From positions 1 through 43,668 of the forward strand of contig JAJFFU010000250.1 in NCBI GenBank assembly GCA_021776465.1: a stretch of DNA of 43,668 nt. The letters are read 5' to 3'. This stretch comes from Parvularculaceae bacterium (lineage in GTDB: Bacteria > Pseudomonadota > Alphaproteobacteria > Caulobacterales > Parvularculaceae). The translations under genes were made by a program, and so were the position numbers. Position 1 is the stretch's first letter. Every line of letters starts with the position of its first letter. Shown piece by piece: positions 1 to 43,668 of the stretch. The notes beneath the pieces are model-generated. The model saw only the letters and a program-made list of their open reading frames with translations, was not told the origin of the DNA and made no database searches.

Positions 1-138
1 AATGACATTCCATTTGCAGAGGGTAATGTCATAAAGTATGTTATGAGACACAGGGACAAGGACGGAGTGAAGGATATAGACAAAGCAATTAGGTATTTAC
101 AAATGATAAAGGAGAAGCACTATGGCAAAGCGGAGTAA
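1..138 (+). CDS. DUF3310-type protein, 3' end only (duplicate of the gene at 43432)
   Basis: This frame is open from base 1 and ends with TAA at 136-138. It encodes the last 45 residues of the DUF3310-like protein that is complete at 43432-43665, including the GNVIKYVMRH core. It is partial only because the contig was opened here; joining the ends restores one gene. Its stop lies inside the next gene, giving a 17-base overlap. It should not be counted as a second gene. Confidence 0.9.
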   Translation, partial: NDIPFAEGNVIKYVMRHRDKDGVKDIDKAIRYLQMIKEKHYGKAE

Positions 139-141
139 ATT
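1..141. repeat. Terminal direct repeat, left copy (contig overlap)
   Basis: The first 141 bases are identical to 43528-43668. The copy cuts through the DUF3310-type gene and the start of the MazG-like gene, so it is not at a natural gene boundary. A 141-base exact overlap at the ends of a contig is what a de Bruijn assembler with k of 141 leaves on a circular or terminally redundant molecule. I read it as an assembly overlap, not as the biological terminal repeat of the phage. Confidence 0.95.
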
Positions 142-523
142 AGTTAACTTGGTACGCCAGTTTCACACAGCACGGGACCTGACGATAGATGCGGAGTACT
201 CCGAGGAGGAGATGCACCGAAGAATCCGTCTAATTACTGAGGAAGTAGAGGAGTTCGCAGGCGCTTGCTATGATATAGCAGGACTGGACCCAGAGAAGAC
301 TACCGGAATGAGCCACCTTAAGGAGCACATCCTACATGAGATGGTTGACGTTGTATATGTGGTGCTCGGGACTGCCGTGGCATTTGGCTGGGACTTTGAC
401 GAGGCCTTTGCCCGTGTTCACGCAGCTAATATGAGCAAGACTGATGAACAGATCGACGGGAAGATTGTAAAACCTGAAGATTTTGAGGCGGCTGACATGA
501 CCGGCCTCTGTGATCCTGTTTAA
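122..523 (+). CDS. MazG-like / PRA-PH-type nucleotide pyrophosphohydrolase
   Basis: A 133-residue all-alpha protein of the MazG/HisE-like NTP pyrophosphohydrolase group, expected to hydrolyse (d)NTPs to monophosphate and pyrophosphate with Mg2+. The signature acid residues are visible: ITEEVEEF near residues 39-46 and HEMVDVVYVVLGTAVAFGWD near 71-90, followed by FDEAFARVHAANMSK, the usual end of the phage type. The ATG has AAAGGAG 7 bases upstream and overlaps the end of the DUF3310 gene, so the two are translationally coupled. Position at the end of the DNA-metabolism genes fits nucleotide-pool control, either cleaning dUTP-like nucleotides or lowering (p)ppGpp; which substrate it uses cannot be read from sequence. 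Confidence 0.8.
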   Translation: MAKRSKLVNLVRQFHTARDLTIDAEYSEEEMHRRIRLITEEVEEFAGACYDIAGLDPEKTTGMSHLKEHILHEMVDVVYVVLGTAVAFGWDFDEAFARVHAANMSKTDEQIDGKIVKPEDFEAADMTGLCDPV

Positions 524-550
524 CTGACTAGTTTAGGAGACAAACCAATT

Positions 551-763
551 ATGGCTAAAGAACTAGAGACAGCCCTAGGGCTCGCCGTGTCTGATGTGCT
601 GCTTGACAAGCTCAATTTGGCGTTCCCTGACAAGGTAGACCAAGACTGTGAGAGCTTACAAGAGCTTGGGAAAGCACAGGGCAGACGACAAGTTATTGAC
701 TATCTAGCATATCTAAAACAAGAATCTGAAAATACGATCTATAATAGAGAGGACCCTGATTGA
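551..763 (+). CDS. Small hypothetical protein
   Basis: A 70-residue acidic, mostly helical protein that I do not recognise. It starts at ATG 551 with AGGAG 11 bases upstream and its TGA overlaps the ATG of the next gene (TGATG). It lies between the nucleotide-metabolism genes and the virion genes, where T7 has small genes such as 6.5 and 6.7. No membrane segment, cysteine pair or known catalytic motif is visible. Codon use and spacing look like its neighbours, so I take it as a real gene of unknown role. Confidence 0.65.
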   Translation: MAKELETALGLAVSDVLLDKLNLAFPDKVDQDCESLQELGKAQGRRQVIDYLAYLKQESENTIYNREDPD

Positions 764-966
764 TGCTTAATCTATTGAATTCATTGATGTGCTTCGCACC
801 TAAGGTGCCTAAGACCCCTGCGGCTGCACCAGTTCCTGACCCGCCTTCGCCCACAGCAGAGCTCACAATCCCCTCTCCTGAGGAGGGAGATACCAAGGCA
901 GCTTCCCGTAAACGTTCGGGAAAACAAGGACTTAGACTAAACAGAGGGAGTGGTCTGAATGTATAG
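763..966 (+). CDS. T7 gp7.3-like small virion/tail assembly protein (tentative)
   Basis: A 67-residue protein starting at ATG 763 (TGATG overlap; a TTG one codon earlier is less likely). The middle is rich in Pro and Ala, and the C-terminus is basic and ends KQGLRLNRGSGLNV. T7 gp7.3 and relatives have the same architecture: a low-complexity, Pro/Ala/Lys-rich body and a basic Gly/Asn tail ending GGGINI. Gene 7.3 sits just before the portal gene in T7, as here. T7 gp7.3 is a virion protein needed for tail assembly and adsorption. The match rests on composition, end motif and position, so it is tentative. Confidence 0.5.
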   Translation: MLNLLNSLMCFAPKVPKTPAAAPVPDPPSPTAELTIPSPEEGDTKAASRKRSGKQGLRLNRGSGLNV

Positions 967-1384
967 CAAGCCCTTTATAAGGGATGCTAGAGACGAGGAC
1001 TACCCCTACTTACTAGAGCACTTTAGGGAAGAAGATCGGAGCTACCTTCCTGACACAGATTTCCAAGAGGCTGTAGAGCGCAGCATATTCTTCAAAGTTG
1101 TAGAGTGGCGAGGCAATCCCATAGCTATTTATGGGGTACAAGCCTCTGGTTATGAGGGGGTTGGCTACCCTTGGTTCCTGTCCACCCCCGACATTGTACA
1201 TATAGCTAAGTCCTTCATGAAGCAGGCCCCAGAGGAAGTAGCTAAGATGCAAGAGTACTTCCCCTACCTCGAAAATGGCATCTCCACTGATAACAAACAA
1301 TATATCAAATGGTTAAAGAGGCTGGGATTCCAGTTTGGCCCTGACCACGGTACGGGCACTATTGCATTTGGGAGACATAACTAA
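959..1384 (+). CDS. T7 gp13-like internal virion protein A / GNAT-fold protein
   Basis: A 141-residue protein with a GNAT-like pattern: an N-terminal FIRDARDEDYPYLLEHF strand-helix, a central GNPIAIYGVQ strand, then WFLSTPDI, a helix, NGISTDNKQYIKWLKRLGF and a final strand. T7 gp13 and relatives share the order WFVTSDQV, helix, VGNTSHIRFLKTIGA. The acetyl-CoA-binding Q/RxxGxG motif is absent, so catalysis is doubtful. In T7, gp13 is needed for assembling the internal core and is lost from the mature particle. Here it precedes the portal gene instead of lying after the tail tubular genes. The start overlaps the previous gene by 8 bases. Confidence 0.65.
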   Translation: MYSKPFIRDARDEDYPYLLEHFREEDRSYLPDTDFQEAVERSIFFKVVEWRGNPIAIYGVQASGYEGVGYPWFLSTPDIVHIAKSFMKQAPEEVAKMQEYFPYLENGISTDNKQYIKWLKRLGFQFGPDHGTGTIAFGRHN

Positions 1385-1665
1385 TGTGTTTCATCCCCGG
1401 CGCAGACCCTATATCAGCATCAGCTCTCAAGATTATACAGGGACGAGACGCTAGGAAGCAGGTAGAGAGCCAGAACCAAGAGATAGTAAACCGCCAGTCT
1501 GCGGCTATCACTAAGGCTGAGCAGGCTACGGTGAGGACCACAGGCTCAGGAGACGACCCAGCCCAGACACTAGCCAATGAGATTAAGCAGGTTAAAGCTG
1601 CTAACGAACTCGCCACTACTTCCGGGTTTGAGACTAAAACACCCTTCACAGGATTAAGTATATAA
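1384..1665 (+). CDS. Small hypothetical protein upstream of portal
   Basis: A 93-residue protein, MCFIPG at the start, then a long helical, Lys/Gln/Ala-rich middle compatible with a coiled coil, and a Thr/Ser-rich tail. Start and stop overlap the flanking genes by one base each (TAATG at both ends), so it is locked into the morphogenesis operon. Small proteins starting MCF or MC are common next to the portal in T7-like marine phages, but I know no tested function. It may be a minor virion or connector-assembly factor. Confidence 0.6.
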   Translation: MCFIPGADPISASALKIIQGRDARKQVESQNQEIVNRQSAAITKAEQATVRTTGSGDDPAQTLANEIKQVKAANELATTSGFETKTPFTGLSI

Positions 1666-3188
1666 TGGCCTTAACAGCTTCAAAGAAATATACTAGCTTA
1701 GAGACTAAAAGACAGCCCTATCTCAGACGAGCTTGGGATGCAGCTGAGCTGACTATTCCCTTTCTACTACCTAGGAATGGGACCCTGACACAGGACCTCC
1801 CTACGCCATCTCAAGGGGTCGGAGCTAGGGGTGTAAATAACCTCTCTGCCAAGCTCCTGTTGGCCCTGTTCCCGGCTAATGCACCCTTCTTTAAGTTCGA
1901 GATAGACGACTTCACTCTCCAGAAGCTCACCGAGCGTGAGGACTCCCGCGCAATGATCGAGGAAGGCCTCGCATCCATGGAGCGTGCTGTAGTATCCGAG
2001 GTTGAATCCAGAGCTTTGCGCGTGCCCCTGTATGAGTGTCTACGCCACCTGATCGTGACTGGTAATGCCCTCCTATACATAACGCCTGAGGGTGCTCTCC
2101 GAGTTTTCCATCTAGATCAATATGTCGTAGACCGCGACCCACAGGGTCAAGTCCTAAAAATCATAGTCAAGGAATCCATATCCACAGAGCTTCTAAAAGA
2201 GCTCCATGAGGTAACGACCCCAGACAATAAAGACGAGAAGGACCACGATTTATACACGGTTATCCGTCGAGTAAACAAGCGGTGGATGGTACACCAAGAA
2301 GTACAGGATAAAATAATCCCCAAATCCTCGGGACACTTCCCCATAGATAAGTCCCCGTGGCTGGCCCTCCGCTTTTGCCGTATTGATGGCGAGAGCTACG
2401 GACGTGGTTTTGTTGAGGAGTACTTAGGAGACATATTCACCCTTGATGGGCTGTCCAAGGCCATCTTTGAGGGTTCTGCTGCTGCCGCGCGGGTCATATT
2501 CCTACTTCATCCAAACGCCACCACCAAACTACGCACCCTCACTGATGCTCCAAATCTGGCCGTCCGCTCGGGCAACGCCGCTGACGTTGACGTGCTCCAG
2601 ATGGAGAAGTTCAATGACTTCCGGGTAGCTCAAGATACCATGGACCGGATTGAGCAGCGCTTATCAGCTGCCTTCCTCCTGAATCAGAGCATCCAGCGTA
2701 ACGCTGAGAGGGTTACTGCGGAGGAGATTCGCTTTATGGCGAGTGAGCTGGAGACCACATTAGGCGGCATTTACTCTATCTTATCTCAGGAACTCCAATT
2801 ACCGCTGGCTGTTAACCTGACAGACAGCCTCCAGAAACAAAAGAAACTCCCGGCGCTGCCTAAAGGCACTGTCAAGCCTACCATAGTAACAGGATTCGAG
2901 GCTTTAGGACGTGATGCGGAAGCGAATAAAATGTCCATGTTCCTCGAAAAAGGTAACGCTATCTTCGGGCCTGAAGTAATGGCCCAGTATATGAATGTCG
3001 GTAACGTACTGAAACGCTTCGGCGTTGGCTTTGGTCTGGAGATCAAGGACATTATCCGCCCAGAGGAGGATGTTCAGGCGGAGCGACAGCAAGCACAACA
3101 GCAAGCACAAGCTCAAGAGGCCATGAAGGCCTTAGGACCTGAGGGAATGAAGCAGGCAGGAGCTATACAACAACAGCAACAAGCATAG
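1665..3188 (+). CDS. Head-to-tail connector (portal) protein, T7 gp8-like
   Basis: A 507-residue protein matching the T7 collar/portal family (T7 gp8 is 536 residues). Recognisable blocks are the N-terminal YLRRAWDAAELTIPFLLPR, VGARGVNNLSAKLLLALFP, the central LRFCRIDGESYGRGFVEEY and SIQRNAERVTAEEIRFMASE, and the Gln-rich C-terminal tail typical of podophage portals. A dodecamer of this protein forms the DNA channel at one head vertex, nucleates procapsid assembly with the scaffold and docks the terminase. It starts at the TAATG overlap with the previous gene. Scaffold and capsid follow in the T7 order. Confidence 0.95.
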   Translation: MALTASKKYTSLETKRQPYLRRAWDAAELTIPFLLPRNGTLTQDLPTPSQGVGARGVNNLSAKLLLALFPANAPFFKFEIDDFTLQKLTEREDSRAMIEEGLASMERAVVSEVESRALRVPLYECLRHLIVTGNALLYITPEGALRVFHLDQYVVDRDPQGQVLKIIVKESISTELLKELHEVTTPDNKDEKDHDLYTVIRRVNKRWMVHQEVQDKIIPKSSGHFPIDKSPWLALRFCRIDGESYGRGFVEEYLGDIFTLDGLSKAIFEGSAAAARVIFLLHPNATTKLRTLTDAPNLAVRSGNAADVDVLQMEKFNDFRVAQDTMDRIEQRLSAAFLLNQSIQRNAERVTAEEIRFMASELETTLGGIYSILSQELQLPLAVNLTDSLQKQKKLPALPKGTVKPTIVTGFEALGRDAEANKMSMFLEKGNAIFGPEVMAQYMNVGNVLKRFGVGFGLEIKDIIRPEEDVQAERQQAQQQAQAQEAMKALGPEGMKQAGAIQQQQQA

Positions 3189-3197
3189 GGGAATTAA

Positions 3198-3440
3198 ATG
3201 GCTGATGCAAATCCAAGTAAATCATCTGAGGTGAACGCTGACGAGTCCCGTAAGGACGAGGAAGTTAAGCCAAAGAGTAAGAAGGCGGCCCCAAAACCCG
3301 TCATTGAAGTCACTTCTAAAGCGGCTATTAAACCCGACCCAGAGGGGCTTCGGTTTGAGCTATTACAGGAAGGTGAGCCGGGTAATCCTGCCTACCGTAA
3401 GTATCAACTCCCTGATGGGACAGTTAAGGAGCAACGATAA
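3198..3440 (+). CDS. Small acidic/basic hypothetical protein between portal and scaffold
   Basis: An 80-residue protein with a very polar, Lys/Glu-rich, probably disordered first half and a compact C-terminal half (GLRFELLQEGEPGNPAYRKYQLPDGTVKEQR). GGGG lies 5 bases before the ATG at 3198, and the TAA overlaps the scaffold ATG by one base. I do not recognise a family. The placement between portal and scaffold in a tightly coupled operon argues for a role in head assembly or as a minor head protein. Confidence 0.6.
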   Translation: MADANPSKSSEVNADESRKDEEVKPKSKKAAPKPVIEVTSKAAIKPDPEGLRFELLQEGEPGNPAYRKYQLPDGTVKEQR

Positions 3441-4243
3441 TGGTAGACTCTGTATCCCTAGATATCTCAGGAGCTCCCGATGCTTCGGTTGAACCTGCAC
3501 CACAGGCACCGGAGAACGTAACTCTGGTTGACGCAAATGGTAAGCCTACTGAGACCCCGAATCCAGAGGATGCTCCCGCTGGACGGCCTGAGAAGTTTAA
3601 AACTGATGAGGATTGGCGTAAGCACTATGACATGCTTCAAGCTGAGTCCACTAAGAAGGCCATGGGGGAGAAGACTGATGAGAGCTTAGAAGTTAAGCCG
3701 GATGCCAATGCTCCACTACCGTCCGAAGCAATGTCCAACTTCGCTAATGAATATGCGGAGAAGGGAGAGCTATCTGATGGGAGCTACAAGGAGTTAAGCA
3801 CTAAGTATGGCTTAACTAAGGACATAGTTGATGGGTATATCGAGGGACAGCGGGCCCTAGCGCAGACGCGTGTGAGTACCGTACAGAGCTCCGTCGGTGG
3901 CCCTGAGAACTACAAAGTCATGGGTGAGTGGGCGCGGGAGAACTATACCGCAGAGCAGTTGGAAACCTACAACTCTCAGGTAAACTCCCCAGACATCAAT
4001 GTGGCTCAGGTCGCTGTAAAAGCACTGAAGGCTGACTATGTGGCTGCTAACGGGTCCGAACCAACGCTGGTTAAGGGCTCCTCGAACCACTCAAGCGGGT
4101 CCAAGTTCGAGTCTGGAGCACAGGTCACTGCTGCTATGAAAGACCCAAGGTATGCTACTGACGAGGCTTACCGAAAAGAAGTAGAAGGAAAGCTAAGTCG
4201 TTCTACCTTTATGGATTCTGGAAAGACCGGCCTAGGCAGCTAA
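3440..4243 (+). CDS. Capsid assembly scaffolding protein, T7 gp9-like
   Basis: A 267-residue, acidic, low-complexity N-terminus followed by a helical, charged C-terminal half, as in T7 gp9 (307 residues). Family-like blocks are SNFANEYAEKGELSDGSYKEL near residues 97-117, VDGYIEGQRAL near 130-140 and DPRYATDEAYRKEVEGKLSRSTF at the end. The protein fills the procapsid as an internal scaffold, binds the capsid protein through its C-terminal end and leaves on maturation. It sits between portal and capsid as in T7, and is followed by a noncoding leader of 249 bases. Confidence 0.9.
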   Translation: MVDSVSLDISGAPDASVEPAPQAPENVTLVDANGKPTETPNPEDAPAGRPEKFKTDEDWRKHYDMLQAESTKKAMGEKTDESLEVKPDANAPLPSEAMSNFANEYAEKGELSDGSYKELSTKYGLTKDIVDGYIEGQRALAQTRVSTVQSSVGGPENYKVMGEWARENYTAEQLETYNSQVNSPDINVAQVAVKALKADYVAANGSEPTLVKGSSNHSSGSKFESGAQVTAAMKDPRYATDEAYRKEVEGKLSRSTFMDSGKTGLGS

Positions 4244-4250
4244 TAGCTTT

Positions 4251-4273
4251 GGCGTTTGAGCTTATCAAGCGCC
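4251..4273 (+). terminator. Stable hairpin after scaffold gene (no T tract)
   Basis: A 9-bp stem, GGCGTTTGA with TCAAGCGCC (one G-U pair), encloses the 5-base loop GCTTA, 7 bases past the scaffold stop. No T-run follows, so it is not a standard intrinsic terminator. It may be an RNase III-type processing site or mRNA 3'-end stabiliser, as T7 has between late genes. Confidence 0.5.
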
Positions 4274-4492
4274 CCAAATTGAGAAGGCTAGGGCAGATAA
4301 CTAGTATAATGCGCGAATAACGTCTCTAGCTCTGTGCCCGAAACCTTCGTAATGAATTATGTAGTACCCTGTAACGCAAGTACAATCAGACCCTCTGCGG
4401 CGGATCATCTGTATTGGAAAGAGAACACAGGTCCCAACGTCAGGCGCTTAAACGCTTGATATTTGTTCAATTCCTTTATGGAGTAACTGAAA
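4274..4492 (+). promoter_or_regulatory. Noncoding leader of the capsid gene
   Basis: These 219 bases hold no gene. A TATAAT box at 4305-4310 has only a poor -35 (TTGAGA at 4279-4284, 20-base spacer), so a host promoter is possible but weak. In T7 the capsid gene is preceded by its strongest late promoter, so a phage-polymerase promoter is expected here, but I could not find a motif shared with other gaps. Segments 4443-4459 are complementary to the arms of the hairpin at 4251-4273, so the leader can fold in more than one way. The capsid start itself has TGGAGT 9 bases upstream. Confidence 0.4.
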
Positions 4493-5419
4493 ATGGCTAA
4501 CGCTACCGTATCCTTTTCAGGTGAGTCTAACAACGATGGTGGAGGTAATACAGTATTGCACTTAAAAGTGTTTGCTGGAGAAGTCCTCACCGCGTTTGAA
4601 CAGGCCTCTGTTACCCGTGATAAGCATATGATTCGCTCTATCAAGTCAGGTAAATCGGCTCAGTTCCCACTCGTCTGGAAAAGTTCTAGTGCGTATCACA
4701 CCGCTGGAACTGAAATTGTAGGTACTGTAATCAACCATGCTGAAAAAGTTATCACCATTGATGGTCTGTTGATTTCTGACCACTTTGTTGGCAATCTTGA
4801 TGAAGCTATGAATCACTATGATATCCGCAACCTGTACGCTAAGGAAGCTGGTATTTCGCTGGGTACTCAGTGGGATAAGAACGTCCTACAGGAAGGTGTA
4901 CTCGGAGCACGTTCCAGTGCTATCGTAACTGGTGCAAATGGTGGTTCTTCGTTGACCAACGCTTCCTATGGCACGTCTGGTTCTGCCCTTGCCTCCGGTC
5001 TCTTTGACTCGGCTGAGCAGCTCGATGAAGCCAATGTACCAGAAGATAGTCGCTATATGTATGTGCGCCCTGCCCAGTATTACCTGATGGCAGAGACCAC
5101 TGATCTCATTAACCGAGATTGGGGTGGACGTGGTGCATTTGCTGAAGGTACCGTAATGAAGGTCGCCGGCATCCACGTCGTTAAGACGAACAACTTGCCG
5201 ATCACTGACCTCTCTGGCGCTACTTTCCATGGCGTTAACGCTTCGACCGTTAAGGCGCTTGTAATGCACCAGACCGGCGTAGCAACTGTTAAACTGCTCG
5301 ACCTCGCTATTGAGACCGAGTACGACATCCGCCGACAGGGTTGGTTAATCGTAGCTAAGTACGCTATGGGTAACGGCTTTGTACGCCCAGAAGCGTGTGT
5401 TGAATTGAAAACCTCTTAA
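4493..5419 (+). CDS. Major capsid protein, T7 gp10A-like
   Basis: A 308-residue HK97-fold capsid protein of the T7 type (gp10A is 344 residues). Characteristic blocks are LKVFAGEVLTAFEQASVTRDKHMIRSI (residues 24-50), KSAQFPLVWKSSS, ITIDGLLISDHFVGNLDEAMNHYDIR and the C-terminal RRQGWLIVAKYAMGNGFVRPEACVEL. It forms the icosahedral shell around scaffold and portal. Its own leader (249 bases) and the terminator downstream suggest high, separately controlled expression. No 10B-style extension directly follows it; the next gene starts 18 bases later with its own GGAAAGGA site. Confidence 0.95.
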   Translation: MANATVSFSGESNNDGGGNTVLHLKVFAGEVLTAFEQASVTRDKHMIRSIKSGKSAQFPLVWKSSSAYHTAGTEIVGTVINHAEKVITIDGLLISDHFVGNLDEAMNHYDIRNLYAKEAGISLGTQWDKNVLQEGVLGARSSAIVTGANGGSSLTNASYGTSGSALASGLFDSAEQLDEANVPEDSRYMYVRPAQYYLMAETTDLINRDWGGRGAFAEGTVMKVAGIHVVKTNNLPITDLSGATFHGVNASTVKALVMHQTGVATVKLLDLAIETEYDIRRQGWLIVAKYAMGNGFVRPEACVELKTS

Positions 5420-5437
5420 GGGAAAGGATATTAAATT

Positions 5438-6271
5438 ATGACTGATATTGCAAATATCCAGAACCTTGCGGTACCTGCTACTGTAGTTACCAACGTGGCG
5501 ATCCATCGGGTAAATGCCGATAATGCTACTGTTGGTACGTCGTTTGAGCCTATCACCAATTTGGATGCTGCACCTACCCGTCTCGCGACGGCTGGGGATG
5601 GTATCGAAATTGATGGTGCCTCTGGAACTGACGATGCTGCTGGCACAGGTGCTACCGAGGTAACGGTAAAAGGTCTGGACACAGCCTTTGCACCGAAGGA
5701 AGGGACCATTGCTACTGATGGTACCACGCCTTCTGAGCATTCTGCAACAGATTGGACCTTCGTCAATGAGATGTATATCTCGGGCGTGGGAACCGACCTA
5801 ACTTCTGCTGGCGTTTTGACGTTGCTTGACGACGCTGCTGGTGGTTCCTTAGGTCAGATTGACGCTGGGCAAGTAAACATGCAGAACTGTATGTGGAAAG
5901 TCCCGGCGGGTCACACTGGTTATATCAATGGATTCTGGTACAGTGTACTGCCTACCGCAGCCCCCGTTGGTGGCGTACGGTTTCAGTTGCAGATGTCCCA
6001 ACACGGGTTGCAGGGTGTAGTTAACTCTGAAACTTGGGAATCCCTTGCCGAAGTATACATGGACGAACCTGATAGTGATCTGGCGGCTACTGTTGCTGGT
6101 AAGCCTTCGGCTCCGTCCTACTTCGAGTTTCCGGGTGGACCGGTTGTAATTCCTGAGAAGGCCATCGTACAGCTCGCAGCTTTGGCTACGAGTACTGGCG
6201 CGGCTGTCTCTGGTGGTTTCAACATCATCATCCAAGGTTCTGGTGCAGGTACGACCACGACCGTTAATTAA
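5438..6271 (+). CDS. Putative virion structural protein (head decoration or fibre)
   Basis: A 277-residue protein, rich in Gly, Ala, Thr and Val, with the look of a beta-sandwich virion surface protein. Blocks such as EHSATDWTFVNEMYISGVGT and WKVPAGHTGYINGFWYSV resemble phage surface proteins whose strands pack into a trimeric jelly roll. It is 18 bases after the capsid gene and before the terminator, so it is likely made at capsid-like levels. That argues for a many-copy head or decoration protein, but I cannot assign a named family and the role is inferred. Confidence 0.65.
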   Translation: MTDIANIQNLAVPATVVTNVAIHRVNADNATVGTSFEPITNLDAAPTRLATAGDGIEIDGASGTDDAAGTGATEVTVKGLDTAFAPKEGTIATDGTTPSEHSATDWTFVNEMYISGVGTDLTSAGVLTLLDDAAGGSLGQIDAGQVNMQNCMWKVPAGHTGYINGFWYSVLPTAAPVGGVRFQLQMSQHGLQGVVNSETWESLAEVYMDEPDSDLAATVAGKPSAPSYFEFPGGPVVIPEKAIVQLAALATSTGAAVSGGFNIIIQGSGAGTTTTVN

Positions 6272-6277
6272 GACTGT

Positions 6278-6311
6278 GGGAGCCTCTTTCGGGGGGCTCC
6301 TAAGTTTTTTT
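6278..6311 (+). terminator. Rho-independent terminator after capsid cassette
   Basis: The stem GGAGCC (6279-6284) with GGCTCC (6295-6300), extended inward by two further pairs, is followed by TAAG and seven T residues at 6305-6311. It begins just after the stop at 6271. T7 has its only late terminator, T-phi, directly after the capsid gene; this is the same position, apart from the extra structural gene. Confidence 0.85.
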
Positions 6312-6325
6312 AGGAGAGTTATGAA

Positions 6326-6949
6326 ATGGCATTAAATGGAGATAAGTTAATTCTATCTCGCCAAGAAGGTGACTTCAAGACCTATAGGTATGATACTCTA
6401 GACTTGATAGCTACTGTTGAGGGTGCTGGGTATTTTACAAATACCTCTGGAGCCACAATTTGGGGAGATGTCCAAGTGCTTCTAGAGGCTGGGGACGCAA
6501 TAGAAGTCCATGTCTGGGATACTACTATCAGGACAGGTACTTTTTTAGAAAAGAAAGTGTATAGAGTATCAAATGTATTAAATAGAGTCTGTACGATTGT
6601 CCAAGCTGATGCAAGTCTAGTAATTGGTCCGGGCTCCACTGTTACGCAGATTACTAATAGGTCTACTGGAGTTACTATCAACTCTCTTAGTGGTCAAATC
6701 ACGACCGATGATACGTCTCTCGCAGCTGGAGCTCAGGCACTATTTTCTGTAAATAACAGTAAAGTAGAGGCAAATGATGTAGTTATGCTTTCCATCGCTG
6801 GTGGACAGACTGCGGGAACTACTTTTCCTTATGTCCATACTGTGGTTGCTGGGGCATTTGCTATTCTTTTGAGTAATCTAAGCAGCACTACAGCAGATAC
6901 CGGAGCAATGGTTATCAATTTTGTCGTGTTAAAAGGCGCCAGCTCGTAA
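6326..6949 (+). CDS. Virion structural protein with C-terminal beta-sandwich domain; upstream partner of the lyase frame
   Basis: A 207-residue protein starting at ATG 6326 with TAGGAGAG 9 bases upstream. The N-terminal half (about residues 1-105) is a beta-rich module of unknown family. The C-terminal half, from TNRSTGVTINSLSGQITTDD, belongs to a type common near the C-terminus of phage head and tail surface proteins, with the usual AAGAQALFSVNNSKVEANDVV and MVINFVVLKGASS ending. It stops at 6947-6949. A polysaccharide lyase frame without a start codon continues directly in the -1 frame, so a fraction of this protein may carry the lyase. Expression would be reduced by the terminator just upstream, fitting a minor virion protein. 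Confidence 0.7.
   Translation: MALNGDKLILSRQEGDFKTYRYDTLDLIATVEGAGYFTNTSGATIWGDVQVLLEAGDAIEVHVWDTTIRTGTFLEKKVYRVSNVLNRVCTIVQADASLVIGPGSTVTQITNRSTGVTINSLSGQITTDDTSLAAGAQALFSVNNSKVEANDVVMLSIAGGQTAGTTFPYVHTVVAGAFAILLSNLSSTTADTGAMVINFVVLKGASS
6928..6934 (+). promoter_or_regulatory. Candidate -1 ribosomal frameshift site
   Basis: The heptamer reads G TTA AAA in the frame of the upstream gene. Slipping back by one gives GTT AAA AGG and enters the lyase frame, which is open from 6877 and overlaps the upstream gene for about 70 bases. G-TTA-AAC is a known natural slippery heptamer (equine arteritis virus); G-TTA-AAA is close, and the AAA codon re-pairs perfectly. The two frames could instead reflect a one-base deletion or sequence error. 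Confidence 0.4.
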
Positions 6950-7731
6950 CGTCGTCTGCCACAATTTCTCCGGGCGTAAGTGAGAACTTCGAGTCTACTA
7001 CCCCCCTTAAAACTATCACACCTTTTGGGTGGAATTTTGAGACGGTCAGACCTGAAGCTCTATTTGTTACGACAGACCCCCTTGACCCAACTAATAAAGT
7101 TATGGGGGCTACTGTTAACGCTGGAGACGTGGTTAATGAGGGTGAACGCGCAGAAATTGCTTATCACGCGTTAGACTCCAAAGGGAACGAGCGGCTCTAT
7201 GAATGGGAGTGTTACCTCCCCACAGACTTCACTGATCCTGATCCCGGAGAATTTCTCCATGTGGCTCAGTGGCATGACTGGCCCGAAGACGGCGACTGGT
7301 CTGATTATCCACGTAATTCACCCTCTATCTCATGCGACTATGAGTATGTGGTAGTGAGTACATTAGATTCAAGTATTACAAATTACTTCGATACGTTCTT
7401 TCCGACATGGAATTCTTTAGTCATTGCTGATAGATTGCCAGTTTGGTTTGCAACGGTAGGTACAGAGGTTCCAAAGGAAACTATAGCTATTATCCCGTTT
7501 GCTAAAGGAACGTGGCAAAAGATAGGTTTCCAAATAAAATGGTCTTTCTCGGGATCAGGTGGACACGTTAAAGTGTTCCACAATAATACCTTGATTGGAA
7601 TTAGTACTGAGGACAATATGTATTTTGACTACCCTCACTTCTTTAAGTGTGGCGTATACAGGGCTCCTCAAGCCTTTTCACAGACTGTTTTATTTGATAA
7701 TATAAACATAGGAGCGGCTACAATATCGTAG
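6934..7731 (+). CDS. Polysaccharide lyase domain (heparin-lyase-like jelly roll) lacking its own start codon
   Basis: This frame resembles the Polysacc_lyase / heparin lyase I-like family. Visible blocks are GWNFETVRPEALFVTTDP, GDVVNEGERAEIAYH, HVAQWHDWP, RNSPSIS, IPFAKGTWQKIGFQIKWSF, GGHVKVFHNNT and HFFKCGVYR, in family order. The enzyme would cleave an acidic polysaccharide by beta-elimination, as a virion depolymerase. The first ATG in frame is 7102, but about 50 residues of recognisable domain lie upstream of it, it has no Shine-Dalgarno, and no ATG, GTG or TTG occurs in frame from 6877 to 7102. The protein is therefore probably made as a -1 frameshift extension of the gene at 6326, or the two are one gene broken by an indel. 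Coordinates begin at the possible slip. Confidence 0.65.
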   Translation, partial: RRQLVTSSATISPGVSENFESTTPLKTITPFGWNFETVRPEALFVTTDPLDPTNKVMGATVNAGDVVNEGERAEIAYHALDSKGNERLYEWECYLPTDFTDPDPGEFLHVAQWHDWPEDGDWSDYPRNSPSISCDYEYVVVSTLDSSITNYFDTFFPTWNSLVIADRLPVWFATVGTEVPKETIAIIPFAKGTWQKIGFQIKWSFSGSGGHVKVFHNNTLIGISTEDNMYFDYPHFFKCGVYRAPQAFSQTVLFDNINIGAATIS

Positions 7732-7757
7732 CTTCCTAATTAAGGAGTTTCAAACCC

Positions 7758-8312
7758 ATGGCGGATACAGCACGAACTATCACCGACCTAACGGCAAACC
7801 TATTTCAAGATGGGCAGTCGGCAGGGGCAATCTCACCTCAGGACATTAGAGACCTTATTACCTCCTTTAAGGCTGAGTGGGGTATGCTATACGTGTCGTC
7901 TCCAGCCACTAGTGGAGTCCTCGTAGCAGGTACCCACATCCTAGCAACTGGGACAAGCTCGGCTATCGGGACCCCTGTCAAGTACACAGCCTCTGCGGCT
8001 AACCGTTTGACCTATACTGGGACCCCAGATCGTACCGCTGTAGTCTTTTGCTCTACTTCGCTGGAATTAGATTCCGCTGCGGTGGACGACCAGTTGAGTA
8101 TGGCGCTGTATCTTAATGGTTCCCTCATCACGGGGACCACCATGCATAGCTATGCCAATGCTACCACGGCTACCGCCGCTAATGTTACCACGTTTGCTAT
8201 TCAGGACGTTTCTACCAATGATTACTTCGAGCCTTTTATCTCGAATTTGGATGCGACTTCTGCCGTAACTCCCAGAACTTTGGTTATGGGTGTCTTTAAT
8301 CTAGTTAAATAA
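7758..8312 (+). CDS. Putative virion structural protein (beta-rich)
   Basis: A 184-residue protein. The N-terminal DLTANLFQDGQSAGAISPQDIRDLITSF segment resembles a short helical adaptor found at the start of phage head or tail appendage proteins. The rest is Ala/Thr-rich and beta-stranded (YTASAANRLTYTGTPDRTAVVFCSTSLEL and following), like a TNF- or jelly-roll-type trimer. It has TAAGGAG 10 bases before the ATG and follows the lyase frame by 26 bases. Together with the two genes upstream it forms a surface-protein cassette inserted between the capsid and the tail tubular genes. The role is inferred from composition and position. Confidence 0.6.
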   Translation: MADTARTITDLTANLFQDGQSAGAISPQDIRDLITSFKAEWGMLYVSSPATSGVLVAGTHILATGTSSAIGTPVKYTASAANRLTYTGTPDRTAVVFCSTSLELDSAAVDDQLSMALYLNGSLITGTTMHSYANATTATAANVTTFAIQDVSTNDYFEPFISNLDATSAVTPRTLVMGVFNLVK

Positions 8313-8321
8313 GGCTGCTAA

Positions 8322-8936
8322 ATGACAACGAGACTTTCTCAAGTACCTCTTACCGAGCTTGACGTAGTTAACAAGATGCTGCGAGCTATCAAAGAGGAAG
8401 CCGTATCTGGACTCTCAGAACCAGTAACTCCAGATGTCGAGACCGCCCTCGGCATATTTAGTGACTTTAACATTGAGTTCCAAGATCAGGGCTGGCACTT
8501 TAACACAGAGTACAATGTTACTCTTGCTAGGGACGCTACCAACGAGATTGTCCTAGCACCTAATATCCTATCAGTTAAAGTCCCCTCTAGAGATATAGCT
8601 CTGAGGGGACTTAAGCTGTATGATAAGGCCAACAACACGTTTGTATTTACTCAGGACATCACTGATGCCTGTACCACAACCTTACTGGACTTTGACCAGC
8701 TCCCCTCCACGGCTAGAACCTATGTCTCTCAGGCATGTGCTAGACTGATGCAGGAGGAAGTGTTTACAGACCAGCTTGCAGAGCGTATTAATGTCGCTGA
8801 GGAGCAGAAGTCTTGGGCTTCCCTAGTAGATGATGAGGCTGAGCGCGCAGGCAGTAACATGGGCACGGGCAACATTGATATGTACGACACCATCCACAGG
8901 TACCGGGGGAGAACGTCTAATATATGGCTTCGATAA
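8322..8936 (+). CDS. Tail tubular protein A, T7 gp11-like
   Basis: A 204-residue protein matching T7 gp11 (196 residues). Family blocks are TELDVVNKMLRAIKEEAVSGL, a central FQDQGWHFNTEYNVTL, VKVPSRDIALRGLKLYDKAN, and LPSTARTYVSQACARLMQEEVFTD near the C-terminus. It forms the dodecameric gatekeeper ring between portal and nozzle and carries the tail fibres in T7. The last 13 bases overlap the next gene, tail tubular protein B, as expected for two proteins of one complex. Confidence 0.95.
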   Translation: MTTRLSQVPLTELDVVNKMLRAIKEEAVSGLSEPVTPDVETALGIFSDFNIEFQDQGWHFNTEYNVTLARDATNEIVLAPNILSVKVPSRDIALRGLKLYDKANNTFVFTQDITDACTTTLLDFDQLPSTARTYVSQACARLMQEEVFTDQLAERINVAEEQKSWASLVDDEAERAGSNMGTGNIDMYDTIHRYRGRTSNIWLR

Positions 8937-11419
8937 TTGAGGATATTCCAAACCTCGTTAACGGGGTTTCACAGCAAGCAGCTTCTCTGCGCTTTCCAAG
9001 CCAAGCCGAAGTACAGGAGAATGGGCTCTCCAAGATAGGTACGGGTTTAAAGAAGCGCCCACCTCTAGAGTACATCGCCAAGCTAACAGAGAACACTGAT
9101 GATCTGACCTTTGTCCATACCATCGACAGGGACGAAACTGAACAATACAAGGTAGTTATTACCTCCACACAGTTCGAGGAGCCCTTTTCTGAAGACTTCT
9201 CAAAGGGATCGTTACGCATCTTTGATATAGTGACTGGTGTAGAGCAGACTGTCACAGGCTTTTCTACTGACAATACCTATCTTAACAGCACCAATCCTAG
9301 AGACACCATCAGTATCCTTACCGTAGCTGACACATCCTTCATCCTAAATAAGAGTGTGGTAGTCGCCAAGGACTCATTGTTGAGTCCAGATAGAGCTCCA
9401 GAGGGGATCATGTTCCTAAAGTCCCCCACAGCCAACTCGAATCTAGACGTGTATGTTGATGGAGCTCTCGTAGCCACAATTGCTAGCGCAGATAGTAGAA
9501 CCGCTGTAGATAATTGGGATGCTGATCTAGCTGCTACTGGGATAAAGACAACGCACAACACGTTTAAAACCGTCTCATCTAACATATGGCTTACTAGGAA
9601 TGACAAACAGGACTTTGGCTTACATGCCACGGGCCCTGAAGCTAATGTAATAGCTTTCAAGGACACAGCAGACGCCGTTTCCTCTCTCCCACAGAAGACC
9701 AAGGATGGGTTTACCATCGAGATAGTGGGTGATACAGGAAGTGATGCCGATAACTACTGGGTTAAACATGTTAATCCTAACGATACCGGAACAGGTAAAT
9801 GGATTGAGACCGTGAAACCTGGCCTCACCAATAAGCTCGATGCGAGCACTTTACCTGTCAAGCTCATCAGGAATCCATTTGAGTCCTTTGCTGATCCCTT
9901 TAGTGAGGACTTTGGAACATCTGACTTCTCCATAGTGGACATCGAATGGGATGAAAGGGTAGCTGGAGATGAAACCTCTAACCCGGACCCCTCCTTTATA
10001 GGTGAGACGATCAATGATATCTTCTTCTATAAAAATAGGCTCGGACTCTTAGCTGGTGAGAATATCCTTCTCTCCGAGCTGGGTAACTTCTTCAATTTCT
10101 ACTTCACCACTCTGACAACTTTGCCAGCAACTGATCCTATTGATCTAGCAGCACCATCTAATCGTGTGTCTATTCTGGAGTCCGCCGTCCCGTTTGATGG
10201 GGGCCTGCTGCTGTTCTCAAACAACGCGCAGTTCTCTTTGCAGGAATCTTCCTCAGAGGGCCTCACACCTGAATCTGCCCGCTTAGATGAGATTTCCCAG
10301 TACGAGCATGAGTCCACCACCAAACCTATTCTGGTGGGAAGGAAAGTCTATTATGGAGAGAACAGAGACGGCTTTTCTACTATACGTGAGTTTGGCCTGA
10401 TTGAGGACCTCCAAGAGGAGACCGCTGAGGACATTACAGCTCACGTTCCTGCATATATAGATGGAACAGTTAGGCGCATTGCGTCGTCTGTTGCAAATAA
10501 TCTCTTATTTGTCCAGACTTCCGAGCGTCTCAATGAATTAGCAATCTACTCCTTTCTATGGGAGCGCGGTCAGAAGGTAGTTTCCTCATGGTCTAAGTGG
10601 ATTCTTCCTGAGGACGAGGCGTGGCTTGAAGTTGGTGTTATTGATTCTGTGGCCTATTTCGTTATCAAGCGCCCGGACGGCACTCACTTATCTAAGATGT
10701 CTTTGCAGGATAACAAACTATTTCTTGAGCGCCACGATAGTGCTGTTGAACTTGAATTTAAGCCCATGCTAGACTTCCAACAGTCCTCTATAGGAGTTTA
10801 TGATGAGGCTACCGAAGCAACTACTTGGACCCTCCCTTATTCTGACGACACCGTTGTTGGTGTATATGACTTCGGCTGGGGGGAGATAAGTGGAACCCGT
10901 GTAGAAGGCTTAACACTTCTGACTGGTCTAATTGACGTGTGGAGTTCCCCATTCTCTGATGAGTTTGGTGGAGCCGACCTCTATACTTCTATCTCTAAGG
11001 AGGGAAATCATGTCAGCAGCCCCATCACCTTTGGTCGGAACTATACACTAAAGTACCAGTTTACAGAGCCACATCTAACTGTCGATACCAATAACGGTGT
11101 CCAGAACGTCTCTGGGGACCGTCTCCATGTCCGAGACTTTGGGATCAGATATGAGAATACGGCTGAGTTTCTCTTACGGGTCAAGGCCCAAGGACGTACA
11201 TCCAGAGACTATCAGTTCAATGCTCGTATGCTTGGTAGCCCCAGTAACACCTTTGGAGCTGTTGTATTCGAGACTGGCTTGTTTAGGAAGCTAGTGATGT
11301 CTAAAAACCACAAACTAGAGCTAACAATAATTCATTCAGAGCACACTCCAGCCACTTTCCTGTCCGCGTTCTGGTCCGGGGAGTACTTCAGCAGAGCTCG
11401 TAATCGGAGATTAGGTTAA
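8924..11419 (+). CDS. Tail tubular protein B (nozzle), T7 gp12-like
   Basis: An 831-residue protein (T7 gp12 is 794). The N-terminal IEDIPNLVNGVSQQAASLRFPSQAEVQENGLSKIGTGLKKRPP block is a hallmark of the family, followed by WDERVAGDETSNPDPSF, FFYKNRLGLLAGENILLSE and the C-terminal GRNYTLKYQFTEPHLTV. Six copies form the tail nozzle through which DNA and core proteins leave. It starts inside tail tubular protein A (13-base overlap) and ends in a TAATG overlap with the next gene, so the tail and core genes are coupled. Confidence 0.95.
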   Translation: MASIIEDIPNLVNGVSQQAASLRFPSQAEVQENGLSKIGTGLKKRPPLEYIAKLTENTDDLTFVHTIDRDETEQYKVVITSTQFEEPFSEDFSKGSLRIFDIVTGVEQTVTGFSTDNTYLNSTNPRDTISILTVADTSFILNKSVVVAKDSLLSPDRAPEGIMFLKSPTANSNLDVYVDGALVATIASADSRTAVDNWDADLAATGIKTTHNTFKTVSSNIWLTRNDKQDFGLHATGPEANVIAFKDTADAVSSLPQKTKDGFTIEIVGDTGSDADNYWVKHVNPNDTGTGKWIETVKPGLTNKLDASTLPVKLIRNPFESFADPFSEDFGTSDFSIVDIEWDERVAGDETSNPDPSFIGETINDIFFYKNRLGLLAGENILLSELGNFFNFYFTTLTTLPATDPIDLAAPSNRVSILESAVPFDGGLLLFSNNAQFSLQESSSEGLTPESARLDEISQYEHESTTKPILVGRKVYYGENRDGFSTIREFGLIEDLQEETAEDITAHVPAYIDGTVRRIASSVANNLLFVQTSERLNELAIYSFLWERGQKVVSSWSKWILPEDEAWLEVGVIDSVAYFVIKRPDGTHLSKMSLQDNKLFLERHDSAVELEFKPMLDFQQSSIGVYDEATEATTWTLPYSDDTVVGVYDFGWGEISGTRVEGLTLLTGLIDVWSSPFSDEFGGADLYTSISKEGNHVSSPITFGRNYTLKYQFTEPHLTVDTNNGVQNVSGDRLHVRDFGIRYENTAEFLLRVKAQGRTSRDYQFNARMLGSPSNTFGAVVFETGLFRKLVMSKNHKLELTIIHSEHTPATFLSAFWSGEYFSRARNRRLG

Positions 11420-11973
11420 TGGCAATAAGCGCTTTCGTAGCTCAAACAGCTCTAAAGTTCGGGATGAATTCCCTGACATCTGTGAGCGAATACTTTCTTA
11501 ATAAGGAAGCTGACCGGACCAACTTCAGCAACATCCAGACACAGGCCGCCCTCAACAACCAAATCTCCACTCTCAATGAGAAGCTAATAAACGAGGACGA
11601 GATACGGGAGATGCGCGCATTTGGACTAGATATGGCAGAGTTGGCCCGACAGTCCAATGAACTCATCAGTGGTACCAAGACCTCAAACCCACATGCTATT
11701 GGGACGAGAACTGGGGATGCTTTAATCCGTAATGCAAGTGCGGCTGGAGCCCGCGCAAGATTCGTGCAAAAACTTAATTTCGGTACTAAGCTTCGAGGTC
11801 TGGGGATTGAGAGGCTGAATAACCGCTTGAGGACTGACGCCACCAACACGGCGCTATTCAAGCAATTCAAGCCGGCAGCTGATATTGTTAAGACGGGACT
11901 CCAGATTGCTAGCGCTGGAACAGGAGCAGCTAAACAACTGCTAGCCAAGAAAATTGAAACGGGGAGAGTATAA
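11419..11973 (+). CDS. Internal virion protein B, T7 gp14-like
   Basis: A 184-residue helical protein, close to the 196 residues of T7 gp14 and in the same place, directly after tail tubular protein B. The N-terminus carries a short amphipathic or hydrophobic stretch (AISAFVAQTALKFGMNSL) and the body is Ala/Asn/Leu-rich. In T7, gp14 is ejected first and makes the outer-membrane pore for genome transfer. The assignment rests on order, size and composition, since this family diverges quickly. Confidence 0.75.
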   Translation: MAISAFVAQTALKFGMNSLTSVSEYFLNKEADRTNFSNIQTQAALNNQISTLNEKLINEDEIREMRAFGLDMAELARQSNELISGTKTSNPHAIGTRTGDALIRNASAAGARARFVQKLNFGTKLRGLGIERLNNRLRTDATNTALFKQFKPAADIVKTGLQIASAGTGAAKQLLAKKIETGRV

Positions 11974-14820
11974 GTGCCAGAACAAGGATTAATGACCAGA
12001 GCTGGACGAATCGGTGGATTCAATAATAGGATACCCGCTATCAGTGGAGCTAACGCTAAGGTCGCGCAGAGCACTGCACAGCTGGAGGGCCTCAGCCAGC
12101 AATTCGGAGAGCTGGGAGACCTAGCTAGGAAGAAGAAAGTCCAGAGTGATATCATCACGGCCCGATTGGCGGTGGAGATGGAGCGGCAGATGCCGGGAGG
12201 CCTAGAGCCCGAGGCAGAACTCCACTTTGATAAGCTCACTGCTGAGAACTCCGCTAACAGCTTCATCACCCAGTTCACCCTCGACAACGACGCCAGAAGC
12301 TCCCTGATCCTCAAGAACGAGAATGGGGACTCCCCAGAGCAGCTTCAAGAGCTTTACGAAACCCAACTCGATGATGGTATGAATAGGTTCATTAAAGAGA
12401 GTGAGTTCTCTGGACACCAGATTGCCCATGTCGCGCCCCTCTTGGACACATACAAGACCACAGCTCGTAAAGCCTTTACCCAGACCCTTGTCAAGAACAT
12501 AGACGACACCAAGACTGCTGAGGGCAACGAGACCATCAAGGGCTCTATCGAGAACAATATTGTCCTACATAACGAACTAGAGTCTGTCGGAGAGGACAGT
12601 GACCTCACTACCTTATTTAGTGCCAAGTGGCATACCGACCTCCGCGCGAATCTCATGGAGGCTCTACCATACTTCAATAGGGATGAGGTTGACGAGCTGA
12701 TCGTAGAGAACCTCTCACAGATTGCCAGCGACCCAGACGACCCACAGCCGGACATCCTAGAGTACCTCGACAAGCCCCAGCCGGGTGAGCGCTTCCGCTT
12801 CTCGTCTGTCAAAGGCCTTGGGACGAAGATTGCTGCGGCTCAGCGTAAGGCTCGGCAAGCACTTATCGCCTCCGAGAAGTCTCGGGCCACACAGGAAACA
12901 CAAATATTAAAAGCAAAGCGAGACCAAGCTGATGGGAACGCCTCTGACTATGTGACTCTCCAGTTCGAGCAGGGCACCGCCGCGTCTAAAGACTTAGAGC
13001 TGCTGATGCGGAATGTGCAGCGCCTATTCCCTGATCTTGACCCAGCAGACGCTCGCGCCATTAGCACCAATGCAAACCAGCGTCTCAACTCCAAATCGTC
13101 CAGCCTATCCTCTCAGGCAAACTCTGCTGGTCTAATTGCAGACATTCAAAACGGAGACTTTCCTAACTTCGCTACCGTGCAGGCAGATTCTCGCTACAAC
13201 GAACTAGGTGGTAAGCAGTATGAGGATGTCTTCAGTACCTTCAACGAGTTCAAGAAGGGTAAGATTCAAAACGGACAGACGGTCCGAACTCAGCAGCGGG
13301 GTATGCTCAGAAAGAGCTTAGAAGCGGCTGTGACGCAGCGCTTGGACCCGGAGAACCCAGAGAAATTCATTCACCCCCTGACTGGTGCCATAATTAATCT
13401 GCCTCTTGACGAGCAGGAGCGGATTAATAACATCGTCTCCCAGTACGACCTACAAGCAGCCAACACGATCCAGAGGTTCAGTGACGACCCTAATAAGATT
13501 GATGATGCGCTGTTTAAACTCCGCACGGACATGATGAAGGGTATGCAGCTCAGCGAGGTAGGTGCAGAGGACTTCGGAGCAGATACCAGCCCAGATGAGA
13601 AGATCAAGGAATTGGCCCCCAGAGCTCCTGAGAAGCCTTCTGAGGTCCCTGAATCCACTCCAGCCAAACCTAAGGCTGTAGGCGGAGAAACAGAAGCTGA
13701 GCCAGATCAGGGCACCTCAAGCTCAGAGATATCAGCTCGCAACGCTGACTACATCCCGACTGAGCATGTCAAGACTGTTAACCTCCCAGCACGGCCCCTG
13801 CCGATGCAGGCTGAGATCAAGAAATCTATAAGTGCTCTACAGGGTCCGCCCGAGTTCGATCCTAATGTAGACATCGGCAGCGACGCGACCACGTTCTTAA
13901 GAGTAGATGATCCAGAACAACAGAAGATAATCGACGCTACCGTGAAAACTATGTCTGACGCTGGAGAAGCTCTCAGTAAGGGCTTGGCGGAGTCTCCTGA
14001 GGTATTCTCTCAGGGCATCAGCAACGCCATTGACTCTCTAGTGAATCTTGGAGACCAGCTCTCTGATGAGGTTGGAGCAGCAGCTCGGACCATTGGAAAG
14101 ACTTTACTGGAGAACGTTGTAAATCCGATAGTTAGCTCTGGAGCGACCCCCGCATTTGGGTTCGTTGACTCACAGGCGAGTTTAGGAGACAATTCGGAAT
14201 CCGAGCCTTCTGAGGAATTCCAAGCCAACGGTGTCAATGAGGTCGATATCACTGACCTAGGACAATTCACGGCTGGAAATCCTCGGGCTGCTGGGGAAGA
14301 CCCAAGAATCAAAGAAGGCTTCTTTGCTGAGGATAGGTTTGCAAAGGAGGCTCTAGACTCAATCCAGACTCTTGATGATGTAGGAGTCAGCACTCAGATT
14401 GTAGGTAAAAAACGAATAAAGAAGTCTAGGGGATTAAGAAACAACAACCCCGGCAACATCCGCATCTCCAAGATTAAGTGGAATGGGATGGCTAAGGACC
14501 AGCCTGACAAGTCCTTCGTGAAGTTCGAGACCCCCCAGAAGGGTATCCGGGCTATGCACAAGATTTTACAGACTTATAATAAGAAGCACAAGATTACCAC
14601 TATCGAGGGCATCATCAGTCGGTGGGCACCTCCGGTAGAGAACGACACAAAAGCTTACATCCAGAGCGTCGTACAAACTTCAGGTATCCCAGCTACTAGG
14701 AAACTGAATTTCAGTGATGCTAAAGAGATGTCGCAGGTAATGAAGGGGATTATCAAGCACGAAAATGCCTCCCAGCCATTCTCTGATGCAGAAATCATCG
14801 AAGGAATCAAGGAGAAATAG
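11974..14820 (+). CDS. Internal virion protein C (gp15-like) with a C-terminal peptidoglycan-hydrolase-type domain
   Basis: A 948-residue protein starting at GTG 11974, right after the previous TAA with GGGGAGAG 5 bases upstream; ATG 11992 is an alternative. Residues 1 to about 520 are helical, like T7 gp15 (747 residues). A Pro/Glu/Ser-rich linker follows. The last 140 residues, starting SRGLRNNNPGNIRISKIKW and including FETPQKGIRAMHKIL, IIEGIISRWAPPVENDTKAYI, resemble the lysozyme-like domain often annotated as virion structural protein P5. It would open the cell wall locally during DNA entry. In T7 the murein-hydrolysing domain is at the N-terminus of gp16, so the activity appears to sit on a different core protein here. 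Confidence 0.75.
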   Translation: MPEQGLMTRAGRIGGFNNRIPAISGANAKVAQSTAQLEGLSQQFGELGDLARKKKVQSDIITARLAVEMERQMPGGLEPEAELHFDKLTAENSANSFITQFTLDNDARSSLILKNENGDSPEQLQELYETQLDDGMNRFIKESEFSGHQIAHVAPLLDTYKTTARKAFTQTLVKNIDDTKTAEGNETIKGSIENNIVLHNELESVGEDSDLTTLFSAKWHTDLRANLMEALPYFNRDEVDELIVENLSQIASDPDDPQPDILEYLDKPQPGERFRFSSVKGLGTKIAAAQRKARQALIASEKSRATQETQILKAKRDQADGNASDYVTLQFEQGTAASKDLELLMRNVQRLFPDLDPADARAISTNANQRLNSKSSSLSSQANSAGLIADIQNGDFPNFATVQADSRYNELGGKQYEDVFSTFNEFKKGKIQNGQTVRTQQRGMLRKSLEAAVTQRLDPENPEKFIHPLTGAIINLPLDEQERINNIVSQYDLQAANTIQRFSDDPNKIDDALFKLRTDMMKGMQLSEVGAEDFGADTSPDEKIKELAPRAPEKPSEVPESTPAKPKAVGGETEAEPDQGTSSSEISARNADYIPTEHVKTVNLPARPLPMQAEIKKSISALQGPPEFDPNVDIGSDATTFLRVDDPEQQKIIDATVKTMSDAGEALSKGLAESPEVFSQGISNAIDSLVNLGDQLSDEVGAAARTIGKTLLENVVNPIVSSGATPAFGFVDSQASLGDNSESEPSEEFQANGVNEVDITDLGQFTAGNPRAAGEDPRIKEGFFAEDRFAKEALDSIQTLDDVGVSTQIVGKKRIKKSRGLRNNNPGNIRISKIKWNGMAKDQPDKSFVKFETPQKGIRAMHKILQTYNKKHKITTIEGIISRWAPPVENDTKAYIQSVVQTSGIPATRKLNFSDAKEMSQVMKGIIKHENASQPFSDAEIIEGIKEK

Positions 14821-17800
14821 TGGAAGAAAACCAAGACTTTGTGAACACGCCGGGGCTCCGAGCAGCGCGGGAAGCGTTTGAAGGGACTCCCGACGGCGAG
14901 CTCAATAGGAACGAGGACGCGGCTGAAATAGAGCATGGCAAGCGGACTAAGACCCAGATTGATAAGGCTCAAGATGACTCACCAAGCATATTCAATTCGT
15001 TGTTCAGGGGAGTAGGCATAGGTGGCACGGACGCTATTAATGAAATTGACAAGACCTTTGGTCTATCCAATACTCTTAAGAATACCTTTGGGGTGGATGT
15101 CCAACTCGGTGAGGAGACCTTTCTCTACGACACCGAAAAGGACCTAGATAGGAACCCAAGGAATACATTTGAGGCGCTCCTGTCCACCTTCTCCCAGTTC
15201 CTTCTTCCGTTTGGCCCAGCCGTTAAAGGCGTTACTAAGGTCACTAAGGGGGCCCAGCTCCTCAAGAACTCTCCAAAGCTCAAACTGCTTGTGGATGGGT
15301 TGATTGCAGGCGCGCCCGTAGACGCCGCTGCGTTTGATCCTAAGGACCCAAACCTAGGAAATTTCCTTTTATCCTTCGACACCATAGCCAATAATCCAGA
15401 AGGCTCCCAACTTATCAAGGACTTCCTCGCTACCGACCCTAATGATCCTGACGCTTTAAACCGCGCCAAGAATGCCTTCACTGGTGGGTTAGCCGGTATT
15501 CTGACAGCTGGGCTAATCGAAGGCCTCAAAGGGGGCTTTGGAAAGCTTAAAGGTAAACCTAATCCCCTTCTGAAACCGGGGGAGAAGTTCACCAATGTGG
15601 CAGATGATGTACAGCTCAAGGCTAAAGGCACGCCATTAACAGAGGCGGATGCAGCTAAGAAGGGTATAGTTCAGTCTAAGAAGAACCCCCTACTGACAGA
15701 AGCGGAGCAGGCTCAGGTTGATGCAGCTGCTAAGGAAAGTGCTGAATCAATCGCAGAAGCCGTAGAAGCAAAGATTAAGCAAGGAAATCCAGAGGAAATA
15801 GCAGAACTTCAAGGGAAGCTCCCTAATCGTGGGACCCCACCTATCAGTGATGATGTACCGATAGACGATACCTTCAACCGCCTGAGCCCAGAAGATCAGA
15901 CGAACCTCAAGGATATGCTGATCCGGGCCGCTAAGGGCGAGATAGACGATCTAGACACAGTGGTAGATGCCGCAGGTAAGAAGAAGATAAGAGACCTTCC
16001 CTTCAACCTAAATAAACTAACGGCAGGGGATGATATCCTGAAGACCATTCAGTCGGTGGGGCGAATCATCAAAGGTGATCTACCCCGGAACGTCCCTCTC
16101 TCTAAGAAGATCGAGGAATTCTCTACTATCTTTGGTGTGGACGAAGCCACCTTTACCAAGCGCCTAAAGGCTGTGACATCTAATGTCGAGGAGGCCTCCT
16201 CTTTTATCGAAGCCTCGAAGGCTGTGTCGGGCATCCAGACAAAGAAAATCTTAAACTTAGCTGAGGCGTATCTGGAAAATCCTAGTGCCCAGAGTGAGTT
16301 TGCATTTAATCGTGCAATGATCGAAGGAACCGAGACCATCCGATCAGCTAGTGGGTTAGGTACGGCCTTCGGGCAGGGCTTGAACCAATTCAAGAAGGTC
16401 GCTGACCTAAGCTCCTTTACACAGCAAGCCGACATCCTACGCATGGAGCTGATGAATCGAACCATGAGTGGGACTGACAACCTTGCTAAGCGTAAAGCTG
16501 CCATGGCGGTCCGCTTGGCTACTAAGAAGGGGAAGGTTAAGCTTACTGGTACTAAAGCCAAAGCTATCAAGAAGCAAGCCAAACTTGAGAGACTGTCTGA
16601 TATACAGAAAGCTGACCTAGAGCAGATGCAGGCCATGTCCCGCTTCATCCATCAGGGGACTCTTGCAAGGACTAGGGATGGACTCTTAGAAATCTATATC
16701 AATGGCCTATTGTCTCGACCAGAGACACAGGTCGTTAACATGACTGGTAGCTTCTCAGCTATTACCGCTTCTATCTTTGAGCGCTCCTTCGCTGGACTAA
16801 AGAACTCGTCCGCTAACGGCGTACAAGCTGGAGAAGCCTCTCAAATGATCCTGTCCTACATGGATTCCTTGTTTGATGCATGGAGCTTGTTTGGCAAGGC
16901 CTTCAAAGAGGGTCCACAGAACGCTCTAGTTAAGACTGACTTCCTCCGACCACACAGCAAAGTGCTTTCTAAGGAAGCCTTCGGCCTAGGGCCGGGAGCC
17001 ATGGGCTCTGCCATTGACATGTTCGGGAAGTTCGTGAACCTGCCCGGTAAGATGCTCCTCTCAGCAGATGATGTTATGAAGACCATGAACTACCGAGCAG
17101 AGATAGCTGCCTTGTCACAGAGAAAAGCTGCCCAAACTCTTGGTAAAATCCCTAAAACCCCAGAAGATTTTGCTAATCTCATCCGGTTACGCGAGAAGTT
17201 CCACGCAAATCCGACTAATGAGATGATGGAGCAAGCCCATGAATTCGCTAGTGTTAATACTTTCACTAATAAACTACCGTCGCAAGAAGTCTTTGACGTC
17301 AAGTCGGGTAAGAACATCCAAGTCCGGGGCTTCGCTAGGAACATCCAGCGAGCCATCGAGGCTTTCCCGACCAGCAAAGTCTTTATACCGTTCTTTCAAA
17401 CTCCTGTCCAACTTCTTACGTTTGCCTTTCAAAGGACCCCGGTCCTAAATAGGTTCAGTCGAGTTGTTGCACAGGAGCTGGCCTCACCCGATCTCGCCGT
17501 TAGGCAGCTGGCACAGGCTAAGACAGCCACCGGTATAGCACTCTACACCACCGGCATTGGCTTAGGGCTTTCAGGCCAGATCACAGGAGCACCTCCTCTG
17601 GACCCAGACCTACGAGCTAGGCAACAGGAGGCAGGAGTTCAACCATATTCAATTAATACTGCGGATGGTCCTATATCCTACAATAGATTTGACCCGCTTG
17701 GTGGCACCCTCGCAGTTGCTGCCAATATGTCCCTGCTGGTCAAGTCTATGATAGATACTACTGGGCATGCTGAGAAGTATGGCTACACCCGAGAGATATT

Positions 17801-18659
17801 CGAGAAGTACCAGCAGATATTCGCAGATGCCACCATTGGCACCGCACGTATCGTTGCTGATCGCCATTACCTCCAAGGTTTTGGTATGCTGATTGACTTC
17901 TTAAGTGGAGACCCGGCAGGATTCAAGAAAGGCTCAGAAGCTCTTGGGACGTTCCTTAATCCCGGAGTCTCCCTCTACTCGTCCTTCCGACGAGGAATTG
18001 AGAGGGGAGTTAATCCAGAGCGATCTGTAGACCCCCTGAGTCCCACGGTTATTGAGCAAGGTGACGAGCTCGAAGATATCGTAATGAAGGAGTTCGGGCA
18101 GAAAATGGGTGAGTTAGCTGATGATATCGCCCGACAAGTTCCGGGCTTTGGTGAGCGCTCTGTCGCTCGCAATGTTATTGGAGAGCCTACCTACTACCCC
18201 GGTTCTGGGCAAAACGAGGACCTCCATCTGATGCCAGTACGCGTTCTCAATCAACTACTCAATCCCGCTAAAGGGGCTCCTAAAGTTAAGAGTGCGGTCC
18301 TTCGCAAAATAGGAGAGCTGGACATCGCCTTTGAAGGAGCTGACCAAGTTGAGGTAATCAACGGTGTTAAGTTGAACGATGAGGAACGCGACTTCTTTGG
18401 AACTACTTGGGGCAAGATGAACAAGCGCCTCGAACAGTGGGTGGAATCTAAGGGTTTTAATAAGCTCTCTGAGGAACTACAAAAAGAGCTGCTTCTGACA
18501 CGGCTGCTCGCTAACAAGAAGATCGCCCGCAACCGGACTGCAACTAAGTTCAGTCGGATTCGTGGAGTACATATCGACGATATCAAGAATAGCATCAAGC
18601 GTAGGCAGCAGCCAATTGCTGGCAACGACATCAATAACCTATTTCAAATAAATGAATAA
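14820..18659 (+). CDS. Internal virion protein D, T7 gp16-like
   Basis: A 1279-residue protein (T7 gp16 is 1318) with GTG start at 14820 overlapping the TAG of the previous gene. The N-terminal 300 residues are acidic and Lys/Pro-rich and I see no lytic transglycosylase motif. The helical C-terminal half has blocks such as RAIEAFPTSKVFIPFFQTPVQLLTFAFQRTPVLNRFSR and YNRFDPLGGTLAVAANMSLL, seen in core proteins of T7-like phages. In T7, gp15 and gp16 form the trans-envelope channel and pull in the first part of the genome. The GIALYTTGIGLGLSGQITG segment is hydrophobic enough to contact membrane. Confidence 0.8.
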   Translation: MEENQDFVNTPGLRAAREAFEGTPDGELNRNEDAAEIEHGKRTKTQIDKAQDDSPSIFNSLFRGVGIGGTDAINEIDKTFGLSNTLKNTFGVDVQLGEETFLYDTEKDLDRNPRNTFEALLSTFSQFLLPFGPAVKGVTKVTKGAQLLKNSPKLKLLVDGLIAGAPVDAAAFDPKDPNLGNFLLSFDTIANNPEGSQLIKDFLATDPNDPDALNRAKNAFTGGLAGILTAGLIEGLKGGFGKLKGKPNPLLKPGEKFTNVADDVQLKAKGTPLTEADAAKKGIVQSKKNPLLTEAEQAQVDAAAKESAESIAEAVEAKIKQGNPEEIAELQGKLPNRGTPPISDDVPIDDTFNRLSPEDQTNLKDMLIRAAKGEIDDLDTVVDAAGKKKIRDLPFNLNKLTAGDDILKTIQSVGRIIKGDLPRNVPLSKKIEEFSTIFGVDEATFTKRLKAVTSNVEEASSFIEASKAVSGIQTKKILNLAEAYLENPSAQSEFAFNRAMIEGTETIRSASGLGTAFGQGLNQFKKVADLSSFTQQADILRMELMNRTMSGTDNLAKRKAAMAVRLATKKGKVKLTGTKAKAIKKQAKLERLSDIQKADLEQMQAMSRFIHQGTLARTRDGLLEIYINGLLSRPETQVVNMTGSFSAITASIFERSFAGLKNSSANGVQAGEASQMILSYMDSLFDAWSLFGKAFKEGPQNALVKTDFLRPHSKVLSKEAFGLGPGAMGSAIDMFGKFVNLPGKMLLSADDVMKTMNYRAEIAALSQRKAAQTLGKIPKTPEDFANLIRLREKFHANPTNEMMEQAHEFASVNTFTNKLPSQEVFDVKSGKNIQVRGFARNIQRAIEAFPTSKVFIPFFQTPVQLLTFAFQRTPVLNRFSRVVAQELASPDLAVRQLAQAKTATGIALYTTGIGLGLSGQITGAPPLDPDLRARQQEAGVQPYSINTADGPISYNRFDPLGGTLAVAANMSLLVKSMIDTTGHAEKYGYTREIFEKYQQIFADATIGTARIVADRHYLQGFGMLIDFLSGDPAGFKKGSEALGTFLNPGVSLYSSFRRGIERGVNPERSVDPLSPTVIEQGDELEDIVMKEFGQKMGELADDIARQVPGFGERSVARNVIGEPTYYPGSGQNEDLHLMPVRVLNQLLNPAKGAPKVKSAVLRKIGELDIAFEGADQVEVINGVKLNDEERDFFGTTWGKMNKRLEQWVESKGFNKLSEELQKELLLTRLLANKKIARNRTATKFSRIRGVHIDDIKNSIKRRQQPIAGNDINNLFQINE

Positions 18660-18661
18660 AT

Positions 18662-20227
18662 ATGGCTGATTTACATTCGATTAAGACCTATACTGCTACA
18701 GGGGGTACACAAGACTTCCTAGTACCCTTTCCGTTTCTGGATCGTAGCCACGTTACTATTACCCAGAATGGAACCGATGCTGCCTTCACTTGGATTAACG
18801 ATGGGAAGGTAACTCTTACTCCGACTGTTAATGCCAGCGACGCTATCAAGTTTACACGTTCTACATCTCCAACATCTAGGATCACCAAGTTTACGTCCCC
18901 CAGTAGTGTTACGACTGTTAACTTAAATAATGCTGCTCTACAGCTATTTTACATGGCTCAAGAGGCCCTCGATGGACAACAGCAAGACTCAGATTCCGCT
19001 ACCTCAGCCGCCGCTGCCGCTACTAGTGCCGCTGCCGCCGCTGCTAGTGCGACTGCTCTGTCTTCAAACGTCCTTATCTGGGCGGGGACTGCTACTGGTG
19101 TTGATACTATCCTGCTGACTCCTAGCCCTGCTGTATCTTCGTATACAACTGGTATGAAAGTCCGATTTATCCCGGCTGGAGCTAATACAGGTGCATCTAC
19201 AATAAACGTGTCCAGCTTAGGAGCGAAGACATTCAAGACTCAGGGAGGCTCCGCTCTTGTTGCTAACGATATCCCCGATGCGACGAGCATTATCGAGGCC
19301 ACCTACGACGGTACCGACTTCATTCTTGACACCGGGGCAACTGCACTTCTGAAGACTGGTGGGAGCCTTACTGGAACCTTAACAATGTCCGGCGCGGCTA
19401 TCGACCAAGTTACAGCAACTTCAATAGCAGTTGCGACCACGACTGATATTGGTAACGTAGCTGGTAATTCAGTTATCGCTACTGGTGCTGGTGCTACCAT
19501 CACAGGTCTGGGCACGGTTCAAGCTGGAGCTGAGCGTATCGTCATTTTCAATGGCATCAATACCCTAGTCTATAATGCCTCTACTCTAGTCCTCCCAACT
19601 CTCGGTGACTTAATCACGGGTAACGGAGATACTGCTACCTTTGTATCTTTAGGTAGTGGCTCTTGGATTTGCACTAGCTACAACAGAGCTTCTGGACACC
19701 CTGCTAAGGAGTGGAAGATTAAGACTGTTGAGGCAGTGGGTTCGACTACTCAGAAGATTCTGATTGACGTGGGAGGCGAAACTGACTTCACTAATGTCAG
19801 TGAGATTATGATTTACTTAGCAGACATTACTCATGATGGAACCTCTCAGGCCCCGCTGATACAGCTTGGGGATTCTGGTGGAATTGAGACTACAAACTAC
19901 TCTGGATTCGCAGCTACTACGGCTGCTGCTGCTGCTTTGCAGAACAATTCTGGAGAAGTTGGTTTCTTGCTGGCAGCTGATGCTGCCTTCACGTCTACTG
20001 ATGAGTGGCACGGCGTCGTCCACCTAACTAGGATTACTGCTGATGGATCGGGGTGGGCCTGCAATATTAATGGTGGCTCTGCCGTCGCGGGAACTGGAAC
20101 ATACGATGGTGTATGTTATGGATATGGCCTCAAAGGCCTGACCGGTGGCCTAACTCAGGTCGCACTCTCGATGTCTGGAGCTGCCGATACTTTCACAGCT
20201 GGTAGCTTCTACGTGAGGTACCGATAA
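18662..20227 (+). CDS. Tail fibre protein, T7 gp17-like N-terminus
   Basis: A 521-residue fibre. Residues 1 to about 110 (TYTATGGTQDFLVPFPFLDRSHVTIT and NLNNAALQLFYMAQEALDG) are the T7 tail-fibre N-domain that plugs into the tail tubular ring. An Ala/Ser-rich coiled coil follows (about residues 112-140), then a Thr/Ala/Gly-rich beta-shaft, and a C-terminal receptor-binding tip starting near EWKIKTVEAVGSTTQKILIDVGGE. The tip contains no enzymatic motif that I recognise, so host binding is probably non-degradative and the lyase at 6934 supplies depolymerase activity. It is immediately downstream of the core genes as in T7. Confidence 0.9.
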   Translation: MADLHSIKTYTATGGTQDFLVPFPFLDRSHVTITQNGTDAAFTWINDGKVTLTPTVNASDAIKFTRSTSPTSRITKFTSPSSVTTVNLNNAALQLFYMAQEALDGQQQDSDSATSAAAAATSAAAAAASATALSSNVLIWAGTATGVDTILLTPSPAVSSYTTGMKVRFIPAGANTGASTINVSSLGAKTFKTQGGSALVANDIPDATSIIEATYDGTDFILDTGATALLKTGGSLTGTLTMSGAAIDQVTATSIAVATTTDIGNVAGNSVIATGAGATITGLGTVQAGAERIVIFNGINTLVYNASTLVLPTLGDLITGNGDTATFVSLGSGSWICTSYNRASGHPAKEWKIKTVEAVGSTTQKILIDVGGETDFTNVSEIMIYLADITHDGTSQAPLIQLGDSGGIETTNYSGFAATTAAAAALQNNSGEVGFLLAADAAFTSTDEWHGVVHLTRITADGSGWACNINGGSAVAGTGTYDGVCYGYGLKGLTGGLTQVALSMSGAADTFTAGSFYVRYR

Positions 20228-20463
20228 TGGCCCACGGACGAACTGCGGAACAGGCGTTGGCAATCCACGAAGCAGTGTGTAGTCAACGATACAAGGAACT
20301 AAATGCTGATGTGAACGAACTAAAGGAATCAGTAAAGACCCTCGTCCAGCTAGTATCTGCTGGTAAGGGAGGCGTCCGAGTACTGTATATGCTCGGAGGA
20401 GTCATAACAGCGGTACTCGGTGGTATCTGGGCGTTTATTCAAATTTTTAAGGAGATTAATTAA
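20227..20463 (+). CDS. Holin-like small membrane protein
   Basis: A 78-residue protein with a charged, helical N-terminal half (about residues 8-42, heptad-like) and one transmembrane segment near residues 52-74 (LYMLGGVITAVLGGIWAFIQIF), ending in a short charged tail. The pattern resembles XhlA-type haemolysins and T7 gp17.5 class II holins, and the position between tail fibre and terminase is that of T7 gene 17.5. It would permeabilise the inner membrane at lysis. Both ends overlap neighbours by a base (TAATG). The holin role is inferred; an accessory membrane protein is possible. Confidence 0.6.
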   Translation: MAHGRTAEQALAIHEAVCSQRYKELNADVNELKESVKTLVQLVSAGKGGVRVLYMLGGVITAVLGGIWAFIQIFKEIN

Positions 20464-20714
20464 TGAAAGCATTCGTAACCGGACTAAGTGTCCTATTACT
20501 CATTTGCCTGTCGGGATGTACTGTCACTCACTATGGCAAATTCCCAGATAAGGGAACTGAGATTAGCCACTATTCTCTGTGGACTGACAGTGAAGGAATC
20601 GTAGTAAAGAAAGGCGACGACCTAGAGGTCAATATTGGTTCTATTGATAGGTCTAAGAGCGCCGACAAGCTGGGGGATAGTCTCATCGAGCTTGGGAAAG
20701 AGTTCAAGAAGTGA
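20463..20714 (+). CDS. Small lipoprotein (possible lysis accessory)
   Basis: An 83-residue protein with a lipoprotein signal: MKAFVTGLSVLLLICLSGC, lipobox LSGC with the lipidated cysteine at residue 19. The mature part (64 residues) is charged and has no second membrane segment. It follows the holin-like gene directly and overlaps the terminase small subunit. T7 has Rz/Rz1 spanins near this place, but no Rz partner or Pro-rich Rz1 sequence is present. It may be an outer-membrane spanin subunit that has diverged, or a superinfection-exclusion lipoprotein. Confidence 0.65.
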   Translation: MKAFVTGLSVLLLICLSGCTVTHYGKFPDKGTEISHYSLWTDSEGIVVKKGDDLEVNIGSIDRSKSADKLGDSLIELGKEFKK

Positions 20715-21028
20715 GTGACGCTTTCGTTATGGATGAATCAGGCAAAGCCTTAGAAATCCTAAGGCCCAGCAAAGAGTCCGACATGGTAGACCTTCACGCC
20801 TACCTCGCAAGGGAGCTCCGCAGACAGATTGTCGAAGGCACTGTCGAAGTGGACAAGAAAGGGGGGGTAGTGAAGGTACCCCCTACTCCCGCACTTCTAA
20901 ACGTGGTGCGGCAATTCTTACGTGACAACGGGGTTCAAGCTGATGCGAAGAAAAATGCGGATGTTGGAGACCTCCTGCACAGCCTACCGGAGTTTGAGAG
21001 TGACTCAATTAGACCTAGTAAAGAATGA
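20711..21028 (+). CDS. Terminase small subunit, T7 gp18-like (DNA maturase A)
   Basis: A 105-residue protein starting at GTG 20711, which overlaps the previous TGA. Helical segments EILRPSKESDMVDLHAYLARELRRQIVEG and TPALLNVVRQFLRDNGV resemble T7-like maturase A proteins (T7 gp18 is 89 residues). It recognises the concatemer and recruits the large subunit. It overlaps the large subunit gene by about 30 bases, so the two are translationally coupled. Confidence 0.8.
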   Translation: MSDAFVMDESGKALEILRPSKESDMVDLHAYLARELRRQIVEGTVEVDKKGGVVKVPPTPALLNVVRQFLRDNGVQADAKKNADVGDLLHSLPEFESDSIRPSKE

Positions 21029-22676
21029 TTTCCGCAAATTCGTCTATGTCGTTTGGAAGCATCTAGGCCTCCCAGACCCCACACCGGTCCAGTATGATAT
21101 AGCTTACTACTTACAGCACGGCCCCAAGCGTATGATTATTGAGGCCTTCCGAGGCGTTGGGAAGTCTTGGATCACGTCCGCCTTCGTGGACTGGTGTCTA
21201 CTTGTTAATCCCCAGAATAAAATTCTAGTCGTCAGCGCCTCCAAGCCGAGAGCCGACGACTTCTCCATATTCACCAAGCGTCTGATCCAAGAGATGCCAA
21301 TGTTAGCCCACCTCAAGGCCTCAGACGACCAGCGCAGTTCCAACATCTCATTTGATGTAGGTCCGGCCATGGCGGCGCATGCCCCCTCCGTTAAGAGCGT
21401 GGGAATTACTGGTCAGATAGTTGGGTCCCGCGCGGATATTATCATTGCCGACGACATTGAGGTCCTGACCAACACAATCACCCAGATGATGCGAGACCGT
21501 CTCTCTGAGACCGTTAAGGAGTTCGATTCCGTCCTGACCCCCGAGCGAGGACGTATCATCTACTTGGGTACACCCCAGACTGAGGAGACGCTCTACAACG
21601 CTCTACAGAGCCGAGGGTATAAGGCCTGTATTTGGCCTGCTGAGTACCCTTCTCCAGAGCTTGAAGAGCACTATGGAAGTCGCTTAGCCCCCTTCATAGG
21701 AAGCTTAAATCTGCGACCCGGCCAAGCTGTAGACCCTCTGCGCTTTGACGAGCTTGATCTAGCTGAGCGAAAGGCCTCCTATGGACGCTCCGGCTATGCC
21801 CGCCAATTCATGCTCGATACGAGTCTGTCTGACGCCAATAGGTTCCCCCTTAAACTAAGAGACCTCATCGTGACCTCTGTAGGCCGCGACAAGGCTCCGG
21901 GTGAGATAGTCTGGTGTAACGATCAAAAGAATATAGTCGAAAGCCTCCCAACAGTAGGTCTGACCGGAGACTACTACTACAAACCTCTCCGGGAATCGGA
22001 GGAGAGCTTCCCCTACTCTGGGTCCGTGCTCTCTATAGACCCTGCCGGACGCGGTACCGATGAGACAGGGTTTGTAGTTACTAAGTTCCTCAACGGGAAC
22101 ATCTATGTACCGGCCTTTGGTGGGTTCAAAGGTGGCTATGACGATGCCACTTTAGAAGCACTTGCCAAGGTCGCTAGAGATAATGCCGTGAACCTGATCC
22201 AGATCGAAGCTAATTTCGGCGATGGGATGTACACGGAGCTGTTCAAGCCTGTCCTCTCCAAGTTCCATAACTGTACCATCGAGGAGGTCAAGCATACCAA
22301 ACAGAAGGAACTGCGGATTATCGACACTGTAGAGCCTGTAATGAACCAGCACAGGCTGATAATCGACTACACAGCGCTTAAAAGGGACTTTGAGAGCACT
22401 CAAGAGGAGCCGAGGTACTCACTGGCTTACCAGATGACACGCCTGACCCGTGACCGCGGCTCTTTGGTGCATGATGACAGGATTGATGCCCTTGCTCTCG
22501 GAATCTCCTACTGGGTTGAGCAGGTCGCAGCCGACAGAGACAAGATGTTTGCACTCCGGAAGGAAGAACAATTGGATCAGATACTTGAGGACTTTAAAGA
22601 ATCTGTGTTCAAGAATAGTAACTTGAGACCTCCTGCACAGCCTGATGGGCCACGCTGGGTCAAGATGAGGAAATAA
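21000..22676 (+). CDS. Terminase large subunit, T7 gp19-like (DNA maturase B)
   Basis: I place the start at GTG 21000 (GGAG 7 bases upstream), giving 558 residues, near the 586 of T7 gp19; the open frame extends back to 20922 but that part reads as out-of-frame small-subunit sequence. The ATPase domain shows Walker A AFRGVGKSW near residue 48 and Walker B DIIIADDIE near 146. The nuclease domain shows SIDPAGRGTDETGFV near 343, QIEANFGDGMYTELF near 400 and HDDRIDALALGISYWV near 490. It cuts the concatemer and pumps DNA into the procapsid through the portal. Confidence 0.95.
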   Translation: MTQLDLVKNDFRKFVYVVWKHLGLPDPTPVQYDIAYYLQHGPKRMIIEAFRGVGKSWITSAFVDWCLLVNPQNKILVVSASKPRADDFSIFTKRLIQEMPMLAHLKASDDQRSSNISFDVGPAMAAHAPSVKSVGITGQIVGSRADIIIADDIEVLTNTITQMMRDRLSETVKEFDSVLTPERGRIIYLGTPQTEETLYNALQSRGYKACIWPAEYPSPELEEHYGSRLAPFIGSLNLRPGQAVDPLRFDELDLAERKASYGRSGYARQFMLDTSLSDANRFPLKLRDLIVTSVGRDKAPGEIVWCNDQKNIVESLPTVGLTGDYYYKPLRESEESFPYSGSVLSIDPAGRGTDETGFVVTKFLNGNIYVPAFGGFKGGYDDATLEALAKVARDNAVNLIQIEANFGDGMYTELFKPVLSKFHNCTIEEVKHTKQKELRIIDTVEPVMNQHRLIIDYTALKRDFESTQEEPRYSLAYQMTRLTRDRGSLVHDDRIDALALGISYWVEQVAADRDKMFALRKEEQLDQILEDFKESVFKNSNLRPPAQPDGPRWVKMRK

Positions 22677-22897
22677 TGGAACACATACTCTACGTTTTGA
22701 TGGTTATGATCCTGAACCCCAATGGGATGGATACTCAGGTGGTTAAGAGCCACATCCGTCCGCAGGACTGTTACTCCCAGCTCGGAGCAGCTGCTAAGGA
22801 GAACAAGATTGAACTAAAAGAGGGAGCTACCGGCTTCTGGATCGACAAGAACGCTTGGGTATCCTGTGTTCCTGTTAAGCATGCGATGATTTGGTGA
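22676..22897 (+). CDS. Small hypothetical protein with hydrophobic N-terminus
   Basis: A 73-residue protein. The first 13 residues (MEHILYVLMVMIL) are hydrophobic but short for a full signal peptide, and two cysteines (about residues 33 and 64) could form a disulphide if exported. It starts in a TAATG overlap with the terminase and ends over the start of the acetyltransferase. I do not recognise the family. Small exported proteins at this place are common in T7-like phages and have no known role. Confidence 0.6.
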   Translation: MEHILYVLMVMILNPNGMDTQVVKSHIRPQDCYSQLGAAAKENKIELKEGATGFWIDKNAWVSCVPVKHAMIW

Positions 22898-23328
22898 GCT
22901 ACACACTCGCTAAAGCACTTCCCAAAGACTTCCCGAGCCTTATAGCAATCCATCAGGAGTGCTTCTGGGGCTCCGTGGAGGACATCCCTGATCTCTACAC
23001 AGGACAGTGGTGGCTGATGTATCACAATAGTGATCCAGTAGCCTTCTGTGGCCTACACCACTCACAGCAGTATGAGAAAACTGGGTACCTGTGTAGGGTC
23101 GGAGTCTCTTTCCATCATCGTGGGAGGGGTCTACATAAGAAACTCATTAAAGTCCGGGAAAGGTGGGCTCGGTCACACGGGATTGACTATCTGGTGACTG
23201 ATACTCACCTACTCAACCTCGCATCTAGTAACTCCTTGATAAGGGCTGGGTATAGACTTTGGAAGCCTCGAAGGGGACAAGGGTGGGCATCGTACCGTAA
23301 TGCCCTCTATTGGTGGAAAAAACTATGA
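22894..23328 (+). CDS. GNAT family N-acetyltransferase
   Basis: A 144-residue GNAT protein starting at GTG 22894 (GTGA overlap; a TTG one codon earlier is also possible). The acetyl-CoA signature is clear: LCRVGVSFHHRGRGLHKKLI, with R-G-R-G-L as the Q/RxxGxG/A loop, followed by the helix and the YLVTDTHLLNLASSNSLIRAGYRLW motif B strand-helix that ends the fold. Unlike the gp13-like protein it keeps the cofactor loop and should be active. The substrate is unknown; it could modify host proteins, a virion component or an amine metabolite. Late position argues for virion or lysis-phase work. Confidence 0.8.
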   Translation: MSYTLAKALPKDFPSLIAIHQECFWGSVEDIPDLYTGQWWLMYHNSDPVAFCGLHHSQQYEKTGYLCRVGVSFHHRGRGLHKKLIKVRERWARSHGIDYLVTDTHLLNLASSNSLIRAGYRLWKPRRGQGWASYRNALYWWKKL

Positions 23329-23513
23329 GTGGACGCTTTAGCCGGCCTACAATCAACTCTCAGGCTTTAAAACTACGAAAAATGCAGGAGAAGGCCAATC
23401 TCTTGGAAGAACTCCTGAAATCCTCGGAAAAAGAGAAGGAGGGTCTCTATATAGAGAAAGAGGCTCTGAAAGTGCTGGTTAAGGAGCTTGAGAAGCTCAA
23501 GAAGCCAAAATAA
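23325..23513 (+). CDS. Small coiled-coil protein
   Basis: A 62-residue basic protein starting at ATG 23325 (ATGA overlap with the acetyltransferase stop). From about residue 15 it is a continuous charged helix (QALKLRKMQEKANLLEELL, then KEKEGLYIEKEALKVLVKEL), predicted to form a coiled coil. It is the last gene of the late operon before the 600-base noncoding junction. No family recognised. The sequence at 23471-23481 is a near match to the 11-bp unit repeated at 23693. Confidence 0.65.
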   Translation: MSGRFSRPTINSQALKLRKMQEKANLLEELLKSSEKEKEGLYIEKEALKVLVKELEKLKKPK

Positions 23514-23514
23514 T

Positions 23515-23542
23515 TTGACAAAAAGTTGCGAGGGTGTATACG
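23515..23542 (+). promoter_or_regulatory. Sigma70-like promoter at the late/early junction
   Basis: TTGACA at 23515-23520, a 16-base spacer and TATACG at 23537-23542. It starts 2 bases after the last late gene and points into the early side, so host RNA polymerase could start here on entry. A 5-bp hairpin TACGG/CCGTA overlaps the start region. Confidence 0.55.
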
Positions 23543-23584
23543 GTTCTGTAGCTCCGTAAAAAACCCCCCGTCACCCTATATAGA

Positions 23585-23611
23585 ACGCGGGCGCGGGCGC
23601 GTGTGGGCGCG
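23585..23611. repeat. Alternating G/C-rich repeat
   Basis: A run of GCGGGC-type units and alternating C-G steps (CGCGGGCGCGGGCGCG followed by TGTGGGCGCG), far more G+C-rich than the surroundings. A G-run/C-run hairpin (GGGG-CTA-CCCC) lies at about 23640-23650. Such sequence is prone to Z-form or strong secondary structure. It sits where the physical ends of the genome are expected. Confidence 0.6.
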
Positions 23612-23692
23612 TCATTAAGTCTTTTTCGGGGGCTTGGCGGGGGCTACCCCAAGCGAGGTATAGCGTCCTGGTAGCACATCGAGGGCTTTTGG

Positions 23693-23725
23693 AGTGCTGG
23701 TCAAGTGCTGGTCAAGTGCTGGTCA
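23693..23725. repeat. Three 11-bp tandem repeats (AGTGCTGGTCA)
   Basis: Exact copies at 23693-23703, 23704-23714 and 23715-23725. T7 carries arrays of a short repeat next to its terminal repeats, used at the packaging junction. By position (after terminase, before early promoters) this array may play the same part. A fourth, imperfect copy is inside the preceding gene at 23471-23481. Confidence 0.8.
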
Positions 23726-23761
23726 AGCGTGTGTGTGAGGGTAGGTGTATTACTTATTTTT

Positions 23762-23944
23762 TTAGTCATCGACGAAGCGCATCATATCAGCCTCACAATA
23801 TGGACATAGCTCTTGGATATCCTCACAAGTACAAACGCCGGGAGCTTGACAGCCGCAACAGGCTAGACCGTCGCCCCAGTGTACACAGTGCGTCTTATCA
23901 GCCCTTACCGGGCAGTATTCGTCCTTAGTGCCAGTGTCCATCAT
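23762..23944 (-). CDS. Cys-rich small protein, only minus-strand gene
   Basis: A 60-residue protein with nine cysteines and two histidines: EYCPVRADKTHCVHWGDG, ACCGCQAPGVCTC, and LCPYCEADM near the end. The spacing suggests two zinc-binding sites (CxxC and CxC/CCxC pairs). It begins ATG ATG; AAGGA lies 6 bases before the second ATG, a good ribosome site for a random antisense frame, so initiation probably uses 23941. All other genes point the other way. It lies inside the junction region with promoters and repeats, so it may be transcribed separately, perhaps before or after the main programme. Function unknown. Confidence 0.6.
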   Translation of the reverse strand: MMDTGTKDEYCPVRADKTHCVHWGDGLACCGCQAPGVCTCEDIQELCPYCEADMMRFVDD

Positions 23945-24043
23945 GGGTCCTTAGTTGGTGGATTAGTAGGGATAGACAATAGCCTATGATTATGCCTAGA
24001 ATGAAGTCCATTTATTTTTTTCTCCTTTTTATTGAAATAAAGC

Positions 24044-24070
24044 TTGACAAGCTCAGGGTGAGGCTATACA
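24044..24070 (+). promoter_or_regulatory. Sigma70-like early promoter
   Basis: TTGACA at 24044-24049 and TATACA at 24065-24070 (15-base spacer; TACATT with 17 is an alternative -10), 50 bases before the first early gene. The -35 is inside a short palindrome AGCTTG-A-CAAGCT. This is the expected site of the main early promoter read by host polymerase. Confidence 0.65.
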
Positions 24071-24120
24071 TTGTCTCTTAACACTAGCAGTAACCACTAA
24101 CAGGACTAGGAGGCCAGTCA

Positions 24121-24396
24121 ATGACACTCAGCCAAAGGAAAGCCATTAGACAGCATTTTGAAACCGGACCCGGCACACAGACCCAAATTGATAAGGTAAG
24201 TGTTTGCACACTGTCAACCGGGGAAGTGAAGCTAGTAATTAAAGGTACTCCAATTAGAGTCCACGGCTACCTTGTAAGGGACCTAAGAAGGGAGCCCGGT
24301 TTAGGTATGGGCATGTTTCAAGAGCCCTTCAAGACCACGGCAATAATTAACCGCCGGGGCAAGGTTATTGCTTCAAATTACATCGAACCTAAATAG
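24121..24396 (+). CDS. First early gene, hypothetical protein
   Basis: A 91-residue basic protein (many Arg/Lys, beta-rich middle TGEVKLVIKGTPIRVHGYLVRDLRRE). AGGAGG lies 7 bases before the ATG. As the first gene after the strongest early promoter candidate it occupies the place of T7 gene 0.3 (Ocr), but it is basic where Ocr is strongly acidic, so it is not an Ocr-type DNA mimic. No family recognised; a host-takeover or defence-evasion role is inferred from position only. Confidence 0.65.
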   Translation: MTLSQRKAIRQHFETGPGTQTQIDKVSVCTLSTGEVKLVIKGTPIRVHGYLVRDLRREPGLGMGMFQEPFKTTAIINRRGKVIASNYIEPK

Positions 24397-24406
24397 GAGA
24401 TTAAAC

Positions 24407-24706
24407 ATGGCACAGTCTACCCATTATGACTGGGACGTTGAAACACTGGACCCAGACAGCGGAGATATATTAGACCACTATCACATGGACAAGCTGGCAC
24501 AAGAGCAAGCCCTCGACGAGTCCACAGAATCGCTTGTACTAGTTAGGGACACATGGGACAGTGACAGGGGTTTGATTGATAGAACTCATTGGTATCCGCT
24601 GGAATCAAACGACCTAGAATTTAGTAACGGTGTTAGTGTACCTGAACGCTTTATTAACGAGTTTAATCAATGGAGCTTAAACCGCCATGACACAAAAAAG
24701 CCTTAA
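24407..24706 (+). CDS. Acidic early hypothetical protein
   Basis: A 99-residue protein, strongly acidic (DWDVETLDPDSGDILDHYHMD and ESTESLVLVRDTWDSD). I use ATG 24407, which has AGGAG 9 bases upstream; the frame is open further back but without a good start. The high Asp/Glu content and negative charge resemble DNA-mimic early proteins, such as T7 Ocr, in composition only. It overlaps the next gene by 20 bases. Confidence 0.65.
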   Translation: MAQSTHYDWDVETLDPDSGDILDHYHMDKLAQEQALDESTESLVLVRDTWDSDRGLIDRTHWYPLESNDLEFSNGVSVPERFINEFNQWSLNRHDTKKP

Positions 24707-25064
24707 TGGACAGAGACTTTACAACCCATCAAAAGACACAGGGAATTTCTCAGCCATGGATAGATTAACACCTAACAAACAAAGCACCATAAAATCACTT
24801 GACTATGCTGGGCGAGTCTGTACCCTCGTCCATGTAGATACTGAGAAGCCCGTCAAGCTCAATGAAACGGTTGAAAATTTCAGGGGCGACCCTCGAACCG
24901 TCACGGGCGGAGAAGCCCCTCACAAGCCCTCTAGCTCAGGGAAAATCTACACCAAAGAGAGGGGAGGCACATCATACCCCGGAACCTGCAAGCTAATGTG
25001 GAAACCTCAGCTACCAATGAACGAACAGGATAGAGTCTTAGCTAAATTACAAAACCTTTCTTGA
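24687..25064 (+). CDS. Early hypothetical protein of a recurring phage family
   Basis: A 125-residue basic protein. The segment VKLNETVENFRGDPRTVTGGEAPHKPSSSGKIYTKE and SYPGTCKLMW follows a pattern I know from many phage early proteins (FRGE, a Gly-Gly turn, P-H-K, S-S-G-K-I/V-Y, then Y-P-G-x-x-x-L-x-W). No function is established for that family that I can name. It begins inside the previous gene and is followed by a 70-base gap with an operator-like palindrome. Confidence 0.65.
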   Translation: MTQKSLNGQRLYNPSKDTGNFSAMDRLTPNKQSTIKSLDYAGRVCTLVHVDTEKPVKLNETVENFRGDPRTVTGGEAPHKPSSSGKIYTKERGGTSYPGTCKLMWKPQLPMNEQDRVLAKLQNLS

Positions 25065-25079
25065 TGATCTACCGGGGCT

Positions 25080-25096
25080 CTTGACACCCTGTCAAG
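25080..25096 (+). promoter_or_regulatory. Palindrome CTTGACA-CCC-TGTCAAG over a -35-like box
   Basis: A perfect 7-bp inverted repeat with a 3-base centre, containing TTGACA at 25081-25086. No convincing -10 box follows at 16-18 bases. It may be a protein-binding operator or a small hairpin ending the upstream mRNA. The same arrangement (TTGACA overlapping TGACA-N3-TGTCA) recurs at 27079. Further downstream TAGGAGG serves the next gene. Confidence 0.45.
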
Positions 25097-25134
25097 GGTC
25101 CTAGCAGGCAATCAAGCCTTTAGGAGGTAATACC

Positions 25135-25416
25135 ATGAATTCAAACCATACCAAAGTTAAACACCCTCAAGATAGATACGATGAGGCCGTAAAAACAGCT
25201 CTACAAAGCAGGCCCAAAGATACCAAGCCCGAATTTAGATTCTATGAGAAATCAGTATATGGCAATACCCTTAACTACCCAGAAAACGGGAAAGCAGAGG
25301 ACTTTGAAAGACTAACAGGTAAAAAAACAGCTACACAATCACATTTTGATAGCCTTTCAAATCTAGGGTTTCAGGTTATTATTAATAAAGCTAACTTTGA
25401 AGTCACTTATTACTGA
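25135..25416 (+). CDS. Early hypothetical protein
   Basis: A 93-residue protein with a polar N-terminal half and a possible small alpha/beta unit at the end (SHFDSLSNLGFQVIINKANFEVTYY). TAGGAGG is 8 bases before the ATG, one of the best ribosome sites in the early region, so it should be well translated. No cysteine pairs or membrane segment. I do not recognise it. Confidence 0.65.
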   Translation: MNSNHTKVKHPQDRYDEAVKTALQSRPKDTKPEFRFYEKSVYGNTLNYPENGKAEDFERLTGKKTATQSHFDSLSNLGFQVIINKANFEVTYY

Positions 25417-25448
25417 TTTCAGACTAACAGAGGAAGGGGCCAGAGTCA

Positions 25449-25694
25449 ATGAATATATCAAACGTCAATAGCTATTGGTTTCGGGTGTTCGTAGCCCTTA
25501 GCATCCTAGTCAATGCCATACTGGGAGGGGAGCTATACGAAAGCCTTTGCGCTCGATGGTGGCGGCTTCACAAGCAATACCCGGACAGTACCTTTATCAA
25601 TGGTATCATATGGGCAATGGATAGGATAGAAAAGAACCATTGCAAGATTGCTTATGTGTATGCTAAGAAGATCAACAAGAAGAAAGGGAATTGA
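25449..25694 (+). CDS. Early small membrane-associated phage protein
   Basis: An 81-residue basic protein. The hydrophobic stretch WFRVFVALSILVNAILGG (about residues 9-26) followed by ELYESLCARWWRLHK and a final NHC motif matches a phage protein pattern (hydrophobic segment, N-x-x-x-GG, then E-T/S-L-x-x-R and a late N/GHC) that recurs in many phages of Gram-negative hosts. Its role is unknown. One membrane or interfacial helix is likely. AGGAAGGGG lies a little upstream of the ATG. Confidence 0.65.
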   Translation: MNISNVNSYWFRVFVALSILVNAILGGELYESLCARWWRLHKQYPDSTFINGIIWAMDRIEKNHCKIAYVYAKKINKKKGN

Positions 25695-25696
25695 TT

Positions 25697-25972
25697 ATGA
25701 ATAAATACACAGACAAACCAAACGGTGAGACAGTACTAATAGGCCCACCTGAACCAGTCAAGACCATACAGGACTATAAACCTCAATTCCTAACCATGGA
25801 GGGAGCCAAAGCTATCTGTACTGAGTATGGAATCCAATACAGGACAGACGGGGACAAGCTAGAAGTGAGAATTCTAGACCCTATAATGGTAGGAAGCCCT
25901 CTTTTTGAGGAAACGCGGCTATGGTTCCCTTGCCCACATACACGCGGGGAGCTACTCGCCCTCATATACTGA
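25697..25972 (+). CDS. Early hypothetical protein
   Basis: A 91-residue protein; ATG 25697 is preferred over the TTG two codons upstream because AAAGGGA is 8 bases before it. Content is mixed alpha/beta (GAKAICTEYGIQYRTDGDKLEVRILDP) with a C-terminal LWFPCPHTRGELLALIY. It overlaps nothing but is 11 bases from the next gene. Not recognised. Confidence 0.6.
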   Translation: MNKYTDKPNGETVLIGPPEPVKTIQDYKPQFLTMEGAKAICTEYGIQYRTDGDKLEVRILDPIMVGSPLFEETRLWFPCPHTRGELLALIY

Positions 25973-25983
25973 AAGGAGGAGCC

Positions 25984-26364
25984 ATGGCACAAAAAATAAC
26001 AGTCAATGGCCTACCCTTCAAGGTGACGGAGTTTAGGGATTGTGGGGGTAAGCTACTTAATATGTATAGAATAGAGCTTAGCACCTCACTCTATGGGGCC
26101 AGAGTATCGGTTGACTCAGACGGATATATTCACTCTCTAAGGAATGAGTCACCTATCAAGGGTTTGGGCTCCCTGTTGGTCCTCCTAGCTGTCAAATATG
26201 GAGGGGAGACAATAGGGGCCGATAACTGGGACTTGGCTCATAAGGTGTATAAGCCTCTAGGCTTTGAGGTAGTATCTTGCCGCTATGCCCAGCCTCATTT
26301 AAGACTTGACAAGAAACGGAAAAGGGAGATAATAGGCCTATGGAAATCAATCAACATGCCGTAG
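25984..26364 (+). CDS. Early hypothetical protein, GNAT-like C-terminal half
   Basis: A 126-residue protein from ATG 25984, which has AAAGGAGGA directly upstream; the open frame extends back to 25921 but overlaps the previous gene. The N-terminal half is a beta-meander (YRIELSTSLYGARVSVDSDGYIHSL) and the rest (GLGSLLVLLAVKYGG, then NWDLAHKVYKPLGFEVVS) looks like the last helix and strands of a GNAT fold, including the N-x-x-A-x-x-x-Y-x-x-x-GF pattern. The acetyl-CoA loop is only weakly kept (IKGLGSLL). It may be an acetyltransferase or a non-catalytic relative. Confidence 0.5.
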   Translation: MAQKITVNGLPFKVTEFRDCGGKLLNMYRIELSTSLYGARVSVDSDGYIHSLRNESPIKGLGSLLVLLAVKYGGETIGADNWDLAHKVYKPLGFEVVSCRYAQPHLRLDKKRKREIIGLWKSINMP

Positions 26365-26403
26365 AGCTAAAGCTAAATTAATCAAAATATGGAGGTGGTT
26401 CTT

Positions 26404-26520
26404 ATGCTTACTACCACGGAAATGATAACCGCTGTTATGCTCGCCGCAAGTTTTAGCTGTCTTATCTATTATGTAGTAATATGCTTTGGACAATGGCTGG
26501 ATAGGAGGGAGAGGCTATGA
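26404..26520 (+). CDS. 38-residue membrane peptide
   Basis: A short gene with ATG 26404 and TGGAGGT 8 bases upstream. It encodes one transmembrane helix (about residues 7-29, ITAVMLAASFSCLIYYVVICF) and a short basic tail (DRRERL), so the C-terminus should be cytoplasmic. Its TGA overlaps the ATG of the next small gene (ATGA). Early single-span peptides like this in other phages act on host membrane proteins or exclude other phages; here the role is unknown. Confidence 0.6.
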   Translation: MLTTTEMITAVMLAASFSCLIYYVVICFGQWLDRRERL

Positions 26521-26696
26521 GAAAGACAAAAGGTGACTCAAGGGGGAACCCTCCAAAGCAACCACCCCGGCTTTGCCAGCATTGTAATTTTGGAAATAGA
26601 AGTTACTGGGGTAACACTAATTGCAGACATAAACAACACAATTCAAGAGGGCCAAGGGATACCTGTATTGCCTATGTCAAAGCCTATGAGCAATAG
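26517..26696 (+). CDS. 59-residue Cys/His protein (zinc-binding candidate)
   Basis: A short gene that starts in an ATGA overlap and has AGGAGG 8 bases upstream. The protein is basic and Pro-rich at first (GNPPKQPPR), then has LCQHCNFGNRSYWGNTNCRH and a later cysteine, giving C20, C23, C36, H38 and C50, enough for one zinc site. A 105-residue frame opened by GTG 26533 overlaps most of it, but that start has no ribosome site and its sequence before residue 48 is untypical; I take this frame as the true one. Function unknown. Confidence 0.6.
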   Translation: MRKTKGDSRGNPPKQPPRLCQHCNFGNRSYWGNTNCRHKQHNSRGPRDTCIAYVKAYEQ

Positions 26697-26850
26697 AACG
26701 GGTAACCTTATCAAATTCTGGGACAACAAAGGGGGTTGGAAGTTTGCTACTCTAGTAACCAGAGGCCGAAAATATGCCCATGTACTCCATAGGGGCAAGC
26801 CTAAGAGATTATTATTAACTGATATTAAAGAGGTCCCTAACCGTGCCTAA
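26674..26850 (+). CDS. Small SH3-like basic protein
   Basis: A protein of about 58 residues (54 if started at ATG 26686). The sequence TGNLIKFWDNKGGWKFATLV, then RKYAHVLHRGKPKRLLLTDIKEV, has the rhythm of small SH3/KOW-like phage proteins: an L-I/V-K/R-F/Y-W start, a GW turn, a G/Y-A-x-V strand and a final L-x-D-I/V-K/E. It overlaps the zinc-type gene at its start and the next gene at its end (8 bases). Binding to nucleic acid or a host protein is plausible from the fold and charge. Confidence 0.55.
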   Translation: MSKPMSNRTGNLIKFWDNKGGWKFATLVTRGRKYAHVLHRGKPKRLLLTDIKEVPNRA

Positions 26851-27070
26851 ACCTATAATAAAGTATAGCCCACAACAAAAGCATTACATCAAAACTATTG
26901 AGCCGGGGGAAGCGTTTATTCTCCATAATCAACTATTTATAAAGCATAGCTCAGCGGGGGAGGATTCTACCCTATCATGGGACATGAAAAACGCTTGCAT
27001 GGTCCCTATAGATACTTCCGTTGTCCTACAAAAGGCGGCAGTTACTATAACCTATTCACCTATTCTATAA
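26843..27070 (+). CDS. Early hypothetical protein
   Basis: A 75-residue protein with a GTG start at 26843, inside the end of the previous gene, AGAGG 9 bases upstream. It is beta-rich (EPGEAFILHNQLFIKHSS, then STLSWDMKNACMVPI), typical of a small beta-barrel or sandwich. It is the last gene before a promoter-like gap. I do not recognise a family. Confidence 0.6.
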   Translation: MPKPIIKYSPQQKHYIKTIEPGEAFILHNQLFIKHSSAGEDSTLSWDMKNACMVPIDTSVVLQKAAVTITYSPIL

Positions 27071-27078
27071 ATAAGACC

Positions 27079-27106
27079 TTGACAATCTGTCATAACCTGA
27101 TATTCT
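27079..27106 (+). promoter_or_regulatory. Sigma70-like promoter with overlapping palindrome
   Basis: TTGACA at 27079-27084, 16-base spacer, TATTCT at 27101-27106, about 40 bases before the next gene. The -35 overlaps the inverted repeat TGACA-ATC-TGTCA (27080-27092), the same layout as at 25080. A protein bound there would block the promoter. Confidence 0.65.
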
Positions 27107-27142
27107 GAATTTAACATTAAGACTTAGACAGGAGCCCTCACA

Positions 27143-27364
27143 ATGTTGGAACGTGTGTCTAGTTTTCTCGCCCTAAATTCTTTCCAGAAGCATAACCTAA
27201 AGGGGTTACTAGCACGTTTCTTATTGATTCTCATAGTGTTTTGCTTCCTTCCGGGGGCTCTTGTCTATGTTCTTTTTCTTGGTTCGGTAGCCATGGGTAA
27301 AGCAATGTACAAACGCCTAGATAGAATCCTAAGTGAGTTTCGACGGAGTGTCCTTGATGCCTAG
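27143..27364 (+). CDS. Early membrane protein
   Basis: A 73-residue protein with a basic N-terminus, a strong hydrophobic segment at about residues 23-50 (ARFLLILIVFCFLPGALVYV and on through the following LFLGSVAMG), and a basic tail (KRLDRILSEFRRS). One long or two short membrane helices are possible. AGGAGC is 9 bases upstream of the ATG. The end overlaps the large Cys-rich gene, so they may work together. Unknown role; an inner-membrane location is likely. Confidence 0.6.
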   Translation: MLERVSSFLALNSFQKHNLKGLLARFLLILIVFCFLPGALVYVLFLGSVAMGKAMYKRLDRILSEFRRSVLDA

Positions 27365-29018
27365 ACGCGGACATTTTGGAATATTTGGAGGCTTTCTAGC
27401 TCCACGCCCAGTCGCCCCCCGTCGCGACCTGAGAGAAATAGAAAACCTATATAGAGCCTATGGAAGGTCCCAACCTATGCCTACAATAATTTCGGAAAAA
27501 TACCAAGAAGTTGTCAGAGTTAAACGCGTAACAAGGATTTCCCTAGTAAGTAAGAAAACAGGGAAAGAGGAAGCCGTTATAACTGGAAGGGACCCCTTAG
27601 AGGAGTATCTAAAACACTACTATAACATGGGGTTAGACTTAATTGCAAAAGAACCTGAAATACAAGGTGGTTCCATGCCAAAAATCAAAGATATAAGGTT
27701 TAAGATTGAATTCAAGAGACAGCCAAGGCCCCCTTTTAGTAAATGGGAACAGGTTATTTTAGCAGACATGGATACTGGGAAGTATCCAGAGATTATCTGG
27801 AACAAGGAGTATTGGAATATCAGTGGAAAACTAAAACACTATACCCATGTAGACCAAACAGGGACTAAGGTAAGGTTTGTAAAGTCTGCAAAAGATGGGG
27901 AAGCCCTGAGATGGACCTTAATGAAACCGGGGCGATACCTAGAGAAATTCTATAAAGATATCTTGACTCAAAAGCAAAGGAAATACTGGGAGGAACATTT
28001 TAATTTTTCCCATGAAATCCCCGACTGTCATATTACAACCGACCCCCATGTGATAGGTATGGTCTACGCTAAAGGCCCCTCTAGCTGCATGGTGACGGGA
28101 GCCCCATTTAACACCCACTTACACCCCGGCGCGTGTTATGGGTCCTCAGACCTTGCCTTAGCTTACATAATGAAAAAGGGGAATAAAGAGGTATCGGCCC
28201 GAACCGTAGTTAATACTAAAAAGAAACTGTACGGTAGACCATATGGGGATGCTAACAGACTAGACTTGGCCCTTCAAGCCCTTGGCTACACTTCCTCCCA
28301 TGATGGGGACTCTTATAATAAGTGCCTCATAGGGGCTAAGATCGCTAAAATCCCTAACCTCTACAATCACCAGTTTCTAATGCCCTTCATAGACGCTTCC
28401 CAGTATGCTATAAATGAAATCCCCGGAAACGAAAAAGAGCTAATGATAGTCCCGGCTGAAAAAGGAAGAGTCCCTGAGAGATTTAAGGCCAAGGGCGGGC
28501 AGGTTATGGCGGGAAGGTGTCAGGGAGGCTTACAACATTGGCTGCCCTATAGTTGTGAATTTTGCAAGGAAGCTTTTGCGACTAATCCCCGGACAGCTAG
28601 GTTTATTGGGGCGGGTAAGAATCCAAAGTTCTATTGCGGCCCCTGCTATAAAAAAAATGTAAAGTACATTACACATTGCGAAAATTGTGAAAATACGGTA
28701 GCCTTCCAACCGGGGGACCCTAGAGGCCATGCAAAAAGTATCCTTATTAGTGCTGAGGCTGGGGGGAAGAGGACATGCGGCCCCTTCTGTGACTATTGTT
28801 ATCGAAATTATACATTTACTTGTGACGGTTGCTATCTTCCCTATAGTACTAGGAAGGCTAATGGTAGGTTTGATGTTGGGGTTACTAAAAAAGCTAATTC
28901 TAATAATAATGGCCTCTTACATTTCTGTCGTACCTGCTATGACATACGTGTAGAAGGTGTTGGAGAGGAAAACAGGCCAAAAAGGGAAGAATTCCCTAAC
29001 CTGAGGTTTGAAGTATGA
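27357..29018 (+). CDS. Large early protein with C-terminal zinc-ribbon-like repeats
   Basis: A 553-residue protein from ATG 27357 (GGAG 8 bases upstream; GTG 27333 is an alternative). The middle (about residues 240-320) has SSCMVTGAPFNTHLHPGACYG, LALAYIMKKGNKEVSARTVV and KKKLYGRPYGD, a pattern I know from uncharacterised phage proteins that begin S-C-M near a helix and continue A-V-A-Y ... I-x-A-R-A-V. The last 150 residues carry at least six Cys pairs (CEFC, CGPC, HCENC, CDYC, CDGC, CRTC), so several zinc ribbons. It overlaps the peptidase gene by 4 bases. It may bind nucleic acid or protein; no function is known to me. Confidence 0.65.
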   Translation: MPRRGHFGIFGGFLAPRPVAPRRDLREIENLYRAYGRSQPMPTIISEKYQEVVRVKRVTRISLVSKKTGKEEAVITGRDPLEEYLKHYYNMGLDLIAKEPEIQGGSMPKIKDIRFKIEFKRQPRPPFSKWEQVILADMDTGKYPEIIWNKEYWNISGKLKHYTHVDQTGTKVRFVKSAKDGEALRWTLMKPGRYLEKFYKDILTQKQRKYWEEHFNFSHEIPDCHITTDPHVIGMVYAKGPSSCMVTGAPFNTHLHPGACYGSSDLALAYIMKKGNKEVSARTVVNTKKKLYGRPYGDANRLDLALQALGYTSSHDGDSYNKCLIGAKIAKIPNLYNHQFLMPFIDASQYAINEIPGNEKELMIVPAEKGRVPERFKAKGGQVMAGRCQGGLQHWLPYSCEFCKEAFATNPRTARFIGAGKNPKFYCGPCYKKNVKYITHCENCENTVAFQPGDPRGHAKSILISAEAGGKRTCGPFCDYCYRNYTFTCDGCYLPYSTRKANGRFDVGVTKKANSNNNGLLHFCRTCYDIRVEGVGEENRPKREEFPNLRFEV

Positions 29019-30733
29019 ATCTATTGACTTTCATTCTATCCCTAAAGAGGTGTAAGAATACAGACACAGAAAGAGAATTTATTAACAAGTGTCTAAAGCC
29101 AATAGGGTGCTGGAAGGACGGGTATGGAAACTACTTTCTAAAGGTAGGGGATTCCCCGGTTATGTGGAGCTGTCATATTGACACAGTACACACTAGAGGG
29201 GGATATCAAAAGGTAGGCTATAACGGCTCTATCTTTAGCCTTGTCAAGGGAAATCATAAGCACTCCGACCAGTGCCTAGGGGGTGATGATGGGGGCGGGG
29301 CTTGGATGCTCTTAAAAATGATTGAGGCGGGTATACCGGGCCTCTATGCCTTCCATAGGGAGGAAGAAACCGGGGGCCATGGTAGCCGATATAGCGCGGC
29401 AAACCATCAAAAGACCCTTCTAAGGGACATGGAATACTGTATAGCCTTTGATCGCCGGGGAAAGCAGGACCTCATAACCCATCAAAGGGGAAATATGACT
29501 TGTTCCGATGCTTTTGGAACCTCTTTTATCAATCAATTAAGCAAGTCTGAATACTTCCAAAAGCCTACAGAAGTGTTTAAACTCTGCAAGGGAGGGGTTT
29601 TTACAGACTCAGCAAACTACGCTGATATCATTCCAGAGTGTACGAACCTTTCAATAGGCTATTTTAGCAACCATAGTACCTTTGAGACTCTGGATTTTGA
29701 GCATCTTCATAAGCTCTATGAGGCCATATTACAGGTAGACCTTGACAAGCTAACAGTTATGAGGAAGCCGGGGGAAAAAGACGCACCTAAAAAGAATTTA
29801 CCAATACCCTATGTCTCCAAAAAGACTACCCCTGCCCCTAACTTTTGTGACTTGCCCGGACCTCAGGCCAGAAACACCCATGCACCGGGTTTTAAGTATG
29901 GTAGTAAAGAGGAAAAGAAGGCGGCTAAGCTCGCTAGGCGGGAAAGACGGAGAAATAAGGAGAAGCTCCAAACGATACTTGATGAGCAGCAGGAGACAGC
30001 CGGACTAGGGCCTAACAAGTCTCCCATGGAGGTCGATAAAAGGACTCACTCAGTATACGACCCGGAGGCGGGGTTTTGGATGGAAGCCAAAGCCTATGAT
30101 ACATGGAAGAAAGTCTCCCTCAGAAATGGGCGACCAGTATCGGCCCCTAACCAGTGTAGTCATAAGACTATTACAGAAGGGACTGAAAAAGCACTAATAG
30201 GGGCTCCTAAAGCCTTTCACGGTCAAGTTCCTTTTGACTTCCCCTATAAGAACGTAGAGCCCCGCCGGGAGCAGCGGCTAGAGGAAAAACTACAGCTGCA
30301 AGCTAGGGATATTATCGAGCAGGAAATTGAGGAAAGAATCGCTAAGGATAATGTAATTGAAATCGAGCAATGGAGGAAGCGACCTAGTAGAGCCTCTAAA
30401 TACTCTGTTAAAGCTAACCAGAGCCAAAATAAGACACTTTATCCGGGGACTAGACCCCTAGCCCTCGATAATAAGACGGGTCTTTATACCCCTTCTGGGG
30501 GCTCCTATGAGCAGGACCCTTGGGCCTTAGAGATGCTTAGCCACTTTGGAGCCCTTGAAGATCAAGACATAAGCATAGACCCCGGTTCGTCTGGGGAATA
30601 TGAGGAGCTTTGTTATATGGCTAAAATAGCCCTTGACTATCCGGGGGAAGTGGCTACAATGCTTAGAAGAATAGGGTTTGACTATGACACCCTACTAAAG
30701 GCTATTAATGCTAATGGAGAGGTAGGAAAATGA
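29015..30733 (+). CDS. Zinc aminopeptidase-like protein (M28/M20/M42 type) with long C-terminal extension
   Basis: A 572-residue protein. Residues 1 to about 245 have the co-catalytic two-zinc peptidase motifs in order: SCHIDTVH (H54, D56), GGDDGGGAWMLL (D91/D92), FHREEETGGHGS (E116-E118), AFDRR (D146) and GYFSNHSTFETLD (H220). These fit metal ligands and the general-base glutamate of M28/M20-type enzymes, so the protein should be an aminopeptidase, carboxypeptidase or deacylase. The C-terminal 320 residues are a basic, coiled-coil and low-complexity extension (EEKKAAKLARRERRRNKEK) not part of that family. Early expression argues for action on a host protein or small molecule. Confidence 0.75.
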   Translation: MNLLTFILSLKRCKNTDTEREFINKCLKPIGCWKDGYGNYFLKVGDSPVMWSCHIDTVHTRGGYQKVGYNGSIFSLVKGNHKHSDQCLGGDDGGGAWMLLKMIEAGIPGLYAFHREEETGGHGSRYSAANHQKTLLRDMEYCIAFDRRGKQDLITHQRGNMTCSDAFGTSFINQLSKSEYFQKPTEVFKLCKGGVFTDSANYADIIPECTNLSIGYFSNHSTFETLDFEHLHKLYEAILQVDLDKLTVMRKPGEKDAPKKNLPIPYVSKKTTPAPNFCDLPGPQARNTHAPGFKYGSKEEKKAAKLARRERRRNKEKLQTILDEQQETAGLGPNKSPMEVDKRTHSVYDPEAGFWMEAKAYDTWKKVSLRNGRPVSAPNQCSHKTITEGTEKALIGAPKAFHGQVPFDFPYKNVEPRREQRLEEKLQLQARDIIEQEIEERIAKDNVIEIEQWRKRPSRASKYSVKANQSQNKTLYPGTRPLALDNKTGLYTPSGGSYEQDPWALEMLSHFGALEDQDISIDPGSSGEYEELCYMAKIALDYPGEVATMLRRIGFDYDTLLKAINANGEVGK

Positions 30734-30984
30734 AAGTTACCATGGAAGGGGAAGATTCTGATAAAGGATTTTGTGATTTAAATGAAGGGGATTGCTTCTC
30801 ATTTGTTGGAACCGATGAAAGACTGGACACCCTCAGGGTTAAGGTATCTCCTACAGAGTATCTCATGTTTGAGGGAAACCGACAAAGGCCCTATGTTGTT
30901 AACTGGGGTGAAAAAAACCCAAAGTGGGCTTGTAATGTAATCCCTTGTAAAATTGTATCAATTAATTGGAGTCATGCACTTTAA
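30730..30984 (+). CDS. Small early protein of a common phage type
   Basis: An 84-residue acidic protein whose start overlaps the peptidase stop (ATGA). The pattern FCDLNEGDCFSFVG, a strand with VKVSPTEYLMFE and a later NW/NVI resembles the widespread phage family with F-G-D-L-x-x-G-D-x-F and Y-x-K-x-x, of unknown function. A closely related pattern is in the 87-residue protein at 33059 (YKDLKAGQWFMF and DVAINW). It is followed by a promoter and noncoding block. Confidence 0.6.
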   Translation: MKVTMEGEDSDKGFCDLNEGDCFSFVGTDERLDTLRVKVSPTEYLMFEGNRQRPYVVNWGEKNPKWACNVIPCKIVSINWSHAL

Positions 30985-30999
30985 ACAGAAAAATAATGG

Positions 31000-31027
31000 T
31001 TGACTATCCCTTAATAAGTGCTATACT
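31000..31027 (+). promoter_or_regulatory. Sigma70-like promoter inside a palindromic region
   Basis: TTGACT at 31000-31005, 16-base spacer, TATACT at 31022-31027: the best -10 box in the early region. The spacer is one arm of the inverted repeats described at 31008-31084, so its use is likely regulated. It would drive the tiny membrane peptide and the noncoding block that follows. Confidence 0.7.
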
Positions 31028-31084
31028 GGATTTATAGAGTGCTTCTCAGGACTTATAAAGCACTTATCAAATACTTATTAAGGG
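31008..31084. repeat. Nested inverted repeats over the promoter
   Basis: CCCTTAATAAGT (31008-31019) is perfectly complementary to ACTTATTAAGGG (31073-31084). ATAAGTGCT (31014-31022) is complementary to AGCACTTAT (31059-31067). The left arm overlaps, so only one stem can form at a time. A further AGTGCTT unit lies at about 31038. Between 30985 and 31186 there is no gene. It could be an operator, a replication origin or an RNA switch. Confidence 0.75.
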
Positions 31085-31186
31085 GGGAGAGGTGGTGGAC
31101 CCTCGATCTCTAGTCACTCGATGATCTAGTACCCAGTAATTAGTCTGGGTTACCTAAACTAGCCATCTAAGGAAAGGCTTGAAAAA

Positions 31187-31285
31187 ATGGACCCTATTAT
31201 ATGGGCAGTAATTGGAAAAGGTCTAGTTGGTTTCCTAGTAGGTTGGTTTACAGTGGACCTCATATTAAAATTTGTCAATAGGTAG
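31187..31285 (+). CDS. 32-residue membrane peptide
   Basis: ATG 31187 with AAGGAAAGG 9 bases upstream. The peptide is almost entirely one hydrophobic helix (PIIWAVIGKGLVGFLVGWF and on to DLILKFV) with a Gly-rich face (GKGLVG and LVGW), ending NR. It is the only gene between 30984 and 31850. Glycine-rich single helices can oligomerise in membranes. Unknown role; small size lowers certainty. Confidence 0.5.
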   Translation: MDPIIWAVIGKGLVGFLVGWFTVDLILKFVNR

Positions 31286-31849
31286 ACCGGGGGCTTAACC
31301 AGTCTCCTAAAAGGTATCTACCTTAATTATTTTCACTGGTCTACACTGTCCCAACCTTGGATAGTAGAGCCATCCCAGAGCATCGGGCGTGCTACTTAGG
31401 TGAGACGACCTAGACCTTCAAGGGGGTACTTGTAGAAGGATATATTAGAATTGGGATAAAGAAGAGAGGCGAGGGGGTAAAGGTTGTGAACCGAGTAGGT
31501 AGGGCCTAAAGTCCTTATACAGGGCCATGGTCGAAATCCGAAACATTTCGCTTGTATTACTTTCTAAGTTGTGTTACTCTAGCTTTATACCGGCTAAATA
31601 TCTGGTTTACAAAGTTGGGACGGCAGACGGGGAAACTAACTGTCAATTAGAGGGAAAGCCTAGCTCAGGTGAAAGCGGACCCTCTAATGAATGAAACCAA
31701 AATAGTCCTGTAAGATTATGCTCTAGTGTTTCCGGTTTCCCTTACCCCTAACTTATTTACGAACAGGACTATTACAGGGTTAATTGATTAAAACTTATTT
31801 AAGTATATATCAGCCCCTGTAATAGTCCGGCTTTAACGGAGTCCGAACC
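31286..31849 (+). ncRNA. Candidate structured noncoding RNA/leader block
   Basis: These 564 bases contain no good gene in a genome where genes otherwise overlap. Local stems are dense: ACCAGT/ACTGGT (31298/31335) enclosing AAGGT/ACCTT, TAGGT/ACCTA (31397/31408), CCTTC/GAAGG (31415/31435), CGAAA/TTTCG (31532/31546) and a 9-bp ATTAGAGGG/CCCTCTAAT stem (31646-31654 with 31680-31688). GGTCTA (31338) and TAGACC (31411) close a 79-base unit. The 3' end (31701-31828) is a three-part switch listed separately. It is downstream of the strong promoter at 31000, so it would be an early transcript. No Rfam family recognised. Confidence 0.5.
31701..31828 (+). promoter_or_regulatory. Three-segment competing-stem element before gene 31850
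   Basis: Segment A AATAGTCCTGT (31701-31711) pairs perfectly with ACAGGACTATT (31763-31773). The same central segment, as GGACTATTACAGGG (31766-31779), pairs perfectly over 14 bp with CCCTGTAATAGTCC (31815-31828). The two stems exclude each other. The second ends 21 bases before the ATG at 31850 and close to its ribosome site, so it may control translation or transcript stability. No T tract follows, so it is not a terminator. Confidence 0.6.
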
Positions 31850-32134
31850 ATGTATGGTTTAGCAAGTGGTTGCTTCTGGCGGCGGCGTAAAGCCTCCCTC
31901 TCAGAAATGGACGGAGAGGATGAAACAAATAACATGGCGGGCGGGGGTGGTAAGGGTGAGATGCCGCGTCCCAACACATACACGGCTAAAATTGATAGAC
32001 CGGCCCGGATATACCCAGTCAGGGTCTATGATAAGACCGGAAAACAAACTGATTATCGTAGCGGGGATGCTATGGAGGCAGACGTTATGTTGACTCCCTT
32101 TACCCCCGAACAATGGAATAAACAGGAGCCCTAA
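31850..32134 (+). CDS. Early hypothetical protein
   Basis: A 94-residue protein with a CGGAG site 8 bases before ATG 31850. It is basic then acidic, with a Gly-rich stretch (NNMAGGGGKGEMPRP) and an ordered-looking C-terminal part (IDRPARIYPVRVYDKTGKQTDY). A second frame (31866-32093) overlaps it but lacks a ribosome site and is Arg/Trp-rich, typical of a shadow. Its leader is the switch-like element, so translation may be regulated. Not recognised. Confidence 0.6.
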   Translation: MYGLASGCFWRRRKASLSEMDGEDETNNMAGGGGKGEMPRPNTYTAKIDRPARIYPVRVYDKTGKQTDYRSGDAMEADVMLTPFTPEQWNKQEP

Positions 32135-32136
32135 AG

Positions 32137-32415
32137 ATGCCTGAAATAACCTTTCATGGGATATTCCCCAAGGACGAACCTAAGCCCCCAGCCCCATTAA
32201 GACCTGCTTTAACCGGGGCTAGGCGGGACCCAACAGATAAGACGCTGGGGGTTAATCTAGCCGTAGACGAAAACGGGGGAATATGTCTAACAATCAATGG
32301 GGCTCCCTTGGTAAGTATCAACAAAGATGGGACCCTAACCCGATATTTAGTTAAGAATGCAGGGCTTAACTTTTTAACTACCACTAAACAGGGGCTTATT
32401 GCCCTTAAAGAGTAA
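32137..32415 (+). CDS. Early hypothetical protein
   Basis: A 92-residue protein, 3 bases after the previous stop, AGGAGC about 10 bases upstream. Pro-rich N-terminal third (PKDEPKPPAPLRPA), then a beta-rich part (GGICLTINGAPLVSINKDGTLTRYLV) that reads like a small beta-structure of the kind seen in phage fibre or decoration fragments, but its early position does not fit a virion role. Not recognised. Confidence 0.6.
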   Translation: MPEITFHGIFPKDEPKPPAPLRPALTGARRDPTDKTLGVNLAVDENGGICLTINGAPLVSINKDGTLTRYLVKNAGLNFLTTTKQGLIALKE

Positions 32416-32449
32416 AAGCGTCCCCTCTCATAGCTGGAGATTTAGAATT

Positions 32450-32911
32450 ATGCCAGAGAACACAGAAGAAATCAATTATACTATCCCTGATATTGCCATC
32501 AAAGATAATGATATCCGGGCAATGTTCGATATTACTTTCATCCTTGACAAGTATTCATCTAATGAACTTTGCTCAGAGGGTCTTGAGGATTTTTCTAAAC
32601 TCACCTCTACCAGAGCCGCAAAATCTTATTCACATCACCTAGAACTTTTCTTTTACGATTTTATGGCATTGCTACTAAGACTCAAGGGGAAAGGCTTTGA
32701 TCTTGAAAATGTTGGGGCTGAGGTGGTTCAACATGAAGCCTATCTAAAGCTTCTAGAAAAGATTTTTGGAATTGAGGTTCATCAAGGGGATACTTATGAG
32801 ATCGCCATAAAAGCCCTTGAAGCGGCTGAAAAATCTAGTGATTGTCCTAGCCCCCATGAAGCAATGGATATTTTGGAGCAAGCCACAAAAGCAGTAAACC
32901 ACGCGATGTAA
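32450..32911 (+). CDS. Early helical hypothetical protein
   Basis: A 153-residue acidic, mostly helical protein. I choose ATG 32450 (GGAG about 11 bases upstream) over the TTG at 32399, which overlaps the previous gene. Segments SYSHHLELFFYDFMALLLRL and SPHEAMDILEQATKAVNHAM are amphipathic helices. No cysteine cluster or enzyme motif. It ends 9 bases before the tRNA-like element. Confidence 0.6.
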   Translation: MPENTEEINYTIPDIAIKDNDIRAMFDITFILDKYSSNELCSEGLEDFSKLTSTRAAKSYSHHLELFFYDFMALLLRLKGKGFDLENVGAEVVQHEAYLKLLEKIFGIEVHQGDTYEIAIKALEAAEKSSDCPSPHEAMDILEQATKAVNHAM

Positions 32912-32920
32912 AAATATCAT

Positions 32921-33004
32921 GTCCCTGTCGTCTAACATTTACCATTAGGACGCTATAGCCTCTCAGCTTGGAAATGCGGGTTGAAATCCCGTCCGGGGAC
33001 ACCA
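32921..33004 (+). tRNA. Degenerate tRNA-Glu(CUC)-like element with encoded CCA
   Basis: The 84 bases fold as a tRNA: acceptor GTCCCTG (32921-32927) with CGGGGAC (32994-33000), followed by A and CCA; T-arm GCGGG-TTGAAAT-CCCGT. The start GTCCCTGTCGTCTAA and CTCTCA loop resemble bacterial tRNA-Glu with anticodon CTC. It departs from a working tRNA: the D-arm is a 6-bp stem with a bulge and a loop (CATTTACCA) lacking GG, T-loop C56 is G, the anticodon stem has a bulge and a 6-base loop, and there is one extra base between T-arm and acceptor. It may be a decayed tRNA, or a tRNA mimic read from the early transcript. Confidence 0.6.
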
Positions 33005-33058
33005 AATTTTTTAAAGAAGTACTTTTAACGGTCCCAAACTCATGGAGAATAAAAAGTT

Positions 33059-33322
33059 ATGCCTACTCAACGCGCAGCAAACGTACAAGTAAATGGTAAC
33101 GGGTTGAACCGGGAGACCCCCAAAGGTCCGATTTATAAAGACCTGAAAGCCGGTCAGTGGTTCATGTTTGCCAAGGCTTCTAAGCACTACTCCGGGGATG
33201 CCCGCGTGCGAAGCCAAGTAAAAATGGGGCATGTTTGCCCGGTTACGGGTACTCGCTACACCCAGAAGGATGCAAACTCTCCCGTTAAGCTCTTGAAAGA
33301 TGTTGCTATTAACTGGAACTAA
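33059..33322 (+). CDS. Small early protein, same type as gene 30730
   Basis: An 87-residue basic protein with GGAGA 10 bases upstream of ATG 33059. IYKDLKAGQWFMFAKASKHY, VKMGHVCPVTGTRY and the final VKLLKDVAINWN resemble the protein at 30730 (DLNEGDCFSFVG and CKIVSINW), so both may belong to one phage family with the D-L-x-x-G-x-x-F-x-F start. One Cys only, so no zinc site. Function unknown. Confidence 0.6.
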   Translation: MPTQRAANVQVNGNGLNRETPKGPIYKDLKAGQWFMFAKASKHYSGDARVRSQVKMGHVCPVTGTRYTQKDANSPVKLLKDVAINWN

Positions 33323-33345
33323 TCCCCTCTGGCAAGGTCCCTTGA

Positions 33346-33570
33346 ATGAGATATATAGAACTTGGCATAGGGTCTTTACCCTTACTGATAATTTGGCTCT
33401 TGACGGATAAAAGGGACCATCCTACAAGGTACAAATTAGGATTGTTAGTGGGTGTCCTATGCCAAGTTTGTTATATCGCTCTTTATGCCCATACAGGACA
33501 GTATGGATTTTTACCAAACGATTTCTTAATGCTAACTCTGTTCTGTTATCGGTTAATCAAAAATGTTTAG
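33346..33570 (+). CDS. Early multi-span membrane protein
   Basis: A 74-residue protein with hydrophobic segments near residues 5-18 (ELGIGSLPLLIIWLL) and 31-52 (KLGLLVGVLCQVCYIALYA) and a third near 58-70. The part GVLCQVCYIALYAHTGQYGFLPNDFLMLTLFCYR fits a common phage membrane protein pattern (G-Q-x-x-W/Y-I ... A-G/T-Q-W/Y-G ... Y-x-x-R/W). Its role is not known. It lies downstream of the tRNA-like element in the same transcript. Confidence 0.6.
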   Translation: MRYIELGIGSLPLLIIWLLTDKRDHPTRYKLGLLVGVLCQVCYIALYAHTGQYGFLPNDFLMLTLFCYRLIKNV

Positions 33571-33587
33571 TTGAAAGGTTCCGAAGT

Positions 33588-33659
33588 ATGAATTTTACAA
33601 CCAGTATCCTATTTTTAGACGGGCTAGCATCTTTAGCGATTGTTTTCGCTTCACTGTAG
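33588..33659 (+). CDS. 23-residue hydrophobic peptide (tentative)
   Basis: ATG 33588 with AAAGG about 9 bases upstream encodes a single short hydrophobic helix (SILFLDGLASLAIVFASL). The frame is open further back to 33459, but that part lies inside the previous gene and reads as a shadow. Its length is near the minimum for a real gene; the ribosome site and hydrophobic content are the only support. Confidence 0.3.
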   Translation: MNFTTSILFLDGLASLAIVFASL

Positions 33660-34021
33660 TGGAGGGCTAAGGGTATTTCCCCCATCCGGTTGCACCTGCG
33701 CGGAAAAGGAAACGCTACTACACAAGAAAACAAAACTCTAAATAGCTTGCTTATGCGCTAGAACGTATGACGAGCGGCCCACGGGTGAGAGGTTAAAGCT
33801 TAATACCGTCTAATTCTGAGGGCTTAGTATCTGTGAAAAAATAAACGGCTACCCCGTTTAATAGGCCTCCCATAGTCTATCGCAAGTGGAACAGGAAGTA
33901 TGATCTAGACGCAAGTCTGGGGATACAATCCTAAGCAGGTTCAAACCCTGTAAACAGGCCCTCACACTTGTTAAGGGCTTAGCTAACCCTTAATACAACC
34001 TAGAGAAAGGACCCTAGAACC
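33660..34021 (+). ncRNA. Candidate structured RNA with rRNA-like and T-arm-like parts
   Basis: No gene in 362 bases. Three blocks occur in the same order as in bacterial 16S rRNA: AGCTTGCTT (33744-33752), GACGAGCGGC with ACGGGTGAG (33769-33789; 16S has GG where this has CC) and AGCTTAATACCG (33797-33808; 16S AGCTAATACCG). The spacing of the last is shorter than in 16S. Stable hairpins follow: TAAACGG/CCGTTTA with a 5-base loop (about 33843-33861), CTAGAC-GCAA-GTCTGG (33905-33920), a T-arm-like GCAGG-TTCAAAC-CCTGT (33935-33951), and TTAAGGG/CCCTTAA (33971-33993). It is probably an early RNA with a folded structure; no known family identified. Confidence 0.45.
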
Positions 34022-34387
34022 ATGAAAACAATAGCCTATTTAATGGCCCTAACCCTAAGCATGGTTAATCTAATCCCTTCTCTAGTACCTTCTGAGGTCG
34101 GGGAGAGGTGGTTTCCATCGCCGTCCGGCCTAATTTATGTCGAATATGGCCCCCTCGCTGGGAGTGAAACCCCGGTTGTTGGGGCCTATTCTATTATTTC
34201 TACTGGAAACTGTGAAAAAGACTTGACAGAGCCCCCAAAATTTGTTAATCTGAGAATAGATAAGGATAAATGTTACCAAGTGGACCCGGAACCAGTGGGA
34301 TACGTCACAGACCCAAACACCCCAGAGGCGGAGTTTCATAGCCTCATAGGAAAGACCTATTACTTTAGGCAGGGTTTGGAGATATGA
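34022..34387 (+). CDS. Early exported protein with signal peptide
   Basis: A 121-residue protein with an N-terminal signal (MKTIAYLMALTLSMVNLIPS, Lys at residue 2, hydrophobic core, possible cleavage near residue 20-25). The mature part is acidic with two cysteines (about residues 63 and 78), possible disulphide partners in the periplasm. AAAGGA lies 11 bases before the ATG. An early exported protein might act in superinfection exclusion, but no motif proves it. Confidence 0.6.
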   Translation: MKTIAYLMALTLSMVNLIPSLVPSEVGERWFPSPSGLIYVEYGPLAGSETPVVGAYSIISTGNCEKDLTEPPKFVNLRIDKDKCYQVDPEPVGYVTDPNTPEAEFHSLIGKTYYFRQGLEI

Positions 34388-34575
34388 ATACCGTTGAGGT
34401 CTGTGAGTGTTATTCGCTCTTTTCGTCCCGTTCTAAGGGCATTAGTCGCCAAATTAGGGGCGAACCCAGTTGTAAGAAATGTAGGGGCAAGGGTTGGATA
34501 AGTCCTAGGGAAGAAAAGGCAAAGCCTCCCGGCCCAGTTAATAATGCGTTTGTGAGTTACCCAGACGAATACTAA
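34384..34575 (+). CDS. Small Cys-rich early protein
   Basis: A 63-residue basic protein whose start overlaps the previous stop (ATGA). It has CECY near residue 7 and CKKCRGKGWI near residue 30, the latter like the CxxCxGxG turn of DnaJ-type zinc fingers. One zinc site is likely (two Cys pairs). It is the last gene before the RNA polymerase leader. Function unknown; interaction with a host protein or RNA is possible. Confidence 0.6.
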   Translation: MNTVEVCECYSLFSSRSKGISRQIRGEPSCKKCRGKGWISPREEKAKPPGPVNNAFVSYPDEY

Positions 34576-34603
34576 AATAATTTAGTACCAAAAATTTAGG
34601 AGC

Positions 34604-34701
34604 AGCGTTTCGACACGCTTGGACACCCCCTAAGAAGGGTGTTAGGGAAGGCCCTCTCCCCGGTTAGCTTGAGCCCAAGCCCCCTAGGGGTCTGGGTTTT
34701 T
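34604..34701 (+). terminator. Hairpin-rich leader with Rho-independent terminator before RNA polymerase
   Basis: Three hairpins come first: AGCGT/ACGCT (34604/34615), ACACCC/GGGTGT (34623/34637) and GGGA/TCCC (34645/34657). Then CCCA..CCCC with GGGG..TGGG (34674-34696, loop CTA) is followed by five T (34697-34701), a standard terminator 44 bases before the RNA polymerase ATG. CTTG/CAAG (34668/34676) can form instead and would open the terminator base. This may attenuate early read-through into the polymerase gene. Confidence 0.7.
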
Positions 34702-34744
34702 CTACGTCCAATTAGATTTACATTAACAGTCACTTAGGGGGAAT

Positions 34745-37144
34745 ATGGCCAGCCCAAAAAATATTTTTCTATACCAGAATGAGATTGAAAAGGCCATGCT
34801 CGATCTAGGCAAGGCTCGATACCATAAAGAGATCGCAGAGGCTGTACGAAAGAACCATGAAAGCACTACCCCAGCAGGCATACAGATACTTAATGGGGCT
34901 CATAAAAAAGTCTATGAGAGGCTAGAGCAAGCTAAGGGGGACCATGACAGGGGGGCTCCTATCATGTACTCCCCTTTAGCTTACATTGTCCTAGACTATC
35001 TGCCTCTGGAAGTAATAGCCTTCCTAGCTCTCAAGGTATGTATAAATTATATGTCCTCCCCAGTCACGGCCCAGAAAATCGCCGTAGAGATAGGGACAGT
35101 GTTAGAGGACGAGTACAGGCTTAGAAATTTCAAGTCCCAGAATCCGGCCCTGTTCGGGGTTATAATGAGGGACCTAGAAAAGAGGACCTCTAACTATAGG
35201 AGGCAGAAAAGAGTCCTTATATACTCCGCTAACAAGGCCCAGATAGATATAGGCAGCTTCCCCGCGACTGGAAAAATGAGAGTAGGGACTTTCCTAATAG
35301 ATCAAGTCATAGCTGCAACCGGATTATTTGAGGTACAGAAGGAAGTAACCGGAAAGACAAAGAGGGCCTTGGTATTCAGGGCCGCACCTAAAACAGCGGC
35401 TTGGCTCAGGGCAAGGAATGATATTTTTTCTCTCCTGAGTCCTGTTAAGCTCCCCTCTATTTTGTATCCCCGCCCGTGGGAGGGAATATATAAGGGAGGG
35501 TACTACACTTTCCAGATGCCCCTAATCAAGAGCCCGGATAATTCCTACCTTGAGAAGTGCCAAGAATATATCGAGGCTGGGAAATGGGAACCAGTTTTAG
35601 ATGCTGTTAATACGGTTCAAAAAACAGGCTGGAGGATTAATAAAAAAATACTAGAGGTTATGCGCCACTACTATGAGGCAGGTATAGATACCCCTGTACT
35701 TCCTCAGGCAGAGGAAATACCCATTAAGACCTATCCAAACGGGTTCCCTGAGGACTGGCTCAAGGAAGATATTATCGACTGGAAAAGAAAGACAGGTAAA
35801 ATACATGAGCAGAATGTAAGGATAAAAACTAAAAGACTTCAGTTATCACAGCTGATGTGGGTCGCAGAGAAATATAAAACGGAGGACTGCTTCTACTTCC
35901 CACATACCATAGATTTTAGAGGAAGATTATATCCATCGTCGGCATTTCTTAACCCGCAGGGTGAGGACACAGGCCGGAGCTTGTTGGAGTTCTCTAAGGG
36001 CCTACCATTGGGAGGCACTGGCCTATGGTGGTTGGGAGTCCACGGAGCTAACTGTTATGGATTCGATAAGGTCTCGCTACAGGATCGGTACAGGTGGACG
36101 GCAGAACATGACAAAGATATTCGGGCTGCTGCTAACGACCCCTATGGGTGTACTTTCTGGATGGAAGCTGATAAGCCTTGGCAGTTCCTCGCCTTCTGTT
36201 TTGAGTGGGCCGGGGATATCGACGAGTCTACAATATCCCATCTCCCGGTGCAAGTTGATGGTAGTTGTAATGGATTACAGCACTTCTCTGCCTTGTGTAG
36301 GGATGCCGAGGGAGGGGCGGCAGTCAACCTGTTGGCCGGAGATACTCCTGCTGATATCTATGAGATTGTCGCTCAGAGAGCAAGGGAGATTAACGAGGAC
36401 CCAGACTGGGACGGAAAAATACTACGTGGGATAGTAAAACGTCCAGTCATGACCACCCCTTACGGGGCTACTCCCTTCGGGATGCGGGCACAGATACAAG
36501 CTGAGTTGAAGCACATGAGAGACAAGGGAATAGACCTTGGATTCAGTGGCGACTACTGGCAAGAATCTAACAGCCTTGCAAAGACCGTGTGGGAGGCTAT
36601 AGGAGACACTCTAGTATCCGCACGGGAGGTCATGGTATGGCTACAAGAGTCTGCCAAGGCTATAACCAAGGGCTCAGATACTATATTCTGGCACGTCCCC
36701 AGTGGATTCTTTATTAGTCAGCGCTACCTACAACCGAAGCGGCGATCTATTAGAACCATCCTTAACGGGAAGATTGCTAAGCTAACACTTGTGGGATCGA
36801 CAAGTAAGGCAGACGCTAGGAAGCACGCTAATGCTATCTCGCCTAACCTTGTACACTCGCTCGATGCCTGTCACCTAATGATGGCGGTCAACAAAGCTAA
36901 GGCTAAATATAACATCAACAGTTTTATGGTTGTACATGATTCCTTTGGCACGCATGCAAGTTCTGTGAGTGATCTGGTAGAGGTTCTAAAGGAAACATTC
37001 CATGAGATGTACACAAAGGAGGACATACTAGATGGGCTAGCAAATGAACTTAGGTGGCAGACTGAGGAGGGGCTCCCAGAGAAACCTAAAATGGGGACCT
37101 TGGAGATGGATAAGGTCCTAGAATCTGAATTCTTTTTTGCATAG
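34745..37144 (+). CDS. Single-subunit DNA-directed RNA polymerase, T7 gp1-like
   Basis: A 799-residue polymerase (T7 gp1 is 883; the N-terminal domain is shorter). Core motifs are clear: TIDFRGRLYP near residue 389, LPVQVDGSCNGLQHFSALCRD near 500 (first catalytic Asp), VKRPVMTTPYG near 564 (catalytic Lys and Tyr), PNLVHSLDACHLM near 700 and VVHDSFGTHAS near 729 (second catalytic Asp). It transcribes the replication and structural genes from phage promoters. The start has TAGGGGG 6 bases upstream. The terminator in its leader suggests control of its synthesis. Confidence 0.97.
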   Translation: MASPKNIFLYQNEIEKAMLDLGKARYHKEIAEAVRKNHESTTPAGIQILNGAHKKVYERLEQAKGDHDRGAPIMYSPLAYIVLDYLPLEVIAFLALKVCINYMSSPVTAQKIAVEIGTVLEDEYRLRNFKSQNPALFGVIMRDLEKRTSNYRRQKRVLIYSANKAQIDIGSFPATGKMRVGTFLIDQVIAATGLFEVQKEVTGKTKRALVFRAAPKTAAWLRARNDIFSLLSPVKLPSILYPRPWEGIYKGGYYTFQMPLIKSPDNSYLEKCQEYIEAGKWEPVLDAVNTVQKTGWRINKKILEVMRHYYEAGIDTPVLPQAEEIPIKTYPNGFPEDWLKEDIIDWKRKTGKIHEQNVRIKTKRLQLSQLMWVAEKYKTEDCFYFPHTIDFRGRLYPSSAFLNPQGEDTGRSLLEFSKGLPLGGTGLWWLGVHGANCYGFDKVSLQDRYRWTAEHDKDIRAAANDPYGCTFWMEADKPWQFLAFCFEWAGDIDESTISHLPVQVDGSCNGLQHFSALCRDAEGGAAVNLLAGDTPADIYEIVAQRAREINEDPDWDGKILRGIVKRPVMTTPYGATPFGMRAQIQAELKHMRDKGIDLGFSGDYWQESNSLAKTVWEAIGDTLVSAREVMVWLQESAKAITKGSDTIFWHVPSGFFISQRYLQPKRRSIRTILNGKIAKLTLVGSTSKADARKHANAISPNLVHSLDACHLMMAVNKAKAKYNINSFMVVHDSFGTHASSVSDLVEVLKETFHEMYTKEDILDGLANELRWQTEEGLPEKPKMGTLEMDKVLESEFFFA

Positions 37145-37152
37145 GAGGCAAT

Positions 37153-37320
37153 ATGATATACACAGTACGAAGAACCGTAATTCAAGAAGCTCAATTTGAG
37201 GTTCCTAATATTGATAATGAGGCATACCGGGACGGCTTTGCGGATGCTGTAATCGAGGCCGACATCGTTGACTGGCAGACCACCAGCGAGGACATTGAAT
37301 TTGTGGAGGAAGCGGACTAA
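37153..37320 (+). CDS. Small acidic hypothetical protein
   Basis: A 55-residue protein with AGGAGG 7 bases before ATG 37153 and a TAATG overlap with the next gene. MIYTVRRTVIQEAQFEVPN is followed by an acidic tail (TTSEDIEFVEEAD). The spacing and ribosome site make it a convincing gene despite its size. Position after RNA polymerase is that of T7 genes 1.1-1.8, which modulate host functions; no specific match. Confidence 0.65.
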   Translation: MIYTVRRTVIQEAQFEVPNIDNEAYRDGFADAVIEADIVDWQTTSEDIEFVEEAD

Positions 37321-37580
37321 TGCTATACACGGCGGTAGCTAACAGCAATCTCCGTCTTATGTCCGAGACTGCCATGGGTTTAGTGGATTCACTGGCCCAT
37401 GACACGCCTCGGGGTGAGAGGGTGGGAGCTTTCATGTTAATCTTGTATGGGATTATGCGCAGGTACCAACTCAGCGTCCCTGATATGATGCAGATCGTGG
37501 ACAACATGGAAAGGAAGGCCAAGCAGGAAAAGATTCCTGAGTTTGGTGCAACAATTAAATTCATAGAAGGAGAATTATAA
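37320..37580 (+). CDS. Small hypothetical protein
   Basis: An 86-residue helical protein coupled at both ends by TAATG overlaps. Segments LRLMSETAMGLVDSLAHD and VPDMMQIVDNMERKAKQEKIPEFGATIKFIEGEL suggest a small helical bundle. No catalytic or metal motif. It belongs to the short middle operon between RNA polymerase and the ssDNA-binding protein. Confidence 0.6.
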   Translation: MLYTAVANSNLRLMSETAMGLVDSLAHDTPRGERVGAFMLILYGIMRRYQLSVPDMMQIVDNMERKAKQEKIPEFGATIKFIEGEL

Positions 37581-37747
37581 TGAACTGGGACGAATTATGT
37601 CCATACTGTGAAAGCGCTGAGGTAGATTGTAGAAATTCAGAGCAAGGAATTGACCATTATATATGTGAAGACTGCAAGAAGTTTTTTACTATTCACTATA
37701 AATTGAATAAAATTGTTAAGGAGGAAGAATATGAGCAAACGATATGA
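37580..37747 (+). CDS. 55-residue zinc-ribbon protein
   Basis: ATG 37580 in a TAATG overlap, with AGAAGGAG 7 bases upstream. The protein has LCPYCES (C7, C10) and YICEDCKKFF (C29, C32), a CxxC-X18-CxxC zinc ribbon, preceded by nothing and followed by a basic/acidic helix. It ends 17 bases inside the next gene. Phage zinc ribbons of this size often bind RNA polymerase or nucleic acid; this one is of unknown role. Confidence 0.7.
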   Translation: MNWDELCPYCESAEVDCRNSEQGIDHYICEDCKKFFTIHYKLNKIVKEEEYEQTI

Positions 37748-38378
37748 ACAGTACACCACAGACGAGTTTCTGGCTGTGTACCCCTCCCTCGATCAGGGCA
37801 AGCCTAACGAGGCTTTTAACCAGAACTGTTACGAGGTATCGCGTCGTCTCGATCCTACCAGTGAGGAGTACAAGGACATTGTAGACTTCCTGCACTCGTA
37901 TGATGCGGATATGTTTGAGGAGATCACCGGCAAGCCTATGCCTGCCCCTGAGAATCTCAAGCTCCCAATCAAAGACGAGACTGAGAAGGGTGCAGACGAT
38001 ACACGCATCCCAACAGGTAAGGTACTGCTCCGGTTTAAGTGCCCGGACACCATTACCAAACGCAAGACTGGGGAGAAAATCCCAAACCATGTACCTATCT
38101 TTGATACGGCAGGAAACCGTATGCTCAAGCCGGGTATTTGGGGAGGCTCCAAGATCAAGGTAGCTTACCAGATCACACCCTACTCTACGGGGTTTGGTGC
38201 AGGATTGTCTCTCCGCTTGCGGCAGGTACAGGTCATTGATCTGGTTACTAACAGTGACGAGAGCCCCTTTGAGTTCAAGGGCGGCGGTTACGTGCAAGAA
38301 CAGGCGGCTGATCCAGTCCCGGTTGATGCACCCGATGAACCTGTACAGGAGAACAAAGGTGAAGACATCCCATTCTAA
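37731..38378 (+). CDS. ssDNA-binding protein, T7 gp2.5-like
   Basis: A 215-residue protein from ATG 37731 (AAGGAGG 6 bases upstream; the open frame extends back to 37713). The OB-fold core spans about residues 90-180 (GKVLLRFKCPDTI, GNRMLKPGIWGGSKIKVAYQI, GLSLRLRQVQVIDL), as in T7 gp2.5 (232 residues). It ends in an acidic tail, QENKGEDIPF. It coats ssDNA and couples helicase and polymerase. The gene overlaps the zinc-ribbon gene and is followed, in overlap, by endonuclease I, as in T7. The DIPF end equals the tip of bacterial SSB tails. Confidence 0.85.
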   Translation: MSKRYEQYTTDEFLAVYPSLDQGKPNEAFNQNCYEVSRRLDPTSEEYKDIVDFLHSYDADMFEEITGKPMPAPENLKLPIKDETEKGADDTRIPTGKVLLRFKCPDTITKRKTGEKIPNHVPIFDTAGNRMLKPGIWGGSKIKVAYQITPYSTGFGAGLSLRLRQVQVIDLVTNSDESPFEFKGGGYVQEQAADPVPVDAPDEPVQENKGEDIPF

Positions 38379-38781
38379 TTGGCATGGCCTTAGGAATGGG
38401 TATAGATCAGGACTTGAGGAGGCCGTAAGCGCACAGCTGAAAGCCTCTGGAGTCTCCTACTTATATGAGGATGAAGTGATATTTTACAAGAAACCGGAGA
38501 GCATTCATAAGTATACCCCAGACTTTGTGCTAATCCGTGGGGGGAACTCCCGCCCGGTGTACATAGAGACTAAGGGCTACTTCACACCCGCAGACCGGAA
38601 GAAGCATCTCTTTATTCAGAAGGAGCATCCTCAACTAGACCTAAGGTTTGTGTTTGAGAACCCGAACAACAAGATTAGTAAGAAATCAAAGACGACCTAT
38701 GCCATGTGGTGCGACAAGCATGGGTTCAAATATGCAACCAAGTGGGTACCGAAGGAGTGGCTAAATGAAATTAGTTCTTAG
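38359..38781 (+). CDS. Endonuclease I (Holliday junction resolvase), T7 gp3-like
   Basis: A 140-residue protein from GTG 38359 (AGGAG 7 bases upstream; T7 gp3 is 149). The family motifs are NGYRSGLEEAVSAQL with the first catalytic Glu, YTPDFVLI with catalytic Asp, and VYIETKGYF with the catalytic Glu and Lys, then DRKKHLFIQKEHPQLDLRFVF. It cuts branched DNA during replication and packaging and breaks down host DNA with the exonuclease. A longer frame back to 38194 is inside the ssDNA-binding gene and is rejected. Confidence 0.92.
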   Translation: MKTSHSNWHGLRNGYRSGLEEAVSAQLKASGVSYLYEDEVIFYKKPESIHKYTPDFVLIRGGNSRPVYIETKGYFTPADRKKHLFIQKEHPQLDLRFVFENPNNKISKKSKTTYAMWCDKHGFKYATKWVPKEWLNEISS

Positions 38782-38947
38782 TCCCAAGGATAATATCAAT
38801 AAAATTACGCTGGATGAAGTAGAAACCTTCGCGGTGGAGGGCCCAACACTACTGGTGGTGTACAAGGATGGCAGGGCTAGAAATTACCCCTTGATTCACT
38901 TGTGGTACTACCAGTCTGAGGTAACAATTAATAGATCGAGGCCATAA
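38765..38947 (+). CDS. Small hypothetical protein
   Basis: A 60-residue protein starting inside the end of endonuclease I (17-base overlap) and ending in a TAATG overlap. It is beta-rich (ITLDEVETFAVEGPTLLVVYKDGRARNYPLIHLWYYQ), compatible with a small SH3- or PH-like barrel. No known family. Position before the primase-helicase suggests a DNA-metabolism accessory. Confidence 0.6.
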   Translation: MKLVLSPKDNINKITLDEVETFAVEGPTLLVVYKDGRARNYPLIHLWYYQSEVTINRSRP

Positions 38948-39114
38948 TGAGCTCTAAAGTAGATATAAGAGACGTCTATCTCCTATCAGCCCTTGCGGCC
39001 AGCGCGGAGTCGAAGGCCAAGTATTTTAATGAGGAAGCCCGGAGGTTGAAAAAAGAATATGACAAACAACAGCTCGAATTTAATACGACACGAACAGTGC
39101 CCACAGTGCGCTAA
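38947..39114 (+). CDS. Small helical protein overlapping the primase start
   Basis: A 55-residue protein from ATG 38947 (TAATG overlap; no strong ribosome site besides coupling). It is one helix (LLSALAASAESKAKYFNEEARRLKKEYDKQQLEF) likely to form a coiled coil. Its last 56 bases overlap the primase-helicase gene, in another frame. Real translation is likely from the start/stop overlap but the lack of a ribosome site lowers confidence. Confidence 0.5.
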   Translation: MSSKVDIRDVYLLSALAASAESKAKYFNEEARRLKKEYDKQQLEFNTTRTVPTVR

Positions 39115-40714
39115 GGAGGGACGAGATAATGATAAGGACAATCTTGGAGTATACGACGATAATCACGTCCACTGTTTCGGTTGTGGTTTCCACGCTAACA
39201 ATTATGGAGAAGATGCAGTACGACCTATCACTTCTAATGGGTCTGGGGATGTTAGTAGTGGGACACATGCTAGCGTGGCTGGTTCTGGATTGGTAGTAGG
39301 TAAGTATCAAAATATTTTATCGCGAAAAATTTTGGAAGATTCCTGTAAACACTTTTCATATACTGTTGGGGAGTACCGGGGCCGACCCTGTATGGTGGCA
39401 CCCTTTTTCGTAAATAATAAACTAGTGGCACAAAAGCTGCGGTTTCAGGATAAGACCTTCGTGATCCTTGGGGAGGGGCGTAAGGAGCTGGGACTGTGGG
39501 GCAAGCATCTCTGGACTACAGGGAAGAAGATAGTAATTACCGAGGGAGAACTCGACTGTCTCTCTGTAGCACAAGTCCAGTCTTGCAAATGGCCCACAGT
39601 CTCACTACCTAATGGTGCTCCGTCAGCTCGCAAAGTCCTTGAGCGGGAGATGGAGTGGCTCGACACGAACTTTGAAGAAATTATCTTGTTCTTTGACAAC
39701 GACGAGCCGGGACAGAAGGCAGCAACGGACTGTGCCCAGTTGTTCTCTCCGGGGAAGGCAAAGATCGCTCGCATGTCGCAGTACAAGGACGCTAACGAGG
39801 CTTTGATGGCTGGGCAGGGTGCTGACATCATCAATGCTATCTGGAAGGCGACACCATACCGACCGGACGGCATCATCAACGCTGAGGACACTTGGGAGCT
39901 AGTCAAAACCCCATACCACCACGACGCATTGTATCCTTGGCAAGGGGTCAATGATATCACGTCTGGTGCGCGCCTCGGTGAGATCGTGACGCTGTGTGCT
40001 GGCTCTGGGATTGGAAAGTCCCAGATTTGTAGGGAGATATCATATCATTGGATGAATGAAGGGAAAAAGATCGGGTACATAGCCCTTGAGGAGTCCGTGA
40101 AGCGTACGGCCTACGGGTTTATGAGTCTCGCTGCCAGTAGGCCCCTCCATTTAGAAGAAAACATAGTGGAGGAGGAACTGAATGTCTATTGGACGAATAC
40201 TTGTGGGAGTGGCAATCTCTTTCTGTACGATCATTGGGGCAGCCTTGATGGAAGTTCGCTGGGGAATAAGATCAGGTATCTTGCCCGTGGCTGTGGTGTG
40301 CAATGGTTTGTTCTGGATCATGTATCTATTCTGGTCTCCGGGATCGGGGACGGGGATGAGAGGCGCATGATCGACAACCTTATGACTAATCTCAGGTCCT
40401 TAGTGGAGGAATTGAATGTCGGAATGTTATTGGTGTCCCATCTTAAACGGCCTGAGGGAAGGACTCATGAGGAAGGGGGGCGTACCACTTTGGGACAGCT
40501 CCGTGGGTCAGCGGCTATTGGACAGTTGTCTGACATTGTTATCGGTGTCGAAAGAGATCAGCAAGACGACTCCGCTAAGGATGTGTCAACCGTGCGCGTC
40601 CTCAAGAACAGATTTAGCGGAGATACTGGGGTTGCTTGCGATCTCCGATACTCACACGAAACAGGACGCATGACTGAGGAGGTTTCAGTCTTTGAACGGG
40701 GGGAGGAAGTATGA
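39059..40714 (+). CDS. DNA primase-helicase, T7 gp4-like
   Basis: A 551-residue protein (T7 gp4A is 566). The zinc-binding primase domain has CPQC (C14, C17) and CFGC (C39, C42); the TOPRIM part has IVITEGELDCLSV and ILFFDNDEPGQKAA. The DnaB-like helicase has Walker A CAGSGIGKSQI near residue 316, IALEESVKRTAYGF, FVLDHVSILVSG (Walker B) and MLLVSHLKRP with the arginine loop further on. It makes primers and unwinds the fork ahead of the polymerase. The stop overlaps the polymerase start by 4 bases (ATGA). Confidence 0.96.
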   Translation: MTNNSSNLIRHEQCPQCAKEGRDNDKDNLGVYDDNHVHCFGCGFHANNYGEDAVRPITSNGSGDVSSGTHASVAGSGLVVGKYQNILSRKILEDSCKHFSYTVGEYRGRPCMVAPFFVNNKLVAQKLRFQDKTFVILGEGRKELGLWGKHLWTTGKKIVITEGELDCLSVAQVQSCKWPTVSLPNGAPSARKVLEREMEWLDTNFEEIILFFDNDEPGQKAATDCAQLFSPGKAKIARMSQYKDANEALMAGQGADIINAIWKATPYRPDGIINAEDTWELVKTPYHHDALYPWQGVNDITSGARLGEIVTLCAGSGIGKSQICREISYHWMNEGKKIGYIALEESVKRTAYGFMSLAASRPLHLEENIVEEELNVYWTNTCGSGNLFLYDHWGSLDGSSLGNKIRYLARGCGVQWFVLDHVSILVSGIGDGDERRMIDNLMTNLRSLVEELNVGMLLVSHLKRPEGRTHEEGGRTTLGQLRGSAAIGQLSDIVIGVERDQQDDSAKDVSTVRVLKNRFSGDTGVACDLRYSHETGRMTEEVSVFERGEEV

Positions 40715-42456
40715 GCTACGCAGTATTTGACATCGAGGCCGATGGGTTCCTTGAGGATGTTACCAAGGCTCACTGTATCTGCATCGAGGACTCCAACGGT
40801 CAAGCCTTTGGTAGCGGTCCGGGACATGTGGAGCAGGAGCTGGAGAACCTAGATAGGTACGACACCATCGTTGGTCACAATATCATGGGCTATGATATCC
40901 CAGTGCTTAAGAAGCTCTACGGCTGGACCCCTAAAGCTAAGGTCTTCGACACCCTCCTTGCGTCCAGACTCATCTATACAGACGACAAGTACAGCAAGAA
41001 GCATTCTCTGGAGGCGTGGGGTCTGCGACTAGGGCTGCCCAAGGGGGATAGTCCTGAGGACTTCTCTACGTTCACCCCAAAGATGATGGAGTACTGTGCC
41101 CGTGACGTGGAGCTCAACAAACTATTATATGAAAAGATACTAGGGGAGAACTACAGCCAGCAGGCGCTGGACTTGGAGCACGACTTCGCTAGGATCATAC
41201 GGAGGCAAGAAGAATATGGGTTTGGATTCGACGTGGGAAAAGCATCAGCTCTATATGTATCCCTTCTACGACGCCGTGAAGAAATTTCTGGACAGCTTAT
41301 TGCTGATTTCGGAGGGTGGTATAAGCCCGAAGGAGTATTCACGCCTAAGCGATCTGATAAGACGAAGGGCTATGGGAAAGGCAGTGTTTTCACAAGAATT
41401 AAATGGGTACAATTTAACCCTAACAGTCGAGACCATATTGCCTACATCCTCAAGCGAAAGTTCGGGTGGAAGCCAAGAAAAATGACCGAGGGTGGCAAGC
41501 CTAAGATTGACGAGTCTGTCCTCGCCAGCTTGAATATCCAAGAGGCAAAACCCTTGCAGGAATTCCTGCTCTTGGCTAAACGGATTTCAATGCTGGCGGA
41601 GGGCAACAATGCTTGGCTGAAACTTGAAAAGGACGGAAGGATATATGGTAAAGTTATCACAAACGGCGCTGTTACTGGTCGTTGTACTCACAGTCGCCCT
41701 AACGTGGCTCAAGTACCGGCGGTTCGCTCCCCGTATGGACCTGAGTGTCGAGAGTTGTTTTGTGTACGGGATGCTAATAAGTGGCTCGTTGGCATTGATG
41801 CTAGTGGCCTCGAACTTAGGGCTCTCGCTGGGTATCTATCTAGATACGATGATGGAGAGTACATACGAATAGTCACCGAGGGTAAGAAGGAGGAGGGCAC
41901 TGGGATACACCAACTCAATGCCCTTGCCCTAGGGACTGACCCAGAGATTGCTAAGACATGGATTTATGCCTTCATCTACGGGGCACAGGACACCAAGCTC
42001 GGCAACATCATGGGCAAGGGTAAGCCAGCCGGGGCAGAGTCTAGAGCACGTATGGTCAGCCAGTATCCAGCGCTTGGTAGGCTGGTGGGTGATGTTCACA
42101 AGTCCATTGACAAGAGGGGCTACCTGATGGGGCTGGATGGCAGGAAGCTATTTATCCGGTCAAAGCACTCAGCTATTAACACGTTGTTGCAGAGTGCCGG
42201 TGCCTTGATTATGAAGAAAGGCCTCGTTATTTTCGACCACCTTCTCAGGGAGCAGCGTAAGTATATTCCCGGAAAGGACTATGAGTTCGTCGCCAACGTC
42301 CATGATGAGTGGCAGGTAGAGTGCTTAGAGTACGCGTCTAAGGCACTTGGTCAGACTGGTGTGGATGCTCTACAATATGCTGGTCAGGAGTTTAATTTTC
42401 CCTGCCCTATTACCGGAGAATACAAAATTGGAAAAAACTGGGAAGAGACCCACTAA
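40711..42456 (+). CDS. DNA polymerase, family A, T7 gp5-like
   Basis: A 581-residue polymerase (T7 gp5 is 704). The exonuclease domain starts at AVFDIEADGF (catalytic Asp/Glu) with HNIMGYDIPVL and YCARDVELN. Polymerase motif A is LVGIDASGLELRALAG near residue 360, motif B AKTWIYAFIYGAQDTKLG near 413 and motif C NVHDEWQVEC near 529. It replicates the phage genome; T7 uses thioredoxin through an insert in the thumb, and this enzyme is about 120 residues shorter, so that insert may be missing. It overlaps primase-helicase and the HNH-exonuclease gene. Confidence 0.96.
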   Translation: MSYAVFDIEADGFLEDVTKAHCICIEDSNGQAFGSGPGHVEQELENLDRYDTIVGHNIMGYDIPVLKKLYGWTPKAKVFDTLLASRLIYTDDKYSKKHSLEAWGLRLGLPKGDSPEDFSTFTPKMMEYCARDVELNKLLYEKILGENYSQQALDLEHDFARIIRRQEEYGFGFDVGKASALYVSLLRRREEISGQLIADFGGWYKPEGVFTPKRSDKTKGYGKGSVFTRIKWVQFNPNSRDHIAYILKRKFGWKPRKMTEGGKPKIDESVLASLNIQEAKPLQEFLLLAKRISMLAEGNNAWLKLEKDGRIYGKVITNGAVTGRCTHSRPNVAQVPAVRSPYGPECRELFCVRDANKWLVGIDASGLELRALAGYLSRYDDGEYIRIVTEGKKEEGTGIHQLNALALGTDPEIAKTWIYAFIYGAQDTKLGNIMGKGKPAGAESRARMVSQYPALGRLVGDVHKSIDKRGYLMGLDGRKLFIRSKHSAINTLLQSAGALIMKKGLVIFDHLLREQRKYIPGKDYEFVANVHDEWQVECLEYASKALGQTGVDALQYAGQEFNFPCPITGEYKIGKNWEETH

Positions 42457-43447
42457 GGCGGTAAAGGATTTACAGAGGAGGTACGAGCGTAGGGACCAGA
42501 TGATTACCATGCGGGGACGCAGGTGTGAGCATTGCAAGGTCCGGTATCCTAACTGGATGTACGATTTCCATCATGTGGACCCAGCTCTTAAGACTATGGA
42601 GTTGGGACTGGGGAGCCTCGGCAGACGCTGGGAAGTTATCCTCGAAGAATTTAAAAAGTGTGTAGTCCTGTGCCCTAACTGTCACAGGAAGGCCCACGCT
42701 CAAATGAAGGGTTGGATTATGAGAGAAATGCTAATCGACGGGGACGTCCTTATCTATAAGGCGTGCCACGCAGTACAGCAGGAGACAGACTGGGGCGACG
42801 GGGTTGTTACACCCTCGACCAACCTAGGCGAGCTCTACTACCAGATAGACGAGATGATTAAGAGTTACCCCTACGACCATGTGGGGCTGATTGCTCTGTC
42901 TGGGAAGGACAACTTTAGGAAGAAGGTCCTACCTACCTACAAGGCGAATCGGAAGGATAACAACAAGCCCTTAGGGTTCCGCTCAGCTATCGAGTACATC
43001 AAGAAGAACTACCCCTGTAAGAGCTTCGAGAGCTTAGAGGCAGACGACGTTCTTGGGATCGTGGCGACCATGGGGCACATCAAGGACCCGGTTATCGTGA
43101 CAATCGACAAGGACCTGAGCCAGATACCGGTGCCAGTGTACAACATCGACAAGAAGACGGAGACCCAGCTGACACCTGAGGAGGGCTACCATTTCTTTAT
43201 TAAGCAGGTGTTAACAGGGGACCCTGTAGATCACTATAAGGGGTGCCCCGGAGTAGGAGATAAGACGGCTGATAAGATACTGACTGCTGTGGAGCCAGCT
43301 GACTACTGGGACACTGTGGTCAAGACCTATGAGTCAAAGAAACTTACAGAGGAAGATGCTTTACAGCAGGCTCGGGTAGCTTACATTCTACAGAGCAAGG
43401 ACTTTAACTATGAGACAGAGGAGATTACACTTTGGACTCCATGCTAG
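42428..43447 (+). CDS. HNH endonuclease fused in frame to T7 gp6-like 5' exonuclease
   Basis: One open frame without a stop joins two domains. From TTG 42428 (GGAG 9 bases upstream; ATG 42500 is a shorter option) comes an HNH domain: a basic KAVKDLQRRYERRDQ helix, RCEHC, YDFHHVDP with the HH pair, and VVLCPNCHRKAHAQ. At MREMLIDGDVLIYKA (residue about 98) the exonuclease begins: FEKSLEADDV-type acids (ESLEADDVLG, TIDKDLSQI) and the helix-hairpin-helix GCPGVGDKTADKIL. T7 keeps HNH gene 5.3 and gene 6 apart. ATG 42719 has AAGGG 7 bases upstream, so free exonuclease (242 residues) is probably also made. The exonuclease removes primers and host DNA. Confidence 0.8.
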   Translation: MEKTGKRPTKAVKDLQRRYERRDQMITMRGRRCEHCKVRYPNWMYDFHHVDPALKTMELGLGSLGRRWEVILEEFKKCVVLCPNCHRKAHAQMKGWIMREMLIDGDVLIYKACHAVQQETDWGDGVVTPSTNLGELYYQIDEMIKSYPYDHVGLIALSGKDNFRKKVLPTYKANRKDNNKPLGFRSAIEYIKKNYPCKSFESLEADDVLGIVATMGHIKDPVIVTIDKDLSQIPVPVYNIDKKTETQLTPEEGYHFFIKQVLTGDPVDHYKGCPGVGDKTADKILTAVEPADYWDTVVKTYESKKLTEEDALQQARVAYILQSKDFNYETEEITLWTPC

Positions 43448-43665
43448 AAAACATCAGGCTCCTGTCCCATGTCACGCCGGGTCACTACTCCAAGTGGGAG
43501 TTGGACCCTGTGTCCTTTATCATGCTCAATGACATTCCATTTGCAGAGGGTAATGTCATAAAGTATGTTATGAGACACAGGGACAAGGACGGAGTGAAGG
43601 ATATAGACAAAGCAATTAGGTATTTACAAATGATAAAGGAGAAGCACTATGGCAAAGCGGAGTAA
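43432..43665 (+). CDS. DUF3310-type protein (phage SaV-like), complete copy
   Basis: A 77-residue protein with TTG start 43432 (GAGGAG 7 bases upstream); ATG 43441 would remove three residues. HVTPGHYSKWELDPVSFIMLNDIPFAEGNVIKYVMRHRDKDGVKDIDKAIRYLQMIKEK follows the DUF3310 pattern (HY, P-x-F/D, GNVIKY, R-x-x-K-x-G, DL/ID-KA-x-x-YL). The family is widespread in phages, sometimes labelled nucleotide kinase-like, with no proven role. It overlaps the exonuclease gene upstream and the MazG-like gene downstream across the contig joint. Confidence 0.85.
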   Translation: MDSMLENIRLLSHVTPGHYSKWELDPVSFIMLNDIPFAEGNVIKYVMRHRDKDGVKDIDKAIRYLQMIKEKHYGKAE

Positions 43666-43668
43666 ATT
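43528..43668. repeat. Terminal direct repeat, right copy (contig overlap)
   Basis: Identical over 141 bases to 1-141. Removing one copy closes the genome into a 43527-base circle with the DUF3310-type and MazG-like genes intact across the joint, which supports a complete genome. Confidence 0.95.

What the first reader, a model, noticed from the sequence alone, without database searches (positions are those of the whole stretch)
6877..7731. Polysaccharide lyase without a start codon, joined in the -1 frame to a virion protein
Seen: the lyase-like frame is open from 6877 to 7731 with no ATG, GTG or TTG before 7102, while recognisable lyase sequence begins near 6990. The upstream structural gene is open to 6949, so the frames overlap by about 70 bases, and the heptamer G-TTA-AAA (6928-6934) lies in the overlap in the right phase for a -1 slip. 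Inference: a small share of a surface protein carries a depolymerase, analogous to T7 10A/10B, giving a stochastically displayed enzyme. A single-base deletion or read error is the plain alternative.
Basis: partly seen in the sequence, partly recalled or inferred. Interest (0 to 1): 0.75.

Follow-up and report, generated by a model that had tools for sequence, protein, structure and literature searches.

The report
Phage lyase gene with odd start
A T7-like phage carries an intact gene for an enzyme that cuts sugar chains but has no ordinary start codon; it more likely begins, at an unusual codon, right on the stop codon of the gene before it than by the ribosomal frameshift first proposed.

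Summary
Frame 6877-7731 encodes an intact polysaccharide lyase (PF14099, E 7.8e-21) with no ATG/GTG/TTG before 7102, where a start would remove three predicted strands. It is the outlier among 53 plus-strand frames.

The frameshift is not excluded but finds no special support. A relaxed in-phase heptamer is expected by chance in 38% of such overlaps, and two occur here. RNA around the site folds no better than shuffles. In 85 of 85 examined relatives of the upstream protein it ends at the same place, and 0 of 85 shows a long -1 frame lacking a nearby start.

I prefer a separate gene whose first codon shares one base with the upstream stop (TAACG, 6947-6951). Eight of 22 late junctions of this phage have that overlap, with ATG or GTG. 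Coding signal rises there. But the codon is ACG and the Shine-Dalgarno is poor, so expression would be weak; a lost or miscalled start stays open. Upstream gene plus lyase are an insertion absent from 36 of 36 comparable relatives. A read-level check or one peptide would decide.

The parts
5438..6271 (+). p277, gene before the insertion; followed directly by p184 in relatives
   Evidence: 36 of 36 loci that hold MCP, tubA, p277 and p184 matches have p277 and p184 63-99 nt apart
6277..6302 (+). terminator-like hairpin behind p277, T-run to 6312
   Evidence: one found by scan, but shuffles give 2.3 on average, so not above chance by itself; similar hairpins by eye in the eight relatives' intergenic stretches printed
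6326..6949 (+). D207, first gene of the inserted pair; probable virion or fibre-like protein
   Evidence: ORF; C-terminal half phrog_18251 E 4.4e-25
6611..6946 (+). C-terminal domain of D207, shared with many phages
   Evidence: 85 loci, all ending within 8 codons of the match end
6877..6948 (+). lyase frame, open but not coding-like upstream of the D207 stop
   Evidence: codon log-odds -2.54 over 24 codons
6928..6934 (+). heptamer G-TTA-AAA in phase for a -1 slip
   Evidence: rate of such heptamers 249 of 12,685 codon positions
6931..6936 (+). weak Shine-Dalgarno-like AAAAGG, 12 nt before ACG
   Evidence: -3.4 kcal/mol, weaker than 37 of 38 gene starts; 38% of random positions do as well
6947..6951 (+). 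TAACG: D207 stop and proposed first codon of the lyase sharing one base
   Evidence: same one-base overlap with ATG/GTG at 8 of 22 late junctions
6949..7731 (+). lyase gene as proposed here (260 codons and stop)
   Evidence: coding signal from 6949: +3.23 (6949-6990), +9.1 (6991-7101), +39.4 (7102-7728)
6985..7728 (+). polysaccharide lyase jelly-roll domain
   Evidence: PF14099; PDB glucuronan lyase A E 1.4e-10 by profile; 2zzj best fold match
7102..7104 (+). first canonical start in the lyase frame; inside the domain, no Shine-Dalgarno
7758..8312 (+). p184, gene after the insertion

Best explanation
The lyase is a separate gene, the second of a two-gene insertion (D207 + lyase) between p277 and p184 of a T7-like phage. 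Its first codon lies on the D207 stop and shares one base with it (TAACG, 6947-6951). Ribosomes that finish D207 restart there (termination-reinitiation); because the codon is ACG and the Shine-Dalgarno is poor they do so rarely, so little lyase is made per D207. The product is a free jelly-roll lyase without an evident signal peptide (by eye), released at lysis or bound to the virion without a covalent link. Shown: gene boundaries, lyase homology, insertion, absence of a canonical start, the phage's one-base-overlap habit. Inferred: that the gene starts at 6949, that ACG is used, that coupling drives it, and where the enzyme acts. Of the confidence below, about 0.30 goes to a working ACG start and about 0.25 to a start at this place that is polymorphic, lost or miscalled in this assembly; the tools cannot separate the two.
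For: D207 ends where its family ends: 85 of 85 relatives stop within 8 codons of the match end, 50 of 85 with the tail GASS as in D207. In 56 of 85 an ATG shares one base with that stop (53 of these open 40 or more codons, one, L127, only 4). This phage has the one-base overlap at 8 of 22 junctions between 122 and 22897. Codon log-odds change from -2.54 before 6949 to +3.23 just after. No ATG/GTG/TTG exists before 7102, and homology and predicted strands lie upstream of 7102. The insertion is absent from 36 of 36 comparable relatives. Overlapping stop and start codons give coupling by termination-reinitiation in bacteria and archaea (PMC6728339, abstract and passages).
Against: ACG is a very poor start: 0.1-1.5% of ATG in one E. 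coli RFP library, whose authors warn of context effects (PMC6925171, passages). The Shine-Dalgarno is weaker than at 37 of 38 gene starts. The other one-base overlaps of this phage use ATG or GTG. ACG at this place is weak evidence: the codon must begin with A, and 6 of 16 A-codons lie one base from ATG. Most of the 56 relatives with an overlapping ATG carry one small downstream gene, not a lyase; by cluster it is 14 of 32 (window among the 18 others). Codon usage cannot tell 6949 from a slip five codons earlier. No close relative of the lyase was found to show its natural start. A startless conserved gene is rare, 1 of 381, which speaks equally against a lost, miscalled or near-cognate start.
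Confidence: 0.55

Rival explanations
1. Programmed -1 frameshifting at G-TTA-AAA makes a small amount of a D207-lyase fusion that is displayed wherever D207 sits, much as T7 makes 10B.
For: The heptamer is in phase. G_UU(A) is listed as a real X_XX in equine arteritis virus, (G_UU)A_AAG has been seen to shift, and T7 gene 10 uses the likewise imperfect G_GU; T7 depends on a CCCC more than 200 nt downstream, so lack of a nearby structure is not fatal (PMC5009743, passages). The whole overlap is open, and T3/T7 capsid genes are precedents in the same kind of phage.
Against: In-phase NXXYYYZ occurs at 249 of 12,685 codon positions here, giving 0.38 for at least one in 24 codons; two are present. 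Four RNA windows around and after the site fold less stably than shuffles (z +1.01 to +1.72). A_AAA_AAA-type sites are reported as much less shifty in E. coli than A_AAA_AAG. 0 of 85 relatives of the D207 domain show a long -1 frame without a nearby start: 4 of 85 have 80 or more codons there, each with ATG or GTG within 35 nt of the stop (4 of 85 loci have under 240 nt after the stop), and none carries a C-terminal extension.
Confidence: 0.22
2. An in-frame D207-lyase fusion has been broken by a single-base indel, in the phage or in the assembly.
For: The frames overlap and a one-base change somewhere in the overlap would join them; the reads are not available.
Against: The D207 stop sits exactly at the terminus shared by its relatives (85 of 85 end within 8 codons of the match, 50 of 85 with the same GASS tail); an accidental stop would rarely fall there. 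No relative examined extends the domain C-terminally.
Confidence: 0.05
3. The lyase is made from the internal ATG at 7102 or from another near-cognate codon such as ATT at 6964.
For: 7102 is the first canonical start and leaves 209 codons; ATT at 6964 is 15 nt behind the stop codon and could be reached by a terminated ribosome.
Against: No Shine-Dalgarno at 7102 (+0.7 kcal/mol) or 6964 (+0.6). 7102 is residue 52 of the model, after three predicted strands and inside the fourth, and 51 coding-like codons lie before it (log-odds +12.33).
Confidence: 0.09

Closest known systems
Gene pairs with a one-base stop/start overlap, coupled by termination-reinitiation
   Same: Next frame is -1 and shares the last base of the stop; the same layout occurs at 8 of 22 late junctions of this phage
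   Different: Codon is ACG, not ATG/GTG/TTG, and the Shine-Dalgarno is weak
Phage T7/T3 gene 10A/10B (-1 frameshift extending a virion protein)
   Same: T7-like phage, virion-gene region, -1 frame, in-phase heptamer
   Different: Not the capsid gene; the extension would be a whole enzyme; no evidence of slippage; the layout is equally explained by a separate gene
Polysaccharide lyases PF14099 / glucuronan lyase A of Trichoderma reesei (2zzj) and heparin lyase I
   Same: Profile match over positions 18-210 of 210, PDB profile hit and best fold hit
   Different: About 21-26% identity to its bacterial relatives; in a phage; substrate untested
Putative glucuronan lyase gene of an Acinetobacter guillouiae prophage (PMC12507336, passages)
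   Same: A phage-borne lyase of IPR025975, which I recall to be the InterPro entry of PF14099
   Different: Prophage in a named bacterium; the passages say nothing of an unusual start or of a D207-like neighbour
phrog_18251 (function unknown)
   Same: D207 residues 93-207, E 4.4e-25, ending with the protein
   Different: D207 has a different N-terminal half

Membership tests
Polysaccharide lyase PF14099 | Profile score above the curated cut-off | tested here: met
   75.4 bits against 29.9
Polysaccharide lyase PF14099 | Lyase activity on a uronate polysaccharide | not testable with these tools
   Conserved R, Y, QWHD and K-x-G-x-Y positions are kept in alignment A4; their catalytic role is recalled, not tested
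Programmed -1 frameshift gene (T7 10A/10B type) | In-phase slippery heptamer in the overlap | tested here: met
   GTTAAAA 6928-6934, but chance probability 0.38 and a second heptamer is there too
Programmed -1 frameshift gene (T7 10A/10B type) | Stimulatory element | tested here: inconclusive
   No local RNA structure (z +1.01 to +1.72); distant elements as in T7 not tested
Programmed -1 frameshift gene (T7 10A/10B type) | Arrangement conserved in relatives | tested here: not met
   0 of 85 relatives of the D207 domain; no relative of the pair was found, so the test is on the upstream protein only
Programmed -1 frameshift gene (T7 10A/10B type) | Fusion product made | not testable with these tools
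   Needs proteomics
Stop/start-coupled gene pair | Downstream frame begins on the upstream stop codon | tested here: met
   TAACG 6947-6951; coding signal from 6949
Stop/start-coupled gene pair | Canonical start codon at the overlap | tested here: not met
   ACG, so it is not filed as an ordinary member
Stop/start-coupled gene pair | Shine-Dalgarno inside the upstream gene | tested here: inconclusive
   -3.4 kcal/mol, 12 nt away, weaker than 37 of 38 gene starts
Lambda-type head decoration protein (PF02924) for D207 | Profile score above cut-off | tested here: not met
   13.6 bits against 29.1; no such protein among the 50 fold matches listed of 450
T7-like phage (autographivirus) | Portal, capsid, tail tubular A and nozzle homologues in T7 order | tested here: met
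T7-like phage (autographivirus) | Single-subunit phage RNA polymerase | not tested
   The early region was not searched for it

The most novel reading that the evidence does not exclude
Ribosomes slip at G-TTA-AAA in a small share of passes and make a D207-lyase fusion, so that a few copies of a small virion protein of a T7-like phage carry a polysaccharide lyase: a stochastically displayed enzyme outside the tail spikes.
Probability: 0.22. Interest if true: 0.65.

Novelty: new variant of a known kind. Interest (0 to 1): 0.36.

Why it matters
If the gene works as sequenced, it is an intact phage enzyme gene that a gene caller limited to ATG/GTG/TTG would cut short or miss, expressed at a low level either from a coupled ACG start or by frameshifting; in both cases the dose of a lyase would be tied to a neighbouring gene. 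The lyase has no relative found in the phage and viral collections searched here, although a prophage lyase of the same kind is in print (PMC12507336). If the start is merely lost or miscalled, the case shows that a startless frame behind a natural stop is not evidence of frameshifting.

Tried and rejected
Close relatives of the lyase, to see its natural start: single-sequence scan of viral contigs (6 pattern stretches, 0 confirmed), alignment scans (44, 0 confirmed; 23, 0 confirmed), tblastn of phages and plasmids: none. Only distant bacterial relatives: 12 of 61 pattern stretches in genome contigs; 3 of 398 genomes of the phylum, one of them the window's own; 1 of 60 near relatives, again the own; by family PF14099, 12 of 200 genomes including the own, 5 over the cut-off.

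DNA relatives of 5438-9000 in phages: none. D207 in 62 genomes of the host family: own only. Frameshift support sought and not found: local RNA structure, conservation. A GTG at 6980 in another frame was considered as a start: it would need a frame change inside the lyase, and that frame is not coding-like (log-odds -10.15). Lambda-D identity of D207 dropped. Weak fold matches of its C-terminal domain (tailspike 4ru5, depolymerase 9k4a, cyanophage tailspike 7eea, Helix pomatia lectin 2ccv; all E > 0.008; only residues from about 104 on are well predicted) are a lead only. NCBIfam: nothing for four proteins.

Literature. No paper of the library holds all of 'programmed frameshift', 'decoration protein', 'phage', 'capsid'. 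Five hold 'ACG start codon' and 'phage'; listing only, and no title concerns a phage ACG start. Nine hold 'glucuronan lyase' and 'phage', of which I read passages of two. Passages of the depolymerase review PMC6966330 speak of tail spikes, not of this arrangement. Listings only: apart from the papers named. Hecht et al. 2017 is not held and was not read.

Full report
What is there. The window is contig C168 of a 250-contig assembly and is a T7-like phage: portal (PF12236), major capsid protein (PF21703), tail tubular A (PF17212) and nozzle (PF25675) in the usual order. Its capsid protein is 50% identical to that of phage LUZ100, the best of the named phages listed, and up to 72% to viral contigs. 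A phage RNA polymerase was not looked for. Between capsid and tail genes stand p277 (5438-6271), D207 (6326-6949), the lyase frame (6877-7731) and p184 (7758-8312).

The lyase frame is open for 284 codons and has no ATG, GTG or TTG before 7102. Pfam gives PF14099 at E 7.8e-21. A profile of the lyase with 12 bacterial relatives finds glucuronan lyase A in the PDB at E 1.4e-10, then heparin lyase I at 6e-7; the predicted fold's best match is the same glucuronan lyase (2zzj, Foldseek E 6.8e-10, TM 0.56; mean pLDDT 71, weak at 136-175). Homology starts at about 6985-6993. Position 7102 is residue 52 of the model, after strands 10-12, 28-32 and 38-42 and inside 50-56, so it is a poor place to start. 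Startless genes are rare: 1 of 381 conserved structural-gene copies in fetched relatives lacked a canonical start within 12 codons of the expected place, and that one may be an alignment effect.

D207 and the lyase are an insertion. Of 63 loci with both capsid and tail tubular A matches (own copies left out), 36 have p277 and p184, always 63-99 nt apart; 15 have p184 only and 12 neither. Among 104 loci the lyase was found in the window's own two only, and D207's domain only in own loci and in five fetched for that domain. The pair stands behind a terminator-like hairpin; one such site was found in 5400-8400 where shuffles give 2.3, but the eight relatives printed have, by eye, a similar hairpin at the same place.

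The upstream gene ends where its family ends. In 85 of 85 the protein stops within 8 codons of the end of the match, in 50 of 85 with the tail GASS as in D207. So the D207 stop is natural; this speaks against an indel-broken fusion and makes a separate downstream gene the simple reading.

Where the lyase may start. In 56 of the 85 loci an ATG shares one base with that stop; 53 of these open 40 or more codons, L183 31, L192 30 (cut by the locus end), L127 only 4. By cluster at 85% nucleotide identity it is 14 of 32, the window being among the 18 others. Most of these are one small gene (MG..AFRR by eye); L125 and L138 carry other genes. None is a lyase, so this is support by analogy. In this phage itself 8 of 22 junctions from 122 to 22897, or 8 of 49 in the hand-picked ORF chain, have the one-base overlap: at 1384, 1665, 3440, 11419, 14820 (GTG), 20227, 20463 and 22676. 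The lyase frame stands in just that relation to D207, and its codon there is ACG (6949-6951). That an A-codon at this place resembles ATG is itself weak evidence: 6 of 16 A-codons differ from ATG by one base. Codon usage agrees with coding from there: log-odds -2.54 for 6877-6948, +3.23 for 6949-6990, +9.1 for 6991-7101, against -14.8 and -37.81 for the other two frames over 51 codons. It cannot tell 6949 from a slip five codons earlier.

Against an efficient start: the Shine-Dalgarno-like AAAAGG pairs at -3.4 kcal/mol, weaker than at 37 of 38 gene starts and equalled by 38% of 3000 random positions, and ACG gave 0.1-1.5% of ATG in one E. coli reporter library whose authors say that such values vary with context (PMC6925171, passages). 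Overlapping stop and start codons do give coupling by termination-reinitiation (PMC6728339, abstract and passages; PMC12548453, passages), but the passages I saw do not treat ACG. So the start is either weak by nature, or polymorphic, lost or miscalled; the tools cannot separate these.

The frameshift. G-TTA-AAA is in phase, and related sites are on record: G_UU(A) in equine arteritis virus, (G_UU)A_AAG, and the imperfect G_GU of T7 gene 10 (PMC5009743, passages). But relaxed in-phase heptamers occur at 249 of 12,685 codon positions of the ORFs used, so 24 codons hold at least one with probability 0.38; two are present. Four RNA windows around and after the site fold less stably than shuffles (z +1.01 to +1.72). 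In 0 of 85 relatives does a long -1 frame without a nearby start follow the domain: 4 of 85 have 80 or more codons there, each with ATG or GTG within 35 nt of the stop. T7 itself depends on a distant element, so the slip stays possible; I give it 0.22.

What it probably does. The lyase has no evident signal peptide (by eye) and sits among late genes, so it would act at or after lysis, or on the virion, cutting a uronate-containing polysaccharide near the host. This is inference from fold and position. D207 may be a fibre-like virion protein: its C-terminal domain matches a fibre protein of Acinetobacter phage Hep4 at 31% identity and weakly resembles phage tailspike parts and a snail lectin (all E > 0.008). 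It does not reach Pfam's cut-off for the lambda D family. A phage-borne putative glucuronan lyase is already in print, in an Acinetobacter guillouiae prophage (PMC12507336, passages), so the enzyme in a phage is not new in kind.

Verdict. A real and odd gene with a probably ordinary layout and an abnormal start, not shown to be a frameshift. Interest is moderate; a read-level check or one peptide would settle it.

Noticed in passing
window 1384, 1665, 3440, 11419, 14820, 20227, 20463, 22676: This phage uses one-base stop/start overlaps unusually often in its late region (8 of 22 junctions).
   Followed up: yes
window 6611-6946; L002-L005, L015, L121-L200: The C-terminal domain of D207 is shared by T7-like phages, cyanophages and many other viral contigs with different N-terminal parts, always at the C-terminus in the loci examined; function unknown, perhaps a fibre-tip or lectin-like domain.
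   Followed up: partly
L128, L146, L159 and similar loci, behind the D207-like domain: A small gene (about 44-57 codons, MG..AFRR by eye) repeatedly starts on the stop of the D207-like gene; the tail of the upstream gene seems to carry its Shine-Dalgarno.
   Followed up: no
window 7001-7006: A run of six C lies in the lyase N-terminus; homology continues in the same frame on both sides, so it does not explain the missing start.
   Followed up: yes
window 30985-31849 and 23514-24120: Stretches without a chosen plus-strand ORF of 70 or more codons, or with one weak frame only; contents not examined.
   Followed up: no
window 11974-14820: The C-terminal part of this large late protein holds a motif (NNNPGNIR) that I recall from peptidoglycan-degrading virion proteins; not tested.
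   Followed up: no
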